From Chloroflexota bacterium (GTDB lineage Bacteria > Chloroflexota > UBA6077 > FW602-bin22): a DNA stretch of 54,135 nt. The DNA lies in the NCBI GenBank assembly GCA_016875715.1, contig VGOZ01000010.1, positions 1-54,135 on the forward strand. The letters run 5' to 3'. A program made the position numbers and the translations under genes. Each line of letters begins with the position of its first letter. Positions within the stretch are counted from its first letter, which is position 1. Below the pieces are notes generated by a model. It did not search any database. It saw only the letters and a program-made list of their open reading frames with translations, and was not told where the DNA came from. Shown in pieces: positions 1-54,135 of the stretch.

Positions 1-57
1 GTGTCGGACCGCAGGCCGCCAGGCCGCCCCATCGTGGGTACCTGTGCCCCGCGCCGC

Positions 58-852
58 TCAGTCAGAGAGACGCGCGAACCGCATCCGCGCGGTGGGGTCG
101 CGCGGCGTGTACTCGTGCCAGCCGTGCTCAATCCGCCATGGCTCGGCCGCGCCGGGCTGCGCGGTCAGGATCGCGACCCCGGCGAGCCAGCGCGAGCCGA
201 CCACGATCCGTCTCCCCGCTCGGACCACCGGGATCGCCCGTCCGTGCGCGCCGCGCGTCTCGCACTGGATGGGATCGGGAGCGTGGCCGCAGAGGATGAT
301 CCCCGGATCGGCCATGCGGACGAGCATCTCTGCGGCGCGGATGTCGTCCGACCCCACGTTGTCGTTCCACGGCGACGCCGTCGGCCAGATGCTGTTGAAC
401 GGATTGCCGGGCATCCCGTGGCAGATGTAGACGCGGCCCGCGGCGCCGAGGTCGAGCGTCCTCTCCTCGGGCAGGTCCGCCAGCCAGGCGCGGTCATGTG
501 CCCGGATCGCGGCCTGCCCCGCGATGAGTCGTTCCTCCCAGAAGGCGATCCGGCCGGGGAGGTCCTCCTCACGAAAGAGCGGGTCGCGCCGCCGCAGGCG
601 CATCCACGCGGTGGTCGGCCACCTCGGCGTGCCGTAATCGAGCAGCCAGCGATCGTGGTTTCCCGGGATAGCGAATGCGCCGGAATCGCGCAGTCGGTCG
701 ATCGTCTCGGCCGGCGGATCGCGCGAGAGAGGAACTTCCAGGATGTCCCCCGCGTGGACGATGAGATCGGCGCCCTCGTCGCGGCAGACTTGCAGACCGA
801 CCTCGAGCGAGGCGGCGCACCCCTCAAAGTCCGAGATCAGCCCGATCCGCAC
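58..852 (-). CDS. Calcineurin-like metallophosphoesterase
   Basis: A 264-residue protein of the calcineurin-like phosphoesterase fold, which hydrolyses phosphomonoesters or diesters using two metal ions. The ligand motifs are visible in order: SDFEG at residues 7-11 (where the family has D-x-H, so the usual His is Glu), HAGD at 33-36, GNHDRW at 64-69, then ICHG and CGHAP in the C-terminal half. The frame is open further upstream, but the first motif-bearing strand begins at the GTG at 852, so I start there; the extra upstream residues are low-complexity and would overlap the promoter space. It is transcribed away from the epimerase gene. The substrate cannot be told from sequence; YfcE-like or Ser/Thr-phosphatase-like roles are both possible. 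Confidence 0.85.
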   Translation of the reverse strand: MRIGLISDFEGCAASLEVGLQVCRDEGADLIVHAGDILEVPLSRDPPAETIDRLRDSGAFAIPGNHDRWLLDYGTPRWPTTAWMRLRRRDPLFREEDLPGRIAFWEERLIAGQAAIRAHDRAWLADLPEERTLDLGAAGRVYICHGMPGNPFNSIWPTASPWNDNVGSDDIRAAEMLVRMADPGIILCGHAPDPIQCETRGAHGRAIPVVRAGRRIVVGSRWLAGVAILTAQPGAAEPWRIEHGWHEYTPRDPTARMRFARLSD

Positions 853-961
853 GCCGGTGAGTCTAAGTCGGCGCCATGCGCGAGGGCTGATGAGGCCGCA
901 GCTGCACCGGCTGCGTAAAATCGCGCCGCGCCGGACCGAGCAGGCGCCCGGGGGTGTCGGC

Positions 962-1909
962 ATGGCGATTCTGGTCACGGGTGGCTCGGGGTACATCGGG
1001 CGGTGGCTGGCGAACGAACTCGCCGAGGGCGGCGAGGATGTCATTGCCTACGACCTCCAGGCGCCGCCGAGCACCCCGCCGTTCCTACCCGCGCGGGCGA
1101 CGTTCGTTCGCGGCGACGTGACCGACCGCGCCGCGGCGATCGAGCAGGTTGCCGGCCGGGGGATCACCGCGATCGTCCACCTTGCCGGGATCGTCACGAT
1201 GGGATGCGAGCGGGACCCGGAACTCTGCATGCGTGTCAACCTGGGTGGGACGACGAATCTTCTCGAGGCGGCCCGCCTGGCGGGGGTGCCGCGATTCGTG
1301 TTCGCCAGCACGATCTCGGTGTACGGCCCGCACGTTTCCCAGCCGATGACGGAGGCGGCCACACCGGCCGAACCGCTCACCTGGTATGGCCAGTCGAAGA
1401 TCCTCGCCGAGCAATTGGGTCTGTACTATGAGCGGCGCTGGGGGCTCGACTTCCGCGCCGCGCGAATGGCCGCGATCGTTGGTCCTTCACGGGTCGCCGG
1501 CTCCGGATCGGCCACGATGTACACGTCGCTGATCCTCGAGCGCGCCGCACTGGGGGAGCCGTACGAGATCGACGTCGACCCCCGCGCCGGTACGCCCGTT
1601 CTCTACGCGCGCGATGCCGCCCGCGGCCTGGCCACTCTGGCCACCGCGCCCCGCGCGCCTCGCCGCATCTACCACTTGAGCACTGGCCTCGCCACCGCCG
1701 AGGGACTCGTCGCAATCGCGCGCACGCGGGTGCCGGATGCGCGCCTGAGCTTCCGCACCGATCCCGCGCTGGGGCTGGTCTCGGTCATCTCGCGGGAGTG
1801 GGACCTGAGCATCGCCGCGGCCCGAGAAGACCTGGGCTGGGCGCCCGCGTTCACGGTCGAATCCATGGCCGACGACCTGATGGCGATCGCGCGCGGCGAA
1901 CGCCACTGA
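962..1909 (+). CDS. NAD-dependent epimerase/dehydratase (extended SDR)
   Basis: A 315-residue extended short-chain dehydrogenase. The Rossmann nucleotide loop TGGSGYIG lies at residues 6-13, an acidic residue ends strand 2 (AYDL), and the catalytic pair YxxxK reads YGQSK near residues 142-146, preceded by the conserved Ser region TISVYG. Length and motifs fit nucleotide-sugar epimerases, reductases or dehydratases. The ATG at 962 sits 7 nt after a GGGGGTG-type ribosome site and starts directly with the dinucleotide fold, so it is preferred over in-frame upstream starts that overlap the divergent phosphoesterase. The gene stands alone; the 275 bases downstream contain nothing I can recognise. 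The exact sugar substrate is unknown. Confidence 0.87.
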   Translation: MAILVTGGSGYIGRWLANELAEGGEDVIAYDLQAPPSTPPFLPARATFVRGDVTDRAAAIEQVAGRGITAIVHLAGIVTMGCERDPELCMRVNLGGTTNLLEAARLAGVPRFVFASTISVYGPHVSQPMTEAATPAEPLTWYGQSKILAEQLGLYYERRWGLDFRAARMAAIVGPSRVAGSGSATMYTSLILERAALGEPYEIDVDPRAGTPVLYARDAARGLATLATAPRAPRRIYHLSTGLATAEGLVAIARTRVPDARLSFRTDPALGLVSVISREWDLSIAAAREDLGWAPAFTVESMADDLMAIARGERH

Positions 1910-2184
1910 GGCTGCGGACACAACGCAGTGACGTTGCGCACTTTTTGCGGCCGCCCTCGCTTTGCGGCCCGTCGACCTGCGCAGCGGTCCTAGTCTCGGA
2001 GCGCTGTGCGGAGCGATGGAGTTCGCACCGGACCTGCCGCTGTCGTCGATGACGCACGTCGTTCTGGCCTCGTCACCGGTGCCGCCTACCTGATGCTGGA
2101 GGGACGCGCCCGCTGAGCGAGTTTGCCGGTGGGCGAGCGAAGCCGACCGGCCATCGCGCCCCTCGTCTCAGCCCCGGTTGGCGA

Positions 2185-2487
2185 TCACGTGGGTCTCCGC
2201 TGCCGCAGAGCCCCGATTGTTGCCCAGAGGGACACCGCAAAGGGAACCGCGTACGTCAGGGCAACCTTCCAGAGGACACCGAACGTAACGGCGCCCGCGG
2301 CGATGTCTCCGCCGTGGTTGATCGCCGCCAGAAGCGTGCCGACCACCAGGGCCGTGCCGAGAGAGCGCCTCACGACGGCCGGATCCTGGAGCGCGCATCG
2401 CGAACAGATCGCTGCGCCATCCAGATGGAGGTGAGCTGTCCCACGGCGGGCGCAGATCGCGGACGTGGAAACGTCTGGATCAGTCAC
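2185..2487 (-). CDS. nrtS: NrtS-like nitrate/nitrite transport protein with N-terminal Cys/His ribbon
   Basis: A 100-residue protein. The C-terminal 60 residues match the pattern of the small NrtS membrane family: a basic lead (RRSLGTAL), a first membrane helix with the AINHGGD loop, then KVALTYAVPF and a second helix ending in basic residues. NrtS proteins have been linked to nitrate/nitrite uptake. The first 40 residues are unusual: they hold Cys-x-H/Cys spacing (CARRGTAHLHL then ICSRCA) like a small zinc ribbon, not part of the plain two-helix NrtS. It is flanked by non-coding DNA on both sides and runs in the same direction as the CRP-like gene downstream. The family call rests on pattern memory only. 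Confidence 0.65.
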   Translation of the reverse strand: MTDPDVSTSAICARRGTAHLHLDGAAICSRCALQDPAVVRRSLGTALVVGTLLAAINHGGDIAAGAVTFGVLWKVALTYAVPFAVSLWATIGALRQRRPT

Positions 2488-2645
2488 GAATCACGCAGAA
2501 CAGTGAGTAGCGGGATGCGGTTCAACGAGCCTGGGAATGAGGCGTGTCGCCCCGTCCACGACGATCTGTCGTGGGTTCGATCGCATTTCATCCACTACTG
2601 CCGTGGCTTGAACCCGCCCCGGGCGAGACGACGTTCATGTGCCAC

Positions 2646-3221
2646 CTACTCATCGAGGAGCGCCTCTAGCCTTTCGGGCCGGCGAATCTCTATCCGCTTG
2701 CGGGCGAGGTCGACCACTCCTTCGTCGTACAGCTGGTCCAGGATCTTCGTCACAGTCTCCCGATAGGCGCCCACCATGTCTCCCAGCGCCTGGTGCGTGG
2801 TGTCCTGAATGGGACCCTGACGCTCGCGTGCCAGACGGAGAAGTACAGACGCAAGGCGGACGCGAACACTCCGGTAGGCGAGGTCCTCGAGCCGTGCCTC
2901 GGCCGCCGCGAGGCGGCTCCCGCCGATCCCCAGCATGCGGAGCGTCACCTGCGGGCGGCTGACGATCAAGCGCTCGATATCGTGCTGGCTCATCACGCAG
3001 AGAGTGCAATCTTCGACCGCTTCGGCAAAGGCGTTGCGCATCCGCTCGCCCAGAAGGGGCATCTCGCCGAAAAAGGTGCCGGGCTCCAGCAGTGCGAGGT
3101 CAAGTCGCTTGCCGGAAGGCGCGATGCGGGAGAGCCGCACACCTCCCTGCTTCAGCAAGAAGAGTCCTTCGGCAGTGTCGTCCTGCCGATAGATGGTCTT
3201 GCCCTTCGCGACAGTGGTCAT
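2646..3221 (-). CDS. CRP/FNR-family regulator, N-terminally truncated
   Basis: A 191-residue transcription regulator of the CRP/FNR superfamily. The cyclic-nucleotide-binding jelly roll begins abruptly at KGKTIYRQDD and continues through GTFFGEMPLLG; the C-terminal winged helix contains the recognition-type segment GDMVGAYRETVTKIL and ends in EIRRPERL. Family members usually have about 30 more residues before the KGxTI strand. Here that stretch is absent and the sequence immediately upstream belongs to a broken ABC ATPase on the same strand, so a deletion seems to have fused the two loci at about 3222. The ATG at 3221 could still give a protein, but the domain would lack its first helix. No cysteines suited to an FNR iron-sulfur cluster occur in the remaining N-terminus. 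Confidence 0.7.
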   Translation of the reverse strand: MTTVAKGKTIYRQDDTAEGLFLLKQGGVRLSRIAPSGKRLDLALLEPGTFFGEMPLLGERMRNAFAEAVEDCTLCVMSQHDIERLIVSRPQVTLRMLGIGGSRLAAAEARLEDLAYRSVRVRLASVLLRLARERQGPIQDTTHQALGDMVGAYRETVTKILDQLYDEGVVDLARKRIEIRRPERLEALLDE

Positions 3222-3567
3222 ACGCGTTGTCGCGTTGAGACGCCCAGTGCTTCCATGGGGACCGCGACGTTCTCGACCGCGCTGAGTACCGATACGAGAT
3301 GGAACGGCTGAAAGACGAAGCCGAACGTCGTCAGGCGCAGGCGCGCACGCTCCGCGTCCGAGAGCGCGGTCAGGTTCGCGCCGTCGAGGCGCACGTCGGT
3401 CGATCGAGGCACCCGGCGATCTGGAGCAGCGTGCTTTTCCCGGACCCGGACGGACCGGCGATCGCCCCGAAGTCCCCCCGCGCGACGCGTAGATTCGCAC
3501 CGGTGAGCGCGCGGACGTGGAACTCGTCCATCGCGAATACGCGCGAGACATCCTCGAGTTCGAGCAT
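3219..3567 (-). pseudogene. LolD/MacB-type ABC ATPase, frameshifted and 3' truncated
   Basis: Remnant of an ABC-transporter ATPase of the FtsX-partner type. It begins with MLELEDVSRVF at the ATG at 3567, which overlaps the permease stop (TGATG), and reaches the Walker A motif GPSGSGKST and the family sequence GCLDRPT. The frame then breaks near 3405: the following segment (VRLDGANL, then the Q-loop region GFVFQPFHL and ENVAVPME) is in another frame. A loss of roughly ten bases in the loop after DRPT would explain this. Homology stops after EALGVSTRQR, before the signature motif, Walker B and H-loop, exactly where the CRP-like gene begins. It cannot make an active ATPase. The reading is direct from the sequence; the size of the lost piece (about 100 residues) is inferred from the family. 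Confidence 0.8.
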
Positions 3568-4781
3568 CAGCCCTCCCGCAGAACCTCGGCCGGTTCCACG
3601 CGAAGGGCCGCGCGCGCGGGCAAACGCGGCGATGAACCCGACCAGCGTGGCAATGGCGAAGACGTTGATCACCGAGCCGGCGTCGAATCGATAGAGCTTC
3701 TCCATACCGAGGGTCTGACCGATGATGCGATCCATCCAGTATCCGGCTGCCATGCTGAGGAGGAGTCCCGCGGCCGCCGACGTGAGGATCACGAAGATCG
3801 CGTCGCCGGCGATGAGACCAAGGATCGTCCGTCGCGAGACGCCGATCGCGCGCACCGTTCCCAGCTCGATGCGGCGCTCCGCGACCGAACGGCCAAGCAT
3901 GCTCGAAACGAGTAGTCCGGCCACTCCGAGCGAGGCGAACCCGATCAACTGCCAGACGATCATGCCCTGCGCCGTGTACTGATTGAAGACGTCGAGGACC
4001 GCCGCCCGCGAGTGAACCGCCACGCGATCGAGATCGGCACGTATGCGCCGTTCAGCGGCATTCGTCTCGATAGCGTCGACGAGGATGAGGTTCGCCTGAT
4101 TGGACACGCTTGTGAGGTCCTCTAGCGTCGACATCGGTGCGTAGAGAGAGCCATCACCGGCGAGCATGCCGCGCAGGTGGCCGATGCCCACCACGACAAG
4201 ATCGACCCCCTGCAGGCGCAGTGTCTGCCCAATCACGAAGTTCCGTGTCCGCGCGACTTTCTCGCCGACGACAATTTCACCGGGTCGACGCGCCCAGCGA
4301 CCTCCGCGGAGCGCGATCGCTCCGGGGATGGCCTCGGGTTCGCCTTCGAACCCGACCAGGGAGTAGCGCTCTGCGCGCGTCTCGGTGTGGGGACCCTCCG
4401 GCGACCGCAGCGCGCTGCCTGACCGCACGGCAACGGCGCGACGCACTTGCGGCATCTCGCGCAACGTGGAGAGGATGTGCCGCGCTTCCCGCATCGTGCC
4501 TGGCCCATCGCCCGGGAGCAACGGAACCACCACGCCTCCTTTCGCGACGACGTAGAGGTCGACTCGATTTCCGAAAAGGCGCCGGTGTAGAGGTACGTCG
4601 AACCTTTCACGATCGCCTGGATCACCATCACCACGGCGAGCGCGAGTGAGACCGCCGCCGCCATCGAGAGCAGAGATCGCCAGCGCCGCACGGCGCTCCG
4701 CACGACGAGCGGCTGGCCGAAGAGTCGGGATGGGGCACGCGCATGCGTCAGGTTCCCCAGCACGGGCCGCGCTGTCTCCAC
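3567..4781 (-). pseudogene. FtsX/MacB-like permease (second copy), frameshifted twice
   Basis: Permease subunit of a MacB/LolCE-type exporter, normally with a first membrane helix, a periplasmic domain and three C-terminal helices. The GTG at 4781 starts 5 bases after the stop of the preceding permease. The first helix (LLSMAAAVSLALAVVMVIQ) is readable, but near 4553 the frame is lost: the periplasmic part (LPGDGPG, then GEIVVGEKVA) continues in another frame. It aligns with the matching part of the upstream permease (LPGDSPG). The last helix ends with a second shift near 3622, where an expected LPARAALRVEPAEVLREG tail lies out of frame and ends in a TGA overlapping the ATPase ATG. The two permeases are ancient paralogs that would have formed a heterodimer with the ATPase. 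Confidence 0.8.
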
Positions 4782-4786
4782 GGTTC

Positions 4787-6042
4787 TCAGACCTCCCGCA
4801 GGGTATCCACGGGTACGAGGCGGGCGATGCGCCGGGCCGGCAGCACGCTGGCCAGCCGCCCCATCACGATCGCGAGCAGCAGGGCACCGCCAAAGAACAC
4901 GGGATCGGCGCGGTAGATCGCTGTCGAGGCGTCGAAGAAGTCGGCGTAGGCGTTGTTCGCGGCGGTGCCCATGAGATGCCCAAGCAGGATGCCGATCGGC
5001 GCGGCGACCGCCATGATGCACAGCGCCTCCACGACGACGAGCCCCACCAGCGTGCGCGTCGAAAGGCCCACGGCCCGCAGGACCGCGAGTTCGGCCTTCC
5101 GTTCGTCCACCGAACGGCCGAGCAGACTGCTCACGAAGACGCCGGCGACGATCACGGAGAGGGCGCTCACCCACCCCCACATGAACGTCACGTCGTGCTC
5201 GGCCAGTCTGGTCATCAGAGCACCGAACCCGAGCGGACGCAGACACCCACTCGATCGACCCGCGGCTCGATTTCCCGCGCCGTCCGCTCGGGTTCGGTGC
5301 TATCCACGAGGATGGAGGTCATCACGTTGCGGATCGGCGCGAGATCCGCCAGTGCGTCGTAGCTGATGAAGGTGAACCCCGGCCTGAACGATCCGAGTCC
5401 CACCCCGCGCACGCGGCCGATCCCCACCACCGTGAAGCGGCGTCCGCCCAGGATGATCGGGTCGCCGATCGACAGATGGAGATCCTTGACGAGTTCCGGC
5501 CCGACGACGATCTCGTTGTCGCGCCGGAACCATCTCCCGTGGGAGAGCAAGATCTGGTTGGGAATGCGCTCGGCGTCGTCTGTGACACCGACGACCGCTG
5601 CGAGAGGGGCCGGGATGTCACCCCGAGGACCCTCTACACCCCTCTCGAGTTGCCAGCTTGTGACGCCGACGGCCCCGCTTACGCCGGGCAGGTTCCGGAT
5701 CGTCGCGAGCGCGGCGCGGGCGTCGCCGATCTCCCCGGGCGAGTCGCCGGGGAGGAGTGGCAGAAACATGGCACCCCGCTCGATGACTGAAAGATCCGTT
5801 CCCGCGATCTCGCAGTCCTCGAGCATGAGCGAGAAGATCGCCCGCGACATCGCGATGAGGAGCATCGCCAGAGCCAGAGCCAGAGCCAGAGCGACGGAGA
5901 CGGCAATTGTGACCGCTATGAGCGAACGCGCCCGCCGCACCACGATTCGCAGTGCCAGAGGCAACGTGTGCAACCGACGCGGCCGCCGCGCCCGGCTCAA
6001 CGCTCCGGACGTGTCCCCGGCTTGAATAGCGCGAGTCGCCAT
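4787..6042 (-). pseudogene. FtsX/MacB-like permease (first copy), split by one frameshift
   Basis: First gene of the leftward exporter operon. The 5' part encodes a basic leader, a membrane helix with an unusual Leu-Ala repeat (ALALALALAM), and a periplasmic domain (LPGDSPG, NEIVVGPELV, VVGIGRVRG). The frame ends at a TGA at 5215-5217 that overlaps an ATG by one base (TGATG). From there the remaining three helices are encoded in the next frame (FMWGWVSALSVIVAGVFVSS through PARRIARLVPVDTLREV). Intact MacB/FtsX permeases carry both parts in one chain of about 410 residues, so a single-base indel near 5215-5240 is the simplest explanation. Translational coupling of two half-proteins through the TGATG overlap is possible but unusual for this family. 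Confidence 0.75.
5867..5890. repeat. Hexanucleotide tandem repeat, four copies of GCCAGA
   Basis: Four perfect copies of GCCAGA followed by a partial one. On the coding (minus) strand they lie inside the first membrane helix of the permease gene and encode the Leu-Ala repeat. Slipped-strand changes in a 6-base unit keep frame and would only change helix length. Confidence 0.85.
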
Positions 6043-6295
6043 GGGTCAACGCGCCCCGTGGGCCAGACAGACGCCACCTCGCTCAGTCGGTGCCGCGTGG
6101 TTGCTGCCGCCGGAATGATCCTACCGCACGTCGGAGCGGGGCAGCCGCATGCGAAGATCGTTGGGCGGCGGGCCGTACACTTGAGCGATCGATGCGCGTG
6201 CTCCCACTCGCGGTCATTCTCCTTCCTTTCGATCTCGGGTCGTCCGGCGATCGTGTGACGGAGCAGGCGGCAGCGCGCGCACGCGCATCGCCTTC

Positions 6296-7075
6296 ATGGC
6301 CAATGGCGGCGGCCGAGACCCTCCCGTGTACGAACGACCGAGCATGCGCTCGTTCCCCATCGGCTACTGGCCCGAGGGGACGCGGGTGGTGCTGATCGGC
6401 TCGCACATTCGCGCCGACGGCCGACCGTGGGTGCGCATTCGCGGCCCACGCCAGTTTGAGGCCCGGGCGCTAGGCCGGTTCCTCAGTCCGGTCGCGCCGC
6501 GCGACGTGGTCGATCAGGGCTTCGTCCGGCGGGTGACCTACGTCGCGGCGGAGCAGTGGCCGGGCGCGATCGAGGTGTGCGCCAACCCGCTCGGCGGGCC
6601 CGAGGAGATCAGCGCCAGCCTGCTGTTCTATGCCATCGACCGCGCCGCGATTTTCTGGTCCTCCGCGGTTCCGACCGCGGTCAATCTCAGTTTCACCGGC
6701 CAGTGCGCATCCGATCCAGACGATCACGCCGATGGACAGAACAGCATCGGCTGGGGCGCGCCGATATCGCCGGATGGCGGGGCGCTTCTTGGGATGACGG
6801 TGCATCGGGCCCGCGGCGGCTTGTTCCAGGAGGCGGATGTTCTCATCAGCCGAGACCTTCTCACGGGTGAGACCGCGTGCACGCCGGCGAAGAGGCGCCG
6901 CAAGGCCTGGAACTGCATGGCCGATGTTCTCGTGCACGAACTCGGCCACGTGGTCGGCCTCACCCACGCGCCGGATGTGTCCGACTCCGTCATGCGAACG
7001 GGTATCGCCTGCGAGCGCACGAGCCGTCTGCCGGATATCGATCTCCGGAACCTGCTCCTCCTCGCCGGTCCCTGA
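6296..7075 (+). CDS. Matrixin-like zinc metalloprotease, probably secreted
   Basis: A 259-residue protein with the metzincin zinc signature HELGHVVGLTH at about residues 218-228, followed by PDVSDSVM, which supplies the Met-turn methionine. This is the pattern of matrixin-type peptidases. The first 60 residues (VYERPSMRSFPIGYWPEG, then GRPWVRIR) resemble a bacterial SH3-like repeat. Four cysteines in the catalytic part fit an exported, disulfide-bonded protein. No signal peptide is in frame: a hydrophobic leader starting MRVLPLAVILLPF at the ATG at 6192 lies upstream in another frame. Either a 5' frameshift has uncoupled the leader or the true start differs. The gene is followed after 5 bases by a small winged-helix-like gene. 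Confidence 0.75.
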   Translation: MANGGGRDPPVYERPSMRSFPIGYWPEGTRVVLIGSHIRADGRPWVRIRGPRQFEARALGRFLSPVAPRDVVDQGFVRRVTYVAAEQWPGAIEVCANPLGGPEEISASLLFYAIDRAAIFWSSAVPTAVNLSFTGQCASDPDDHADGQNSIGWGAPISPDGGALLGMTVHRARGGLFQEADVLISRDLLTGETACTPAKRRRKAWNCMADVLVHELGHVVGLTHAPDVSDSVMRTGIACERTSRLPDIDLRNLLLLAGP

Positions 7076-7080
7076 CAGAG

Positions 7081-7347
7081 ATGCCCACGATCCGGGGCAT
7101 CGACGACTACGGCTACTGCGTGCTCGAAATCTTGCGCGACCGGCGGGGTCGGGTCACGCGCGAGGATCTCTACCGCGAGTTCGATCGGCGGTACCGTTCC
7201 AGTGTCGCGTCCGAAGACCTACGGGGTGCTCATCGCGATGGCGGAGGACCGCCGCGCTGGCAGCGGAACATCGATCTGGCCGCCACGCGACTGGTCGCCA
7301 ATCGGAAGGCGTACGCGCCCGACCCGGATGCGTTCGAGATCGTCTGA
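7081..7347 (+). CDS. Small winged-helix-like protein (Mrr N-terminal-like)
   Basis: An 88-residue protein beginning at the ATG at 7081, five bases after the protease gene. The layout is a helical start (DYGYCVLEILRDRRGRVTRE), a second helix (LYREFDRRY) and a stretch PPRWQRNIDLAATRLVANRK that recalls the W-x-N-x(2)-x-A pattern of the winged-helix domain found at the N-terminus of Mrr-type proteins. No catalytic domain follows. The name is a weak pattern match. It could be a small DNA-binding regulator translated together with the protease. Confidence 0.45.
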   Translation: MPTIRGIDDYGYCVLEILRDRRGRVTREDLYREFDRRYRSSVASEDLRGAHRDGGGPPRWQRNIDLAATRLVANRKAYAPDPDAFEIV

Positions 7348-7384
7348 GCGATCGTAAGGCGGAACCGCCGCCGACCCGAGCGGG

Positions 7385-7561
7385 TTAGCGGCGGACGCTG
7401 CGCTCGGTCGGCAGGACGAGCAGCGACAAGATGGCGGCGGCGAGCGCGATATTCGCGGGCGTGAACATACCGCTCGCACTCGATCCGCCTGAAATGAAAG
7501 CGAGCACGCCGATGAGCAGCATCGCCACGCTGGCCAGAAACCACAATGGGGTTGCCTCCAC
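7385..7561 (-). CDS. Small two-helix membrane protein
   Basis: A 58-residue reading frame starting at the GTG at 7561. It encodes two clear hydrophobic helices (LWFLASVAMLLIGVLAF and ANIALAAAILSLLVL) separated by a Gly/Ser loop and ending with a basic tail. The other frames of this stretch are Arg-rich and shadow-like, which supports this frame. There is an in-frame stop upstream and no ATG, and the ribosome site is weak. Its function is unknown. It lies head-to-head with hppA, about 300 bases away; those bases contain the hppA leader and nothing else recognised. Confidence 0.5.
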   Translation of the reverse strand: MEATPLWFLASVAMLLIGVLAFISGGSSASGMFTPANIALAAAILSLLVLPTERSVRR

Positions 7562-7863
7562 CTCGCGCGGCGGGACGCCTCGGTGGGCGTCGATCTCACG
7601 CGACCTGACGGGAGGACGGTACGATGCCGATCGTTAGATCGATCCGGCGCGGCCACGATCGGTAGTTAAAGCGATGTAAGAGCGGACCGACCTGGATGCA
7701 CCGACGGCCGCGCGTGATAGAGTTGCTGGCCAATCCGAACGGTCGCCGGCGCACCTCCGTGCGGTCCAGCCGGTCAGCGGCATCGATAGCGCTCCTTCTG
7801 GAGTGTCGGGCCGCGTTGGCTCGTCCCCAAATCACGCGGTCTACAGAGAGGGAAGAACTGGCA

Positions 7864-10044
7864 ATGTCGCCACTCGCAATCGTCTTCGGTCTCGGCGTCC
7901 TCGGCGTTCTCTTCTCGGCCTGGCTGGCACAGGATGTGCTGCGACGCGATCGCGGGACTCCCGCGATGCAGGAGGTGAGCAACGCCATCTACGAGGGCGC
8001 GATGGCGTTCATGCGCCGCCAGTACGGCACGATCATCATGCTCGCGGTCGTCGGCTGCGTGGTCGTCGGCCTGCTCATCGCATGGATCGACAACAACTTC
8101 GCGCTCGGCGTATCCACCGCGGTGTCGTTCCTTGTCGGCGCCGGGTGCTCGGCGCTGGCCGGGTTCATTGGCATGTACATCTCGATTCAGGCGAACATCC
8201 GCACCGCCAGCGCGGCGCGCCGATCGCTCGATGAGGCGATCCAGGCGTCACTCCGCGGTGGGGCGGTGTCCGGCTTTCTGGTCGTCGCGCTCTCTCTCCT
8301 CGGCGTGGCGGGGATGTTCGTGGTCTTCGGCGGGCTGAGCCATCCGGAGATCGCGCCGTTTGAGATCGTTGGCTTCGGTTTCGGCGCGAGCTTCGTCGCG
8401 CTCTTCGCCCAACTCGGAGGCGGCATCTATACCAAGGCGGCGGACGTCGGTGCCGACCTGGTCGGCAAAGTCGAGGCGGGTATCCCGGAAGACGATCCCC
8501 GGAATGCGGCGGTCGTGGCGGACCTCGTGGGCGATAACGTTGGCGACTGCGCGGGTCGTGGCGCGGATCTGTTCGAGTCCACCGCCGCGGAGAGCATCGG
8601 TGCGATGATTTTGGGCGTCGCCGTCTATGCCATCGCGCGCCGGATCGGGATGCCGAATCCTGAATACTGGATCCTCTTCCCGCTCGTGGTGCGCGCGCTC
8701 GGCATCATCGCCTCGGGCGCAGGGTTGTTCGTCGTCAAGGCGCGTGAGGGCGAGAACGCGATGAACGCCCTCAATCGCGGCTACTACCTCGCCGCGGTTC
8801 TCTCCGCGCTGTTCATGGTCGGTGCGGCGCAGATGATGCTCGGTTCAATCTGGTTCGCGGTCGCCGGTCTCATTGGCATCGCGACCTCAATCGCGTTTGT
8901 CTTCATTACCCAGTACTACACGTCGGGGACGGGGCGACCTGTCCAGGACATCGCGCGCGCCAGCCTGACGGGTCCGGCGACGAACATCATCGCCGGCACG
9001 GCGGTCGGCTTCGAGTGCACGGCGTCCACGGCGATCTCCATCGGCATCGCACTCATCGCCTCCTACTGGACGGGGGTGATGGGCGTTCAGGAACTCGGGC
9101 TTGCCGGCGTCTCCAACCACGCCGCCGGTGTGTTTGGCACAGCCGTGGCGACGATGGGTATGCTCATGACGGCGGCGTATATCCTAGCGATGGACACGTT
9201 CGGCCCGATTACCGACAACGCTGGCGGCATCGTCGAGATGAGCCACCAACCGGAGTCGACGCGCGCGATCACGGATGAACTCGATTCCGTCGGCAACACG
9301 ACCAAGGCGCTGACCAAGGGTTATGCGATCGGGTCTGCCGCGCTGGCGGCCTTCCTGCTCTTCTCGGCCTATATCGACAAGGTCAATGAGACGGTCTGTC
9401 GCGGGTTCAGAGACGCGGCTGGCCTCATCGACCTCGCGGCCTGCACCGACCCGCGCAAACTGATCTCGGTCGATCTGGCCGACGTCAACGTGTTCGTCGC
9501 ATCGCTTCTCGGCGCGATGCTGGTGTACCTGTTCTCCTCGCTCGCGATCCGTGCGGTGGGTCGCGCGTCCCAGACGATCATCCTCGAAGTGCGCCGACAG
9601 TTCCGCGAGAACCCGGGCATCATGGCCGGGACCGCGAAGCCCGATTACGGCCGGTGCGTGGACATCACAACCCGCGCTGCGCTCCGCGAGATGGTCGCGC
9701 CTGGTCTGCTCGCGGTCGGCTTCCCCATTCTGGTCGGCGTCATCCTCAAGCACGAGGCGACGGCGGGAATGCTCATGGTGGGAACGATCGCTGGCGTCAT
9801 CCTCGCCACCGTGCTGAATAACGGCGGTGGTGCCTGGGACAACGCCAAGAAGTACATCGAAGCGGGCCTGATGCGCGACGATAACGGCAACGTCGTCGGC
9901 AAGGGCACGGAAACGCACGCGGCAGCCGTAGTCGGCGACACGGTCGGCGATCCGTACAAGGACACGGCCGGCCCGTCGCTACACGTCCTCGTGAAGCTGC
10001 TCAGCACTATCACGCTGGTGATGGCGCCGCTCTTCATCGGCTGA
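7864..10044 (+). CDS. hppA: H+-translocating membrane pyrophosphatase (K+-independent type)
   Basis: A 726-residue integral membrane pyrophosphatase that couples hydrolysis of pyrophosphate to proton pumping across the cytoplasmic membrane. The signature segments are all present: DVGADLVGKVEAGIPEDDPR, then VGDNVGDCAGRGADLFES, the GNTTKALTKGYAIGSA region, GGGAWDNAKKYIE and GDTVGDPYKDTAGPSLH. In the GNTT motif, Lys stands at the position that is Ala in K+-dependent enzymes, with Thr three residues later; this is the known mark of the K+-independent H+-pumping class. The ATG at 7864 follows a GAGAGGGAAG ribosome site; an in-frame extension upstream lacks homology. About 16 membrane helices are expected. 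The gene is intact and monocistronic. Confidence 0.97.
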   Translation: MSPLAIVFGLGVLGVLFSAWLAQDVLRRDRGTPAMQEVSNAIYEGAMAFMRRQYGTIIMLAVVGCVVVGLLIAWIDNNFALGVSTAVSFLVGAGCSALAGFIGMYISIQANIRTASAARRSLDEAIQASLRGGAVSGFLVVALSLLGVAGMFVVFGGLSHPEIAPFEIVGFGFGASFVALFAQLGGGIYTKAADVGADLVGKVEAGIPEDDPRNAAVVADLVGDNVGDCAGRGADLFESTAAESIGAMILGVAVYAIARRIGMPNPEYWILFPLVVRALGIIASGAGLFVVKAREGENAMNALNRGYYLAAVLSALFMVGAAQMMLGSIWFAVAGLIGIATSIAFVFITQYYTSGTGRPVQDIARASLTGPATNIIAGTAVGFECTASTAISIGIALIASYWTGVMGVQELGLAGVSNHAAGVFGTAVATMGMLMTAAYILAMDTFGPITDNAGGIVEMSHQPESTRAITDELDSVGNTTKALTKGYAIGSAALAAFLLFSAYIDKVNETVCRGFRDAAGLIDLAACTDPRKLISVDLADVNVFVASLLGAMLVYLFSSLAIRAVGRASQTIILEVRRQFRENPGIMAGTAKPDYGRCVDITTRAALREMVAPGLLAVGFPILVGVILKHEATAGMLMVGTIAGVILATVLNNGGGAWDNAKKYIEAGLMRDDNGNVVGKGTETHAAAVVGDTVGDPYKDTAGPSLHVLVKLLSTITLVMAPLFIG

Positions 10045-10150
10045 TCGCCTTCAGCAGGCGAGGCGCCCGCGCACGGAGACACGCCATTCAGATCCTGACC
10101 TCGTCCGGCGGTCACCGCAGCTGAGGCCACCGGCGATGACCGCGCCACGG

Positions 10151-10176
10151 CCCTCGTTCGCGTCCGCGGGCGAGGG
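10151..10176. terminator. GC-rich hairpin downstream of hppA
   Basis: CCCTCGTTCG can pair with CGGGCGAGGG (two G-T pairs) around a short loop. It lies between the convergent hppA and VOC genes. There is no T-tract on either side, so termination activity is an inference from position. Confidence 0.35.
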
Positions 10177-10270
10177 TTGAGCGAAGCGGAGGGTGGGGAC
10201 TGGCTAACGTGCCCTGCCGTGCAGCGCGGCCGGGCCAGGCCTCTGACCGTCCGCGGCATTCACGGCGGGG

Positions 10271-10683
10271 TCACGGGGCAGCGTGAAACATCCAGCGGTG
10301 GCCCTCGCAGTCCTCCGCCGTGAAGAGGCGTCCACTCCCACCGAGGCCGGGAGGCCGCACGATCCGGGCGCTGTGGGCTAGGGCACGCGTGTGGCAGGCA
10401 TCGAGGTCGGTCACTTCGAGGAGAACCCCGTCGACGACCCAGGGGACTTCCTACCAGCGGCGCGCCACATCGCACGTCTCGGCATGGCGCGCGGGCCGCG
10501 ATATTCCGGCCCCGGCCAGCCAATATGGCCGGTTGCACCCTCGCGCTCCAGGATCGCGTGGGTAACGCGCCCGCTCTCGTCCGCGAAGCGCTCGACCTCC
10601 TGGAAGCCGAAGGCGGCGCACAGCCAGGCGATCGCCGCCGCACAGTCTTCGTACGAGAGCATGGGGATTGCCCGTCCCGTCAT
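10271..10683 (-). pseudogene. VOC/glyoxalase-like protein, one frameshift and one amber codon
   Basis: Remnant of a vicinal-oxygen-chelate family protein of about 137 residues. The first half (PMLSYEDCAAAIAWLCAAFGF, HIGWPGPEYRGP) is in one frame. Near 10495, in a run of alternating C and G, the frame changes. The second half (VVDGVLLEVTDLDACHTRA, ARIVRPPG, FTAEDCEGHRWMF) continues in the new frame to the TGA at 10271. That second half also has an in-frame TAG at 10451-10453 where Gln would suit the context (ARRW-stop-EVPW). The EDCEGHRWMF motif is the usual C-terminal signature of bleomycin-resistance-like VOC proteins. It lies just downstream of the sugar isomerase on the same strand. Confidence 0.75.
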
Positions 10684-10725
10684 CGGTGCGTGCGCCTCCC
10701 CGCGATCGCGACTCGCATCGGGAGA

Positions 10726-11640
10726 CTACGCCAGGGGTACGCCGATTTGCCTGGCCAGATCGCGGAGGTAGCGGATCGACTCCGTGTTCTCCCGATCGAA
10801 AAGCGGTCCGGCCGTCACCGACCGATTGTTCGCCCGATCGGGCACATCCTCCAGTTCGATCGAGATGACGCCGTCGAATCCCGTGTCGCGGAGCGCGATG
10901 AGGGTCTGCGCCCAGTCGATCTTGCCCCGACCGGGTCGCCAGTGCGCGTTCGAGGTCCCGTCGTTATCCGAGAAGTGGCAGTGAAAGATGTGATTGCCCA
11001 GTTCGTAGACGGCCATTTGCGGCAGGTCGCCGCAGGGGAACAGGTGGCTCGGGTCAAAGTTCGCGCCGAGCGCCGGGCTCTTCACGTGGTCGAATAGCCG
11101 AAGCAGGCCGATCGCGGTCGATGCCCACCGATGCGGATGCGTCTCCAGGGCGTACTTGAGGCCGACCTGCTCGCAGATCGCGCATAGCTGGGCCAGGACA
11201 TCGACGTACTGTCGATACCCTTCTGCCCAGTCGAGCCCCGCCGGGATCTCCACCGAGAGCTCCTGGGTGAGCGGCATATCCTGCATGCGCGGCATGGGCA
11301 GTTCGAATGGCGTGGGTACGACTGAGTTGATGATGCCGGTGCCGAACTCCTTCGCGACGTCGGCGGCGCGGCGGAAGTTCTCGACGGCGGCGCGGCGCGC
11401 GCTAGCATCGGGGTTCGCCGCCCCCCGAGCGCTGTACACGAACTCCGACATCGTCATGCCCAGGTCGCTGAGAAGGCTCCGGTAGGCCGCGATCCGCTGT
11501 GGCGTGTAGTGCTCGCGCAACGCCTGGGCATCCCAGGCGATCAACTCGGTGTTCTTGATGCCCAGTCCCGCGAGACGGCGCAGGCCATCGTCGTAGGGCG
11601 GAGTCCACTGGAACGGCCAGATCGAGGCGCCGAACTGCAT
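10726..11640 (-). CDS. Sugar phosphate isomerase/epimerase (xylose-isomerase-like TIM barrel)
   Basis: A 304-residue protein of the AP-endonuclease-2/xylose-isomerase-like TIM-barrel superfamily. Metal and substrate positions typical of the fold are visible: ETHPHRW in mid-protein, NFDPSHL, then FHCHFSDND and ISIELED near the C-terminus, matching the E-D-H-E ligand order. The start MQFGASIWPFQW follows a GAGGAGA ribosome site seven bases before the ATG at 11640. Relatives isomerise or epimerise ketoses, inositols or related sugars, and often neighbour Gfo/Idh/MocA dehydrogenases. Indeed a broken Gfo/Idh gene lies directly upstream on the same strand, so this was probably a two-gene sugar or inositol pathway. 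It ends in TAG, which shows that amber is a working stop here. Confidence 0.85.
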   Translation of the reverse strand: MQFGASIWPFQWTPPYDDGLRRLAGLGIKNTELIAWDAQALREHYTPQRIAAYRSLLSDLGMTMSEFVYSARGAANPDASARRAAVENFRRAADVAKEFGTGIINSVVPTPFELPMPRMQDMPLTQELSVEIPAGLDWAEGYRQYVDVLAQLCAICEQVGLKYALETHPHRWASTAIGLLRLFDHVKSPALGANFDPSHLFPCGDLPQMAVYELGNHIFHCHFSDNDGTSNAHWRPGRGKIDWAQTLIALRDTGFDGVISIELEDVPDRANNRSVTAGPLFDRENTESIRYLRDLARQIGVPLA

Positions 11641-11738
11641 AGCGGGTCTCCTCAGCGGTGTGCGCCCAGTCTAGACGCGTGGCCGGGTGATCGGGACAGG
11701 CGTCCGCGCCGCCGACCATTCCGTTGAAGATCGTGGCC

Positions 11739-12560
11739 TCAGCGCAGCAGCCAGTGGTCGATCGGTCGCCGCGCCGTGGAGTGGAAGGGCAGCGTGATCC
11801 GGTGCCCCGTTCGGACCGACTCGTACGCGGCCATCAGGATCTCGATCATCGCCCGCCCATCCTCGCCCGACTCCTAGGGCGCGAGGTCATCCCGCACGCA
11901 GGCGATGAAGTGGTCAACCTCCTGAGGGAAACCGTTGCCCCAGAACTCCTCGAACACGGTGTGGGTCTACCCCTGCTTCGGCGCAGAGCCAGGTGCGGAG
12001 TAGGCGTAGCCCGGCTCGCAATATGTACGGATGCCCGTCTCGCGGTAGAGGTCTGCTTCGATCACGCCGCTGGTGCCGAGCACCTCCAACCGATCCTCCA
12101 TCCCGCCCTTGCGGCCCCAGCTATTCTCAGCGATCGCCACAACCTGATCGCCGAACTCGACGATCGGGAGAGCGTCATCCTCGCCCTGGCCCTCGTGGAC
12201 GTAGCGACCCATATGCGCCGTCACCGCCGTCGCACGCGGCTTGCCCAGAATCCAGCGGATGATCCCTATCGAATGGCTGCCCAGCTGCGTCGCGCACCAG
12301 CCACCCGAGCGATCCAGATCGCGCAGCATCGGGTTGGTCGGGCCGAAGTACCGCTCCGTGTGACGGACGCGGAACACCCGGCCGATGCCTCCCTCATCGA
12401 TGATCTGCTTCGCTCGCACGTACTTCGGGGCGAAGCAGAACTCCTCGGCGTGCATCAGCTTCACGCCGTTGGCGCGGCACGCCTCGATCATTCCGTCCGC
12501 CTCGACTAGGCTCAAGAGCACAACGGTTTCTCCACGACGACATGCTTGCCATCGCGCGGG
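11739..12560 (-). pseudogene. Gfo/Idh/MocA-family dehydrogenase, truncated with two amber codons
   Basis: Remnant of an NAD(P)-dependent sugar or inositol dehydrogenase. The segment GKHVVVEKPL, the conserved EKP motif at the end of the Rossmann domain, is readable near 12545. A frameshift near 12520 moves to the frame with LVEADGMIEACRANGVKLM, then RYFGPTNPMLRDLDRSGGW and HSIGIIRWILGK. The same frame carries TAG codons at 11967-11969 and 11874-11876. Good family sequence follows each: THTVFEEFWGNGFPQEV after the first and SGEDGRAMIEILMAAYESV after the second, ending at the TGA at 11739. The first 90 or so residues with the GxGxxG fold cannot be found upstream. The stretch 12561-12785 shows nothing recognisable. 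Confidence 0.8.
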
Positions 12561-12785
12561 AATTCGACTCGCACTGCTGGTCGACTGAGTCCACGATGCT
12601 TGCAGACAGATGTGCCGTGTTCGGAGGACCGCTTGCGTCGTCCGGATTAAGAGAGTTGCTCGACCGGTTCGCCAACCCTCAGGCGTCTGCGATGGAGAAG
12701 GAGGCACCGGTTACGGACCGTTTGCGCGCAGCCGGCTAGGCCGGTTCACTAACGTGGATGATGGTCGACGCTTATGGCCTCAAAG

Positions 12786-14321
12786 TTAAGACCGAGGCCC
12801 GCGCTCAAGTTGCGACTCCGACTCCGATCCCAACCCGCCAAAATCCTCGGCCCCGTCGAGCCAGAGGGACGCCGTTTGGTTCACAAGATCGAACTCAACC
12901 ACGAGCACGTCGCCCTCGTCGGCACCCGTGCGGGCGAGGAATCTACTGTAGCCCCAGGACAATCCGTCCTGATCCGCGACAATTAAGCCGGTATGAGAGC
13001 CGTCGACTGTGGCTGCGGCGTAGCTTCCGGGGCAAACATATCGCTTGATAGATACTGGGATTCCTACGACCAAGGACGGCGAGCCGCGCGGTAAGCGGAC
13101 GCGAATCCACACCCGTCCTTCGGGAGTCCAGCCGCAGTCATCAATCCGTCGCTCCCTCCGCTGCAAGGGATTGGCCCTTCGGAGGGCCTCAACCTCGGTG
13201 GCCGAGACTCGCGTTCCCCGAAGCGCCCACACGTCCGTATCGACGTGCTCGATAATGGGGCTGTAGGTCAGGTAGACATTGACGGTATTCCAGTTGAGAC
13301 CTCACTCGTTGCAGGCGGTCTCAAAACTCGACCGGTCCAGCGGTCCGGAAGGCGACTGTCGGAACACGTCGACAAACACTGCCTCTACCTCTCCGAGGAT
13401 CATGCGGTAATCAAGCCGGCCATTGTGACGAATTAAACCGCCGGAGTTGATGACGAAATCGGGATGACGCCGCGCGATCTCTAGGATGACCGATTGTGAT
13501 GGTAGTAGTTGTAATCTAATGAATCTGTAACGCCGTCGTAAACCGTTTCGAACTGCCGTGACGTCAAGAGGCGACACAATTTCAAGCATCTTCTTGAGCT
13601 GGTTTACCAACCTGGTTCTTGCGCCATTTGGAAACCAAAACCAATCATGATCGAGGAACTACGCTGGCACGTGGATTTCGAGCATGGAACGAAGGCTTCC
13701 CTCGTCTAGGTTAAGTCCATTCGCAGAAAGGCGCGAGCTTAACTCTACGAGATTCGACGCCCCGTACTTCGATGCCTGACGTCTTGCCTGGGCTAGGGCC
13801 TTGGACATGCTCGCAAGGTTTGAAGATTCGCCGACGAAGCAGCCGTTCTCATCTCTTTCAATGGAAAAGCCCGCTTCACGACCGCAGCACGTGGCCGCAG
13901 CCAAGAGACTCTCAGGGTGGAAAGCATTCGCGCTAACTTCACGGTCCGCGAGGTGCTGCTCAGCTGTGCTCGCGGGAACGGCGCCGAGGTCGCTGACTAG
14001 CTGGAGCGCGCGATCTAGCTGGGGTATGTACACTGGGTGGGGCGGCCTGACAGACTGCAACCGGACCTGCAGTTGACGTACCCTCTCTCGCGTTATTCCG
14101 GCTATGGATGCGGCGCCTTCGAGGGTCCGCGGCGGGCGGACGCCCAGACCAAACCGCGCAATCAAAGCCTCGACGCGTGTCTGACCTCCGGCCGATCTAC
14201 GCCCGTGGGACCCGACCCGGCTATAGAAGAGTGCCTCCACGTACTGGCGGAGCGCTGCCTCTAGGGGCATTCTCGCGATCTGCTCCAGGCGGCCGGTGAC
14301 TGCTGGCACGGCTCTCGCCAA
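12786..14321 (-). pseudogene. Sigma-70 region-4-like HTH multidomain protein interrupted by two stop codons
   Basis: A continuous 512-codon frame broken only by a TAG at 13659-13661 and a TGA at 13302-13304, with no frameshift. The N-terminal part has a sigma-region-4-like motif (RFGLGVRPPRTLEGAAS, then ITRERVRQLQ). The middle runs straight across the TAG (HVPA-stop-FLDHDWFWFPN, then TRLVNQLKKMLEIVS). The last part runs across the TGA (FETACNE-stop-GLNWNTVNVYLTYSPII, then VWALRG), a winged-helix pattern that makes no sense unless both sides are joined. A Trp at the TAG and an Arg at the TGA would suit. The C-terminus is rich in Trp, Asp and Glu. Base composition is visibly less GC-rich than neighbours, suggesting transfer. 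The TTG at 14321 is the first start, but homology-like sequence continues a little upstream. Confidence 0.65.
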
Positions 14322-14403
14322 CGTCAGCGCAATCGCCGCCTGGCGCGTGACTGGTCTGCCTGGGTCAGTCCCACCATTCCAGGGAAGAGGAAGGGCACGG
14401 CAA

Positions 14404-14719
14404 ATGGGTCGCCAGATCGGGCACTTCGAGATCGTCGGGAAGGACGCTGCGCAACTCCACAGCTTCTATCGGGAGTTGTTCGACTGGGAGGTTGGACCCG
14501 ATCTGGGTGCCCAGTACGGTCACTACGCGCTCGTGGATCAGAAGTCCGCCGGCCTCGGCGGCGGAATCGGACAGGCGATGGAGGAGGCAGGCGGCGCTCG
14601 ATAAGGCGGTCGCGCTCGGTGGGACGGTGATGAAGCCCGTCATGACGGTCATGGAGGGGGTCACCATCGCGCTGTTCGCGGATCCGAGCGGCAACCCGAT
14701 CGGACTGCTGAAAGGCTGA
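14404..14719 (+). pseudogene. VOC/glyoxalase-like protein with internal deletion
   Basis: A small vicinal-oxygen-chelate protein. The 5' part from the ATG at 14404 (GRQIGHFEIVGKDAAQLHSF, YRELFDWEVG) is typical, and so is the 3' part (AALDKAVALGGTV, then GVTIALFADPSGNPIGLLKG). They are in different frames and abut at about 14595. A normal relative has some 16-20 more residues at this junction, including the strand of the form VTFYVxVDD. An out-of-frame deletion therefore explains the break. The upstream half alone ends at the TAA at 14602-14604. Confidence 0.75.
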
Positions 14720-14727
14720 TACGTGAC

Positions 14728-14761
14728 GCGACCGTCCCGCTCGATCGGGCGGGACGGTCGC
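14728..14761. terminator. Perfect 13-bp hairpin between convergent genes
   Basis: GCGACCGTCCCGC pairs perfectly with GCGGGACGGTCGC around an 8-base loop. It sits between the end of the VOC remnant (+) and the end of the aldo/keto reductase (-), the expected place for a bidirectional terminator. No T-tract is present. Confidence 0.6.
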
Positions 14762-14770
14762 CAGACCGGA

Positions 14771-15799
14771 TCAGGCATCGAGTCGATCGGCGAACCCTGC
14801 CGAGACCGCCGCGCGGACGTTCGGTCTGTCGAGGAAACGTTGCGGGTACTCGGCATCCACGCGACTGGCCGCTTCGAGACGGGCGACAGACGCGTCATCG
14901 AGACGAACCCCGAGGCAGCCGAGGTTCTCTTTGAGGTGCGCTGCCGTGCGCGCACCGAGGAGGGGGATTGCCCCGCGGCGGAGGACCCAGGCCAGGGCAA
15001 CCTGCGCTGGAGTTGCGCCTGTTGCGCCGCCAACCTCACCGACGGCAGCGGCGATACCCAGCGTGCGCTCGTTGACAGGCGTGGCCTTCGTGTAGTCGAG
15101 ACGGAGGCGTGGCATATCGCTGGCGCCGGTCCGCGCCGAGTACTTGCCGGTGAGGAGACCGGCACCGAGCGGTGACCAGGCGGTGATACCGAGGCCGAGC
15201 GCTTCGGCCATCGGCAGCAACTCGCGATCCGCAAACCGTTCGACCAGGCTGTATTCGATTTGCAGGCCGACGAATGGGCTCCAGCCCCGCAGTTCGGCCA
15301 GGGTGTTCGCACGCGCGATCGCCCACGCAGGAGCGTTCGAGACACCGACGTAGAGGACCTTGCCGGCGCGAACGAGATCGTCGAGCCCGCGCATTACCTC
15401 TTCCACCGGAGTGATGAAGTCCCAGGCGTGGACGAAATACAGATCGATCCGGTCGGTATCGAGCCGTCGCAGGCTCGCCTCGAGGGACTGCACCAGATTT
15501 TTCCGCTGATTGCCGCCGGCATTGGGGTGCGTCGCGGGGCGCGACATCGTGTACTTCGTCGCCACGACCCAGCGATCGCGATCGGAGGCGATGAGTTCCC
15601 CCACGTAACGCTCGCTCGTGCCTCCGGCATAACCGTTGGCGGTATCGATGAAGTTGCCGCCGAGGTCAGCGTAGGCCTCGAACATCGCCTGACATTCGGC
15701 ACGATCGGCGCCCCAGCCGGTTTCGGTACCAAAGGTCATCGTACCGAGGCAGAGTTCGGCGACCCGCAGGCCGCTCCGTCCGAGCAGGCGATAGCGCAA
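14771..15799 (-). CDS. Aldo/keto reductase
   Basis: A 342-residue NADP-dependent aldo/keto reductase. The opening RLLGRSGLRVAELCLGTMTF and the catalytic tetrad surroundings are readable: FIDTANGYAGGTSE (Asp and Tyr), VVATKYTM (Lys) and YFVHAWD (His). The (beta/alpha)8 fold closes with PLLGARTAAHLKENLG, the cofactor phosphate region. Length and order fit the YajO/Gre-type aryl-aldehyde reductase branch. The TTG at 15799 lies nine bases after GGAGG and gives the standard N-terminus. The gene is intact, and the MFS gene lies just upstream on the same strand. The substrate is unknown; a broad aldehyde role is likely. Confidence 0.92.
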   Translation of the reverse strand: MRYRLLGRSGLRVAELCLGTMTFGTETGWGADRAECQAMFEAYADLGGNFIDTANGYAGGTSERYVGELIASDRDRWVVATKYTMSRPATHPNAGGNQRKNLVQSLEASLRRLDTDRIDLYFVHAWDFITPVEEVMRGLDDLVRAGKVLYVGVSNAPAWAIARANTLAELRGWSPFVGLQIEYSLVERFADRELLPMAEALGLGITAWSPLGAGLLTGKYSARTGASDMPRLRLDYTKATPVNERTLGIAAAVGEVGGATGATPAQVALAWVLRRGAIPLLGARTAAHLKENLGCLGVRLDDASVARLEAASRVDAEYPQRFLDRPNVRAAVSAGFADRLDA

Positions 15800-15844
15800 C
15801 GATCCATTCCTCCGATGCCGGCTCGGCGAAGTGTACGGGCCTCG

Positions 15845-16948
15845 TCAGACCCGGCGAGTCTCCGGGATCAGGAAGGTGAAGGGGAGCGACAGCATTGAGG
15901 CGGCCAGACCTCCGAGCAGCGCGGCCCGCAGCCCGAAGAGGTCGGCCGCGAAGCCGAGCAGAAGGACCGCGAGGAGGCCGCTTTCGTAACTGAGGAAGTA
16001 GGTGATCCCGACCGCCACCGAGCGGTTGCCGGGAAGAAGCTCCTGCATCAGTGCGAGCTGGACACCGCCCGCGTAGAGGACGAGGAATCCGCCGATGAGC
16101 AGGAGGCCGAACAAGAGCCGTGCATCGGAGGAGAACCAGAGTGCAGCGAAAAGAGTGGGTCCGGCGGCGATCTGAGACGCGAGCATCAGCGTGCGGCGGC
16201 CAAGCCGGTCGGACAGTGTGCCGCCAAGAAATGCTCCGGCAACACCACCGATCTCGTAGATCATCAGCGCGGCTGCGGCCGTGGCGAGCGCCCAGCCTTC
16301 GATCGTCAGGAGCGTGACAAGGTAGGTCATCATCCCCGCGACGGTCAGGGCCCGGAGCGACACGATCAGAGTCATGAGCGCGAGCGGCCGGCGCCGAGCC
16401 ACGATCGCGGCCCTCAGGGCGGCGGGTGGTGGCGGACGGGCAATGCGAGCGTCGTCCCCGGCGACTCGACTGTGGGCGAACAGGGAGAGCCCTAGGGCTG
16501 GCGCCGCCAGTACCCAGAGTTGTTCCACAGTCAGGTAGGCGAGCGCCGAAGCGATCATGATCGGGCCGGCCGCTCGGCCCAGTTCGCCGCCAGTCTGAAA
16601 GTAGCTCGTCGCCCGTCCCCAGCGAGAACCCCCCACACGGGTGACGAGGGCGCCCGCGGCGGGATGAAACGCCGCGCCGCTCAGTCCGGCCGCGATAAGC
16701 AGGGCGAAGGTCGCCAGGTAGTCGTTGGCAAGACCGATACTGGAGATAAGGAGCGCGGTGACGGTCGGCGTCCAGACCACGAGCTTGCGTGCGTCGTATC
16801 GATCGGCCCAGTAACCGAGAAACGGCTGAAGCATCGAGGGCAGGCGAAATCCACTCGCGAGCACTCCGGCCGAACCGATTGGAATGCCCAGCCGTTCGAT
16901 GAGTACGGGCAGGAGCGTGCCAATACATGCCGCATAGGTGTCGTGCAC
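15845..16948 (-). CDS. MFS transporter, Fsr-like, with probable 5' frameshift
   Basis: A 367-residue major facilitator protein in the fosmidomycin-resistance-like branch. Twelve membrane helices can be followed; the loop 2-3 motif appears as GYWADRYDARK and its repeat as GTLSDRLGRRT. The GTG at 16948 gives HDTYAACIGTLLP, but family members have about 15 residues more. That extension (VVTLSTLHFV) is present just upstream in frame and runs into a TAA, while a good start (MTVTSIKA, with GAGAGGAG before it) lies in the next frame. A one-base deletion near 16985 would explain this, so the gene may be a fresh pseudogene. The likely role is export of small organic molecules. Confidence 0.75.
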   Translation of the reverse strand: MHDTYAACIGTLLPVLIERLGIPIGSAGVLASGFRLPSMLQPFLGYWADRYDARKLVVWTPTVTALLISSIGLANDYLATFALLIAAGLSGAAFHPAAGALVTRVGGSRWGRATSYFQTGGELGRAAGPIMIASALAYLTVEQLWVLAAPALGLSLFAHSRVAGDDARIARPPPPAALRAAIVARRRPLALMTLIVSLRALTVAGMMTYLVTLLTIEGWALATAAAALMIYEIGGVAGAFLGGTLSDRLGRRTLMLASQIAAGPTLFAALWFSSDARLLFGLLLIGGFLVLYAGGVQLALMQELLPGNRSVAVGITYFLSYESGLLAVLLLGFAADLFGLRAALLGGLAASMLSLPFTFLIPETRRV

Positions 16949-17072
16949 GAAATGAAGGGTCGAGAGAGTAACGACGCCGCCTTAATCGAAGTCACGGTCA
17001 TCTCCTCTCGGCGCGGGAACCGCAGCGGTCGGCGGAGTGCTGGCCACGTCAGGCAGGATCTCGTGCGGAGTG

Positions 17073-18368
17073 TCAGGCGCGACCGAAGATCGGGAAGAGG
17101 TCCCGCGCGTTCCCGCGTATGAGCGGGTCTACCAGGTCGAACGCCTGGGCCTCGGCGAGCCACCCGTCCTCGACCATCTCGTCGAGCGCCTGTGCGAGGC
17201 CCTGACGTGCGATTGCGGCGTGGCCGACGACCGGTTCGACGACTCCGTAGTCGCCACCGAAGGTCAGGATCTTGTTGCGGGGCGCCGCGGCCAGGAACTC
17301 CTTGATGAAACGCACGCAGGCGACCGGATTGATGATCCAGGCCCAGCAGAGGTCGATCGTCACGTTGCGGTAATGCTTCGCGAGCGCGATGTACTCATCC
17401 TGGTACGGGTAGCCGATATGCATCAGCACGAACGACACATCCGGGAAGTCGATCAAGAGCGGGCAGAGGTCCGCGGCGTTCTGGCGCGCCCGCTCCAGGG
17501 GCATCCGATCTGAACCGGCGTAGTAGCCGCAGTGCAGTTTCACCGGCAGGCGTGCCCGATCCGCCGCGGCCAGACAGTAGCGCATCAGGTGATCTTCGAG
17601 CGCCTTGCGCCGACGAGCGGAGAGTTCCTTGCCGCCGAGAAGGCGCTCGAACTGCGGCGCCGCGTCGTCCGCCGAAACCTCCGCGTAGTCGAGCCTCCGC
17701 TGATACGCCGCCTGAGACTTCACCGCGTCGGCGCGCGGTCCGTACGTCGCGAATGCCCAGTCGATCACCGTGTGCCAGTCACCGAGATCTTTCACCCGCA
17801 CGCCAGAGCGCTCCGCGAAACGCTCGATCGTCGGCTGGTCGATGCCGGTCGTGAAGGGGACCAGGCTCAGATCCTGCTGCAGCACCTCGGGGTCGGCCGT
17901 CTCGCAGAAGAACGTCTCCAGCGAGTTCACCTGGCAGACCTCAACTCCGGCCGCGGCGATCACATCGCGATAGAAGCCGGGCCGAGCACGTTGCACCATC
18001 TGTTCGGAAACGCGGACGAAGGAGGCCTTATCCAGACGGTCGACCGCGAACAGGCGCGCCAGCGTCTCATCGACTGCCCGGATGTAGCCTGTCGTCCGGA
18101 CGCGTTCGTAAGCTGGTGCGAGGAGCGACCACTTATCTGCGGGGTCGACGCTCGGGGAGAAGAATCGATCCCGCGCGTCGGCGCCCATACCCGCGACCCA
18201 GAGATCGTCCTTCGCGTAGTGGGTGAAGAGAAGTGCCGCGTCCACGCACGGCTGAAGGCGGTGTGCCCCCGCCCCGAGGAGGCGGGTACTCTCCTCGACG
18301 AGATGTTCGTGGGTATCGACGAATGGTGTCTGGTCGATGCGGCCACGCAGCGCGTCGCGTCGGCTCAA
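17073..18368 (-). CDS. Amidohydrolase family 2 protein
   Basis: A 431-residue TIM-barrel metal-dependent hydrolase. The N-terminal metal motif is DTHEHL (H-x-H). A central HCGY, then LMHIGYPY and a late TFGGDYG (the single Asp of the barrel) follow in the right order. The length and the internal segment of small helices recall uronate-isomerase-like and family-2 amidohydrolases. The TTG at 18368 leads straight to the first helix, about ten bases after AAGGAG. It lies downstream of the DUF1573-like gene on the same strand, with 84 bases between. The substrate is unknown; this protein is clearly different from the paired amidohydrolases at 20-22 kb. Confidence 0.85.
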   Translation of the reverse strand: MSRRDALRGRIDQTPFVDTHEHLVEESTRLLGAGAHRLQPCVDAALLFTHYAKDDLWVAGMGADARDRFFSPSVDPADKWSLLAPAYERVRTTGYIRAVDETLARLFAVDRLDKASFVRVSEQMVQRARPGFYRDVIAAAGVEVCQVNSLETFFCETADPEVLQQDLSLVPFTTGIDQPTIERFAERSGVRVKDLGDWHTVIDWAFATYGPRADAVKSQAAYQRRLDYAEVSADDAAPQFERLLGGKELSARRRKALEDHLMRYCLAAADRARLPVKLHCGYYAGSDRMPLERARQNAADLCPLLIDFPDVSFVLMHIGYPYQDEYIALAKHYRNVTIDLCWAWIINPVACVRFIKEFLAAAPRNKILTFGGDYGVVEPVVGHAAIARQGLAQALDEMVEDGWLAEAQAFDLVDPLIRGNARDLFPIFGRA

Positions 18369-18452
18369 CGGGGTGCGGCTCCTTCGCCTGCGGCCGATCG
18401 TATCCGGTCTGGCGCGCGATGATGGACGATCGGCCCGGACTCGGTCCTGCGC

Positions 18453-18998
18453 TCACGAGGTGACCGTCGCCGTCACGGAGAACAGGATCGTCTGCCCGGT
18501 GGATGTCTTGAGGGAGACGCTGCGCTCCCAGGGACCTACCGCGCTCGGCCCGTGGGCCGTCGGGTCGATCGTCACCTCAAGCTGTGCCGGGACACCCGGC
18601 GTCAGCGTCCAGCGTTGCCAGCCGGGCGTCCCGGGCGACGGAAGAGGACCAGACCAAGGGCTGGATCGGTCCGCCTGCACGAGGCGAGCACGCGTGCACG
18701 CTCAAGTCGTGCCGAGGTCGGTCACGGTCACATCGGTCCGGATCGCGAGCGGAAAGCTCGTCCGGAGAGGCCCATCCTGCATCCGGACGTTCCCGAAAGC
18801 GTGACCGGTCCGTTCGGCAGTGAGAGACTGGCCGGGCGCGGCCGGGGGCAAGGAGATCGTCGTCACCACGATGAGGCCAAGCGCGAGCGCGAGAGCCGCG
18901 GGCAGCCCCCATTTCCACCTTGCGGCTGGATGGGAGGATTTCGAGGATGTCATCGCGCGCCGAGACGCGCCGATCCGTTCGCGCGCTTCTCCAGCCAT
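18453..18998 (-). CDS. DUF1573-like exported protein with in-frame TGA at the conserved CxC motif (candidate selenoprotein)
   Basis: One 182-codon frame from the ATG at 18998 (GAGGAG six bases before it) to the TGA at 18453, interrupted by a single TGA at 18702-18704. The N-terminus has a basic stretch and one membrane helix (WGLPAALALALGLIVVTTIS). The immunoglobulin-like part follows: FGNVRMQDGPL, then VTVTDLGTT-TGA-ACTRARL, and after it LTPGVPAQLEVTIDPTAHGP and VGPWERSVSLKTSTG. Related DUF1573-type proteins have a TSCMCT-like motif here, so the TGA stands exactly on the first cysteine and the second is kept, giving U-x-C. Nonsense mutation of a TGC/TGT codon is the alternative. The strong ribosome site and unbroken frame on both sides favour a translated gene. 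Confidence 0.6.
18672..18698 (-). promoter_or_regulatory. Stem-loops just after the in-frame TGA (possible bacterial SECIS)
   Basis: On the minus strand, CGCC at 18686-18683 pairs with GGCG at 18675-18672, enclosing a 7-base loop (UCGUGCA) that starts about 19 bases after the UGA. That spacing fits bacterial SECIS elements. A competing 6-bp stem (TGCACG with CGTGCA) begins only three bases after the UGA. The stems are short and GC-rich DNA forms such structures easily, so this is suggestive only. Confidence 0.3.
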
Positions 18999-19289
18999 CT
19001 GGACTCCTCATCATACCCGTGCCCCTAAACCGCATCGAGAATTCGAGAGCCGACGTGATCCCTCCGTCGCCAGCCAGGTGGGACGATGTTCGGTACATCG
19101 AGACCGCGTGCACCCCGTCCGCCCTTTCGTTCTGGACGGGGCGGGTTCGCAACGCTGCGGAAGTGGCGCATGGTCTATGGCCCAGAGCACGACGAACAAA
19201 GCCGAGGCGATTGCGCGACGGCAGACCCGCGGTGAGGCGGCTGCCGGTAGTGACGTCGGCGATCGCTCCGGTCAAGGCCGAGATGTGGT

Positions 19290-19651
19290 GGACAGGTCTG
19301 GATGGACGGAGTCCGGTCGATAACCTCAGGGAATCCTCAGGCGCACCTCTCCCGGTCGAACTTTCGCGCTCCATCCGCAGGTATCGTCGGACCGAGATCG
19401 AGCGCTATTTCAGGCACAAGTCCCGCATCGGGCTTGCGACGATCATCGTGACCCACGCGCTCACGCCGGTGCCAGCGGGGACGCGCCTGCGCTCGACGAT
19501 GCGCCTGGGTATCCCGCTCGTGCCTCACATCCTGTGCCGCGCTGCTGCACAGGGAGTGTTCGGTGCAGACTGCCTTGACCAGGAGATCAGACGGCTCTGC
19601 GACGTGGCTGCTGCCTCGCCCGCCCCGCCGACCGCGGGCCAGGTGGCCTGA
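19290..19651 (+). pseudogene. SRPBCC-superfamily protein remnant
   Basis: The 3' half encodes LATIIVTHALTPVPAGTRLRS in one segment and later FGADCLDQEIRRLCDVA, which is the end of a START-like/SRPBCC ligand-binding fold (a strand with the H-x-L-x-P-x-x-x-G-T pattern, then the long C-terminal helix). Upstream, a fragment WMDGVRSITSG in another frame could be the start of the same fold, but nothing continuous can be built. No start codon or ribosome site is convincing. The 290 bases before it (19000-19290) show no gene I can recognise on either strand. Confidence 0.35.
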
Positions 19652-19684
19652 TCGCCCGGTCGACTGGTTCGACCGAATGGACGA

Positions 19685-19710
19685 GACCCCCACGCCGGGA
19701 CGGTGGGGTC
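19685..19710. terminator. Hairpin at the 3' end of the Rieske gene
   Basis: GACCCCCAC pairs with GTGGGGTC (one bulged C) around GCCGGGACG. It lies at the stop codon of the leftward Rieske gene and after the SRPBCC remnant, in a terminator position. There is no T-tract. Confidence 0.45.
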
Positions 19711-20179
19711 AGCCCGGCACGTCCACCACCACGTATGCGCCATCGGTCGTCACGGGGTACGTCTCGGCGACATAGGGACCCTTCACGCGTGCGCCGGAGG
19801 GCACGGTCTCGGCCGATCCGTCATCCTCGTCGGCGAGCATCGTCGCGCCGGACTCGACGCTCACCTGGTAGGCGCGGACGCGCAGTTTGCGCGGGTCGCA
19901 CCATGACTGACCGGTACGGATGTCGAACTCCCAGCCGTGCCATCCGCAGGTGAGGATCTCGCCTTTGCGGGAGTAGCGGATGTCGCCCGGCGCGGGCGCC
20001 TCCCAGAGTCCCCAGAGGACACCCTCGCAGAGTGGTCCGCCCTGGTGGGGGCAGCGATTGCGCAGGGCGAAAAACTCGTCACCCACACGGAAGATGCCGA
20101 TCGAACGGCCGCCGACCTCGACGATCTTGCGGCCGCCCGCCACGATCTCGTCTACCCGGGAGACGACGTATTTCGGCAC
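19709..20179 (-). CDS. Rieske [2Fe-2S] ferredoxin-like protein
   Basis: A 156-residue stand-alone Rieske domain. The cluster ligands are CPHQGG and, after a 30-residue insert, CGWHGW, so both C-x-H and C-x-x-H motifs are intact. The GTG at 20179 begins VPKYVVSRVDEI, 5 bases after the stop of the upstream amidohydrolase; a longer frame upstream lies within that gene and is not used. No membrane helix or signal is present, so it acts in the cytoplasm as an electron-transfer partner or as the Rieske part of an oxygenase-like system. It is the last gene of a leftward operon with two amidohydrolases. Confidence 0.9.
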   Translation of the reverse strand: MPKYVVSRVDEIVAGGRKIVEVGGRSIGIFRVGDEFFALRNRCPHQGGPLCEGVLWGLWEAPAPGDIRYSRKGEILTCGWHGWEFDIRTGQSWCDPRKLRVRAYQVSVESGATMLADEDDGSAETVPSGARVKGPYVAETYPVTTDGAYVVVDVPG

Positions 20180-20184
20180 GCGGG

Positions 20185-21276
20185 TTAGCTCAGACCGTAG
20201 AGCCTTGCGGCGTTGTCGAAGTAGAGCTTCTGCTGCAGTGCGGGGGCGATCGGTACCGGGAACGCGAGGTCCGGGTCGTCCGCATCCCAGTGGGGATAAT
20301 CGGTGGCGAAGAGGATCCGGTCGATCGCCGGCCCGAAGTGCTCCAGCATCTGGTGGAACGCCTTCGCCGTCTCCGGCTCCTCCATCGGTTGCGTGCAGAC
20401 AAAGAGATTCTCGGCGAGAACCTCGGAGGGGAGCCGCTTCAAATGCGGGATCTCCTGCTTCAGGAGATGCCACGCGCTATCCATTCGCCACCCCAGCGAG
20501 GTGAACCACGCGAAGCCGTTCTCGGCGGAGACGAGCTTGACGCTCGGGAAGTGCTCGAACACGCCCTCGGCCACCATGCTCAGCGCGCTTGCCTGCATCG
20601 CCTGCGAGGGGCCGACGTGATCGTCGACGTAGAACGATGGCCAACCCGTCCCGGTGATCGGTTGGCCGTACGAGCCGAATGCGTGCGACATGACGTGGAG
20701 GCCATACTCGGCGCAGGCCTCGAAGATCGGCCAGTACCGGCGGCGGCCCATGGGTTCGTGGGGACGGCCGGAGAACTGCACCTGGACCCAGCGCTTATCG
20801 CGGGCAGCGAGCCGCCTGATCTCGCTCACCGAGCGCGCCGCGTCCTCGGCCGGAATCTGGATCGAGCCGCGGAAGCGCGGGTCGAAGTCGAGCCACTCCG
20901 CGGTCTGCCAGTCGTTGACCGCCGTCGCCCAGGCTGCCGCGAGATCGAGGTTCGCCAGACCCTGGCCGCCACCGAGCGGTGTGAGAATCGCGTAGGCGAC
21001 CCTCTCCGGATCGAGAAAGGTGTCCTTCACGAACTGCGGCTCTGATGCGGCGCGACGCCCGGAGGGGGGCCAGGTACCCGCCTTGTCCTCCAAGAAGCGG
21101 GGATACGTGCCCCCGGCGTGGCCGCGCAGGCCGAAGGTCTCGATGTGATCCACCCAGCGCCTGGAGAGGTACTTGTAGAGATCCTTCGGTGAATCCCATT
21201 GGTTGTGGAAATCGCAGTCGATGAAGGCCGGGCGGACGTGCGCCCGTCTTTCGACCTGTGGCTGTGCGACGACCAT
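20185..21276 (-). CDS. Amidohydrolase family 2 protein (paralog 1)
   Basis: A 363-residue amidohydrolase-2 TIM-barrel protein. The N-terminal metal site reads FIDCDFHNQW (D-x-H rather than H-x-H, common in the decarboxylase-like branch). SHAFGSYG and LVSAENGFAW follow, and the C-terminal Asp motif is FATDYPHWDADDPD. The ATG at 21276 follows GGAGGGGAGAAG; a longer frame upstream enters the neighbour's 3' end. It sits between a second amidohydrolase (20 bases upstream) and the Rieske gene. This branch includes ACMSD-like decarboxylases and hydrolases of aromatic ring-cleavage products, so the operon is probably catabolic. The reaction itself cannot be fixed from sequence. Confidence 0.9.
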   Translation of the reverse strand: MVVAQPQVERRAHVRPAFIDCDFHNQWDSPKDLYKYLSRRWVDHIETFGLRGHAGGTYPRFLEDKAGTWPPSGRRAASEPQFVKDTFLDPERVAYAILTPLGGGQGLANLDLAAAWATAVNDWQTAEWLDFDPRFRGSIQIPAEDAARSVSEIRRLAARDKRWVQVQFSGRPHEPMGRRRYWPIFEACAEYGLHVMSHAFGSYGQPITGTGWPSFYVDDHVGPSQAMQASALSMVAEGVFEHFPSVKLVSAENGFAWFTSLGWRMDSAWHLLKQEIPHLKRLPSEVLAENLFVCTQPMEEPETAKAFHQMLEHFGPAIDRILFATDYPHWDADDPDLAFPVPIAPALQQKLYFDNAARLYGLS

Positions 21277-21295
21277 CTTCTCCCCTCCGACGACT

Positions 21296-22381
21296 TTACA
21301 GACGATACCAGGCGCGCGCGTTTTCCGATGCGATCTTGCGTGCAAGATCCGGTGAAAGTCCGTCAAGAAACGTGATTGGGTCCGCGTGATGCACGTGGGG
21401 GTAGTCGCTGGAGTAGAGGAGTATTTCGTCGGACCCGATCTGATCCATCACCTCGTGCAAATGCTTGAGGCTGGGAGGGGCGTCGATCGGTTGAATGGTG
21501 AAGCGGACGTGATCGCGGATGTAGGCAGAGGGCGCGCGGCGCACCCACGGCACCAGCATGCGGAGGTTTCGCCACTCCTTATCGAAGCGCCACATGTGCG
21601 CGGGGAGCCAGGTCCACCCCGCCTCGATGAGCGTGACGCGCATATTCGGCCAGGCGTCGAACACGCCTTCGCTCACCAGGCTCGTCAACTGCGAGGCGAA
21701 GACCTGCGCCATCCCCGCGTACTCCTCATAGAAGTACGACGGCCATCCAGAGGGGGTGGGCGGATTGCCGGGCGCGCCGCCGAAATGGATCCCGGCCACG
21801 AGATCGTGGCGCGCGATCGCCTCCCACATCGGCCGGTAGTGCCGCGTGCCGTAGGGGTGCTGCGCCCGGACCGGCAGGTACACCTGCACGAAACCCGGGT
21901 GCCCGCCTACCCGCTCGATCTCTCGCCCGGCCAGTTCGGGAATCTGGCTCGGAACGACGATCGAGGCGCGAAGCCGCGGATCGCGATCGAGCCATTCGGC
22001 GATGAGCCAGTCATTCGTCGCACTCGCCAGCGCGACCGCCGCGTCCGGGTGGTGAAGGCTATCGATCGCGTAGGAGCAGCTCACGATCGCGCGCTCGACC
22101 CCTGGTTCGTCCAGCGCCTGCGCCTTCAGGAGCGCAAAATCCGATCCCGCCGGGCCTCGCTCGGGTTTCGAGCCCGGTCGTGCCGTGACGGGAGAGTTCG
22201 GTGGGTAAGCCGCGTCGCCATCGACCGGACCCTTGAACCGCGAGTTGTTGACGTGCTCGATCCAGTGCTCGGGCAGATAGGGGAAGAGCGATTGCACGCG
22301 CGGCACTTCGACATGGATATCGGCGTCGATCGTCGTGTAGGCGGTGCGCCGTCCGGTTTGGCCCGTCTCAGTCGTCGTCAT
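21296..22381 (-). CDS. Amidohydrolase family 2 protein (paralog 2)
   Basis: A 361-residue paralog of the downstream amidohydrolase, sharing its layout: TTIDADIHVE at the first metal site, AIVSCSYAIDSL, the GIHFGGAPGN histidine region, TLIEAGWTWLP and the final YSSDYPHVHHADP motif. It is the first gene of the operon, starting at the ATG at 22381, with 20 bases before the next gene. Both paralogs keep the late Asp and several histidines, so both are probably active. Such pairs with a Rieske protein recur in Chloroflexota and Actinobacteria (established pattern, from memory) and probably act on related substrates in one pathway. Confidence 0.9.
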   Translation of the reverse strand: MTTTETGQTGRRTAYTTIDADIHVEVPRVQSLFPYLPEHWIEHVNNSRFKGPVDGDAAYPPNSPVTARPGSKPERGPAGSDFALLKAQALDEPGVERAIVSCSYAIDSLHHPDAAVALASATNDWLIAEWLDRDPRLRASIVVPSQIPELAGREIERVGGHPGFVQVYLPVRAQHPYGTRHYRPMWEAIARHDLVAGIHFGGAPGNPPTPSGWPSYFYEEYAGMAQVFASQLTSLVSEGVFDAWPNMRVTLIEAGWTWLPAHMWRFDKEWRNLRMLVPWVRRAPSAYIRDHVRFTIQPIDAPPSLKHLHEVMDQIGSDEILLYSSDYPHVHHADPITFLDGLSPDLARKIASENARAWYRL

Positions 22382-22459
22382 CGCGCGCAGCGTACATCAT
22401 CGGCCAGACGGCGGCCGCCCCGATCTCCAGGCGACGCGGGCAACCCGAGCCCGATGTAC

Positions 22460-23086
22460 TCAGGCGTCGGCCGGCCAGCGAAGGAGGTCGCGCTCGGAGA
22501 GAAACGGACGCACGCGCTGTCGAAAGGTGGCAAAGAGTTGATCGGGCGTCAGATCGCTCGTATCGATCGCGAACTTGCGCCGGATCCAGGAGGAGCGATG
22601 CTGTTCGACGAACTCCGCGCTGACGGCCTCGACATCGGCCGGCGGCACCAGCGAGTAGGCGTGCGGCGCGGCCCGCATGCGCGCACGGATGACGTCCGGC
22701 CGCGCCCCGAGCATGAGCAGGATCGTATCCTCCGGCAGATAGGTCTCGAACCGCCGGGCATAGGGCAGGGGAAACACGTGCTCGGGGTAGTAGTACCTGG
22801 GGCCGTAAATCGCTTCCTCGATGTGGAGCCCGCCCAGCAGGCAATCGCCGTATTCGGCGATGACGTGGACGTGGTAGTAGATCTGGAACCGCTGGAACCT
22901 CTCCTTGATCATCGGCGGAATTGCCACCATCGCGTGACGCTCCTCCGGGCTCAGGAATTGCTGATCCGGGATGGAGAAGTGATCGTCCAGATGGTGGTGG
23001 ATCCCGTGGCGGGCGCCCCACGCCATGATGGCGTCGATGAGCGTGCTCTTTCCCGTGTATTCGCAGCCGATGACGATCAGACGCAC
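22460..23086 (-). CDS. P-loop kinase-like ATPase (thymidylate-kinase-like fold)
   Basis: A 208-residue P-loop protein. Walker A is GCEYTGKST at residues 7-15 right after the first strand (RLIVI), and the layout (LID-like basic segment ARMRAAPHAYSLVP late in the chain, no DExx helicase box) fits nucleoside or nucleotide kinases. Residues 85-110 (LGGLHIEEAIYGPRYYYPE) are distinctive and rich in Tyr. The GTG at 23086 lies seven bases after AGGAGGT. It runs in the same direction as the amidohydrolases and the ABC importer but is separated by about 80-100 bases on each side. The substrate is unknown. Confidence 0.7.
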   Translation of the reverse strand: MRLIVIGCEYTGKSTLIDAIMAWGARHGIHHHLDDHFSIPDQQFLSPEERHAMVAIPPMIKERFQRFQIYYHVHVIAEYGDCLLGGLHIEEAIYGPRYYYPEHVFPLPYARRFETYLPEDTILLMLGARPDVIRARMRAAPHAYSLVPPADVEAVSAEFVEQHRSSWIRRKFAIDTSDLTPDQLFATFRQRVRPFLSERDLLRWPADA

Positions 23087-23184
23087 GTCCGCACCTCCTG
23101 CAGCGGGCTCATTCTACGTCCGCTCGGCGGGCACCGAGTGCGCCGCGTGCGAGCAACGGCGGGCACTCTTCGACGGTGAACCGC

Positions 23185-24072
23185 TTACCCCTTGATTCCG
23201 CTCATAACGATGCCGCGGATGAAGTAACGCTGGGCCGTGAAGAACAGCAGGAGGACCGGCGCGGTCATGATGAGCGCCGCGGCCATCAGCAACTGATCGC
23301 GCGGTTCCTGGGCGTCGTTCGGGATCTGCTGGAAGAAGCGCAAGCCCACCGCGAGCGTGAAGTTCTCTTTGCTGGAGAGGTAGATGAGCGCCTCCAGATA
23401 CTCGTTCCAGTGCGGGAGGAAGGAGAAGATCGCCACCGTCGCCATGGCCGGCTGGCAGAGCGGCATGAGGACCTGCCAGAGAATCTGCAGCGAGTTCGCG
23501 CCGTCGATCTTCGCCGCCTCGTCCAGATCGCGCGGAAGCGTGAAGAAGAACTGGCGTAGAAGGAAGACGTAGAAGGCGCCGCCGAAGAGCGAGGGCGCCC
23601 AGAGCGGTGTGAGCGTGTTGATCATCCCCAGGTACTTGAACAGGAGGAAGCTGGGAATGAGCAGTACCTCGCGCGGCAGAATGAGCGTGCTGATGAGGAC
23701 CATGAACAGCAGATCGCGGCCAGGAAAGCGAAAGCGCGAGAACCCGTATGCGACCAGCGTGGCGGAGATCACCTGGGCGAATACCGCCAGCACCGAGACC
23801 TGGACCGTGTTCCGGATAAAGCTCCACATGGGGACCATTCGGAAGACCTCTGCGTAGTTCTCAAAGCGCGCGCGTTCTGGAAAGAGAATAGGTGGGAACT
23901 GCGCGATCTCTTTGGTGTCCTTCAGCGAACTGGCGATCGTCCAGAGGAAGGGGCCCATCAAGAGGCACACGAGGCTCGCCGCGATGACATAGAGGAGCAC
24001 GCGATTGACGATGGGACCCGGCCTCACGCGAGAGCGCTTCGCCGCCGGTGCCATCGTCGCGGTGCGAGCCAT
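23185..24072 (-). CDS. Carbohydrate ABC transporter permease (MalG/LacG-like)
   Basis: A 295-residue inner-membrane permease with six helices. The EAA loop that docks the ATPase is EAAKIDGANSLQILWQVLMP, and the C-terminus ends in RYFIRGIVMSGIKG, the standard tail of MalG-type proteins. The ATG at 24072 shares one base with the stop of the upstream permease (TGATG), so the two are translationally coupled. Together with the upstream permease and the binding protein it forms a CUT1-type sugar importer. No ATPase gene is present; CUT1 importers often use a shared MsiK/MalK-like ATPase encoded elsewhere. Confidence 0.93.
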   Translation of the reverse strand: MARTATMAPAAKRSRVRPGPIVNRVLLYVIAASLVCLLMGPFLWTIASSLKDTKEIAQFPPILFPERARFENYAEVFRMVPMWSFIRNTVQVSVLAVFAQVISATLVAYGFSRFRFPGRDLLFMVLISTLILPREVLLIPSFLLFKYLGMINTLTPLWAPSLFGGAFYVFLLRQFFFTLPRDLDEAAKIDGANSLQILWQVLMPLCQPAMATVAIFSFLPHWNEYLEALIYLSSKENFTLAVGLRFFQQIPNDAQEPRDQLLMAAALIMTAPVLLLFFTAQRYFIRGIVMSGIKG

Positions 24073-24992
24073 CAGCGAAGCCCACCCTCGTAGTGCACCC
24101 GGTGGCGCTGAAGCCAGAACTGAATGCCGGTGAACACCACGATGATGACGAAGAAGATCCACGCCAGTGCCGCAGCGTAACCCATCTCCGAGTCGGCGAA
24201 GCCCTTGTTGTAGATGTGGAGCACGTAGAAGTACGTTGCATTGACGGGGCCGCCCCGCGTGCCCACATGGGCGATTGCTAACACCGAGAGCGCGCTGATG
24301 AGGCCGAGGATCACATTGAAGAAGATCGTCGGCGTCAGAAGGGGAATGGTGACGTGCCGGAAGCGCGCCCAGATGTTCGCGCCATCGATGTGGGCGGCCT
24401 CGTATAGCTCGCGGGGAATGCCCTGCAAGCCGGCGATGAAGATGACCATACGCCCGCCACCGATCGAGCCCCAGAGCGCGATGATGAAGAGGGCCGGCAT
24501 CGCCCACCCCGGCGAGGTCAGCCACCCGGGTCCGCTGACGCCGATCTGGCGGAGCAGGTAATTGAGGACGCCGATGTTCGGGTGGAGAATCCACCCCCAG
24601 AGGAAGACGGACGCCACAATTGGCGTGAGCGATGGGAGGAAGAAGAAGGTGCGGAGAATATCGGTGGCGAACAGGTTCTGATCCAGCAGGAGCGCCAAGA
24701 ACAGGGAGCCGGTCAAGCCGACGACGACCGTGACCACCGCGTAGTAGCCGGTCTTTTCCAGCGCGACGAGGAACAGTCGATCCTTCGTCAGCGCGTCGAT
24801 GTAGTTCTGGATGCCGATGAAGACCGGGTCGCGCACGATCGTATAGCGCGTGAGAGACAGGTAGAGCGAGTAGAGCATCGGCCCGAGGTTCAGGACCAGG
24901 AAACCGACAAGCCAGGGCGAGATGAAGAGGAAGCCCTCGATCGCCTCTCGGCGTCGAAGGCCTCCGCGACGTGCTTTCGCGTGCACGCTCAT
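24072..24992 (-). CDS. Carbohydrate ABC transporter permease (MalF/UgpA-like)
   Basis: About 306 residues, six membrane helices, first subunit of the importer's membrane pair. The EAA loop is EAAHIDGANIWARFRHVTIP. The N-terminus is basic and cytoplasmic (HAKARRGGLRRREA) before the first helix. I choose the ATG at 24992. A GTG at 25013 is also in frame but falls inside a strong hairpin, and no ribosome site supports it. The gene follows the binding-protein gene by about 46 bases, which hold that hairpin, and overlaps the next permease by one base. Confidence 0.92.
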   Translation of the reverse strand: MSVHAKARRGGLRRREAIEGFLFISPWLVGFLVLNLGPMLYSLYLSLTRYTIVRDPVFIGIQNYIDALTKDRLFLVALEKTGYYAVVTVVVGLTGSLFLALLLDQNLFATDILRTFFFLPSLTPIVASVFLWGWILHPNIGVLNYLLRQIGVSGPGWLTSPGWAMPALFIIALWGSIGGGRMVIFIAGLQGIPRELYEAAHIDGANIWARFRHVTIPLLTPTIFFNVILGLISALSVLAIAHVGTRGGPVNATYFYVLHIYNKGFADSEMGYAAALAWIFFVIIVVFTGIQFWLQRHRVHYEGGLR

Positions 24993-24998
24993 GGTTCT

Positions 24999-25028
24999 GG
25001 AGGGGCTGACCACAAGGCCAACCCCTCC
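24999..25028 (-). promoter_or_regulatory. Intercistronic hairpin between binding-protein and permease genes
   Basis: GGAGGGG is matched by CCCCTCC with further pairing inside (11 of 13 positions) around a 4-base loop. It lies directly after the binding-protein gene. Hairpins here in sugar ABC operons protect or terminate the message, so that more binding protein than permease is made (inference from known operons). Confidence 0.5.
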
Positions 25029-25038
25029 GTCCTGCCTG

Positions 25039-26445
25039 CTACGGACGCGACTTGTCCAGGACTTCCGGGACTCCGGTATGGATCTTGTCGAAGAACGCCT
25101 TGTTTGGCTGTTCCCGGCCGAGCACGAGCGCCTCGTACAGCGGATCGATAACCCGCTGCACCTCGGGACCGCGGAAGTTGAACGGCAGAATCGTCGGCTC
25201 AGCCTCCTTCATCACGGTCGCGGTGTTCTTCTGTACGCCTTCTGGATACTCGAGGCCGACCAACTCGGGCGACTCATACACGTCAGCCCGGCCCCCGGGC
25301 GTCGCGGACTTGTTGCCAGTCTGCTTGCCGAGAGTGATGCCGGACTCTTTGCTCGTCATGACCTTGACGTACTTCCACGCGATGTCGGGGATCTTTGAGA
25401 ACTTGGTGACCCCCACAGCATCCGCCTGAGCGAGCGAGCCACGTTGGCCGCCGGGCCCCTTCGGCGCCACCGACATGCCCCACTTGAACTTTTCGATCTT
25501 CTGGTAGGCCGCTTTGGTGCCGACGTTGGCGCGGAAGATGGCAAGCTTTCCATTCAGGAATGCCGCCGACGGATCAGGATTTGTAGCGAGCGGGCTCATC
25601 CCCACCTTATGCACGTTGTGCATGTCGTGAATCCACTTCCAGCCGGCCTGGACCTTTTCCTCATTGAGGCGGGACTTCTTGCCATCGGCCGAGAACAGGT
25701 CGCCCTTGCCCATGAAGCGCGACATAATGATGTAGAACTCCATGTCGCGCCCGGGGTTCGACCACCCGAACGTCTCGACATCGGTGCCGGCCATCTTGTG
25801 GCTCGACGTCGCCGCCGCGACAAGATCGTCGTAGGACGATTCGTTGGTCGGGATCTTCGCGTTGCCGGCGCGGAGAGCGTCGATGTTGTGGAAGATGCCG
25901 ACACGGCTGGGGTGTCCCTTGAAAGGCAGCGCGCCCAGCTTCCCATCAAGCGAGAGCAGGTCGATTGTGAACTTGTAATACACGCCGAGATCGAACTTCT
26001 CGTCGGCGACGAACTTGTCGAGCGGGATCGCGATCCCACTCGCAAAGAACAAATGGAAGATCGAGTCACCGGTAAAGTTGTGGATGACGTCGCCGAGATC
26101 GCCCGCCGCCACCATCGTCTGCATCTTCTGCACGTGCTCGGCGTGCGGGACCTGGATCATCTCGATCTTGACGTTGTTCTCTTGCTCGAACTTCGGATTG
26201 ATCGCTGGCCAGAGGTCCTCCTCCGGCCCGGAGCGGACGTGCAGCCGGAACGGCGCGGGCGCACCGGCGACCGGTTCGCTCGCCGCCGGAGCGACAATCG
26301 GCGCGGCGGGCTTGGCGGCCTCGCCCGGCTTGGCTGGAGCGGTCGTTGCGGTCGGCGCGGGCGGGGCACAGGCCGCGGCGGCAAGCAGTACCGCGCTGGC
26401 CGCGCCCCCAAACAACAGTGCGCGACGGCTGATTCCTCTGGTCAC
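25039..26445 (-). CDS. Extracellular sugar-binding lipoprotein of the ABC importer
   Basis: A 468-residue family-1 solute-binding protein. The leader is twin-Arg-like (ISRRALLFGG), followed by a hydrophobic stretch and a lipobox ending LAAAAC, so it is probably exported and lipid-anchored. A Pro/Ala linker follows, then the two-lobed binding domain with typical pieces (EQENNVKIEMIQVPH, AAGDLGDVIHNF, LGALPFKGHP, AAFLNGKLAIFRANVG). The GTG at 26445 lies ten bases after GGAGGAAA; an in-frame start further up would add residues before the leader. It is the first gene of the importer operon and is divergent from the LLM oxidoreductase, so both are probably controlled from the shared 157-base region. 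Confidence 0.92.
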   Translation of the reverse strand: MTRGISRRALLFGGAASAVLLAAAACAPPAPTATTAPAKPGEAAKPAAPIVAPAASEPVAGAPAPFRLHVRSGPEEDLWPAINPKFEQENNVKIEMIQVPHAEHVQKMQTMVAAGDLGDVIHNFTGDSIFHLFFASGIAIPLDKFVADEKFDLGVYYKFTIDLLSLDGKLGALPFKGHPSRVGIFHNIDALRAGNAKIPTNESSYDDLVAAATSSHKMAGTDVETFGWSNPGRDMEFYIIMSRFMGKGDLFSADGKKSRLNEEKVQAGWKWIHDMHNVHKVGMSPLATNPDPSAAFLNGKLAIFRANVGTKAAYQKIEKFKWGMSVAPKGPGGQRGSLAQADAVGVTKFSKIPDIAWKYVKVMTSKESGITLGKQTGNKSATPGGRADVYESPELVGLEYPEGVQKNTATVMKEAEPTILPFNFRGPEVQRVIDPLYEALVLGREQPNKAFFDKIHTGVPEVLDKSRP

Positions 26446-26530
26446 GGTCGTTCGCTTTCCTCCATAGCGCTCGCACCACGCTGGGTGCGCAAGCCGCGCC
26501 ACTACACGAGTCAGCGGGCTCGGATTGCCT

Positions 26531-26568
26531 TACGGGTACACTACGGGTGACACTACGCGCATACACTC
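26531..26568. promoter_or_regulatory. Three tandem near-repeats in the divergent promoter region
   Basis: TACGGGTACAC, TACGGGTGACAC and TACGCGCATACAC follow one another without gap, growing from 11 to 13 bases. They lie between the divergent binding-protein and LLM oxidoreductase genes. Roughly helical spacing suggests binding of a regulator, but no regulator gene is adjacent. Confidence 0.45.
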
Positions 26569-26602
26569 GCGGTCGAACCTGCCGCAGGGGTCATGTTGCG
26601 AA

Positions 26603-27463
26603 ATGCAGCTCGGTGCAGTGCTCTCCCAGGGTGAGGTCGCGACCGATCCCGACGCGCTCCGCGCGTACATCCACGCGGTGGATGCACTCGGTTACGACTT
26701 TCTGGTCGTATCCGACCACGTCGTGGGCAGCGACCCGAACGCGCACCCGGAGTTGGAGCGTGTGTACCCGATCGAGGCGTACCTCCACGAGGCGATGACG
26801 CTGCTCGCCTTCATCGCCGGGGTCGCGCCACGGCTCGGTCTACTGACGAGCGTCATCATTCTGCCCCAGCGACAGACGGTCCTGGCGGCGAAACAGGCGG
26901 TCGAGATCGATCTCCTCACGGGCGGGAGGTTCCGCTTCGGCGTCGGCATCGGCTGGAACCCGGTCGAGTTCGAGGCACTCGGCATCCCATTCCGCTCCCG
27001 TGCCCGGCGCTTCGAGGAACAGATCGCGCTGATGCGACGCTACTGGACCGAGCGGCTGGTCACCTTCGCTGGCAACTTCGATCGGGCCACAGCCGCCGGT
27101 CTGAATCCCCTCCCCGTGCAGCGTCCCATCCCTGTGTGGGTCGGCGCGCACACCGAACCGGCGGTCCGCCGCGCCACAAGGATCGCCGACGGCTACCTTC
27201 CGCTGCGGCCGCTCGAGGGCGGGTGGGACGCAACGATGGAGCGCATCGATGGTTGGCTGGCCGAGGCTGGTCGCACGCGCGCCTCGTTCGGCATCGAGGG
27301 CCGGGTCGATGCGGGTCAGGGCACACCGGATGGATGGAACGAGACAGCCGCGATGTGGCGCCGCTTCGGCGCGTCTCACTTGAGTGTCGCGACCGGCGGT
27401 GTCGGCGGTGTGGATGCGCATGTCGCCCGGCTGCGCCAGGTGCGCGCGATCGTTTCGACCTGA
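26603..27463 (+). CDS. LLM-class (F420-type) flavin-dependent oxidoreductase
   Basis: A 286-residue luciferase-like monooxygenase fold protein. Typical segments: ALGYDFLVVSDHVVGSDPN at the first strands, LGLLTSVIILPQRQ, then AVEIDLLTGGRFRFGVGIGW, the hallmark of the TIGR-type F420 family, and PIPVWVGAHTEPAVRRA. The ATG at 26603 is the conserved start (MQLGAVLSQGE); in-frame sequence upstream lacks homology. Members in Chloroflexota and Actinobacteria use F420H2 or FMNH2 to reduce or oxygenate organic substrates. Its divergent placement from the sugar importer may be coincidental. Confidence 0.92.
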   Translation: MQLGAVLSQGEVATDPDALRAYIHAVDALGYDFLVVSDHVVGSDPNAHPELERVYPIEAYLHEAMTLLAFIAGVAPRLGLLTSVIILPQRQTVLAAKQAVEIDLLTGGRFRFGVGIGWNPVEFEALGIPFRSRARRFEEQIALMRRYWTERLVTFAGNFDRATAAGLNPLPVQRPIPVWVGAHTEPAVRRATRIADGYLPLRPLEGGWDATMERIDGWLAEAGRTRASFGIEGRVDAGQGTPDGWNETAAMWRRFGASHLSVATGGVGGVDAHVARLRQVRAIVST

Positions 27464-27475
27464 GACAGAGTCGTG

Positions 27476-27769
27476 ATGCTCCGCCACGATCCGCTCAAGC
27501 AGACGATCCTTCGCGCGGCGGACGGTCGGCGGTGGGTCGTGACGACCGCCACGCAGGTGGGCGCTTATGTCACGACTGCTAGGCCGACGGGGTGCGATCT
27601 TCGTCCCCGGTTCACCCGGCACGCGCTGAATCTCGCGAACGCGCTCGCTCAGCACGCCCATATGTGCGCTCGCATCCGCCGTGGGGAGGATGCTGCAGCG
27701 GTCGGGCGCCCCGCGGTTCGGCCGGTGGGACCGGGCCCCGTCCAGACTGGTCGCATTGCGCGTGTATGA
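27476..27769 (+). CDS. Hypothetical protein
   Basis: A 97-residue frame nine bases or so after the LLM gene, starting at an ATG (or the adjacent GTG). The first third (MLRHDPLKQTILRAADGRR, then WVVTTATQVGAYVTTA) has good codon bias and looks like real protein. The rest is richer in Arg and Pro and less convincing, so a frameshift near 27590 is possible. No family recognised; it might belong to the operon with the next gene. Confidence 0.3.
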   Translation: MLRHDPLKQTILRAADGRRWVVTTATQVGAYVTTARPTGCDLRPRFTRHALNLANALAQHAHMCARIRRGEDAAAVGRPAVRPVGPGPVQTGRIARV

Positions 27770-27778
27770 TGGGGTGAG

Positions 27779-28096
27779 GTGGCCTATTACCTCGTTCGCG
27801 CCCGATCGAAGCCGTCTCTGCTCGGTGAACTGCGCGCGCGACTCGACCGCGATGACTTGCGGCCGCTCCGGCCGTTTGGCGAGGCGATCACCGTCGGCCT
27901 GAACGGCGCCCGACTCGATCCCGAGTCCGGCGAGGCCATCTGGGAGGAGGAGGACTACTGCTCCCCACCGCTGGCGATGGAACGCGCGGCGGTGCTCGAT
28001 CGCTACTTCGAGGATCTCGCCGTGGAGCGACTCGAACGCGGGATCGGCTGGTCGCGCATCACCGCGTTGCCGTCGTTGTGGGACAAGGAGTCCTGA
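27779..28096 (+). CDS. Conserved hypothetical small protein
   Basis: A 105-residue soluble protein beginning at a GTG. It has clear coding bias and a distinctive acidic and aromatic patch (SGEAIWEEEDYCSPPLAMER). No membrane or signal segment and no known catalytic motif is visible. I have a vague memory of similar short proteins in Chloroflexota genomes next to oxidoreductases but cannot name a family. It is followed after three bases by an SDR gene and is probably cotranscribed with it. Confidence 0.6.
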   Translation: MAYYLVRARSKPSLLGELRARLDRDDLRPLRPFGEAITVGLNGARLDPESGEAIWEEEDYCSPPLAMERAAVLDRYFEDLAVERLERGIGWSRITALPSLWDKES

Positions 28097-28099
28097 CGG

Positions 28100-28921
28100 T
28101 TGCCCGGAATACCGCCAGACATAGCCTCCCGTCGTCGGGGCGACCGGGTTGCCGGCAAGGTCGCGATCGTCACAGGCGCTGGGGCCGGCATCGGACGCGA
28201 AGCGGCGCGCCTCCTGGGCAAGGAGGGAGCGCGCGTCGTGGTGGCGAATCGCTCGCCGGATGCGGGGAATGAGACCGTGCGCCTCATCGCGTCGGATGGC
28301 GGCGAGGCGGTGTTCGTCGCCACGGATGTGGGCCGCGAGGAGAGCTGCATCGCGCTGGTCGGCGAGACGGTCCGTCGCTTCGGACGGGTCGACATCCTGG
28401 TGAACAACGCCGCGATCTATCCGCGGGGGACGCTCGTGGGGACGACGATCCCGTTCTGGCGTGAGATCATGGCCGTCAATCTCGAGGGCCCCTTCGTGCT
28501 CTGCCGCGAGATCGTTCCGCTGATGGTGCGCCACGGCGGAGGCTCGATCGTCAACGTCGGCTCGCTCAACGGGCTCGCCGGCGCGGCCAACCTGACCGCC
28601 TACTCGGTATCGAAGGGCGGTCTGCTCACGCTCACACGGAACGTCGCCGCGGCCCACACCCGCGATGGCGTGCGGGCGAACTACCTGGTACCCGGGTGGA
28701 ACATCACGGAGACGGAGAAGGTCGTTCAGGCTCAGGAGGGCCACGACGCGGCGTGGCTCGCCGAGAACGAGCGGAGGCAGGCGGGTGGCCGCTACTCCGT
28801 GCCAGCGGACGCGGCGTACGCGATCCTGTGGCTCGCCTCGGACGAGTCGATCTTCGTCAACGGGGCCATCATCAACACCGACGGTGGCGCCGCGACGCTA
28901 CTGAGCGCGCCGCGCGGCTGA
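28100..28921 (+). CDS. Short-chain dehydrogenase/reductase
   Basis: A 273-residue classical SDR. The nucleotide loop is TGAGAGIG, followed by ANRS at the end of strand 2 (NADP preference likely), the NNAA motif (LVNNAAIYP), the catalytic Ser at NVGSLNG, and YSVSK as the YxxxK pair. The C-terminus INTDGGAAT is the usual oligomer strand. The TTG at 28100 follows AAGGAG nine bases upstream, at the stop of the preceding gene; this adds some 15 residues before the fold. The substrate is unknown. Confidence 0.9.
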   Translation: MPGIPPDIASRRRGDRVAGKVAIVTGAGAGIGREAARLLGKEGARVVVANRSPDAGNETVRLIASDGGEAVFVATDVGREESCIALVGETVRRFGRVDILVNNAAIYPRGTLVGTTIPFWREIMAVNLEGPFVLCREIVPLMVRHGGGSIVNVGSLNGLAGAANLTAYSVSKGGLLTLTRNVAAAHTRDGVRANYLVPGWNITETEKVVQAQEGHDAAWLAENERRQAGGRYSVPADAAYAILWLASDESIFVNGAIINTDGGAATLLSAPRG

Positions 28922-28930
28922 GCGAGGCGA

Positions 28931-29272
28931 TCAGGGGATGACATCGATCGTGCCGAGGAGGACCGCGTCACCGCCACGATCCACGCCCGACACGAGCGGA
29001 AGACGCCTGCCGCTGGCGAGCTCGTACAGGTCGTAGCCGACCTCGTAGCGTCCCGGTGGCATCTCAGCAGGGATGGCCAGGACGCGCTCGTCGACGATCG
29101 TCTCACCTGGCTGCCAAGCATTGGTCGGGTCGCGGCCGCCGGCCGGCAGCCCGTCAGCTCCGGCGCGTTACCGCCGATCGCCGTCGAGCAGGTGCAGGAA
29201 GACGGTGACGGTGCCGGGGGCGCCAGAGCATCGTCGTCACGGAACCGTCACACGGGCGCGGCTCTCGGTCAT
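28931..29272 (-). pseudogene. C-terminal beta-domain remnant of a large membrane-protein family, with two stop codons
   Basis: A 114-codon frame from an ATG at 29272 to the TGA at 28931 with an internal TGA at 29237-29239 and a TAA at 29168-29170. Sequence on both sides stays in frame and is family-like: TVTVFLHLLDGDRR, then AGADGLPAGGRDPTN and WQPGETIVDERVLAIP, ending PPGRYEVGYDLYELASGRRL. This pattern is the soluble C-terminal domain found at the end of some glycosyltransferase-like multispanning proteins in Chloroflexota (from memory). The membrane part is missing. It lies convergent to the SDR gene. Confidence 0.55.
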
Positions 29273-29307
29273 AGGCGTGTTATGCGGAGTTGTCAGACTG
29301 CGAAGTG

Positions 29308-30279
29308 ATGCGTGATCTCCACGATCCCGGCCCCCGCCCCATGGATATCGGCCTCCTCCGGGCGACGCTCGATCGGGGTCTGCGCGCGGCGATCGCGACC
29401 CGGATCGGTCGCGCGCCCCGTCTCTTCGACTGGCAGCCGCGCGACGGTATGCCGCTCTGGTGTGCCGATGGCGCGATCACCTACGACGTGATCTGGCAGC
29501 ACGACGCGGACGCGCGGCGAGACGCGATCATCGGTGTCTTCGAGTCGAACGTGCAGCACAGCCGAGCGCACGCCGCGTGTCGCGCGCTGCGGCGGGCGGG
29601 CTTCGACGGGCGGCGTGGTCTGGCCGTCGTGGAGTCGTACGGCGCGTTTCCGACGATCGAGGGGCGACTTCAGTCCTTGGCGCCTGGTCCTCGCCTGGAT
29701 GAGATCGATACGGACGTAGAGGTGGCGGCCCAACGGGCCGGCCTGTGGTTGGGCGCGCTCCATCGCACCGACGTCGGTGGTTCACTCCTCGGCGCGCGTG
29801 ACATCGGCGCGGATCTCGATACGGCGGTAAGTCGGATATCGCGCGCGGCGCCGGAGTGGCGCGGCCGTCTTCTCGAACTGCGTACCGCGATCCTCGCCCG
29901 ACTCGGCCTGCAGCGCGCCGTGCCCTCCCATGGCCGCTTTGCCCCCGAGCACGTGTATGTGAGCCCGGGAATGGTCACGGTCGATGGCCTGACGGCATTC
30001 GGGCTCTGCGAGCCGGAGCGCGATCTCGGCTCTTTTATCGCCGCCGGTCTCGTCTGCGCGATGCGGGGCGGCTGCGAACTCGGACTGGTCGCGTGCCGGA
30101 ACCGCAGTTTCCTTGATGGATACCACGCCGCCGGCGGCAACGGGACGGTTGGCCGCGTGTCGCTATGGACGACGATCGCCCTTCTCGCTCGGGTATCCGA
30201 TCTCGCGCGGCTGAACCTGCTCGCGCCATCGCACGTGCCAGGGTGGCTGAACCTCTGCGCGCGAGGCGTCGCTGCCTGA
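29308..30279 (+). CDS. Aminoglycoside-phosphotransferase-fold protein, probable pseudokinase
   Basis: About 323 residues of the APH/choline-kinase-like fold. The Brenner-type motif that normally reads HGDxxxxN is here HGRFAPEH (in VPSHGRFAPEHVYVS), so the catalytic Asp and the metal-binding Asn are both replaced. The following metal motif (usually IDW or IDFE) reads TVDGLTAFGLCEPERDLG. The fold is otherwise complete, including the LGALHRTD helix. The protein may bind a ligand without phosphorylating it. I start at the ATG at 29308; a TTG at 29290 and an ATG at 29341 are alternatives. It lies 60 bases before another degenerate enzyme gene in the same direction. Confidence 0.6.
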   Translation: MRDLHDPGPRPMDIGLLRATLDRGLRAAIATRIGRAPRLFDWQPRDGMPLWCADGAITYDVIWQHDADARRDAIIGVFESNVQHSRAHAACRALRRAGFDGRRGLAVVESYGAFPTIEGRLQSLAPGPRLDEIDTDVEVAAQRAGLWLGALHRTDVGGSLLGARDIGADLDTAVSRISRAAPEWRGRLLELRTAILARLGLQRAVPSHGRFAPEHVYVSPGMVTVDGLTAFGLCEPERDLGSFIAAGLVCAMRGGCELGLVACRNRSFLDGYHAAGGNGTVGRVSLWTTIALLARVSDLARLNLLAPSHVPGWLNLCARGVAA

Positions 30280-30340
30280 CAGTGTTCCCGCCGACCTCGG
30301 CGGGAGCAAGGCGGCAGGGACCTCTTACGATCCGTGCCTC

Positions 30341-31429
30341 GTGTCTTCCAGGGAGATCTCCCGAGAGCGCATCCTCGACGGCGAGATCTTCTCGATCGCC
30401 GAATACGAGCGGCGGATTGAATTAGCGCGTCGGGCGCTCAGGGGGAGCGGGATCGACGTCGCCCTCGTCGGCGATCCCATCTCGCATTGCTACCTGACCG
30501 GTACCGCGTTACCGACAATCCGCCAGTCCGAGGCGCGTCTTCTGATCGTGCCGTCGCGTGGCGACCCGCTGTGGCTCGTTCAGGAAGAGGGAGCGGTTGA
30601 GATCGTCGCGATGACCGACATCCCATGGCGTCACTGGGATGGGCGCGGAGGTTCATCGGTTTTGGAAGGACTGATTGCCAATCGTGTGGTGGCGTGGGAC
30701 CGGTCCGCCCGCGGTCTTATCGATCTGCCCGGCGTCCGCCCGAGCGATGCCGATGGCCTCCTTCGGCGGCTTCGCGTGGCCAAGTCGAACGCCGAGCAGA
30801 CCCGACTGCGGCGCGCGGGCACGATCGCGGCCAGAGCCATGCGACGCCTCCTCACTCGGTTGAGGTCGGGAATGACCGAGCGCCAGATCGCCACGGTCGG
30901 TCGCGCCGCACTCGCGGCGGAGGGATCGCCCGATGGGGCGTGCGCCGTCAAGTGGGAAGACGGGGCGCCACGGTACCCGTCACCGCGCGCGCTACCGATC
31001 AGCGCTGGCACGCCGTTCTCCGTTTCCCTCGTAGCGGTGGTCGGAGGGTACCGGGCGCTCTGCCGGCGTGCCGCCATCGAGGGAGCCGCTGACGCGGAAG
31101 TAGGCCGGATCGTTTTTCTGGCGGATCGGCTTCACCGCGCGCTCGGTGCGGGACTGCGTGCGGGAGTGGCGCCCGCGGTTCTCCTCGGCGACCTCTCCGT
31201 GTCCCCGCAACTCTCCTGGTCGGAGGTGGCGCCCCTCATTGTCGAATCGCTCGGTCTCGCCTTCCCGGATGAGACTCTCCCCGCCGACGAGACGCTCGCT
31301 GCCGGCTCCGCGATCGTCCTGGAGCCGCCGTTCCGCCCGCGCTGGGCGGTAGCCGCCGATACGTATCTGATCTCCGCGTCCGGCGCCGAGAGCCTGACCG
31401 CGTGCCCGACCGATCTCCACGTTTTCTAG
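30341..31429 (+). CDS. M24 (creatinase/Xaa-Pro peptidase-like) protein lacking metal ligands
   Basis: A 362-residue protein with a creatinase-type N-terminal domain (ARRALRGSGIDVALVGDP, SHCYLTGTALP) and a pita-bread M24 domain. In active M24 peptidases two Asp, one His and two Glu bind metals. Here the first Asp strand reads TPFSVSLVAVVGGYRALCRR, so both Asp are lost; no GHGxG histidine motif is found; one Glu remains (VLEPPF) and the last is Ala (VAADTYL). It is therefore probably a non-catalytic relative. It starts at the GTG at 30341 and ends in TAG, 23 bases before pepF, with which it may be cotranscribed. Confidence 0.7.
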   Translation: MSSREISRERILDGEIFSIAEYERRIELARRALRGSGIDVALVGDPISHCYLTGTALPTIRQSEARLLIVPSRGDPLWLVQEEGAVEIVAMTDIPWRHWDGRGGSSVLEGLIANRVVAWDRSARGLIDLPGVRPSDADGLLRRLRVAKSNAEQTRLRRAGTIAARAMRRLLTRLRSGMTERQIATVGRAALAAEGSPDGACAVKWEDGAPRYPSPRALPISAGTPFSVSLVAVVGGYRALCRRAAIEGAADAEVGRIVFLADRLHRALGAGLRAGVAPAVLLGDLSVSPQLSWSEVAPLIVESLGLAFPDETLPADETLAAGSAIVLEPPFRPRWAVAADTYLISASGAESLTACPTDLHVF

Positions 31430-31452
31430 ACTCCGCGCTCAGGAGTTCACCT

Positions 31453-33252
31453 GTGACGATCGCCACCGCTCTCGTGCCTCGCTGGGATCTGTCCGATCTT
31501 TACCTCAGCCCTGACGATACCCGGTGGGCCTCCGACCTGGAGGCGATCCTCGGCGATGCCCGGTCGTTCGCGGACACGTATCGGGGGGCGATCGCTCGTG
31601 AGGGCGGTCCGGAGGCGGCCCATCTTCTCGCCGCCCTGATCGCCTACGAGGATTTACAGGAACGCGCCTCGCGCGCGGGCGCTTACGCGCGGCTCCTCTA
31701 CTCGGTGGATACGCGCGATGAGGTGATCCGCGAACTCGTCAACCGGGCCGAGCGCTTCTCGACCGAACTGCGCAATCATCTTCTGTTCTTCGACCTGGAG
31801 TGGCTCGATGTGGCCGAGGCCGACGCGGCGCGACTGATGGCGGAACCATCTCTGAGCGGATATGCAAACTACCTGCGGCGCGAGCGGCTCGATCTGCCGC
31901 ACAAGCTCTCTGAACCAGAGGAGCGCATCGTCAACGAGAAGGATCTGACGGGGCGCCGGGCGTGGTCGCGCTTCTTCCAGGAGACGACGAGCGCACTGAC
32001 GTTTGCCTTGCCGGAAGGCGACGGCACCCGCACGGCGACGCTCTCGGAGACGCTGGCCCGCATGTACGAGCCAGACCGGGAGACGCGGCGCCAGGCACAC
32101 GACGCGCTCTACGCGGTGCTGGAGCAGAACGCGGCGGTCCTCACGTTCACCTTCGACACGCTGGTGCAGGATCACCTGACGATGGATCGGATCCGCCGTC
32201 ACCCCGACCCGATGCACGAGCGCCATCTCGCCAACGACATCGCGCCGGAAGCCGTTCGGGCGATGATGCGGGTGGTCGAGGAGAGCTACCCCATCGCACA
32301 CCGGTACTGGCGCGCGAAGGCGGCGATGATCGGCCTTGACCGGCTCCTGACCTACGATCAGTACGCGCCGGTCGGTGGGCGGGGATCGGCGTCGTGGGAC
32401 GAAGCGCGTCGGACAGTCCTCGAGGCGCTCGATCGTTTCGATCGGCGCTTCGGCGGTCTCGCCGCCGAGTTCTACGATCGGAATTGGATCGATGCGGAAC
32501 CCCGACCCGGCAAGCGCGGCGGGGCGTTCTGCGCGTATCCCTCGCCGAAGGTCCATCCCTATGTGATGTGCAATTTCACCGGCGGCGGGCGGGACATCAC
32601 CACGATCGCGCACGAACTGGGCCACGCGATCCACGGTCAGTTCGCCCGAGGGCAGACGCTCCTGAACTACCACGCGCCGCTCCCACTGGCGGAAACCGCG
32701 TCGGTCTTCGCGGAGATGATCGTGTTCGAGGCGCTCCTGGACCAGCTCCCGGAGGGCGATGCGCGACGGGGCCTCATCGCCGGGACCATCGAGAATATCT
32801 TCGCGACAGTATTCCGCCAGAACGTTCTCACGCGCTTCGAAGAGGGCGTCTACGCCGCCCGCGGAAGCGCGCGACTAACCACCGACGGACTCGCGCGCAT
32901 CTGGATCGACGCGAATCGACCCTATTACGGCGACGCTCTCACCATGACCGATGGCTATCGCCTGGGCTGGTCCTACATCCCCCACTTCATCAACTCGCGC
33001 TTCTACTGCTACGCCTACACGTTCGGGGAACTCCTGGTTCTGGCTCTCTACGCGACCTATCGAGAGCAGGGCGCGCCGTTCGTTGCCGAATATGTCCGAC
33101 TTCTCGAATTGGGCGGCTCGGTCTCGCCCGAAGAGGCTCTCCGACCGCTGGGGGTGGACATCGCCGATCCGTCGTTCTGGCGCCGCGGCATCGCCGAGAT
33201 CGAACGGCTGATCGATCTTGTCGCCCCGGACGAACAGTACCGCAAAAGCTAG
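31453..33252 (+). CDS. pepF: Oligoendopeptidase F (M3B zinc peptidase)
   Basis: A 599-residue cytoplasmic oligopeptidase. The zinc site HELGHAIHGQ lies at about residues 387-396, and the third ligand Glu is in the segment ETASVFAEMIVFE about 25 residues later, as in all M3 peptidases. The C-terminal substrate region with YAYTFGELL is also typical. The GTG at 31453 follows AGGAG by seven bases and gives the usual start (PRWDLSDLYLSPDD); the longer frame upstream lies inside the M24-like gene. It degrades peptides of roughly 7-17 residues. The gene is intact and ends in TAG. Confidence 0.95.
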   Translation: MTIATALVPRWDLSDLYLSPDDTRWASDLEAILGDARSFADTYRGAIAREGGPEAAHLLAALIAYEDLQERASRAGAYARLLYSVDTRDEVIRELVNRAERFSTELRNHLLFFDLEWLDVAEADAARLMAEPSLSGYANYLRRERLDLPHKLSEPEERIVNEKDLTGRRAWSRFFQETTSALTFALPEGDGTRTATLSETLARMYEPDRETRRQAHDALYAVLEQNAAVLTFTFDTLVQDHLTMDRIRRHPDPMHERHLANDIAPEAVRAMMRVVEESYPIAHRYWRAKAAMIGLDRLLTYDQYAPVGGRGSASWDEARRTVLEALDRFDRRFGGLAAEFYDRNWIDAEPRPGKRGGAFCAYPSPKVHPYVMCNFTGGGRDITTIAHELGHAIHGQFARGQTLLNYHAPLPLAETASVFAEMIVFEALLDQLPEGDARRGLIAGTIENIFATVFRQNVLTRFEEGVYAARGSARLTTDGLARIWIDANRPYYGDALTMTDGYRLGWSYIPHFINSRFYCYAYTFGELLVLALYATYREQGAPFVAEYVRLLELGGSVSPEEALRPLGVDIADPSFWRRGIAEIERLIDLVAPDEQYRKS

Positions 33253-33340
33253 CCCGAAAATGCTACCGGTCTGCACGCCAGCCGATTCAACTTGACCGTA
33301 TGATTACGCCCGTGAGCATGAAGACGCGCGGCCCTGCGGG

Positions 33341-34132
33341 ATGATGGGCTGGCTCCGGCGGATTCTTGGCCTGGGCCGGCGCGACGGTGCACGCGCGTTG
33401 CCGCGAGTCCTCGAATCATCCGGTCGCTCGAGTCCCGCCGCACGGAGTCGCGCCAGGGCTACGGCTACGCCCCGGGGCGAACCTCCCTACGAGACGCTCT
33501 CACCCGAAGAGTTCAAACTCGCGCGACGTCGCGTGGTCTTATATATCTCGCGCGCGCGCGTACCGATCCGCCAGGCGGCCGCCACGAGGCAGGCGTGGAT
33601 CCAGGATCTCGGCAAGGTCTACGAGGCAATCCGCACCTCACCGACGGAGATGATTCTCGACCGTGCCGGTGAGGTCGCCATGCGGTACGAGGAGGCATTC
33701 CGCGACGCGCTTTCAATGGCCCAGAGTCTCGAGGTGCCCTCGGAGGCGGAGGTCGCCCACGGGCCCCTCGTCCAGTGGCTGACCAACCTCCACTCCTCCT
33801 GCCTCGCGCTCATCGATGCGCGCCGACTGAAAGATCGATCGATGCTCGGGATGTTCCGCGAGCGGCTCGGGCAGGCCCGGCGGCAGGCGGTCCAGTTGAC
33901 CCAGGCCCGCGACAATCTGTTCACCGACTACCGTCTGCGTCTGGACCCCAACCTGAAGCGCAAGAAGGCTGAGAAAGAGGCTCCGGAGACTCCAGCCACC
34001 GAAGCCGCGACGTCAGCCGCTGCCGCGCAGGCGCCCGCGGGAACCCCGGCGTCGTCCGCCCCGGTGCTCTTAAGGAGACGGCGCCCGGTGCGACGAGGAC
34101 GTGTCCGCGCCACCCCCCGCCTGGCGACTTAG
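33341..34132 (+). CDS. Helical protein of an undescribed four-member family (member A)
   Basis: A 263-residue protein. After a basic N-terminus (WLRRILGLGRRDG) and a disordered Ser/Arg linker, residues 50-210 are predicted helices: ARRRVVLYISRA, TRQAWIQDLGKVYEAIRTS, GEVAMRYEEAFRDALSMAQ, LVQWLTNLHSSCLALIDA, FRERLGQARRQAVQLTQARD. The same order and spacing occur in the genes at 35818, 36461 and 38058, so the four are paralogs. The last 50 residues are Ala/Pro/Lys-rich and end in a strongly basic RRRRPVRRGRVR tail, suggesting contact with nucleic acid or membrane. No known domain recognised. Its TAG stop overlaps the stop of the convergent YtxJ-like gene. Confidence 0.65.
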   Translation: MMGWLRRILGLGRRDGARALPRVLESSGRSSPAARSRARATATPRGEPPYETLSPEEFKLARRRVVLYISRARVPIRQAAATRQAWIQDLGKVYEAIRTSPTEMILDRAGEVAMRYEEAFRDALSMAQSLEVPSEAEVAHGPLVQWLTNLHSSCLALIDARRLKDRSMLGMFRERLGQARRQAVQLTQARDNLFTDYRLRLDPNLKRKKAEKEAPETPATEAATSAAAAQAPAGTPASSAPVLLRRRRPVRRGRVRATPRLAT

Positions 34133-34512
34133 GAAACCGGCGCAGCATCCTCCGGCGCATCCCGCGCCGCAACGAGCGCCTGATTGACAGCCCGCGCCGT
34201 GATGCCGAAATGAGACGCGTGCCATACCGCGCGCCCGCCGCGCACGACGATTGCCTGAGGCGACGCGTGGCGCACGCGCGTCACCCGAGCCACGGCCTGG
34301 CCGAGGTCGTGATGACGAGCCACGTCGATGACGCCGATGCGCCCCGCCACATCGGCCATCGCCTCGTTGGCCATCGCGCTGGTGCCGCACCACGGGTCGT
34401 GGTTGAACAACACGATCGGCTCCGCCTCCGATCGGGCGACCAGGTCGGCGAGCGCCTCGGTGCTCGCGATCCGCTCGACATAATGACCAGTCACTGGGAT
34501 GATCTCACTCAC
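34129..34512 (-). CDS. YtxJ-like monothiol thioredoxin-fold protein
   Basis: A 127-residue thioredoxin-fold protein resembling the bacilliredoxin YtxJ family. The active site is PIVLFNHDPWCGTSAMANEA, a single Cys after the FxHxxxC strand. The SPQAIVVRGGRAVWHASHFG segment carries the cis-Pro region and the last strands. YtxJ relatives act on mixed disulfides of low-molecular-weight thiols. It is cytoplasmic (no signal). It converges on member A of the helical family and is divergent from anmK, 56 bases away. The family call is moderate; the start is a GTG. Confidence 0.6.
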   Translation of the reverse strand: MSEIIPVTGHYVERIASTEALADLVARSEAEPIVLFNHDPWCGTSAMANEAMADVAGRIGVIDVARHHDLGQAVARVTRVRHASPQAIVVRGGRAVWHASHFGITARAVNQALVAARDAPEDAAPVS

Positions 34513-34568
34513 ATCGACGATTATGCACGGGACGATGCGGGCGGCGCCGCCCCATACTTGCCCATCTC

Positions 34569-35771
34569 GTGAACGTCGTGGGCCTCATGTCCGGCACGTC
34601 GGTGGACGGTATCGATGCTGCGCTGGTCGATGTGGCCGAGGATGGCGACACGCTTCGGGTGCGCCTGCTGGCCTATCAAGAGACGCCCCACGATTCGGCG
34701 TTGCGGCGGCGGATCCTGCGTCTGTGCCAGGGTAGCCCTGTTCCGATCGCGGAGGTCGCCGATGTTCACATGCGCCTGGGCGAGCGGTTCGGTATAGCGG
34801 CAGCCGCGCTGTGCGACGGCGCGAGAGTACGTCCCGATCTGGTTGCGTCTCACGGACAGACGGTCTGGCACGCCGTGGACGCCGGCGGGCAGGTCACCGC
34901 GACGCTGCAACTTGGCGAGGGCGCCGCCATCGCGGAGATCGTCGGCTGTCCGGTGGTGGCGGATTTTCGGCCTCGCGACGTGGCCGCCGGCGGTCAGGGC
35001 GCTCCCCTCTCCAGCTACCCCGATTTCTTGCTCTTCGCCGATTCGCGTCGCGGCCGCGCGATTCAGAACCTCGGCGGAATCGGGAATGTGACCTGGATTC
35101 CGCCCGGCGCGTCGGCCGAGCAGGTCATCGCGTTTGACACCGGCCCCGGAAGTGTGCTGATCGATCGGGCGGTGCAGCGGCTCACCGATGGCGCGGAGAT
35201 GCTGGATTGTGACGGTAGGCGCGCGCTGGCCGGCCAGGCGAACGAGGCGATCGTCCGTGAGGTCCTCACCATACCATTCTTCGATCGGCCTCCCCCGCGC
35301 ACCACCGGACGCGAGCTGTTCGGCGATGAACTATCCGATCGCGTCGCCGGATTAGTTTTCGGCGCGGGAGGGTCGACGGATGACGCGATCGCGACGCTCA
35401 CGGAAATTACCGTGCGATCGATCGATCTGGCGTACCGTCGTTTCTTGCCCGCCGTTCCCGATGACGTCATCCTGGGCGGTGGCGGTGCCCGTAACCCGGC
35501 GATCGCCCGCGGTCTGGTGAAAGCACTGGGGGAGACCTCTCGGGTGGCGGACCACGAGGCCTTCGGGGTCCCATCCCTGGGCCGCGAGGCGATCTACTTC
35601 GCGGTTCTGGGTCACGAGGCTGTGCGCGGCCGGGCAAACAGTTTGCCCGCGTGCACGGGCGCCCGCGCCGCCACCATTCTCGGAAAGATCACGCCCGCCG
35701 CCGGCCGAGAGGTGGGCCCCGGCGAACCGAGTCGCCCGATCCGCCGCCTGACGATCGAGTCGCGGTTGTAA
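34569..35771 (+). CDS. anmK: Anhydro-N-acetylmuramic acid kinase
   Basis: A 400-residue kinase that phosphorylates and opens 1,6-anhydro-N-acetylmuramic acid in peptidoglycan recycling, giving MurNAc-6-phosphate. The N-terminal ATP motif GLMSGTSVDGIDAAL is diagnostic. Further family marks are SHGQTVWH, LQLGEGAAIAEI, VVADFRPRDVAAGGQGAPL, NLGGIGNVTWI, AFDTGPGSVLID and LGGGGARN. It starts at the GTG at 34569. The gene is full length with a slightly long Arg-rich C-terminus. It stands between members A and B of the helical family, 46 bases before B. Partners such as MurQ or NagZ are not in the window. Confidence 0.96.
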   Translation: MNVVGLMSGTSVDGIDAALVDVAEDGDTLRVRLLAYQETPHDSALRRRILRLCQGSPVPIAEVADVHMRLGERFGIAAAALCDGARVRPDLVASHGQTVWHAVDAGGQVTATLQLGEGAAIAEIVGCPVVADFRPRDVAAGGQGAPLSSYPDFLLFADSRRGRAIQNLGGIGNVTWIPPGASAEQVIAFDTGPGSVLIDRAVQRLTDGAEMLDCDGRRALAGQANEAIVREVLTIPFFDRPPPRTTGRELFGDELSDRVAGLVFGAGGSTDDAIATLTEITVRSIDLAYRRFLPAVPDDVILGGGGARNPAIARGLVKALGETSRVADHEAFGVPSLGREAIYFAVLGHEAVRGRANSLPACTGARAATILGKITPAAGREVGPGEPSRPIRRLTIESRL

Positions 35772-35817
35772 CAGTTTCGTTACGAGATGAGAAGTTCGTC
35801 GCAGTCACAATCCCCGG

Positions 35818-36387
35818 GTGGCAATCGTGACCGAACCGAAGCCGTCAGCCGAACCCACCGACGCGGCGTCCAGCGCCGCGGAGACGCCGCGCCTCACGGG
35901 TGCGCGCGCGGTGATTGCGCACCTGCGCGAACGCCGGCCGCTCATGCAGCGTACGGCCGAGGCCAGGCACCAGTTCATCCGCGCCGCTGGACCGCTGATC
36001 GAGGCGGTCCGGCGCGGGGAAGCCGACGACTTCGCGCGGCGTGCCGACACCGCGGGTGTGGAGGCTGTCGCTGTCTTCCGGTTCGTCCGCGAGCGTCTCG
36101 GTGAACTGGTCGTGCCGCTGCCCTGCTCGGGCTGCCACGAATCGTTCGTCGCCTGGGTCGATCTGCTCGTGGTCTCCGCCGAGACGATGTTGCACGCGAG
36201 CAAGACCGACGACCCCACTCGATTGCGTGAGATTGAGAGCCTGTTTGCCGAGGGCAGAACGTTCTCGGCACGTTTCAAAGCGCAGTACGAGCCCCTCGTC
36301 AATCAGATCAAGGAGAGGAGCGCCGCCCGCAAGGAGCAGCGCGGGCGCCTGACGCGTTTCCTCTCGGGTAGCAAGCGCGGCGCGTGA
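35818..36387 (+). CDS. Helical protein of an undescribed four-member family (member B)
   Basis: A 189-residue protein with a short disordered N-terminus and a fully helical core. Segments that align with the other members: AEARHQFIRAAGPLIEAVRR, FRFVRERLGEL, PLPCSGCHESFVAWVDLLVV, RLREIESLFAEGRTFSARFK and AQYEPLVNQIKER. The central C-x-x-C-H (PCSGCH) is shared in weaker form with C (ECH) and D (ECDVC). There is no signal peptide or membrane helix. It probably forms an operon with member C and the response regulator downstream. The start is the GTG at 35818 (35827 is an alternative). Function unknown. Confidence 0.65.
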   Translation: MAIVTEPKPSAEPTDAASSAAETPRLTGARAVIAHLRERRPLMQRTAEARHQFIRAAGPLIEAVRRGEADDFARRADTAGVEAVAVFRFVRERLGELVVPLPCSGCHESFVAWVDLLVVSAETMLHASKTDDPTRLREIESLFAEGRTFSARFKAQYEPLVNQIKERSAARKEQRGRLTRFLSGSKRGA

Positions 36388-36460
36388 CGTGCGTTCGCAC
36401 ACTGGCGTGTCGCGTGCGGGGAGGTAGATCCTTCCGCCCGGCCGGCGCCTGTAGCCGACG

Positions 36461-37042
36461 ATGGCAATGGTGCGCGCCACGGGGATGCTCTCACGTCCTA
36501 CGCGCCACCCCGCGTCGCTCGGAGGCGGACCCTCCGGCCCCACCTCGACTCCACGCGAAATGGCGCGCTTCCTGGTCGATCTGAAGCCGATCCTCGGGTC
36601 GGCGACCGACGCGCGGCGGACCTGGGTGCGCCGTATCGGAATCCTCATGGAAGACGCGCGCAAAGGGAATCCGGCGATTCTCGCGGCAGCGGCCGGGTCG
36701 ATCGGGCGTGAGTACACGCCCACCTTCCGTTCCGCGCGCGACCGGATCGATCGGATCACAGCGCCGAAGGGTGCTCTGGAGTGTCATCGCACCCTCTCGC
36801 GCTGGCTCGACAAGTTGGTGCAAAGCGGTGAACTGCTGATCGAGGTCGGTTCGAGCGGGAATGTCAATCGCATCCGCGAGATCCAGGAACTACTCGCCGA
36901 GGGGCGAGCCCACGCGGTCCGCTTCAACGAGGAGTATCTGCGACTCATCTCCAATCTCGGTGCCCGCGTCGCGGAGCTTTCGTCCCGCCGACGTGAGAAT
37001 GCCCTCCGACCCACGTGCAAGCCGCCCACCAACCCAGGATAG
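36461..37042 (+). CDS. Helical protein of an undescribed four-member family (member C)
   Basis: A 193-residue protein; closest to member D. Core segments: MARFLVDLKPILGSATDARR, TWVRRIGILMEDARKGNP, SIGREYTPTFRSARDRIDRI, ALECHRTLSRWLDKLVQSGE, VNRIREIQELLAEGRAHAVR and FNEEYLRLISNL. These match D almost segment by segment (for example GREYxxxFR and EVGxSGN). The first 30 residues before MARFL are Pro/Gly-rich and the real start may be the ATG at 36485 or 36560. It ends in TAG at 37042, ten bases before the response-regulator start. Linkage to a two-component regulator is the only functional clue. Confidence 0.65.
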   Translation: MAMVRATGMLSRPTRHPASLGGGPSGPTSTPREMARFLVDLKPILGSATDARRTWVRRIGILMEDARKGNPAILAAAAGSIGREYTPTFRSARDRIDRITAPKGALECHRTLSRWLDKLVQSGELLIEVGSSGNVNRIREIQELLAEGRAHAVRFNEEYLRLISNLGARVAELSSRRRENALRPTCKPPTNPG

Positions 37043-37052
37043 AATCCTCCCC

Positions 37053-37709
37053 GTGTTGAGGGTTCTCCTCGTCGACGATCACCGTCTCGTCACGGAGATG
37101 CTGCGCTCCGCGCTTGCGGCGTCCGCTGACATCGAGATCGTCGGGACGGCCGCGAGCGGTGCCGAGGGTGTGGCCCTCGCCCACCGGACTCGACCGGACG
37201 TGATGCTCATGGATGTCGAGATGGACGAGATGTCCGGCATCGAGGCGACCCGACAGATTCGCCAGGATCTACCTGACACGCGTATCGTGATGCTCACCGC
37301 GAATGACGACCAGGCGACGATCCTCGACGCGATCGAGAGTGGCGCGGTCGGCTACCTGACCAAGGATCGCGCCGCGCTCCCCGAAATCGTCGATACCGTG
37401 CGTCGCGCCGCGGATGGCGAGATCATGCTGCCGCCAGCGCTCATCGGCCGGCTTGTGACCTCGCTTGCCGCCCGCCGCCGGGAGCAGATCGAGCGATCGG
37501 CGCTCCTGGACACGCTGACGACACGGGAGAGGGAGATCCTCGGCCTGATCGCCGAGGGAGCCGATAACAGGACTATCGCCGACCGTCTTATCGTGTCGCC
37601 CCACACCGTGCGTACCCACGTGCAGAACGTCCTGGCCAAGCTCGGTGCGCACTCAAAACTCGAGGCGCTCACCATCGCTGCGAAGCGAGGGCTCGTCACC
37701 CTGACCTGA
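37053..37709 (+). CDS. NarL/FixJ-type response regulator
   Basis: A 218-residue two-component response regulator. The receiver has the acidic pair LLVDDH, the phospho-acceptor Asp in VMLMDVEMDEMSG at about residue 55, the Thr switch (MLTAND) and the Lys in YLTKDR. The C-terminal LuxR-type helix-turn-helix reads LTTREREILGLIAEGADN, then VSPHTVRTHVQNVLAKLG. The GTG at 37053 immediately precedes the first strand. No histidine kinase gene is present nearby. Its close placement behind member C of the helical family suggests cotranscription, though a promoter between them cannot be excluded. Confidence 0.93.
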   Translation: MLRVLLVDDHRLVTEMLRSALAASADIEIVGTAASGAEGVALAHRTRPDVMLMDVEMDEMSGIEATRQIRQDLPDTRIVMLTANDDQATILDAIESGAVGYLTKDRAALPEIVDTVRRAADGEIMLPPALIGRLVTSLAARRREQIERSALLDTLTTREREILGLIAEGADNRTIADRLIVSPHTVRTHVQNVLAKLGAHSKLEALTIAAKRGLVTLT

Positions 37710-37935
37710 CCGACGCGGCACCGACTGCCCGAAGCACCGCGGACGCCGGGCCACCAGTTCTGTCAATAGGCGGCGCCGCCGGGTCTCGGGGCTTCCAGCC
37801 TTGCCCCGCCACTACCGCGGGAGTTCCGTACTTCTCCGCGAGCTTTCTCGACGTGCGCGATAGCCAGTACGCCTGCTCGGGCGTGTCGTTCCAACCGTCG
37901 GGGGATTGGAAGCCTACCGTCAGGGAGGGCGGGCT
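37696..37935 (-). pseudogene. Orphan coding-like fragment
   Basis: An open frame with protein-like composition but no start codon: TVGFQSPDGWNDTPEQAYWL, then SRTSRKLAEKYGTPAVVAGQ and GWKPRDPAAPPIDRTGG, ending at a TGA at 37696 inside the response-regulator 3' end. Codon third positions are G/C-rich and several Trp occur, unlike the Arg-rich shadow frames. The frame is open to about 38007 but the upstream part is low-complexity. It may be the tail of a deleted gene. I see no family. The rest of 37710-38057 is otherwise empty. Confidence 0.3.
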
Positions 37936-38057
37936 GGATGCCCCGCGGTCCTTCTCCCGCGGACTCCCTGACTCCTGTCCTGAGCCGCGCGTGGCGAAGC
38001 TTGCGGCTCAGCGCGGGCGCGCACGCGGCCTCGTCCAGATGTCTTCGTCCGACCTGA

Positions 38058-38579
38058 TTACCGCCGCGTCGCGACCCCGACCTGTTGCCGCGCCGTCGCA
38101 ACGCGTCGTCGCAGTTCGCTGGCCACCCGGGCGTATTCATCGTTGAAGCGCCGCGCCTGGACCCTTGCCTCGGCCAGCTTAGCCTGGGCATCCCGGAGCC
38201 CGCCGAGGTTGCCACTGCGGCCAACCTCGGCGAGCGCGACGCAAGGGGCGAGCAGGGACTCGGTCCACGCGCGGACCGCGGCCTAGCACACATCGCATTC
38301 GGGTGTAGGCCGGAGGAGCTCGATGCGAGCCTTGATCTCGCGAAACAGCTGCCCGTACTCGCGCCCGAGGTTACCCGCCCCGCGCGCCACGAGCACAACG
38401 TTGCCAGTGCGAGCCTGATCGATCAGCACGCCGAGCTGGCGTACCCAGCGGTTTCGCTCGCCGCTCGCGTCGGCCAGGATGAGCCGAAGGCCCACGAGGT
38501 AGCGGGCGACGGCCTGCGCGGACTCCCGATCGGGTGGCACGGGGACGTCCGCGCAGGCCGCTCGCAGCGGAGTTCTCAC
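38058..38579 (-). pseudogene. Helical protein family (member D), interrupted by an amber codon
   Basis: A 174-codon frame with one internal TAG at 38283-38285. The half before it (RYLVGLRLILADASGERNRW, RQLGVLIDQARTGNV, NLGREYGQLFREIKARIELL, PECDVC) and the half after it (AAVRAWTESLLAPCVALAEV, GRSGNLGGLRDAQAKLAEAR, RRFNDEYARVASELRRRV) align with member C across the break. Gln (CAG) would fit at the TAG. The start is a GTG that overlaps the stop of the preceding small gene (GTGA), a coupled arrangement. It is on the strand opposite to A-C. Called a pseudogene because of the stop; otherwise no lesion is seen. Confidence 0.65.
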
Positions 38580-38824
38580 CGGACCGCTGCCCGCCGCAGT
38601 CGCAACCCTTCCGGGAGGAGACGATCGTCGGACTCGAGGAAGTCGATGAGAGGGGTAAGATCGGGCCAGTCGTCAGGGAGACCACGACCGCGCGTGGCCA
38701 GAGCCAGGCGGACCATGCGCCGATCAGCTGCGGAGAGCGTCTCACGCCGCGTCCGCTTCCGGGGGATGGGAGGGACCGGCCCGCCGGGATAGTCACGCGT
38801 GGAATCATCTAAGGCATCGGGCAC
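38576..38824 (-). CDS. Small hypothetical protein coupled to helical-family member D
   Basis: An 82-residue protein starting at a GTG, basic in the middle (PRKRTRRETLSAADRRMVRL), then a segment DDWPDLTPLIDFLESDDRLL. Its TGA overlaps the GTG of member D by the GTGA arrangement, a sign of coupled translation. No family recognised. Since member D is broken, this gene may also be decaying. Confidence 0.5.
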   Translation of the reverse strand: MPDALDDSTRDYPGGPVPPIPRKRTRRETLSAADRRMVRLALATRGRGLPDDWPDLTPLIDFLESDDRLLPEGLRLRRAAVR

Positions 38825-38922
38825 CCCGCGCGGCCAGTATCCGATCGCCCTGGCATTAGACCCAGCAAAGAATGGTCATTCTCGTAACGCGATGGTGCGT
38901 TCGGCCGGATGGGATAGAGGTC

Positions 38923-39201
38923 CTACGTTCCCGGTCGAAGCCAGGCGCGCACCGCCTCGCGCGGTGCCGCCGGCCCGCAGATCGCAAGCCAGGCACCCCA
39001 CAGGTCGTAGTGTTGCCGCCGATCGCCGCGACGCTGGAGCCGTAGATTGGGTGGACCGAAGCGCCGACCCCACGCGAGGAGTTCTCGCTCCGCGGCGTCC
39101 AGGTCGGGTAGGTCGCTGAACACATGACAGAGCCAATCCCCCCGTCGAATGCGCAGTCGCGGCTGATTCAGCGGCGCGTAGTGGTAGTGGAAACGGATCA
39201 T
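38923..39201 (-). CDS. Hypothetical protein
   Basis: A 92-residue soluble protein beginning MIRFHYHYAPLNQPRLRIRR at the ATG at 39201. It is rich in Arg, Trp and aromatic residues, with WLCHVFSDLPDLDAAERELL and YDLWGAWLAICGPAAPREAV as helical parts. Codon bias supports coding. No known motif. It lies 57 bases downstream of the Rrf2 gene on the same strand and may be its operon partner. Confidence 0.5.
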   Translation of the reverse strand: MIRFHYHYAPLNQPRLRIRRGDWLCHVFSDLPDLDAAERELLAWGRRFGPPNLRLQRRGDRRQHYDLWGAWLAICGPAAPREAVRAWLRPGT

Positions 39202-39258
39202 CGACGGTCGATCGCCTCTGCCGGGCGGGCGCGGCGAGCGGGCGCCCGGGCCTCTGAT

Positions 39259-39690
39259 TCAGATGTGATAGGTGATCGCGCGGGAGGCATCTCGGGCGGC
39301 GAGGTCACCGACCGTGGTCGCTCTCAGGACCGACAGCGCCGCGCCCGTTGCCTCCCACCACAGCCGCCGGATTGACGAACCCGGTCCCCGATCGCGCGGC
39401 TCCTCAGTGAGACCGTCGACCAGCGCCAGCGAGCCCTCGAGCGTCTCGAGCACCTCCGCGACGGTGATGTCCGCGGGCTGTCGGGCAAGAAGGTATCCGC
39501 CGGACGCGCCTCGGATCGACCGCACGAACCCCGCCCGCCGCAGGCCGACCATCAACTGGCCGAGGTACTCCTCGGGGACGCTCTGGCGCCGAGCGATGTC
39601 CTTCACCTGGACAGCGACCTGGGCGTCGTATTGCCCGGCGAGGTCGACCAGAGCCCTGAGCCCGTAGTCCCCCTTCGTGGAGATCTTCAA
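39259..39690 (-). CDS. Rrf2-family transcriptional regulator without cluster cysteines
   Basis: A 143-residue Rrf2/IscR-family winged-helix regulator. The N-terminus is canonical: KISTKGDYGLRALVDLA, then the recognition region VPEEYLGQLMVGLRRAGFV and the wing SIRGASGGYLLARQP. IscR-type members bind an iron-sulfur cluster through three cysteines after the wing; this protein has no cysteine at all, so it must sense something else or act as a constitutive repressor. It starts at a TTG (39690). A 13-bp dyad lies 15-50 bases upstream and may be its operator. The FAH hydrolase gene is the next gene upstream on the same strand. Confidence 0.92.
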   Translation of the reverse strand: MKISTKGDYGLRALVDLAGQYDAQVAVQVKDIARRQSVPEEYLGQLMVGLRRAGFVRSIRGASGGYLLARQPADITVAEVLETLEGSLALVDGLTEEPRDRGPGSSIRRLWWEATGAALSVLRATTVGDLAARDASRAITYHI

Positions 39691-39705
39691 CCCGAATAGT
39701 CTACC

Positions 39706-39743
39706 AGTGCCTCTCTCGAGCGTATCGCTCCGAGAGAGGCACT
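39706..39743. promoter_or_regulatory. 13-bp perfect dyad upstream of the Rrf2 gene
   Basis: AGTGCCTCTCTCG at 39706-39718 is mirrored by CGAGAGAGGCACT at 39731-39743, with AGCG/CGCT pairing further inside. It lies between the FAH gene and the Rrf2 start, both leftward. It could terminate the FAH transcript (no T-tract) or be an operator for autoregulation. Confidence 0.6.
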
Positions 39744-39804
39744 GAGCGGGGACGTCACATCCCGGCGGCGTGGAACCGCCGCACCTGTGGGTGGTCCTGT
39801 CCGG

Positions 39805-40704
39805 TCAGGCGATCGGGGTGCGCGCCCGGCGCGCGGTCTCTTCGTCCACCCCGCGAGGCCAGGATCGCCCGAGCGGGTCGCGCACGGAGAAGGTCAATTC
39901 GGGCCAGTTTTCGATGCGCAACGTCACGCGGTCGCGGTCCTGCAGCGCGCCCAGCCCTTGATGGTTCGTCCCCGTCGCGACGATATCTCCGGGCCGCAGT
40001 GTCGTCACCGATGACGCATTGGCGATCAGTTCGGCAACGGTGTTCGCCATGTCGTCGGTGCCGAAGCGCTGCCGCGCGGTCCCGTTGACATCGAGCGCAA
40101 TCGAGAGGCGTTGCGGATCGGGCACCTCATCGGCGGTCACGATCGCTGGCCCGAGAGGAGCAAAGGTGTCGAACGACTTGCCGGAGAAGAAGCTGCGGGG
40201 CATCAGCCCCCGTGCCGATACGTCGACGAACGGGATGTAGCCGAACACGTACTGCAGCGCGCTGCTGGCTGGAACACGCCGCGCCGCCCGGCCGATCACG
40301 ACCGCTAGTTCGGCCTCGTGATGGAAGATCGTTGCCTCGGCGGGGGGGAGTTCCACCACGCCGCCCGGCTCGAGGATCGATTCCGGAGACTTGAGGAAGA
40401 ACTCAATCGGCACCGTCGTGTGCATGCCGTTCTCCCGATAGTTCCGCGCCGCGCAGCAGATCTTCGCCGGTCGAGGTACGGGCGCGCGGAGGCGCAGGCC
40501 ATAGGCGCGGCGCGTGCGGCCCGTGCGGACAAAATCTTCGATGCGGCCGCGCGCCTCCTCCAATCCGCCGATGAGGATCAGGAGCCGGTCCTGGGGCGAG
40601 GCCGACGCGAGCGTTGGTTCATCGCCAAGCAGTTCGGTCACGTCGTGCACCTGATCGCCGCGTACGAGGCCGAGCCGGTAGTCGTCGAAGAAGATGAAGC
40701 GCAC
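39805..40704 (-). CDS. Fumarylacetoacetate hydrolase family protein
   Basis: A 299-residue FAH-superfamily protein. An N-terminal domain with a FFDDYRLGLV start precedes the metal-binding FAH fold: KICCAARNYRENG, FFLKSPESI, then FHHEAELAVVIGR with the acidic ligands, a third acidic ligand in GYIPFVDVSARGLM, and RPGDIVATGTNHQGLG near the end. Relatives hydrolyse or decarboxylate diketo acids and oxaloacetate-like compounds in aromatic and sugar-acid breakdown. The GTG at 40704 lies six bases after GGGAGG; a GTG at 40710 overlaps that site. It is divergent from nadX with only 40 bases between. Confidence 0.92.
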   Translation of the reverse strand: MRFIFFDDYRLGLVRGDQVHDVTELLGDEPTLASASPQDRLLILIGGLEEARGRIEDFVRTGRTRRAYGLRLRAPVPRPAKICCAARNYRENGMHTTVPIEFFLKSPESILEPGGVVELPPAEATIFHHEAELAVVIGRAARRVPASSALQYVFGYIPFVDVSARGLMPRSFFSGKSFDTFAPLGPAIVTADEVPDPQRLSIALDVNGTARQRFGTDDMANTVAELIANASSVTTLRPGDIVATGTNHQGLGALQDRDRVTLRIENWPELTFSVRDPLGRSWPRGVDEETARRARTPIA

Positions 40705-40744
40705 GCACACCCTCCCGGGGAGATGTCCCCCATAGTACCCTCCC

Positions 40745-41563
40745 GTGGTGCGTCTCGCGGTGCTCGGCGTCGGCGCCATCGGACGCGCGATCCTCGACGG
40801 CGTGGCCGCGGGCCAGGCCGGGAACGTCACACTCGTGGCCGTCGCCGATGTCGCGGCGAAGGCGGCGGACCTCGAGCGCGAGGCGCGCCGCTCGGGCGCG
40901 GCGATCACGCACGAGCCGGCTGAGCTCCCCGCGTACGCCCCCGATCTCATCGTCGAGGCGGCATCGCAGCATGCGGTACGGGCATACGCCGCGGGGTGGC
41001 TGAGCCGCGGCGTGGATGTCGCGCCGCTATCGGTGGGTGCGCTTGCCGATGGGGATGTGCTGCGCGAGCTCGACAAGGCGGCGCGCGCCGCGGGACGCCG
41101 CATCCACATCCCGTCCGGCGCGCTCGGCGGGTGCGATGCGCTGCGAGCCGCCCGTGTCGGCGGCCTGGACTCGGTGCGGTTGCGGACGAGTAAGCCGCCG
41201 GCGGCCCTCGCCGGTGCCCCCTTCTTCGCCGAACACGGGATCGACGTCGCCCAGATCGATCGGGCGATTACCATCTATGAGGGGTGCGCCGCCGATGCGG
41301 TGCAGCGTTTTCCCGCGAACGTCAACGTCGCGGCAACCGTGAGCCTGGCCGGGATCGGACCAGACCGTACCTGCGTGGAGATCGTTGCCGACCCGGAACT
41401 GGACCACAACCTCCACGAGATCATTGCCGAAGGGGCTTTCGGACGGATGCACCTCACCTTCAGGAATGCGCCGAGCCCCACGAACCCGCGAACGAGCCTG
41501 CTGGCATGTTTGAGTCCGCTCGCGCTCATCGAGCGCCTTGGCTCGACGCTTCAGATCGGCTGA
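40745..41563 (+). CDS. nadX: L-aspartate dehydrogenase
   Basis: A 272-residue NAD(P)-dependent aspartate dehydrogenase, which makes iminoaspartate for NAD synthesis or releases ammonia from aspartate. The Rossmann loop is LGVGAIGRAI, the catalytic region contains IHIPSGALGGCDALRAA, and the C-terminal domain has FPANVNVAATVSLAGIGPD followed by the His-containing ADPELDHNLHEI motif. It starts at the GTG at 40745 (or 40748). Its last 13 bases overlap the 3' end of the convergent helicase gene. NadA or NadC are not in the window. Confidence 0.92.
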   Translation: MVRLAVLGVGAIGRAILDGVAAGQAGNVTLVAVADVAAKAADLEREARRSGAAITHEPAELPAYAPDLIVEAASQHAVRAYAAGWLSRGVDVAPLSVGALADGDVLRELDKAARAAGRRIHIPSGALGGCDALRAARVGGLDSVRLRTSKPPAALAGAPFFAEHGIDVAQIDRAITIYEGCAADAVQRFPANVNVAATVSLAGIGPDRTCVEIVADPELDHNLHEIIAEGAFGRMHLTFRNAPSPTNPRTSLLACLSPLALIERLGSTLQIG

Positions 41564-43995
41564 GCGCTCGGTTCGGCCGCCACCACGGGTGTGGCGATCT
41601 CGGCGAGGTACGGACAGAGTCCCGCCTCCTCGCCCTGGGACGCCTCCCGGCTGTAACTCAGGCGCAGTTCTCTCCGGGTCCGCGTCACAGCGACGTAGAG
41701 GACGCGGCGTTCCTCCTCGAAGTGGTCCGGCGACGTGTTGCCCCGGAGCGGCATCTGACGATCGTTGAGGTCCACCACGAAGACATGATCGAACTCGAGT
41801 CCTTTCGCGGCGTGGATCGTCAGCAAGGGCACGCGATCGCGCACGGCGTCGAAGCGATCGGCCGCCGCGGCGTCGTCGGCGCTCGTGGTGAACTCTCCCA
41901 GCGTGTCGCGCGCGGGTCGGTGTCCGGCCACGCGCTGCAGGCTCTCGACTGCCACGGCAAACTTCCCGGTCTGATCCTCCGCCCCCACGCCCGTATCGGC
42001 GCAAACCCGCTCGATCAGGTCGCCTAGCGTCGCGGTCGGGTACATGGCGCGCCAGGAGCCGAGCTGCTGGCGGAGCGACCCGAATCGACCTCCCTCGCGC
42101 GCGACCGCGGCGCGGCGCTCTGCCGAACCGGGGCGCAGCCGCTCCACGAGGTGGCGCATCACCTGTGCGGTGAGGTGGGCGTCACTCTGAGCGCGGTGGC
42201 TCGCTTGCGCGCCGATGCCGAGCAGACGCCCCACACGCACGAGCGTCGCACGGTTTGGGCGCAGCACCCGTCGGGCAAGCGCCATGGTGTCGTGCCATTC
42301 GCCGGGGAGAGACGGCAGATGTCGGTCCGCCAGCGAGCGCTCAACGATCGGTCGATCGAACGAGTGCGCGTTGTGCCCGAAGAGATCGGCGCTGCCCACG
42401 AAGGTGTGCAAGCCGCGAAGCGCCTCCGCCGGGTCGCGGCCCTCCCGAGCGAGATCCGCGTCGGTGATCCGGTGGATCCGCGTCGACAGCCCAACGGCGC
42501 GTCCCGTGCGCGCCAGGCACGAGTAGGCATCGCCGATCCGCCCGCGATCGACGCGCACCGCACCGATCTCCACAATCGCCGCGTCCTCGACCCGGTTGCT
42601 ATCGGTCTCCAGGTCGAGCGCGACCATCTCCCCCTCATACCAGGCGCGCAGCAGCGGCGCGCACGGGTCGCCCGCGGCTATGGCTGCATCGTCGATCCAG
42701 TCGAGCAGGGTGAGGTGATGCGCTCCCAGACGCGCGACTTCCGCCGCGCTGACTGACAACGGTCGATGCGCCAAGACGCGGCGCAGCGAGACCTCGTTGG
42801 GCCGATCGATGAGTTTGAGATAGGCGATGAGGGCACGGAACGATCTCGGGAGCGCTCCATCCGGTTCCACCCGAAAGGTCGGTATCCCGCGGGCCACCAG
42901 ACCCGCCTCGAAGCGCTCGAGAGTGGAGTGGGTGCGCGCGAGGACGACACAGGAGGTGGGGTGCGTCCCATCGCGCAGGAGACTGGCGATCTCCCCGGCG
43001 ACCGCCGCGATCTCCGACCGCTGCAGTGCGTGGGCGCGCACGTCCACGGGTGCCGTCTCCGTATCAGCAAGATCGGCGACCGAGGTCTGATCGGCTTCCG
43101 GAGGGTGCTCTGATGGTGATGCTCGGTGTGCCTGGCTTCGGATGCGCGCGGCCAGATCCCGTACGCCCGCCGGCAGCCGGTGTGAGCCGCCGATCAGAAG
43201 CGTCGTCGGGCGGAACTCGTCCTGAAAGCGGCCTATCACCCGCCGAACGTTGACGTCGCGCCAGCCGTAGATCGCCTGATCGGTGTCGGCAAAGCAGGCG
43301 AGATTCTGGTGCTCTCGGGCAAGCGCGGCGAGGATGTCGTACTCCGGTTCGGCCGTATCCTGGAACTCATCAACCTCGATCCAGCGATAGCGGCTCGCGT
43401 ACGTCTGACGAGCCCTCTCATCGCGGGTGAGCAGAAGGCGCGTATAGCCGATAAGGTCGGCGAAATCGAGACCATCCGTCGCTTCGAGCGCCCGCTGGTA
43501 TCGGTCGAAGTTCTCGCGGTCCTCTGCCGCGATGGCGAGGCGCTCGGATTCGACGTGCGGATAGATCCCACGCGTCTTGTACCGGGCGATGGTCTCCAGG
43601 AGCCGCCGCGCGTCCCCACCGGCGGCGCGAAGATCGCACACACGCGCGACGATGGCCAGACAGTCCGCCTCGTCCACGATCACGAAGTCGCGATTGCGCT
43701 GCAGAAACTCCGATTGCTCCCGCAGGATCTCCACACACAGCCCATGGAGCGTGACGATCGGCACGCCCGCGGCGACCTCCGGGGCGATCTGCTGGATGCG
43801 TCTGCGCATCTCGCGGGCGGCCCGGTTCGTGAAGGTGACCGCCAGCACCGCCTCGGGATCCACGCCACCCACGGTTGTCGCGTGGGCGATCCGTAAGGCG
43901 AGGACACGCGTCTTTCCCGAACCGGGCATTCCCTGGACGAGATAGGGACCGCGGACCGCCTCGATGACGGCGCGCTGGGAGGCATCGGGACTCAG
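41551..43995 (-). CDS. UvrD/PcrA-type helicase with internal DEDDh 3'-5' exonuclease domain
   Basis: An SF1 helicase of about 814 residues. Helicase motifs: the Q-motif region SPDASQRAVIEAVRGPYLV, Walker A GMPGSGKT, AVTFTNRAAREM, DEFQDT, YGWRDVN, then late HAAKGLEFDHVFVVDL and RRVLYVAVTRTRREL. Between the middle and late motifs a complete DEDDh exonuclease is inserted: LDLETD (ExoI), GHNAHSFD (ExoII) and HRAQSDAHLT (ExoIII). So one chain can unwind and trim DNA, suggesting repair. The first ATG (43929) would cut off the Q-motif; homology extends at least to a CTG at 43995, so an unusual start or further 5' sequence is likely. Its stop overlaps nadX. Confidence 0.85.
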   Translation of the reverse strand: MSPDASQRAVIEAVRGPYLVQGMPGSGKTRVLALRIAHATTVGGVDPEAVLAVTFTNRAAREMRRRIQQIAPEVAAGVPIVTLHGLCVEILREQSEFLQRNRDFVIVDEADCLAIVARVCDLRAAGGDARRLLETIARYKTRGIYPHVESERLAIAAEDRENFDRYQRALEATDGLDFADLIGYTRLLLTRDERARQTYASRYRWIEVDEFQDTAEPEYDILAALAREHQNLACFADTDQAIYGWRDVNVRRVIGRFQDEFRPTTLLIGGSHRLPAGVRDLAARIRSQAHRASPSEHPPEADQTSVADLADTETAPVDVRAHALQRSEIAAVAGEIASLLRDGTHPTSCVVLARTHSTLERFEAGLVARGIPTFRVEPDGALPRSFRALIAYLKLIDRPNEVSLRRVLAHRPLSVSAAEVARLGAHHLTLLDWIDDAAIAAGDPCAPLLRAWYEGEMVALDLETDSNRVEDAAIVEIGAVRVDRGRIGDAYSCLARTGRAVGLSTRIHRITDADLAREGRDPAEALRGLHTFVGSADLFGHNAHSFDRPIVERSLADRHLPSLPGEWHDTMALARRVLRPNRATLVRVGRLLGIGAQASHRAQSDAHLTAQVMRHLVERLRPGSAERRAAVAREGGRFGSLRQQLGSWRAMYPTATLGDLIERVCADTGVGAEDQTGKFAVAVESLQRVAGHRPARDTLGEFTTSADDAAAADRFDAVRDRVPLLTIHAAKGLEFDHVFVVDLNDRQMPLRGNTSPDHFEEERRVLYVAVTRTRRELRLSYSREASQGEEAGLCPYLAEIATPVVAAEPSAQPI

Positions 43996-44045
43996 CCCCG
44001 CGGCGGCGAGCGTCGTTGCTGTGACGATGCTCCTACCATACCAGC

Positions 44046-44447
44046 GTGCTGTGGCGAGGACGCCGCGAAGACGGCGTCGACGCGGCCCTCTGCGCCTGGC
44101 TCCTCCATCGGGTCGTGGATCCGGGCGCGGAGATCTTCCTCGAGTGCGCGCCCGAGAGTTCTGCCTCGCCTGGCCGTTCCTTCCCTGCGCCCGGGCCGGG
44201 AGACGCGTGTGGCTTCGACGCGCTCATGCGCGAATTCAATCTGTCCGAGCCGGCGCTGTTCCGCCTGGCGCTCATCGCCCGCGGCGCGGCGAGCGCGGAG
44301 CGGTGGCTCACGCCGGAGTCCGCCGGCGTCGCGGCGGTGGGCGAGGGCATTGGTCTGGCATTCGTCGAGCGGGAGCGCTGGCTCGCCGCGGCGCTCGCGT
44401 TCGGGGACGCCCTGTACGCGTACTGCGCGATGCGCGAGCGGGGTTAG
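44046..44447 (+). CDS. ChrB C-terminal-domain-like protein
   Basis: A 133-residue protein from a GTG at 44046. Its sequence follows the C-terminal domain of chromate-resistance protein ChrB: LLHRVVDPGAEIFLECAP, CGFDALMREFNLSEPALFRL, LIARGAASAE, then TPESAGVAAVGEGIGLAFVE and the final GDALYAYCA. The N-terminal regulatory domain of ChrB is absent, as is a ChrA transporter. Free-standing versions exist, so the link to chromate is only by family name. It starts about 50 bases from the presumed helicase start, and the divergent promoters must overlap. Confidence 0.65.
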   Translation: MLWRGRREDGVDAALCAWLLHRVVDPGAEIFLECAPESSASPGRSFPAPGPGDACGFDALMREFNLSEPALFRLALIARGAASAERWLTPESAGVAAVGEGIGLAFVERERWLAAALAFGDALYAYCAMRERG

Positions 44448-44454
44448 GCGCCGC

Positions 44455-44721
44455 TCAGGCGGCTCGCGCGGCACCCTCGTCGACGAACGACCGGAGCGGT
44501 GGCAAATTCAGCTCCCGGGTCAGGTAGTGCTCCACCGGGATGTCGCGCGTTCGATACACGGTACATCGCGCGCACGCTTCGGCATTGTCCCGCTTCATCG
44601 TGCAGTCGTTCTTCTGCCAGCACGGACGCGGGTCCAGATCGAGGTGGAGCAGGCGGGCGGTGGCGAAGGCGCCGAGACCGGCCACGCCGGTGACGGTCGC
44701 TGCGAGCGTGAGCGCATCCAT
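44455..44721 (-). CDS. Small membrane protein with a four-cysteine cluster
   Basis: An 88-residue protein. One N-terminal helix (TLAATVTGVAGLGAFATARLL) is followed by a conserved-looking Cys cluster: CWQKNDC, then CARC (C-x5-C-x8-C-x2-C). The rest (DIPVEHYLTRELNLPPLRSF) is hydrophilic. The spacing could hold a metal or iron-sulfur centre facing either side of the membrane. No family recognised. The start is the ATG at 44721, seven bases after the upstream small gene's stop, so the two are probably cotranscribed. Confidence 0.6.
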   Translation of the reverse strand: MDALTLAATVTGVAGLGAFATARLLHLDLDPRPCWQKNDCTMKRDNAEACARCTVYRTRDIPVEHYLTRELNLPPLRSFVDEGAARAA

Positions 44722-44727
44722 GCGAGA

Positions 44728-45078
44728 TCAGATCCTCCGGGAGGGGGTGTCGAGGATGACGAGTGTGCCGTCGTCGATGCGGTCCCAGCGTTGCGATCGC
44801 CAGGTCCGGAGCGTCTGCTTCGCGGCGGTGCGGAGCATCAGGCGGCGCGGCCGCTCGTCGTCGATGACTTCCTCGAGTTTTTCCTCGAAGTCGAGCGGAT
44901 CGGGGTCGAGCCGAATGAAGTGGGTCAGCATGATGCCAAGCTGAAGGGTCTGAATTCCCTGGGGTGTGGAGGGACCGGCGAGGACGCGGCGCTTCTCCCA
45001 GAATGCGCGGCAGAACTCCTTCGGGGTAACCGTGCCGATCCGCTTCCGGCTCCGGCGACGTGTGAGACCCGTCAGCAT
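44728..45078 (-). CDS. Hypothetical protein
   Basis: A 116-residue soluble, mostly helical protein starting MLTGLTRRRSRKRIG at the ATG at 45078. It has an acidic middle (LDPDPLDFEEKLEEVIDDER) between basic ends and finishes in a short strand (TLVILDTPSRRI). No motif is known to me. It is the upstream partner of the Cys-cluster membrane protein. The 195 bases before it hold no recognisable gene. Confidence 0.55.
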   Translation of the reverse strand: MLTGLTRRRSRKRIGTVTPKEFCRAFWEKRRVLAGPSTPQGIQTLQLGIMLTHFIRLDPDPLDFEEKLEEVIDDERPRRLMLRTAAKQTLRTWRSQRWDRIDDGTLVILDTPSRRI

Positions 45079-45273
45079 CCCGCGACCTCCCGCAACTGGA
45101 GGCGAAGGTACCGAGGGGTCGCTTAATCACTCGTAAGGAGCACTTCAGCGCGCGTTAGAGACGGCGAGAGGAGTCGGGGCACGTTCGAGAGTCTCGACGA
45201 GCCGATGCGTCGGTGGCACCGTGCGAGGCGGTCCTCCAGCCTGCCGGCAGCGCAGAGGCCGGAGCGTGCGCCG

Positions 45274-46323
45274 TCACCCCGCCGCGAGCGCCTCCGCTTC
45301 GATCGCGAACCACGCCTGCCAGCGGGCGCCCGGGGCCAGGACGCGGAGGCCGGTGTCCGAGCGGCCCTCTCCCGCCATCGCCAGGGCGCTGGGCACGCAG
45401 GTCTGTGGCTCGATGGAGAGGGTCGGCGTCGTCGCCGGGGTGAAGAAGACAGTACGATCGAAGCCCACGCTCGACTCAATCCGCACCGCGACGCGATTCA
45501 TCGCGTCGACGATCCGTGCGCGCATACCACCGGGGCTCGCTTCCCGACCGTGAGCGTGCCGACGGAACAGGGCGTTCCGTACGAACCCCTCGCCGGACGC
45601 GACATCGGCGGGAATGTCCGCTAGAGAGTGCGCCCGGCGGGGCCAGGCGTCCTCCTCCACCGGGGCGACGGCGCCCGTGGGTAGACCACCGCTCTGCTCC
45701 CAGCGCTCGTCGGCATCGATCCACACAGTGCAGGCGCCGAGCGAACCGGCCTCACCAAACGGCAAAGGAAAGTAGGGGTGGAATCCGAGGCCAAACGGCA
45801 TGGGTCGATCTCCCTCGTTCGCGACGCTGAAGCCGAGGCGAAGCCGCCCGCCACTCAGCCCCACGTCCAGCCAGGCGCTGAACGCCCAGGGCCACTCCGC
45901 CGCGGCGATCCCCGCGAGACGACTGTCGAAATGTAGCCGCGCGTGCGCGCCCGAGAAGCGATCCGCCTCGAGTCGTTCGATCGCCCACGGTCGCGTCCGC
46001 ACGCAGCCGTGGATCGCGTGCCCGTCGCGCGGGTCGGTGGTCAACTGGTAGATCTGACCATCGAACGCGAACGAGCCCGCGCGTACCCGGCCTGGATAGG
46101 GGAAGAGGCAGGCCGTGCCCCAGCGCGTCGGACGCGCCCGCAGCGTCGCCATGTCCGGCGGCGCCGCTAGGATCTCCACGTCGCGCGCGCCGACCACGGT
46201 CCGGAATCGGAAGACGTTGGCACCCACCTCGGGACAGATCGCGACGAGCGATCCGGTCTCCTCCTCACCGAGTTCGACAACTCTCGTGCCCTGATCCTCG
46301 CGCAGCGCGACTGTTCCACTCAT
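45274..46323 (-). CDS. Aldose 1-epimerase (galactose-mutarotase-like)
   Basis: A 349-residue beta-sandwich sugar mutarotase-like protein. Active-site marks: the sugar-binding region LFPYPGRVRAGSF, the first His in HAIHGCVR, the proton-donor His region LGFHPYFPLP, and the catalytic Glu in TLSIEPQTCVP. The ATG at 46323 gives SGTVALREDQ and follows a GAGGGA site; the longer frame upstream is Arg-rich and unlikely to be translated. It converts alpha and beta anomers of aldoses, or acts on sugar phosphates in the YeaD-like branch. It is divergent from the sigma factor gene. Confidence 0.9.
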   Translation of the reverse strand: MSGTVALREDQGTRVVELGEEETGSLVAICPEVGANVFRFRTVVGARDVEILAAPPDMATLRARPTRWGTACLFPYPGRVRAGSFAFDGQIYQLTTDPRDGHAIHGCVRTRPWAIERLEADRFSGAHARLHFDSRLAGIAAAEWPWAFSAWLDVGLSGGRLRLGFSVANEGDRPMPFGLGFHPYFPLPFGEAGSLGACTVWIDADERWEQSGGLPTGAVAPVEEDAWPRRAHSLADIPADVASGEGFVRNALFRRHAHGREASPGGMRARIVDAMNRVAVRIESSVGFDRTVFFTPATTPTLSIEPQTCVPSALAMAGEGRSDTGLRVLAPGARWQAWFAIEAEALAAG

Positions 46324-46571
46324 GTCCCTCGACCTCCGGCGGTGGCGTATTGTCGTACGTGCGGCGGAACCGACCCGCGCCGGCGTCTGCGGACTGCCAG
46401 CCCGCGTGCGTGCGGGTTGCACGTCACCCGGGGCGCCAGAACCACGTTTATGGTGATTGAAGAGCTGAGCACCCAATCTTTACGGCTGCGCATCTCGGCC
46501 GGCCCCGTCTCCGCTGGCAGAATCGAGCCCTGTCGCTTCGGCGACCCCTGAGTCTGTTGGGAGGCGAACCC

Positions 46572-47702
46572 ATGGCGATGCACGTTGAAACCACGCTCGA
46601 TGTCGACGCCGAGGCGACGACGTCTGAAACGGTGGCGGAGGAACTGCCCGGACTGAGCGACGAGATCGAAGACGATTCCAGTCTCGATGGCGTGGACAAC
46701 GTCGTCGATGCCGAGCTCCCGGTAGACGAGATCGCAGACCTCGAACAGGAGGCCGCCGAGGCGCAGAGCGCGCTCGATGCCGAGTTCCTGGATCAGGGCA
46801 CGCTCGAACTCCTCGGGATCTACCTCCACGAGGTCCGCCGATTTCCCCTTCTCACCGCGGACGAGGAGATCAGCCTGGCGCGCGCCCACAGCCGCGGTCG
46901 CGACGCCCAGGAAGCGCTCGCCGCGCGTCTGGAAAGCCGCGAGGAGCGGCTCCGCTGCAATGCGCTCGCGAGGACCGGTGAGCGGGCACGCCGCCGGCTG
47001 GTCGAGTCGAATCTCCGGCTTGTGATCTCGGTGGCGCGGAAGCATCTGAATCGCGGCCTTCCGTTGCCCGACCTGATCCAGGAGGGGAACATCGGCCTCT
47101 CGCGTGCCGTCGAAAAGTACGACTGGCGGCGCGGCTTCCGGTTCTCGACCTACGCTTACTGGTGGATCCGCCAGGCGATCACCCGCGCCATCGCCGATCA
47201 GTCGCGCGTCGTGCGTATCCCCGTCCACATGACCGGGCAGATCTCCCGCTTCGCCCGGGCGAGCGGTCGGTTAGCGCAGGAACTCGGCCGCGAGCCGACC
47301 GTCGAGGAGATCGCCGGATCGCTCGACATTCCCGCGGCGCGCATCGAAGAGATCCACCTCGCCGCCCAGGTGCCCATCAGCCTCGATGCCCCCGCGGGAG
47401 AGGACTTCGACGGACAGATCGGCGACCTCATCGAGGACGAACGGCAGCCGACGCTGCTCGATTCGGTGGCCAGATCGCTTCTGAAGGACTCGCTCCGCGA
47501 GGCGATGAGCGGCCTCAACGCGCGCGAGCAGAAGGTGGTGGCGCTCCGATTCGGCCTGGGCGATGGCACGATGCGCACCCTCGCCGAAGTCGGCGACGAG
47601 TTGCAGATCAGCCGCGAGCGCGTGCGGCAGATCGAGTCCGATGCCCTGCGCAAGCTGCGCCGCCCTACGATCCGCCGCCGTCTCGCCGAATACCTGGGCT
47701 GA
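46572..47702 (+). CDS. Sigma-70 family RNA polymerase sigma factor (group 1/2)
   Basis: A 376-residue sigma factor. An acidic 70-residue N-terminus precedes region 1.2 (LLGIYLHEVRRFPLLTADEE). Region 2 holds ARRRLVESNLRLVISVARKH, the DLIQEGNIGLSRAVEKYD core-binding stretch and FSTYAYWWIRQAITRAI (-10 melting). Region 3 (ARASGRLAQELGREPTVEEI) and region 4 (VALRFGLGDGTMRTLAEVGD, then SRERVRQIESDALRKL) follow. This is a full primary-like architecture; the shortened region 1.1 and the existence of many such paralogs in this phylum leave open whether it is RpoD/SigA itself or a group 2 factor. The ATG at 46572 lies eight bases after GGGAGG. Confidence 0.93.
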   Translation: MAMHVETTLDVDAEATTSETVAEELPGLSDEIEDDSSLDGVDNVVDAELPVDEIADLEQEAAEAQSALDAEFLDQGTLELLGIYLHEVRRFPLLTADEEISLARAHSRGRDAQEALAARLESREERLRCNALARTGERARRRLVESNLRLVISVARKHLNRGLPLPDLIQEGNIGLSRAVEKYDWRRGFRFSTYAYWWIRQAITRAIADQSRVVRIPVHMTGQISRFARASGRLAQELGREPTVEEIAGSLDIPAARIEEIHLAAQVPISLDAPAGEDFDGQIGDLIEDERQPTLLDSVARSLLKDSLREAMSGLNAREQKVVALRFGLGDGTMRTLAEVGDELQISRERVRQIESDALRKLRRPTIRRRLAEYLG

Positions 47703-47727
47703 CCGGTCCGCAGGCGAACCGCGAGTT

Positions 47728-48537
47728 TCAGCCCTTCGTGTAGTTGACCTCCCCGTCGGCCCGGTCCTGCCCCCGGGCGAGGTAACCGCCGTCCACACGC
47801 AGATCCTCTCCGGTGATGAAGCTCGCCGCCGAACTGCAGAGGAACAGGATCGCGCTCGCCACTTCGGCGGGCTCACCTGTGCGCCCGAGGAGATGGTGGG
47901 GGCCGAAGATCGGCTCGTGCCCGGCCCGATCGCCGCCGGTCATCCGGTCCAGTTCCTCGGTCCAGATGGTGCCGGGCGACACCGAGTTGACGCGAACGCC
48001 GTCACGGGCCAGATCCATCGCCTGACAGCGGGTGAGGGCGAGGATCGCGCCCTTCGTCGTGTTGTAGGTCCATCGGTTCGGTTGCGCGATCCACCCGGAG
48101 ATGGAGGCGATGTTCACGATCGCCCCGCCCCCCGCCGCGCGGAAGAGCGGCGCCATCGCCCCGGCCATCAGCGCCGACCCCTTCACGTTCACGCCCAGGC
48201 TGACGTCCCAGTCCCTGGCCGTGGCATCCTCGGCCGCCGAGAGGAAGCTCGCCGCGCAGTTCACGAGCCACTTCACCGGCCGATGGCTCTCCACGCTCAG
48301 CGCCGATGCGACCGCCGCGGCGCGATGGCAGTCCTCCTCCAGCGAGACATCTCCTACCACAACCGTGGCGTTGCCCAGGCTCGTCGCCGTCGCGCGCGCG
48401 AGAGATTCATTGCGGTCGAAGATGACCACCCCGGCACCGGAGGACACGAATCCACGCGCGGTGGCGCGCCCGATGCCCGACGCGCCACCGGTGACCACGG
48501 CGATCGTGCCGCGGAAGTCGCTGCTGAAGTCCGTCAC
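47728..48537 (-). CDS. Short-chain dehydrogenase/reductase
   Basis: A 269-residue classical SDR. TGGASGIG forms the cofactor loop and IFDRN ends strand 2, indicating NAD(H). VNCAAS replaces the usual NNAG, the Ser is in NIASISG, and YNTTK is the YxxxK pair. It ends with GEDLRVDGGYLARG. The GTG at 48537 overlaps the stop of the upstream ABM gene (GTGA). Given the rhamnose mutarotase at the head of the operon, a sugar dehydrogenase for L-rhamnose, L-fucose or a similar 6-deoxy sugar is plausible (inference from context). Confidence 0.9.
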   Translation of the reverse strand: MTDFSSDFRGTIAVVTGGASGIGRATARGFVSSGAGVVIFDRNESLARATATSLGNATVVVGDVSLEEDCHRAAAVASALSVESHRPVKWLVNCAASFLSAAEDATARDWDVSLGVNVKGSALMAGAMAPLFRAAGGGAIVNIASISGWIAQPNRWTYNTTKGAILALTRCQAMDLARDGVRVNSVSPGTIWTEELDRMTGGDRAGHEPIFGPHHLLGRTGEPAEVASAILFLCSSAASFITGEDLRVDGGYLARGQDRADGEVNYTKG

Positions 48538-48836
48538 GGGGCCTCTCCCACGAACGTGGTGTAGTGCGCGACCACTGGCGGCGGCGCCATGTGCTCGGCG
48601 AACGCAGCGCGCCAGTCGGGGAACAGCGGTCCCTCGCGGAACCCCTTCATGTGGTGATCGACCGAGTCCCACCAGATCGTCAGGATGAACTCGCCCGGAT
48701 CCTCGATGCCGCGATGGAAGGCGCTCCCGCGATACCCCTCCGCGCGGGAGATGACCCCCCGCGCGCGGCAGAGTCCTGCCTCCAGTGCGTCCGCCGCGCC
48801 CTCGCGCGCCCTGATGCGCGCCACCTCGACGATCAT
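48534..48836 (-). CDS. ABM-domain (antibiotic-biosynthesis-monooxygenase-like) small protein
   Basis: A 100-residue ferredoxin-like alpha/beta protein of the ABM/dimeric barrel type: IVEVARIRAREGAADALEAG, then YRGSAFHRGIEDPGEFILTI and WWDSVDHHMKGFREGPLF. The pattern of strands and the W-x-S-x-x-x-H segment are typical. Such proteins are cofactor-free oxygenases or accessory ligand binders. The ATG at 48836 is seven bases after AAGGAG. It lies between the rhamnose mutarotase and the SDR and is translationally coupled to the latter. Confidence 0.8.
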   Translation of the reverse strand: MIVEVARIRAREGAADALEAGLCRARGVISRAEGYRGSAFHRGIEDPGEFILTIWWDSVDHHMKGFREGPLFPDWRAAFAEHMAPPPVVAHYTTFVGEAP

Positions 48837-48864
48837 GCCATCACTCCTTCTCGCCCGCGGCCGC

Positions 48865-49218
48865 TCAGTGTTCGCCGAGAGCAGCTTTGAGGTCGAACGC
48901 CAGTTCCATCGGTGCCCACCACTCGTCCGGGCGGGCATGCGCCGATCGCTGCTGGAACTCCCGCGACATCCATTCGTTCCACTCCACCGACTTCGGGTCC
49001 TCGCGAATGCGCGCGAACCCGGTCTTCGGGTCGAAATCGTCATCGGCCTCCAGATACATGAAGAGCTGGTTGCCGATCGCCCAGATCTTCATCTGCTGGA
49101 TCCCGACGCGCTTGATCTGTGCCAGCACCTCCGGCCACACGCGTGTGTGCTCCAGTTTGTAGCGGGCGATCCGCTCCGGATCGTTCTGCAAATCGACCGT
49201 CAATGCGAAGGTTTTCAC
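48865..49218 (-). CDS. rhaM: L-rhamnose mutarotase
   Basis: A 117-residue dimeric-barrel mutarotase that interconverts alpha and beta L-rhamnose (and related 6-deoxy sugars). Family marks: DLQNDPERIARYKLEHTRVW, VGIQQMKIWAIGNQLFMYLE and EWNEWMSREFQ, then DEWWAPMELAFDL. The catalytic His lies in KLEHTRVWPEV. It starts at the GTG at 49218 and heads a three-gene leftward operon with the ABM protein and an SDR. No rhamnose isomerase or kinase is nearby, so the oxidative route of rhamnose breakdown would fit. Confidence 0.92.
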   Translation of the reverse strand: MKTFALTVDLQNDPERIARYKLEHTRVWPEVLAQIKRVGIQQMKIWAIGNQLFMYLEADDDFDPKTGFARIREDPKSVEWNEWMSREFQQRSAHARPDEWWAPMELAFDLKAALGEH

Positions 49219-49244
49219 CGGGCAGTCTCTCCCTCTCGCGTGTG

Positions 49245-52200
49245 TCAGGCCGGAGCGGGCAGGTCGGCGAGGCGCAGCGACATTGTGCGCGAGATCGAAC
49301 GATCCTGCATCGTGATGCCGTAGAGCGCGTCGACCGCCTCCATCGTCCCGCGATTGTGCGTGATGATGATGAACTGTGTGCGCTCGCTCAGCGAGCGAAG
49401 CGTGGATGCGAACCGGACGATGTTCGCGTCGTCGAGCGCGGCGTCGACTTCATCGAGCACGCAGATCGGCGTCGGGTTCACCTCCAGGATCGCGAACAGG
49501 ATCGCCGCGGCGGTGAGCGCGCGCTCACCGCCGGAGAGGAGCGACAGGCTCTGGGCGCGCTTGCCCGGTGGCTGGGCGACGATCTCCACCCCCGGAGGTG
49601 CTCCGTCCTCCGCCGCGGTGAGCACCAGACGGGCCGTGCCGCCGCCGAACAGATGAACGAAGTGCCGCCGAAACGCCTCGGCCACGGCGGCGAACGCGCC
49701 GTCGAACTGCCGCGCGATCGTCCGTTCCAGTTCGTCGATGAGGTCGCGCAGGTGCCGGGAGGCCTCTGTCAGGTCGGCGGTCTGGCCGCTCAGGAACGCG
49801 TGCCGTCCGTAGACCTCGTCGTACTCTTGCGTCACCGCGCCGTCCACCGCGCCGATCGACCGCAGACGCGCGCGCAGCTGGTCCACCCGGCGCCGCAGTG
49901 CACTCGGGTCGGTGGCGGCCTGCGGGTGGATGCCCCACGCCGGAAGATCCGAGGGATCGACGCTCAGCGGGAGTTCGACGGTGGAACCTTCTCCAGGTAC
50001 GCCAGAACGCACCTCCGCATCGAGTTCCGCCTGCTCGGCATCCACCTCTTCCAGGAGCAGGCGCGCCTCCTGCGCCAGCGAGCGGATTCGCTCCCGGGCC
50101 TCCCCTGCCTCGACGGCGCTCTCCCGCGCCCGGTCGACCAGCCTCTCCAGTTCCGTCCGCTCCTCCCCTTCACGCCTCTGCACCCGACGGATCTCATCTT
50201 CGATCGCGCCAATCTCCAGTTCCACCGGCCGCCGCTCAGCCTCCAGCGAGCCGATCTGGTCCTCCATGGCCACGATCGCAGACTCGACCGCATCGAGCTC
50301 GCCGTAGACGCGCACCGTCGCCTCCACGATCCCGTCTACATTTGCGAGGCGATCGTTGATGGCGCCCTCGAGTTCGATCCGGCGGCCCGCCATCCGATCG
50401 ATCAGCGCGGTCTGGGCGCGGCGCTCTCCCTCGGCGAGCGCTACAGAGCTCCGGAACTGCGCCACCCGTTCGCCCTGCTCTGCGATGGCACTGCGCAACT
50501 CCGCGAGACGCGACCGCAGCCGCTCGGTGATGGCCTTGGCGCCCTCCGTGGCGGCCGGAAATCCGGCCAGCCGCACGCGAAGCACCTGGCTCCGGCGCTC
50601 CACGTCGGCGAGTTCCGCGCGACCACGCTCGATCCCGTCGCTTGCGAACTGCTGCTCTCGCTCCAGACGCTCGAGGCGCGCCCGCGCCACCGCGATCTGC
50701 TCGCGCAGGCCCGCCTGAGCGAGCTCGCGCGCCCTGCGTCGGCTCTGGCACGCCGCGGTCGTCGCCTCTGCCCCCGTCTGATCCCGCCGCGCAGCCTCGA
50801 TCTCGGCCGCGATCGCCTCCGCCGCCGCGGCAAGGTCGCTCACCTGGCGGGGCAGTTCGCGCCGCTCCCGCTCCCGCGCCAGGAGCGTCCGATCGGCGGC
50901 ATCGCGCGAGCCTCCAGTCACCGACCCGACCGGCCGGACGATCTCTCCGTCGCGGGTGACGATCTGCCATCCCGGCAGAACCGAGAGCCGTGCCCCACGC
51001 GCGGTCGCGAGATCCTCCACCACGAGCGTCCGACCCAGGAGGTGCTCCGCGACCGCGCTGTAGGCGTCCTGATACTGCACCAGATCCGCAGCCACGCCGA
51101 GGATCCCCGCTCCGTCCGGCGCGTCGGCCCGGCCCGCGTGGACGCGCAGTGAGTCGAGCGGAAGGAAAGTCGCTCTCCCGCCCTGCGTGCGCTTGAGATG
51201 CTCCACTGCGGCCTCGGCATCGCCCCACCGTGCGACGACGATGTCCTGGAGGTGCGAGCCGAGCGCGACCTCGATCGCGACCTCCAGATCGGGCCGCACC
51301 TCGATCAAGCTCGCGACGAGGCCAACGATCCCGCTCAGCTGTGGCGACGCGCCGTCGCGGGCCGCGGCCATCACCGCTCGGACCCCGGCGTAGTACCCCG
51401 CGTAGCCATCCCGCGCATCGGTCAGCAGATCCAGGCGGCCCTGCGCCACCGCGCGGCGGCGAGCGATCTCGGCGGCCCTCGGCGCAGCCCGTTCCTGTTT
51501 CTCGCGCGCCGCCGCGACGATCCCCCGCGCCGCCTCGATCTCTGTGTCGCAGCGCTCAACCTCAGCGCGCGCCTCCTCGAGCGACGCGCCCAGAGCAACC
51601 CTCTCCCTCTCCGCCTCCCCGATCTGATCCCGATCGCGCGCCAGCGCCGCCTCGGCGCGACCCATCTCCGCCACGATCGTCGTCCGACGCTCCTCGAGGC
51701 GCGCGAACTCGGCTGCCACACGATCGCGTTCGTTCCGCACGCGCTCCGCCGTGGCCATCGCCGAGGCAAGCTGAGTGCTGAGCGCGGTCAGGCGCTCCTG
51801 CCGGGTCAGGTGCTCCTGCTCGGCGGCGCCAAGTTCGCGCGTCAGCGCCTCGATGTCGTCGGTGAGCCGATCGAGCGTGCCCAGCGCCTCCGCGGCGCTC
51901 TCCTCATCGGTACGGCCGCGCTCCCGCAGGTCCTCGACCTCTTCGCGCAGGTCGATCGCCCGTTCTCGTGCACCATCGGCGCGCTCGCGCCGCACGGCCG
52001 CATCCCGGCGCGCGGCGTCCCGCCGGGTGGTGAGCTCGGCGCGCACCCGGTCGATCTCCACCAGCCGGTCGCGGAGGTAGCGCTGGCGGGCGATCAGTTC
52101 TTCCGTCCCCTCGAGCGCGAGGGCGCGCTCCCGTCGCGCCGACTCGACCTCGTCCGCGGCCCGGCCTTCCGCCTCCTCGAGCCCGCGCAGCGCGAGGTCA

Positions 52201-52910
52201 GCCTCGTACCAGCGATGGCTGTAGAGCGCGATCGCCTGCGCGCGGAGGTCTTGCCGTACGGAGTCGCGCTCGCGCAGTTGCCGGGTTCGTCGCTCGAGCA
52301 ACCGAAGTCGCGGTTCGATCTCGGTGATAACGTCGCGCGCGCGAGAGAGGCTGCTCTCGGTGTGGGCCAGGCGCTGCCGGGCGTCCGCGAGCCTGGTTTG
52401 GTGATGGCGAATCCCCGCGGCCTCGTCGAGGAGGGTGCGCCGCTCCTCCGGGCGCAGGGTGAGCGCCTGGTCCACCATTCCCTGGCCGATCACGGTGTTG
52501 CCGCTCGTGCTCAGCCCGGCCCGAAGGAGAAGGTCGGTCAGGTCCCGAAGCCGGATCCGATTGCCATTGAGCAGATACTCACCCTCGCCGGAACGGTGGA
52601 CCCGCCGCGTGACCACCACCTCGGTGTACGGCGTGTCGAGCCATCCGGCGCCGTTCTCCAACCAGAGCGCCACCTCGGCGAATCCCGCCGGGGGCCGTCC
52701 CGCGCCGCCACTGAAGACGACGTCCTCGCTCTTCTTGCAGCGCAGCAACCGCAGGCTCTGCTCGCCGAGCACCCACCGGATCGCGTCCGCGACGTTCGAC
52801 TTGCCCGAGCCGTTGGGGCCCACGATCGCGGTCAGGCCCGCGGCGAACGTGATCTCGGTCCTCTGGGCGAAAGTCTTGAACCCATGTAGTTCAAGCTTTC
52901 TGAGATACAT
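49245..52910 (-). CDS. smc: Chromosome segregation protein SMC
   Basis: A 1221-residue condensin ATPase. The N-terminal head starts LRKLELHGFKTFAQRTEITF with Walker A GPNGSGKSN near residues 30-38. Two long coiled-coil arms rich in Glu, Arg and Ala flank a hinge around residues 510-640 (LSGIVGLVASLIEV, LGRTLVVEDLATA, GSVTGGS). The C-terminal head has the signature LSGGERALTAAAILF, Walker B PICVLDEVDAALDD and the D-loop. The ATG at 52910 is the canonical start. Length and all ATPase motifs are intact. It is divergent from aroD; partner genes scpA and scpB are not in the window. Confidence 0.97.
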   Translation of the reverse strand: MYLRKLELHGFKTFAQRTEITFAAGLTAIVGPNGSGKSNVADAIRWVLGEQSLRLLRCKKSEDVVFSGGAGRPPAGFAEVALWLENGAGWLDTPYTEVVVTRRVHRSGEGEYLLNGNRIRLRDLTDLLLRAGLSTSGNTVIGQGMVDQALTLRPEERRTLLDEAAGIRHHQTRLADARQRLAHTESSLSRARDVITEIEPRLRLLERRTRQLRERDSVRQDLRAQAIALYSHRWYEADLALRGLEEAEGRAADEVESARRERALALEGTEELIARQRYLRDRLVEIDRVRAELTTRRDAARRDAAVRRERADGARERAIDLREEVEDLRERGRTDEESAAEALGTLDRLTDDIEALTRELGAAEQEHLTRQERLTALSTQLASAMATAERVRNERDRVAAEFARLEERRTTIVAEMGRAEAALARDRDQIGEAERERVALGASLEEARAEVERCDTEIEAARGIVAAAREKQERAAPRAAEIARRRAVAQGRLDLLTDARDGYAGYYAGVRAVMAAARDGASPQLSGIVGLVASLIEVRPDLEVAIEVALGSHLQDIVVARWGDAEAAVEHLKRTQGGRATFLPLDSLRVHAGRADAPDGAGILGVAADLVQYQDAYSAVAEHLLGRTLVVEDLATARGARLSVLPGWQIVTRDGEIVRPVGSVTGGSRDAADRTLLARERERRELPRQVSDLAAAAEAIAAEIEAARRDQTGAEATTAACQSRRRARELAQAGLREQIAVARARLERLEREQQFASDGIERGRAELADVERRSQVLRVRLAGFPAATEGAKAITERLRSRLAELRSAIAEQGERVAQFRSSVALAEGERRAQTALIDRMAGRRIELEGAINDRLANVDGIVEATVRVYGELDAVESAIVAMEDQIGSLEAERRPVELEIGAIEDEIRRVQRREGEERTELERLVDRARESAVEAGEARERIRSLAQEARLLLEEVDAEQAELDAEVRSGVPGEGSTVELPLSVDPSDLPAWGIHPQAATDPSALRRRVDQLRARLRSIGAVDGAVTQEYDEVYGRHAFLSGQTADLTEASRHLRDLIDELERTIARQFDGAFAAVAEAFRRHFVHLFGGGTARLVLTAAEDGAPPGVEIVAQPPGKRAQSLSLLSGGERALTAAAILFAILEVNPTPICVLDEVDAALDDANIVRFASTLRSLSERTQFIIITHNRGTMEAVDALYGITMQDRSISRTMSLRLADLPAPA

Positions 52911-52965
52911 AACGTTGGCCGGGTATCCTACCACAGCGGTTCCGCGCCGCTCCCGGCTACGATTA

Positions 52966-53925
52966 GTGCCCTTGGCGACGTCTCTCCACTCGGGACCGCA
53001 TCTGGCCGTCGCGCTCTCCCGGCCGGACGTTCGCCGCGCCTACGAGTCGGGTGCCTCGATAGTCGAACTGCGCATCGACCTCATGCCCGAGGCCGACCTC
53101 GCCGAACTACTCGCGCCGCCGCGACCCCCCGTGATCGTCACCAACCGGGCGAAGCGCGAAGGCGGTGCCTGCGATCTTCCCGAGGGCGCACGGATTGCCT
53201 CCCTGTTCCGCGCCGCCCTGCTGGGAGCTGAGTACGTCGACATCGAGCATTTCGCGGCGACGCTCGGCGTGTTCGAGGAGATCCGGCGGCGCGGCGCCCG
53301 CGTCATCGTCTCTCGCCACGACTTCGCCGGCATGCCGGACCTGCCGGGATGGGCCAATGCCCTCGCCTCGACCCGAGCCGACGTCGTCAAGGTGGTCGGC
53401 ATGGCGAACTCCGTGCTCGACCTCGCGCCGGTGCTGGCCACTCTCCGCGCCGCGGTCCGCCCCACCATCGCCCTCGGTATGGGAGAGCACGGACTCGCCA
53501 GCCGCATCATGGCGCTGGCATACTCGCGCTGCTTCCTCACCTTCGCCTCGTACGGTGGTCTCGCCACCGCCCCCGGGCAGGTCGATCTCGGCGTTCTGCG
53601 GGCGGAGTACCGTGCCGAGACCATCGGCCGCCGCACCCGCTTCATCGCCGTTGCGACCGACCGCACCCCATCGGGAACGATCGCGGCGGTGAATCGGATC
53701 CTGGCCGCCGCGCGCCCGGACTTCGTGGCTGTGCCCGTCGTCCTCGCCGACGTTCCCATCGACATCGTCACCGCGCGTCTCGCCGATGCGCCGATCGAGG
53801 CGTGGGTCATCGGCGCAGAGGGCGATCGACTGCGCTGCCACTCCCGCATCGACGACTGGGCCGAATGCGCCTGTCGCATCGGGGATCTGGCGCTCAGCGC
53901 CGCGGACGGCGGGCCTCCCGCGTAG
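52966..53925 (+). CDS. aroD: Type I 3-dehydroquinate dehydratase with C-terminal extension
   Basis: A 319-residue protein. Residues 1-225 are a type I dehydroquinase, third step of the shikimate pathway: IVELRIDLMPEADLAELLA with the substrate Glu and Arg, then ARVIVSRHDF (catalytic His) and the Schiff-base Lys in ADVVKVVGMANS, ending with ASYGGLATAPGQVDLGVL. Single-domain enzymes stop near 230-250 residues. Here about 80 more follow (RFIAVATDRTPSGTIAAVNR, FVAVPVVLADVPIDIVTARL), which resemble a reduced version of the substrate domain of shikimate dehydrogenase, a common AroD fusion partner. It starts at a GTG at 52966, 55 bases from smc. Confidence 0.88.
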   Translation: MPLATSLHSGPHLAVALSRPDVRRAYESGASIVELRIDLMPEADLAELLAPPRPPVIVTNRAKREGGACDLPEGARIASLFRAALLGAEYVDIEHFAATLGVFEEIRRRGARVIVSRHDFAGMPDLPGWANALASTRADVVKVVGMANSVLDLAPVLATLRAAVRPTIALGMGEHGLASRIMALAYSRCFLTFASYGGLATAPGQVDLGVLRAEYRAETIGRRTRFIAVATDRTPSGTIAAVNRILAAARPDFVAVPVVLADVPIDIVTARLADAPIEAWVIGAEGDRLRCHSRIDDWAECACRIGDLALSAADGGPPA

Positions 53926-54135
53926 CCAGCGCGGCCAGACCGACGAGCGCCGCGCCGAGCACGGCCCAGAGGGGGTCGCCGCTCATGAAGCTGCCCGGCA
54001 CCACGCCGATCCCCTGCAGAAACCAGATCGCGCCGAGCATCGCCGCCAGGCCTGTCGCGATGCCGCGGGCCAGCGCGTGGCGGCGGGAGCGCGCCCGATG
54101 CCGATCGTGCGGGCGCGGTTCGGGCAGCGGCGCCG
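53894..54135 (-). CDS. Small membrane protein, partial (5' end outside window)
   Basis: A leftward frame that enters from the right edge and ends at the TGA at 53894, overlapping the last 32 bases of the convergent aroD. It has a basic stretch (RHRARSRRHALARG), then two hydrophobic segments (LAAMLGAIWFLQGIGVVPGS and PLWAVLGAALVGLAALAT) and a basic tail. The W-F-L-Q-G-x-G pattern and the FMSGDPLWA loop are typical of a short two-helix membrane protein common in Actinobacteria and Chloroflexota (from memory). Function unknown. Confidence 0.65.
   Translation of the reverse strand, partial: APLPEPRPHDRHRARSRRHALARGIATGLAAMLGAIWFLQGIGVVPGSFMSGDPLWAVLGAALVGLAALATREARRPRR

Follow-up and report, generated by a model that had tools for sequence, protein, structure and literature searches.

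A probable selenoprotein of a divergent DUF1573-like subfamily in Chloroflexota

The window analyzed in this work, a stretch of 54,135 nucleotides from a Chloroflexota genome assembly, carries on its minus strand a gene of 181 codons plus a TGA stop (18453..18998) that is conserved over its full length in seven relatives (L040-L046). The gene starts with an ATG at 18998, preceded at a distance of 5 nt by an AGGAG ribosome-binding site (19004..19008, minus strand), and terminates with the stop codon at 18455-18453. Its frame is interrupted by exactly one TGA at codon 99 (18702..18704, minus strand), where the local reading is T-T-U-A-C-T, the U standing for this TGA; it is followed by Cys101 (18696..18698, minus strand), the invariant second residue of a UxC pair. 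The encoded protein has a basic N-terminus, a single hydrophobic segment and then a beta domain. The hydrophobic segment, at about residues 30-50 (18849..18911, minus strand), is a membrane anchor predicted from the translation, with basic residues on its N-terminal side, and the beta domain occupies residues 59-180 (18459..18824, minus strand). A preliminary description of this DNA had recognized, without naming the strand, a single frame with a good ribosome site, an anchor and a beta domain that continues unbroken around the TGA; this is indeed the case for the minus strand, and the flanks on both sides are conserved in seven other genes. No signs of decay were found in the gene.

Homologs of the gene were collected at several taxonomic levels. 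Searches within the order and the class revealed three relatives, all with a single TGA: G005 encodes two of them and G012 the third, both being genomes other than that of the window. A phylum search with the alignment of these three identified a fourth relative in G179; two weak matches from the phylum search (L036 and L037) were rejected as relatives on inspection. The main scan covered one genome per species for 84,980 species and used as a query only the residues after the TGA, with the seeds [MAT]CT[RKQ]ARLVQ and [LV][ED]Vx[IV]DP[AT]AH. Since these seeds exclude the TGA codon, the scan could find Cys forms as readily as Sec forms. The scan returned eight loci, partly overlapping with the genes already found, all of them in Chloroflexota assemblies and all with TGA at the Sec column. 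Seven of these loci are the full-length L040-L046, which come from six other assemblies and share 34-48% identity with the window protein. Together with the window gene they form an alignment of eight genes with TGA in the same column (8/8), and the remaining locus, the fragment L047, has it as well, which answers the question raised in the preliminary description of whether other species carry TGA at this position. Sec99, Cys101 and His149 are among the invariant residues of the alignment, Met often stands directly after Sec, and the consensus around Sec in the relatives is [ST][ST]-U-[MATS]-C-T-x-A-R-L-V-Q. No close relative with Cys at the Sec column was found in the scan of 84,980 species genomes, and an earlier scan of genome contigs with the full protein, in which Cys was substituted for Sec, produced no match.

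Two additional observations were made on these genomes. The fragment (L047:3980-4258) contains the family sequence around Sec, TTUMCTRARLVQ...GMPMP, lacks the upstream half, and runs into a sequence that we take, by eye, to be phosphoglycerate kinase; it is therefore either a fragment or remnant of the gene or an assembly chimera. The genome G005, which belongs to the same family as the window genome, encodes two Sec-containing paralogs of the window protein (L018/L040 and L020/L045).

The domain downstream of the anchor is related to DUF1573. The sole Pfam match of the window protein is DUF1573 (PF07610; 17.6 bits, E 0.0039), which is below the gathering cut-off of 26.1, and PF07610 is matched by all five family members scanned, with the best E of 2.1e-4. 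The PDB sequence search gave no match, the NCBIfam search gave no meaningful model, and no other DUF1573 protein was found with PF07610 in the source genome. In the hhalign comparison between the profile of eight Sec genes and four Cys-type DUF1573 domains (probability 98, E 1.5e-13), Sec is aligned with the first of the two Cys residues of CGC in the SCGCT motif, and the DPxxHG region is aligned as well, in agreement with the initial proposal of a DUF1573-like protein whose TGA replaces the first Cys of a CxC motif. The nearest homolog with a sense codon at the Sec site is encoded in G198; this two-domain DUF1573 protein reads LTSCGCT there. The same proposal had mentioned relatives with TSCMCT-like sequence, which is not what we found, as the nearest relatives carry TGA and the Cys form occurs, as SCGCT, only in more distant DUF1573 proteins; the expectation of a conserved Cys at this column is thus borne out for these distant homologs and not for the close ones. 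In the AlphaFold2 model the block pLDDT is mostly above 90 over the domain and low in the anchor region, and the Foldseek neighbors of the model are ASH/PapD-like Ig domains and 2qsv, a Porphyromonas gingivalis protein of unknown function.

Analysis of codon usage points to a constraint on the nucleotide sequence just after the TGA, in the region expected to hold a SECIS. In pairwise comparisons of the eight genes, positions with the same residue use the identical codon in 63% of cases within the 12 codons after the TGA, versus 37% before it and 39% beyond. The bacterial SECIS model, as outlined in PMC13188914, has a loop of 3-9 nt, an upper stem of 4-16 bp, a G in the first two loop positions, a spacing of 16-37 nt and an MFE of at most -7.5 kcal/mol. 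In the window gene the SECIS-like hairpin TCGCCT-CGTGC-AGGCGG (18671..18687, minus strand) has a stem of 6 bp, a loop that starts 20 nt after the TGA, and a G at the second loop position. In all eight genes the best hairpin that conforms to the model geometry has its loop start 20-21 nt past the TGA and a G at one of the first two loop positions, i.e. at a SECIS distance, as had previously been noted for stem-loops of the window gene. The native hairpins are more stable than those obtained by recoding the genes synonymously with local codon usage (Stouffer z -4.5, which is not an exact probability as the eight genes are related), and the free-folding version of the test gives z -3.9. The hairpin of the window gene is by itself unremarkable (recoding p 0.21), and its stem-loop reaches -6.6 kcal/mol versus -7.5 kcal/mol in the model; by perfect-stem energy, 5/8 hairpins attain -7.5 kcal/mol, and that of the window gene is among the three falling short. 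Pair counts on the fixed alignment of the eight genes revealed no compensatory base-pair changes in the hairpin, and the RNAalifold consensus contains a weak alternative helix only. The stem of L043 is kept through a one-base register shift that is missed by such fixed-alignment counts, which is suggestive.

The source genome (3.38 Mb in 171 contigs, 94% complete, 5.5% contamination) was searched for the Sec machinery, as the preliminary description had advised, and all four components are present: selA (530 bits), selB (303 bits), selD (385 bits) and a tRNA-Sec that scores 73 bits, above the Rfam threshold, and is also called as tRNA-Sec with the UCA anticodon by ARAGORN. A tRNA-Sec above the cut-off, with the UCA anticodon, was likewise detected in all seven relatives' genomes searched. 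The selD gene of the source genome (L026, C1:2679-3605, minus strand) has its own in-frame TGA near the N-terminus, in the context GAG-U-ACK, at a position that we take to be the active-site Cys site, i.e. this would be a Sec-containing SelD. The TGA in selD suggests that the source organism decodes UGA as Sec in other genes too. As selA is above the cut-off in 320 of 400 Chloroflexota genomes sampled, the machinery by itself is not discriminating; it is the conserved TGA that discriminates.

We conclude that the mid-gene TGA of the window gene very probably encodes selenocysteine, incorporated at codon 99 (a probability of about 0.96, as judged from comparative sequence analysis), and we infer that the full-length protein is made. 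In the proposed mechanism, SelB guided by the hairpin located ~15-31 nt downstream would bring selenocysteinyl-tRNA-Sec to UGA codon 99. The product, 181 residues long, would be held in the membrane by a single N-terminal anchor and would expose the Sec-x-Cys pair on an extracytoplasmic Ig-like domain of the DUF1573 type.

Gene neighborhoods of the relatives allow us to propose a functional context for this pair. L043 is preceded by a multicopper oxidase gene and followed by genes for a cupredoxin, a CcdA/DsbD-like protein, a YHS protein and a heavy-metal P-type ATPase. The neighbors of L041 are a cupredoxin and then a two-component system, a cupredoxin gene lies directly upstream of L046, and a heavy-metal (Cu-type) P-type ATPase is encoded downstream of L040. 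Copper genes are therefore located near four of the seven relatives (L040, L041, L043 and L046), and in three of them (L041, L043 and L046) no identified gene of the same strand lies closer than the cupredoxin. CcmF and DUF2933 are encoded near L044. Among the neighbors scanned, no copper genes were found for L042, L045 and the window gene, which is surrounded by genes for amidohydrolases, a Rieske protein, an MFS transporter and an aldo-keto reductase.

These neighborhoods, in which four of the seven relatives have genes for a cupredoxin, a Cu-type P-type ATPase, a multicopper oxidase or a CcdA/DsbD-like protein close by, are the reason to propose a role in copper handling. The UxC pair would then be an extracytoplasmic selenol/thiol site acting by redox or by Cu(I) binding, a possibility to which we give somewhat less than even odds. 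Sec99, Cys101, His149 and the Met after Sec are plausible soft-metal ligands, and the combination of copper neighbors with residues of the soft-metal type favors a copper-handling site, the main competing proposal being a general thiol oxidoreductase. According to the latter explanation, which competes with the copper role only, the protein is a real selenoprotein that functions as a general extracytoplasmic thiol/selenol oxidoreductase, such as a disulfide reductase fed by CcdA. We consider this a serious minority prospect, as the UxC motif is of the redox type, the gene for a CcdA/DsbD-like membrane protein is found two genes away from L043, and L044 has CcmF in its vicinity; however, the CcdA-like neighbor is found in only one of seven relatives, in contrast to the cupredoxin in three of them and the Cu-type ATPase near L040. 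A more specific version of the copper-handling role, namely an obligately Sec-containing extracytoplasmic Ig-fold family whose Sec-x-Cys pair would bind or reduce copper, i.e. a selenoprotein copper chaperone or reductase on a non-thioredoxin scaffold, is less likely than not.

Explanations that dispense with selenocysteine are far less probable. The TGA might be a lesion in what was once a Cys codon, caused by pseudogene formation or by a sequencing or assembly error, and the fragmented assembly with its 5.5% contamination, as well as other broken genes seen nearby by the earlier reader, are in line with such an origin. In contrast, all seven full-length relatives, which come from six other assemblies, have TGA at this column, and the frame is conserved on either side of it at 34-48% identity, which speaks strongly against such an origin. 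A lesion or sequencing error does not explain a TGA that recurs in this way and is followed by a stretch of synonymous conservation, and we regard this origin as very improbable. There is just as slight a chance that the UGA is read as another residue, either as Cys by a UGA-decoding tRNA-Cys, which would be compatible with the Cys homologs that indicate an acceptable Cys at the Sec site, or as Trp by readthrough, given that the genome has a canonical tRNA-Sec with the UCA anticodon and complete selA/selB/selD, and that the window gene itself terminates at TGA, i.e. UGA is not generally reassigned.

Assignment of Sec to codon 99 adds to the prokaryotic selenoproteome a well-supported and apparently Sec-only subfamily, whose genes are truncated at the TGA by standard annotation. 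The family lies outside the thioredoxin fold, which dominates known selenoproteins, and through it a connection between selenium and copper at the cell surface becomes open to testing.

The preliminary description knew of no selenoprotein in this family, a claim that has to be withdrawn, since a DUF1573 domain-containing selenoprotein with the motif UGC, from the Olavius algarvensis delta symbiont, is already catalogued in two reviews, where it is credited to Zhang and Gladyshev 2007 (PMC9312934, PMC13188914). Represented by CAB1076174.1 and MDJ0815992.1, it belongs to the same Pfam domain family as the window protein and, judged by the printed motif only, has Sec as the first residue of a C-x-C pair. 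The differences are as follows: i) the middle residue of the pair is G in the catalogued motif, whereas it is M, A, T or S in the window family, and ii) the window protein scores below the Pfam cut-off, the members of its family are all from Chloroflexota, and the collection scanned yielded no close Cys form. Cys-type DUF1573 proteins, such as L035/L048, L049 and L050 (PF07610, SCGCT-like), share the homologous domain and the CxC pattern with the window family, and some of them the DPxxHG motif, but they have Cys in place of Sec and, in most cases, a shorter loop from CxC to the next strand.

A second group of DUF1573 proteins with one in-frame TGA each was observed in Chloroflexota (L052, L063, L064, L071 and L077, with further representatives in G317, G006, G258 and G030). 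In all five sequences read, the TGA lies in a G-C-U-P (GCU-PP) motif, and in most of the five a Met/His-rich stretch such as MHEGMGGPH is located downstream. This group shares with the window family the phylum, the domain and the single in-frame TGA, but its motif is different from that of the window family, as well as from the UGC of the sole DUF1573 entry found in the reviews (PMC9312934, PMC13188914). The profile comparison between the two groups detected no significant similarity, and the GCU-P group is best regarded as a branch separate from the window family.

In the 2026 table (PMC13188914, Table 1), the UxC entries found are Thioredoxin-like Sec.2 (PF13192) and the SO_0444 Cu/Zn efflux transporter (NF033936). 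Both resemble the window family in the UxC motif, and the latter also in its link to metals, but they are assigned to other families. As the only UxC entries found there belong to other families, the Chloroflexota branch appears uncatalogued in the open-access literature searched. What appears new is a divergent and apparently Sec-only DUF1573-like subfamily in Chloroflexota, predicted from its sequences and often encoded near copper genes.
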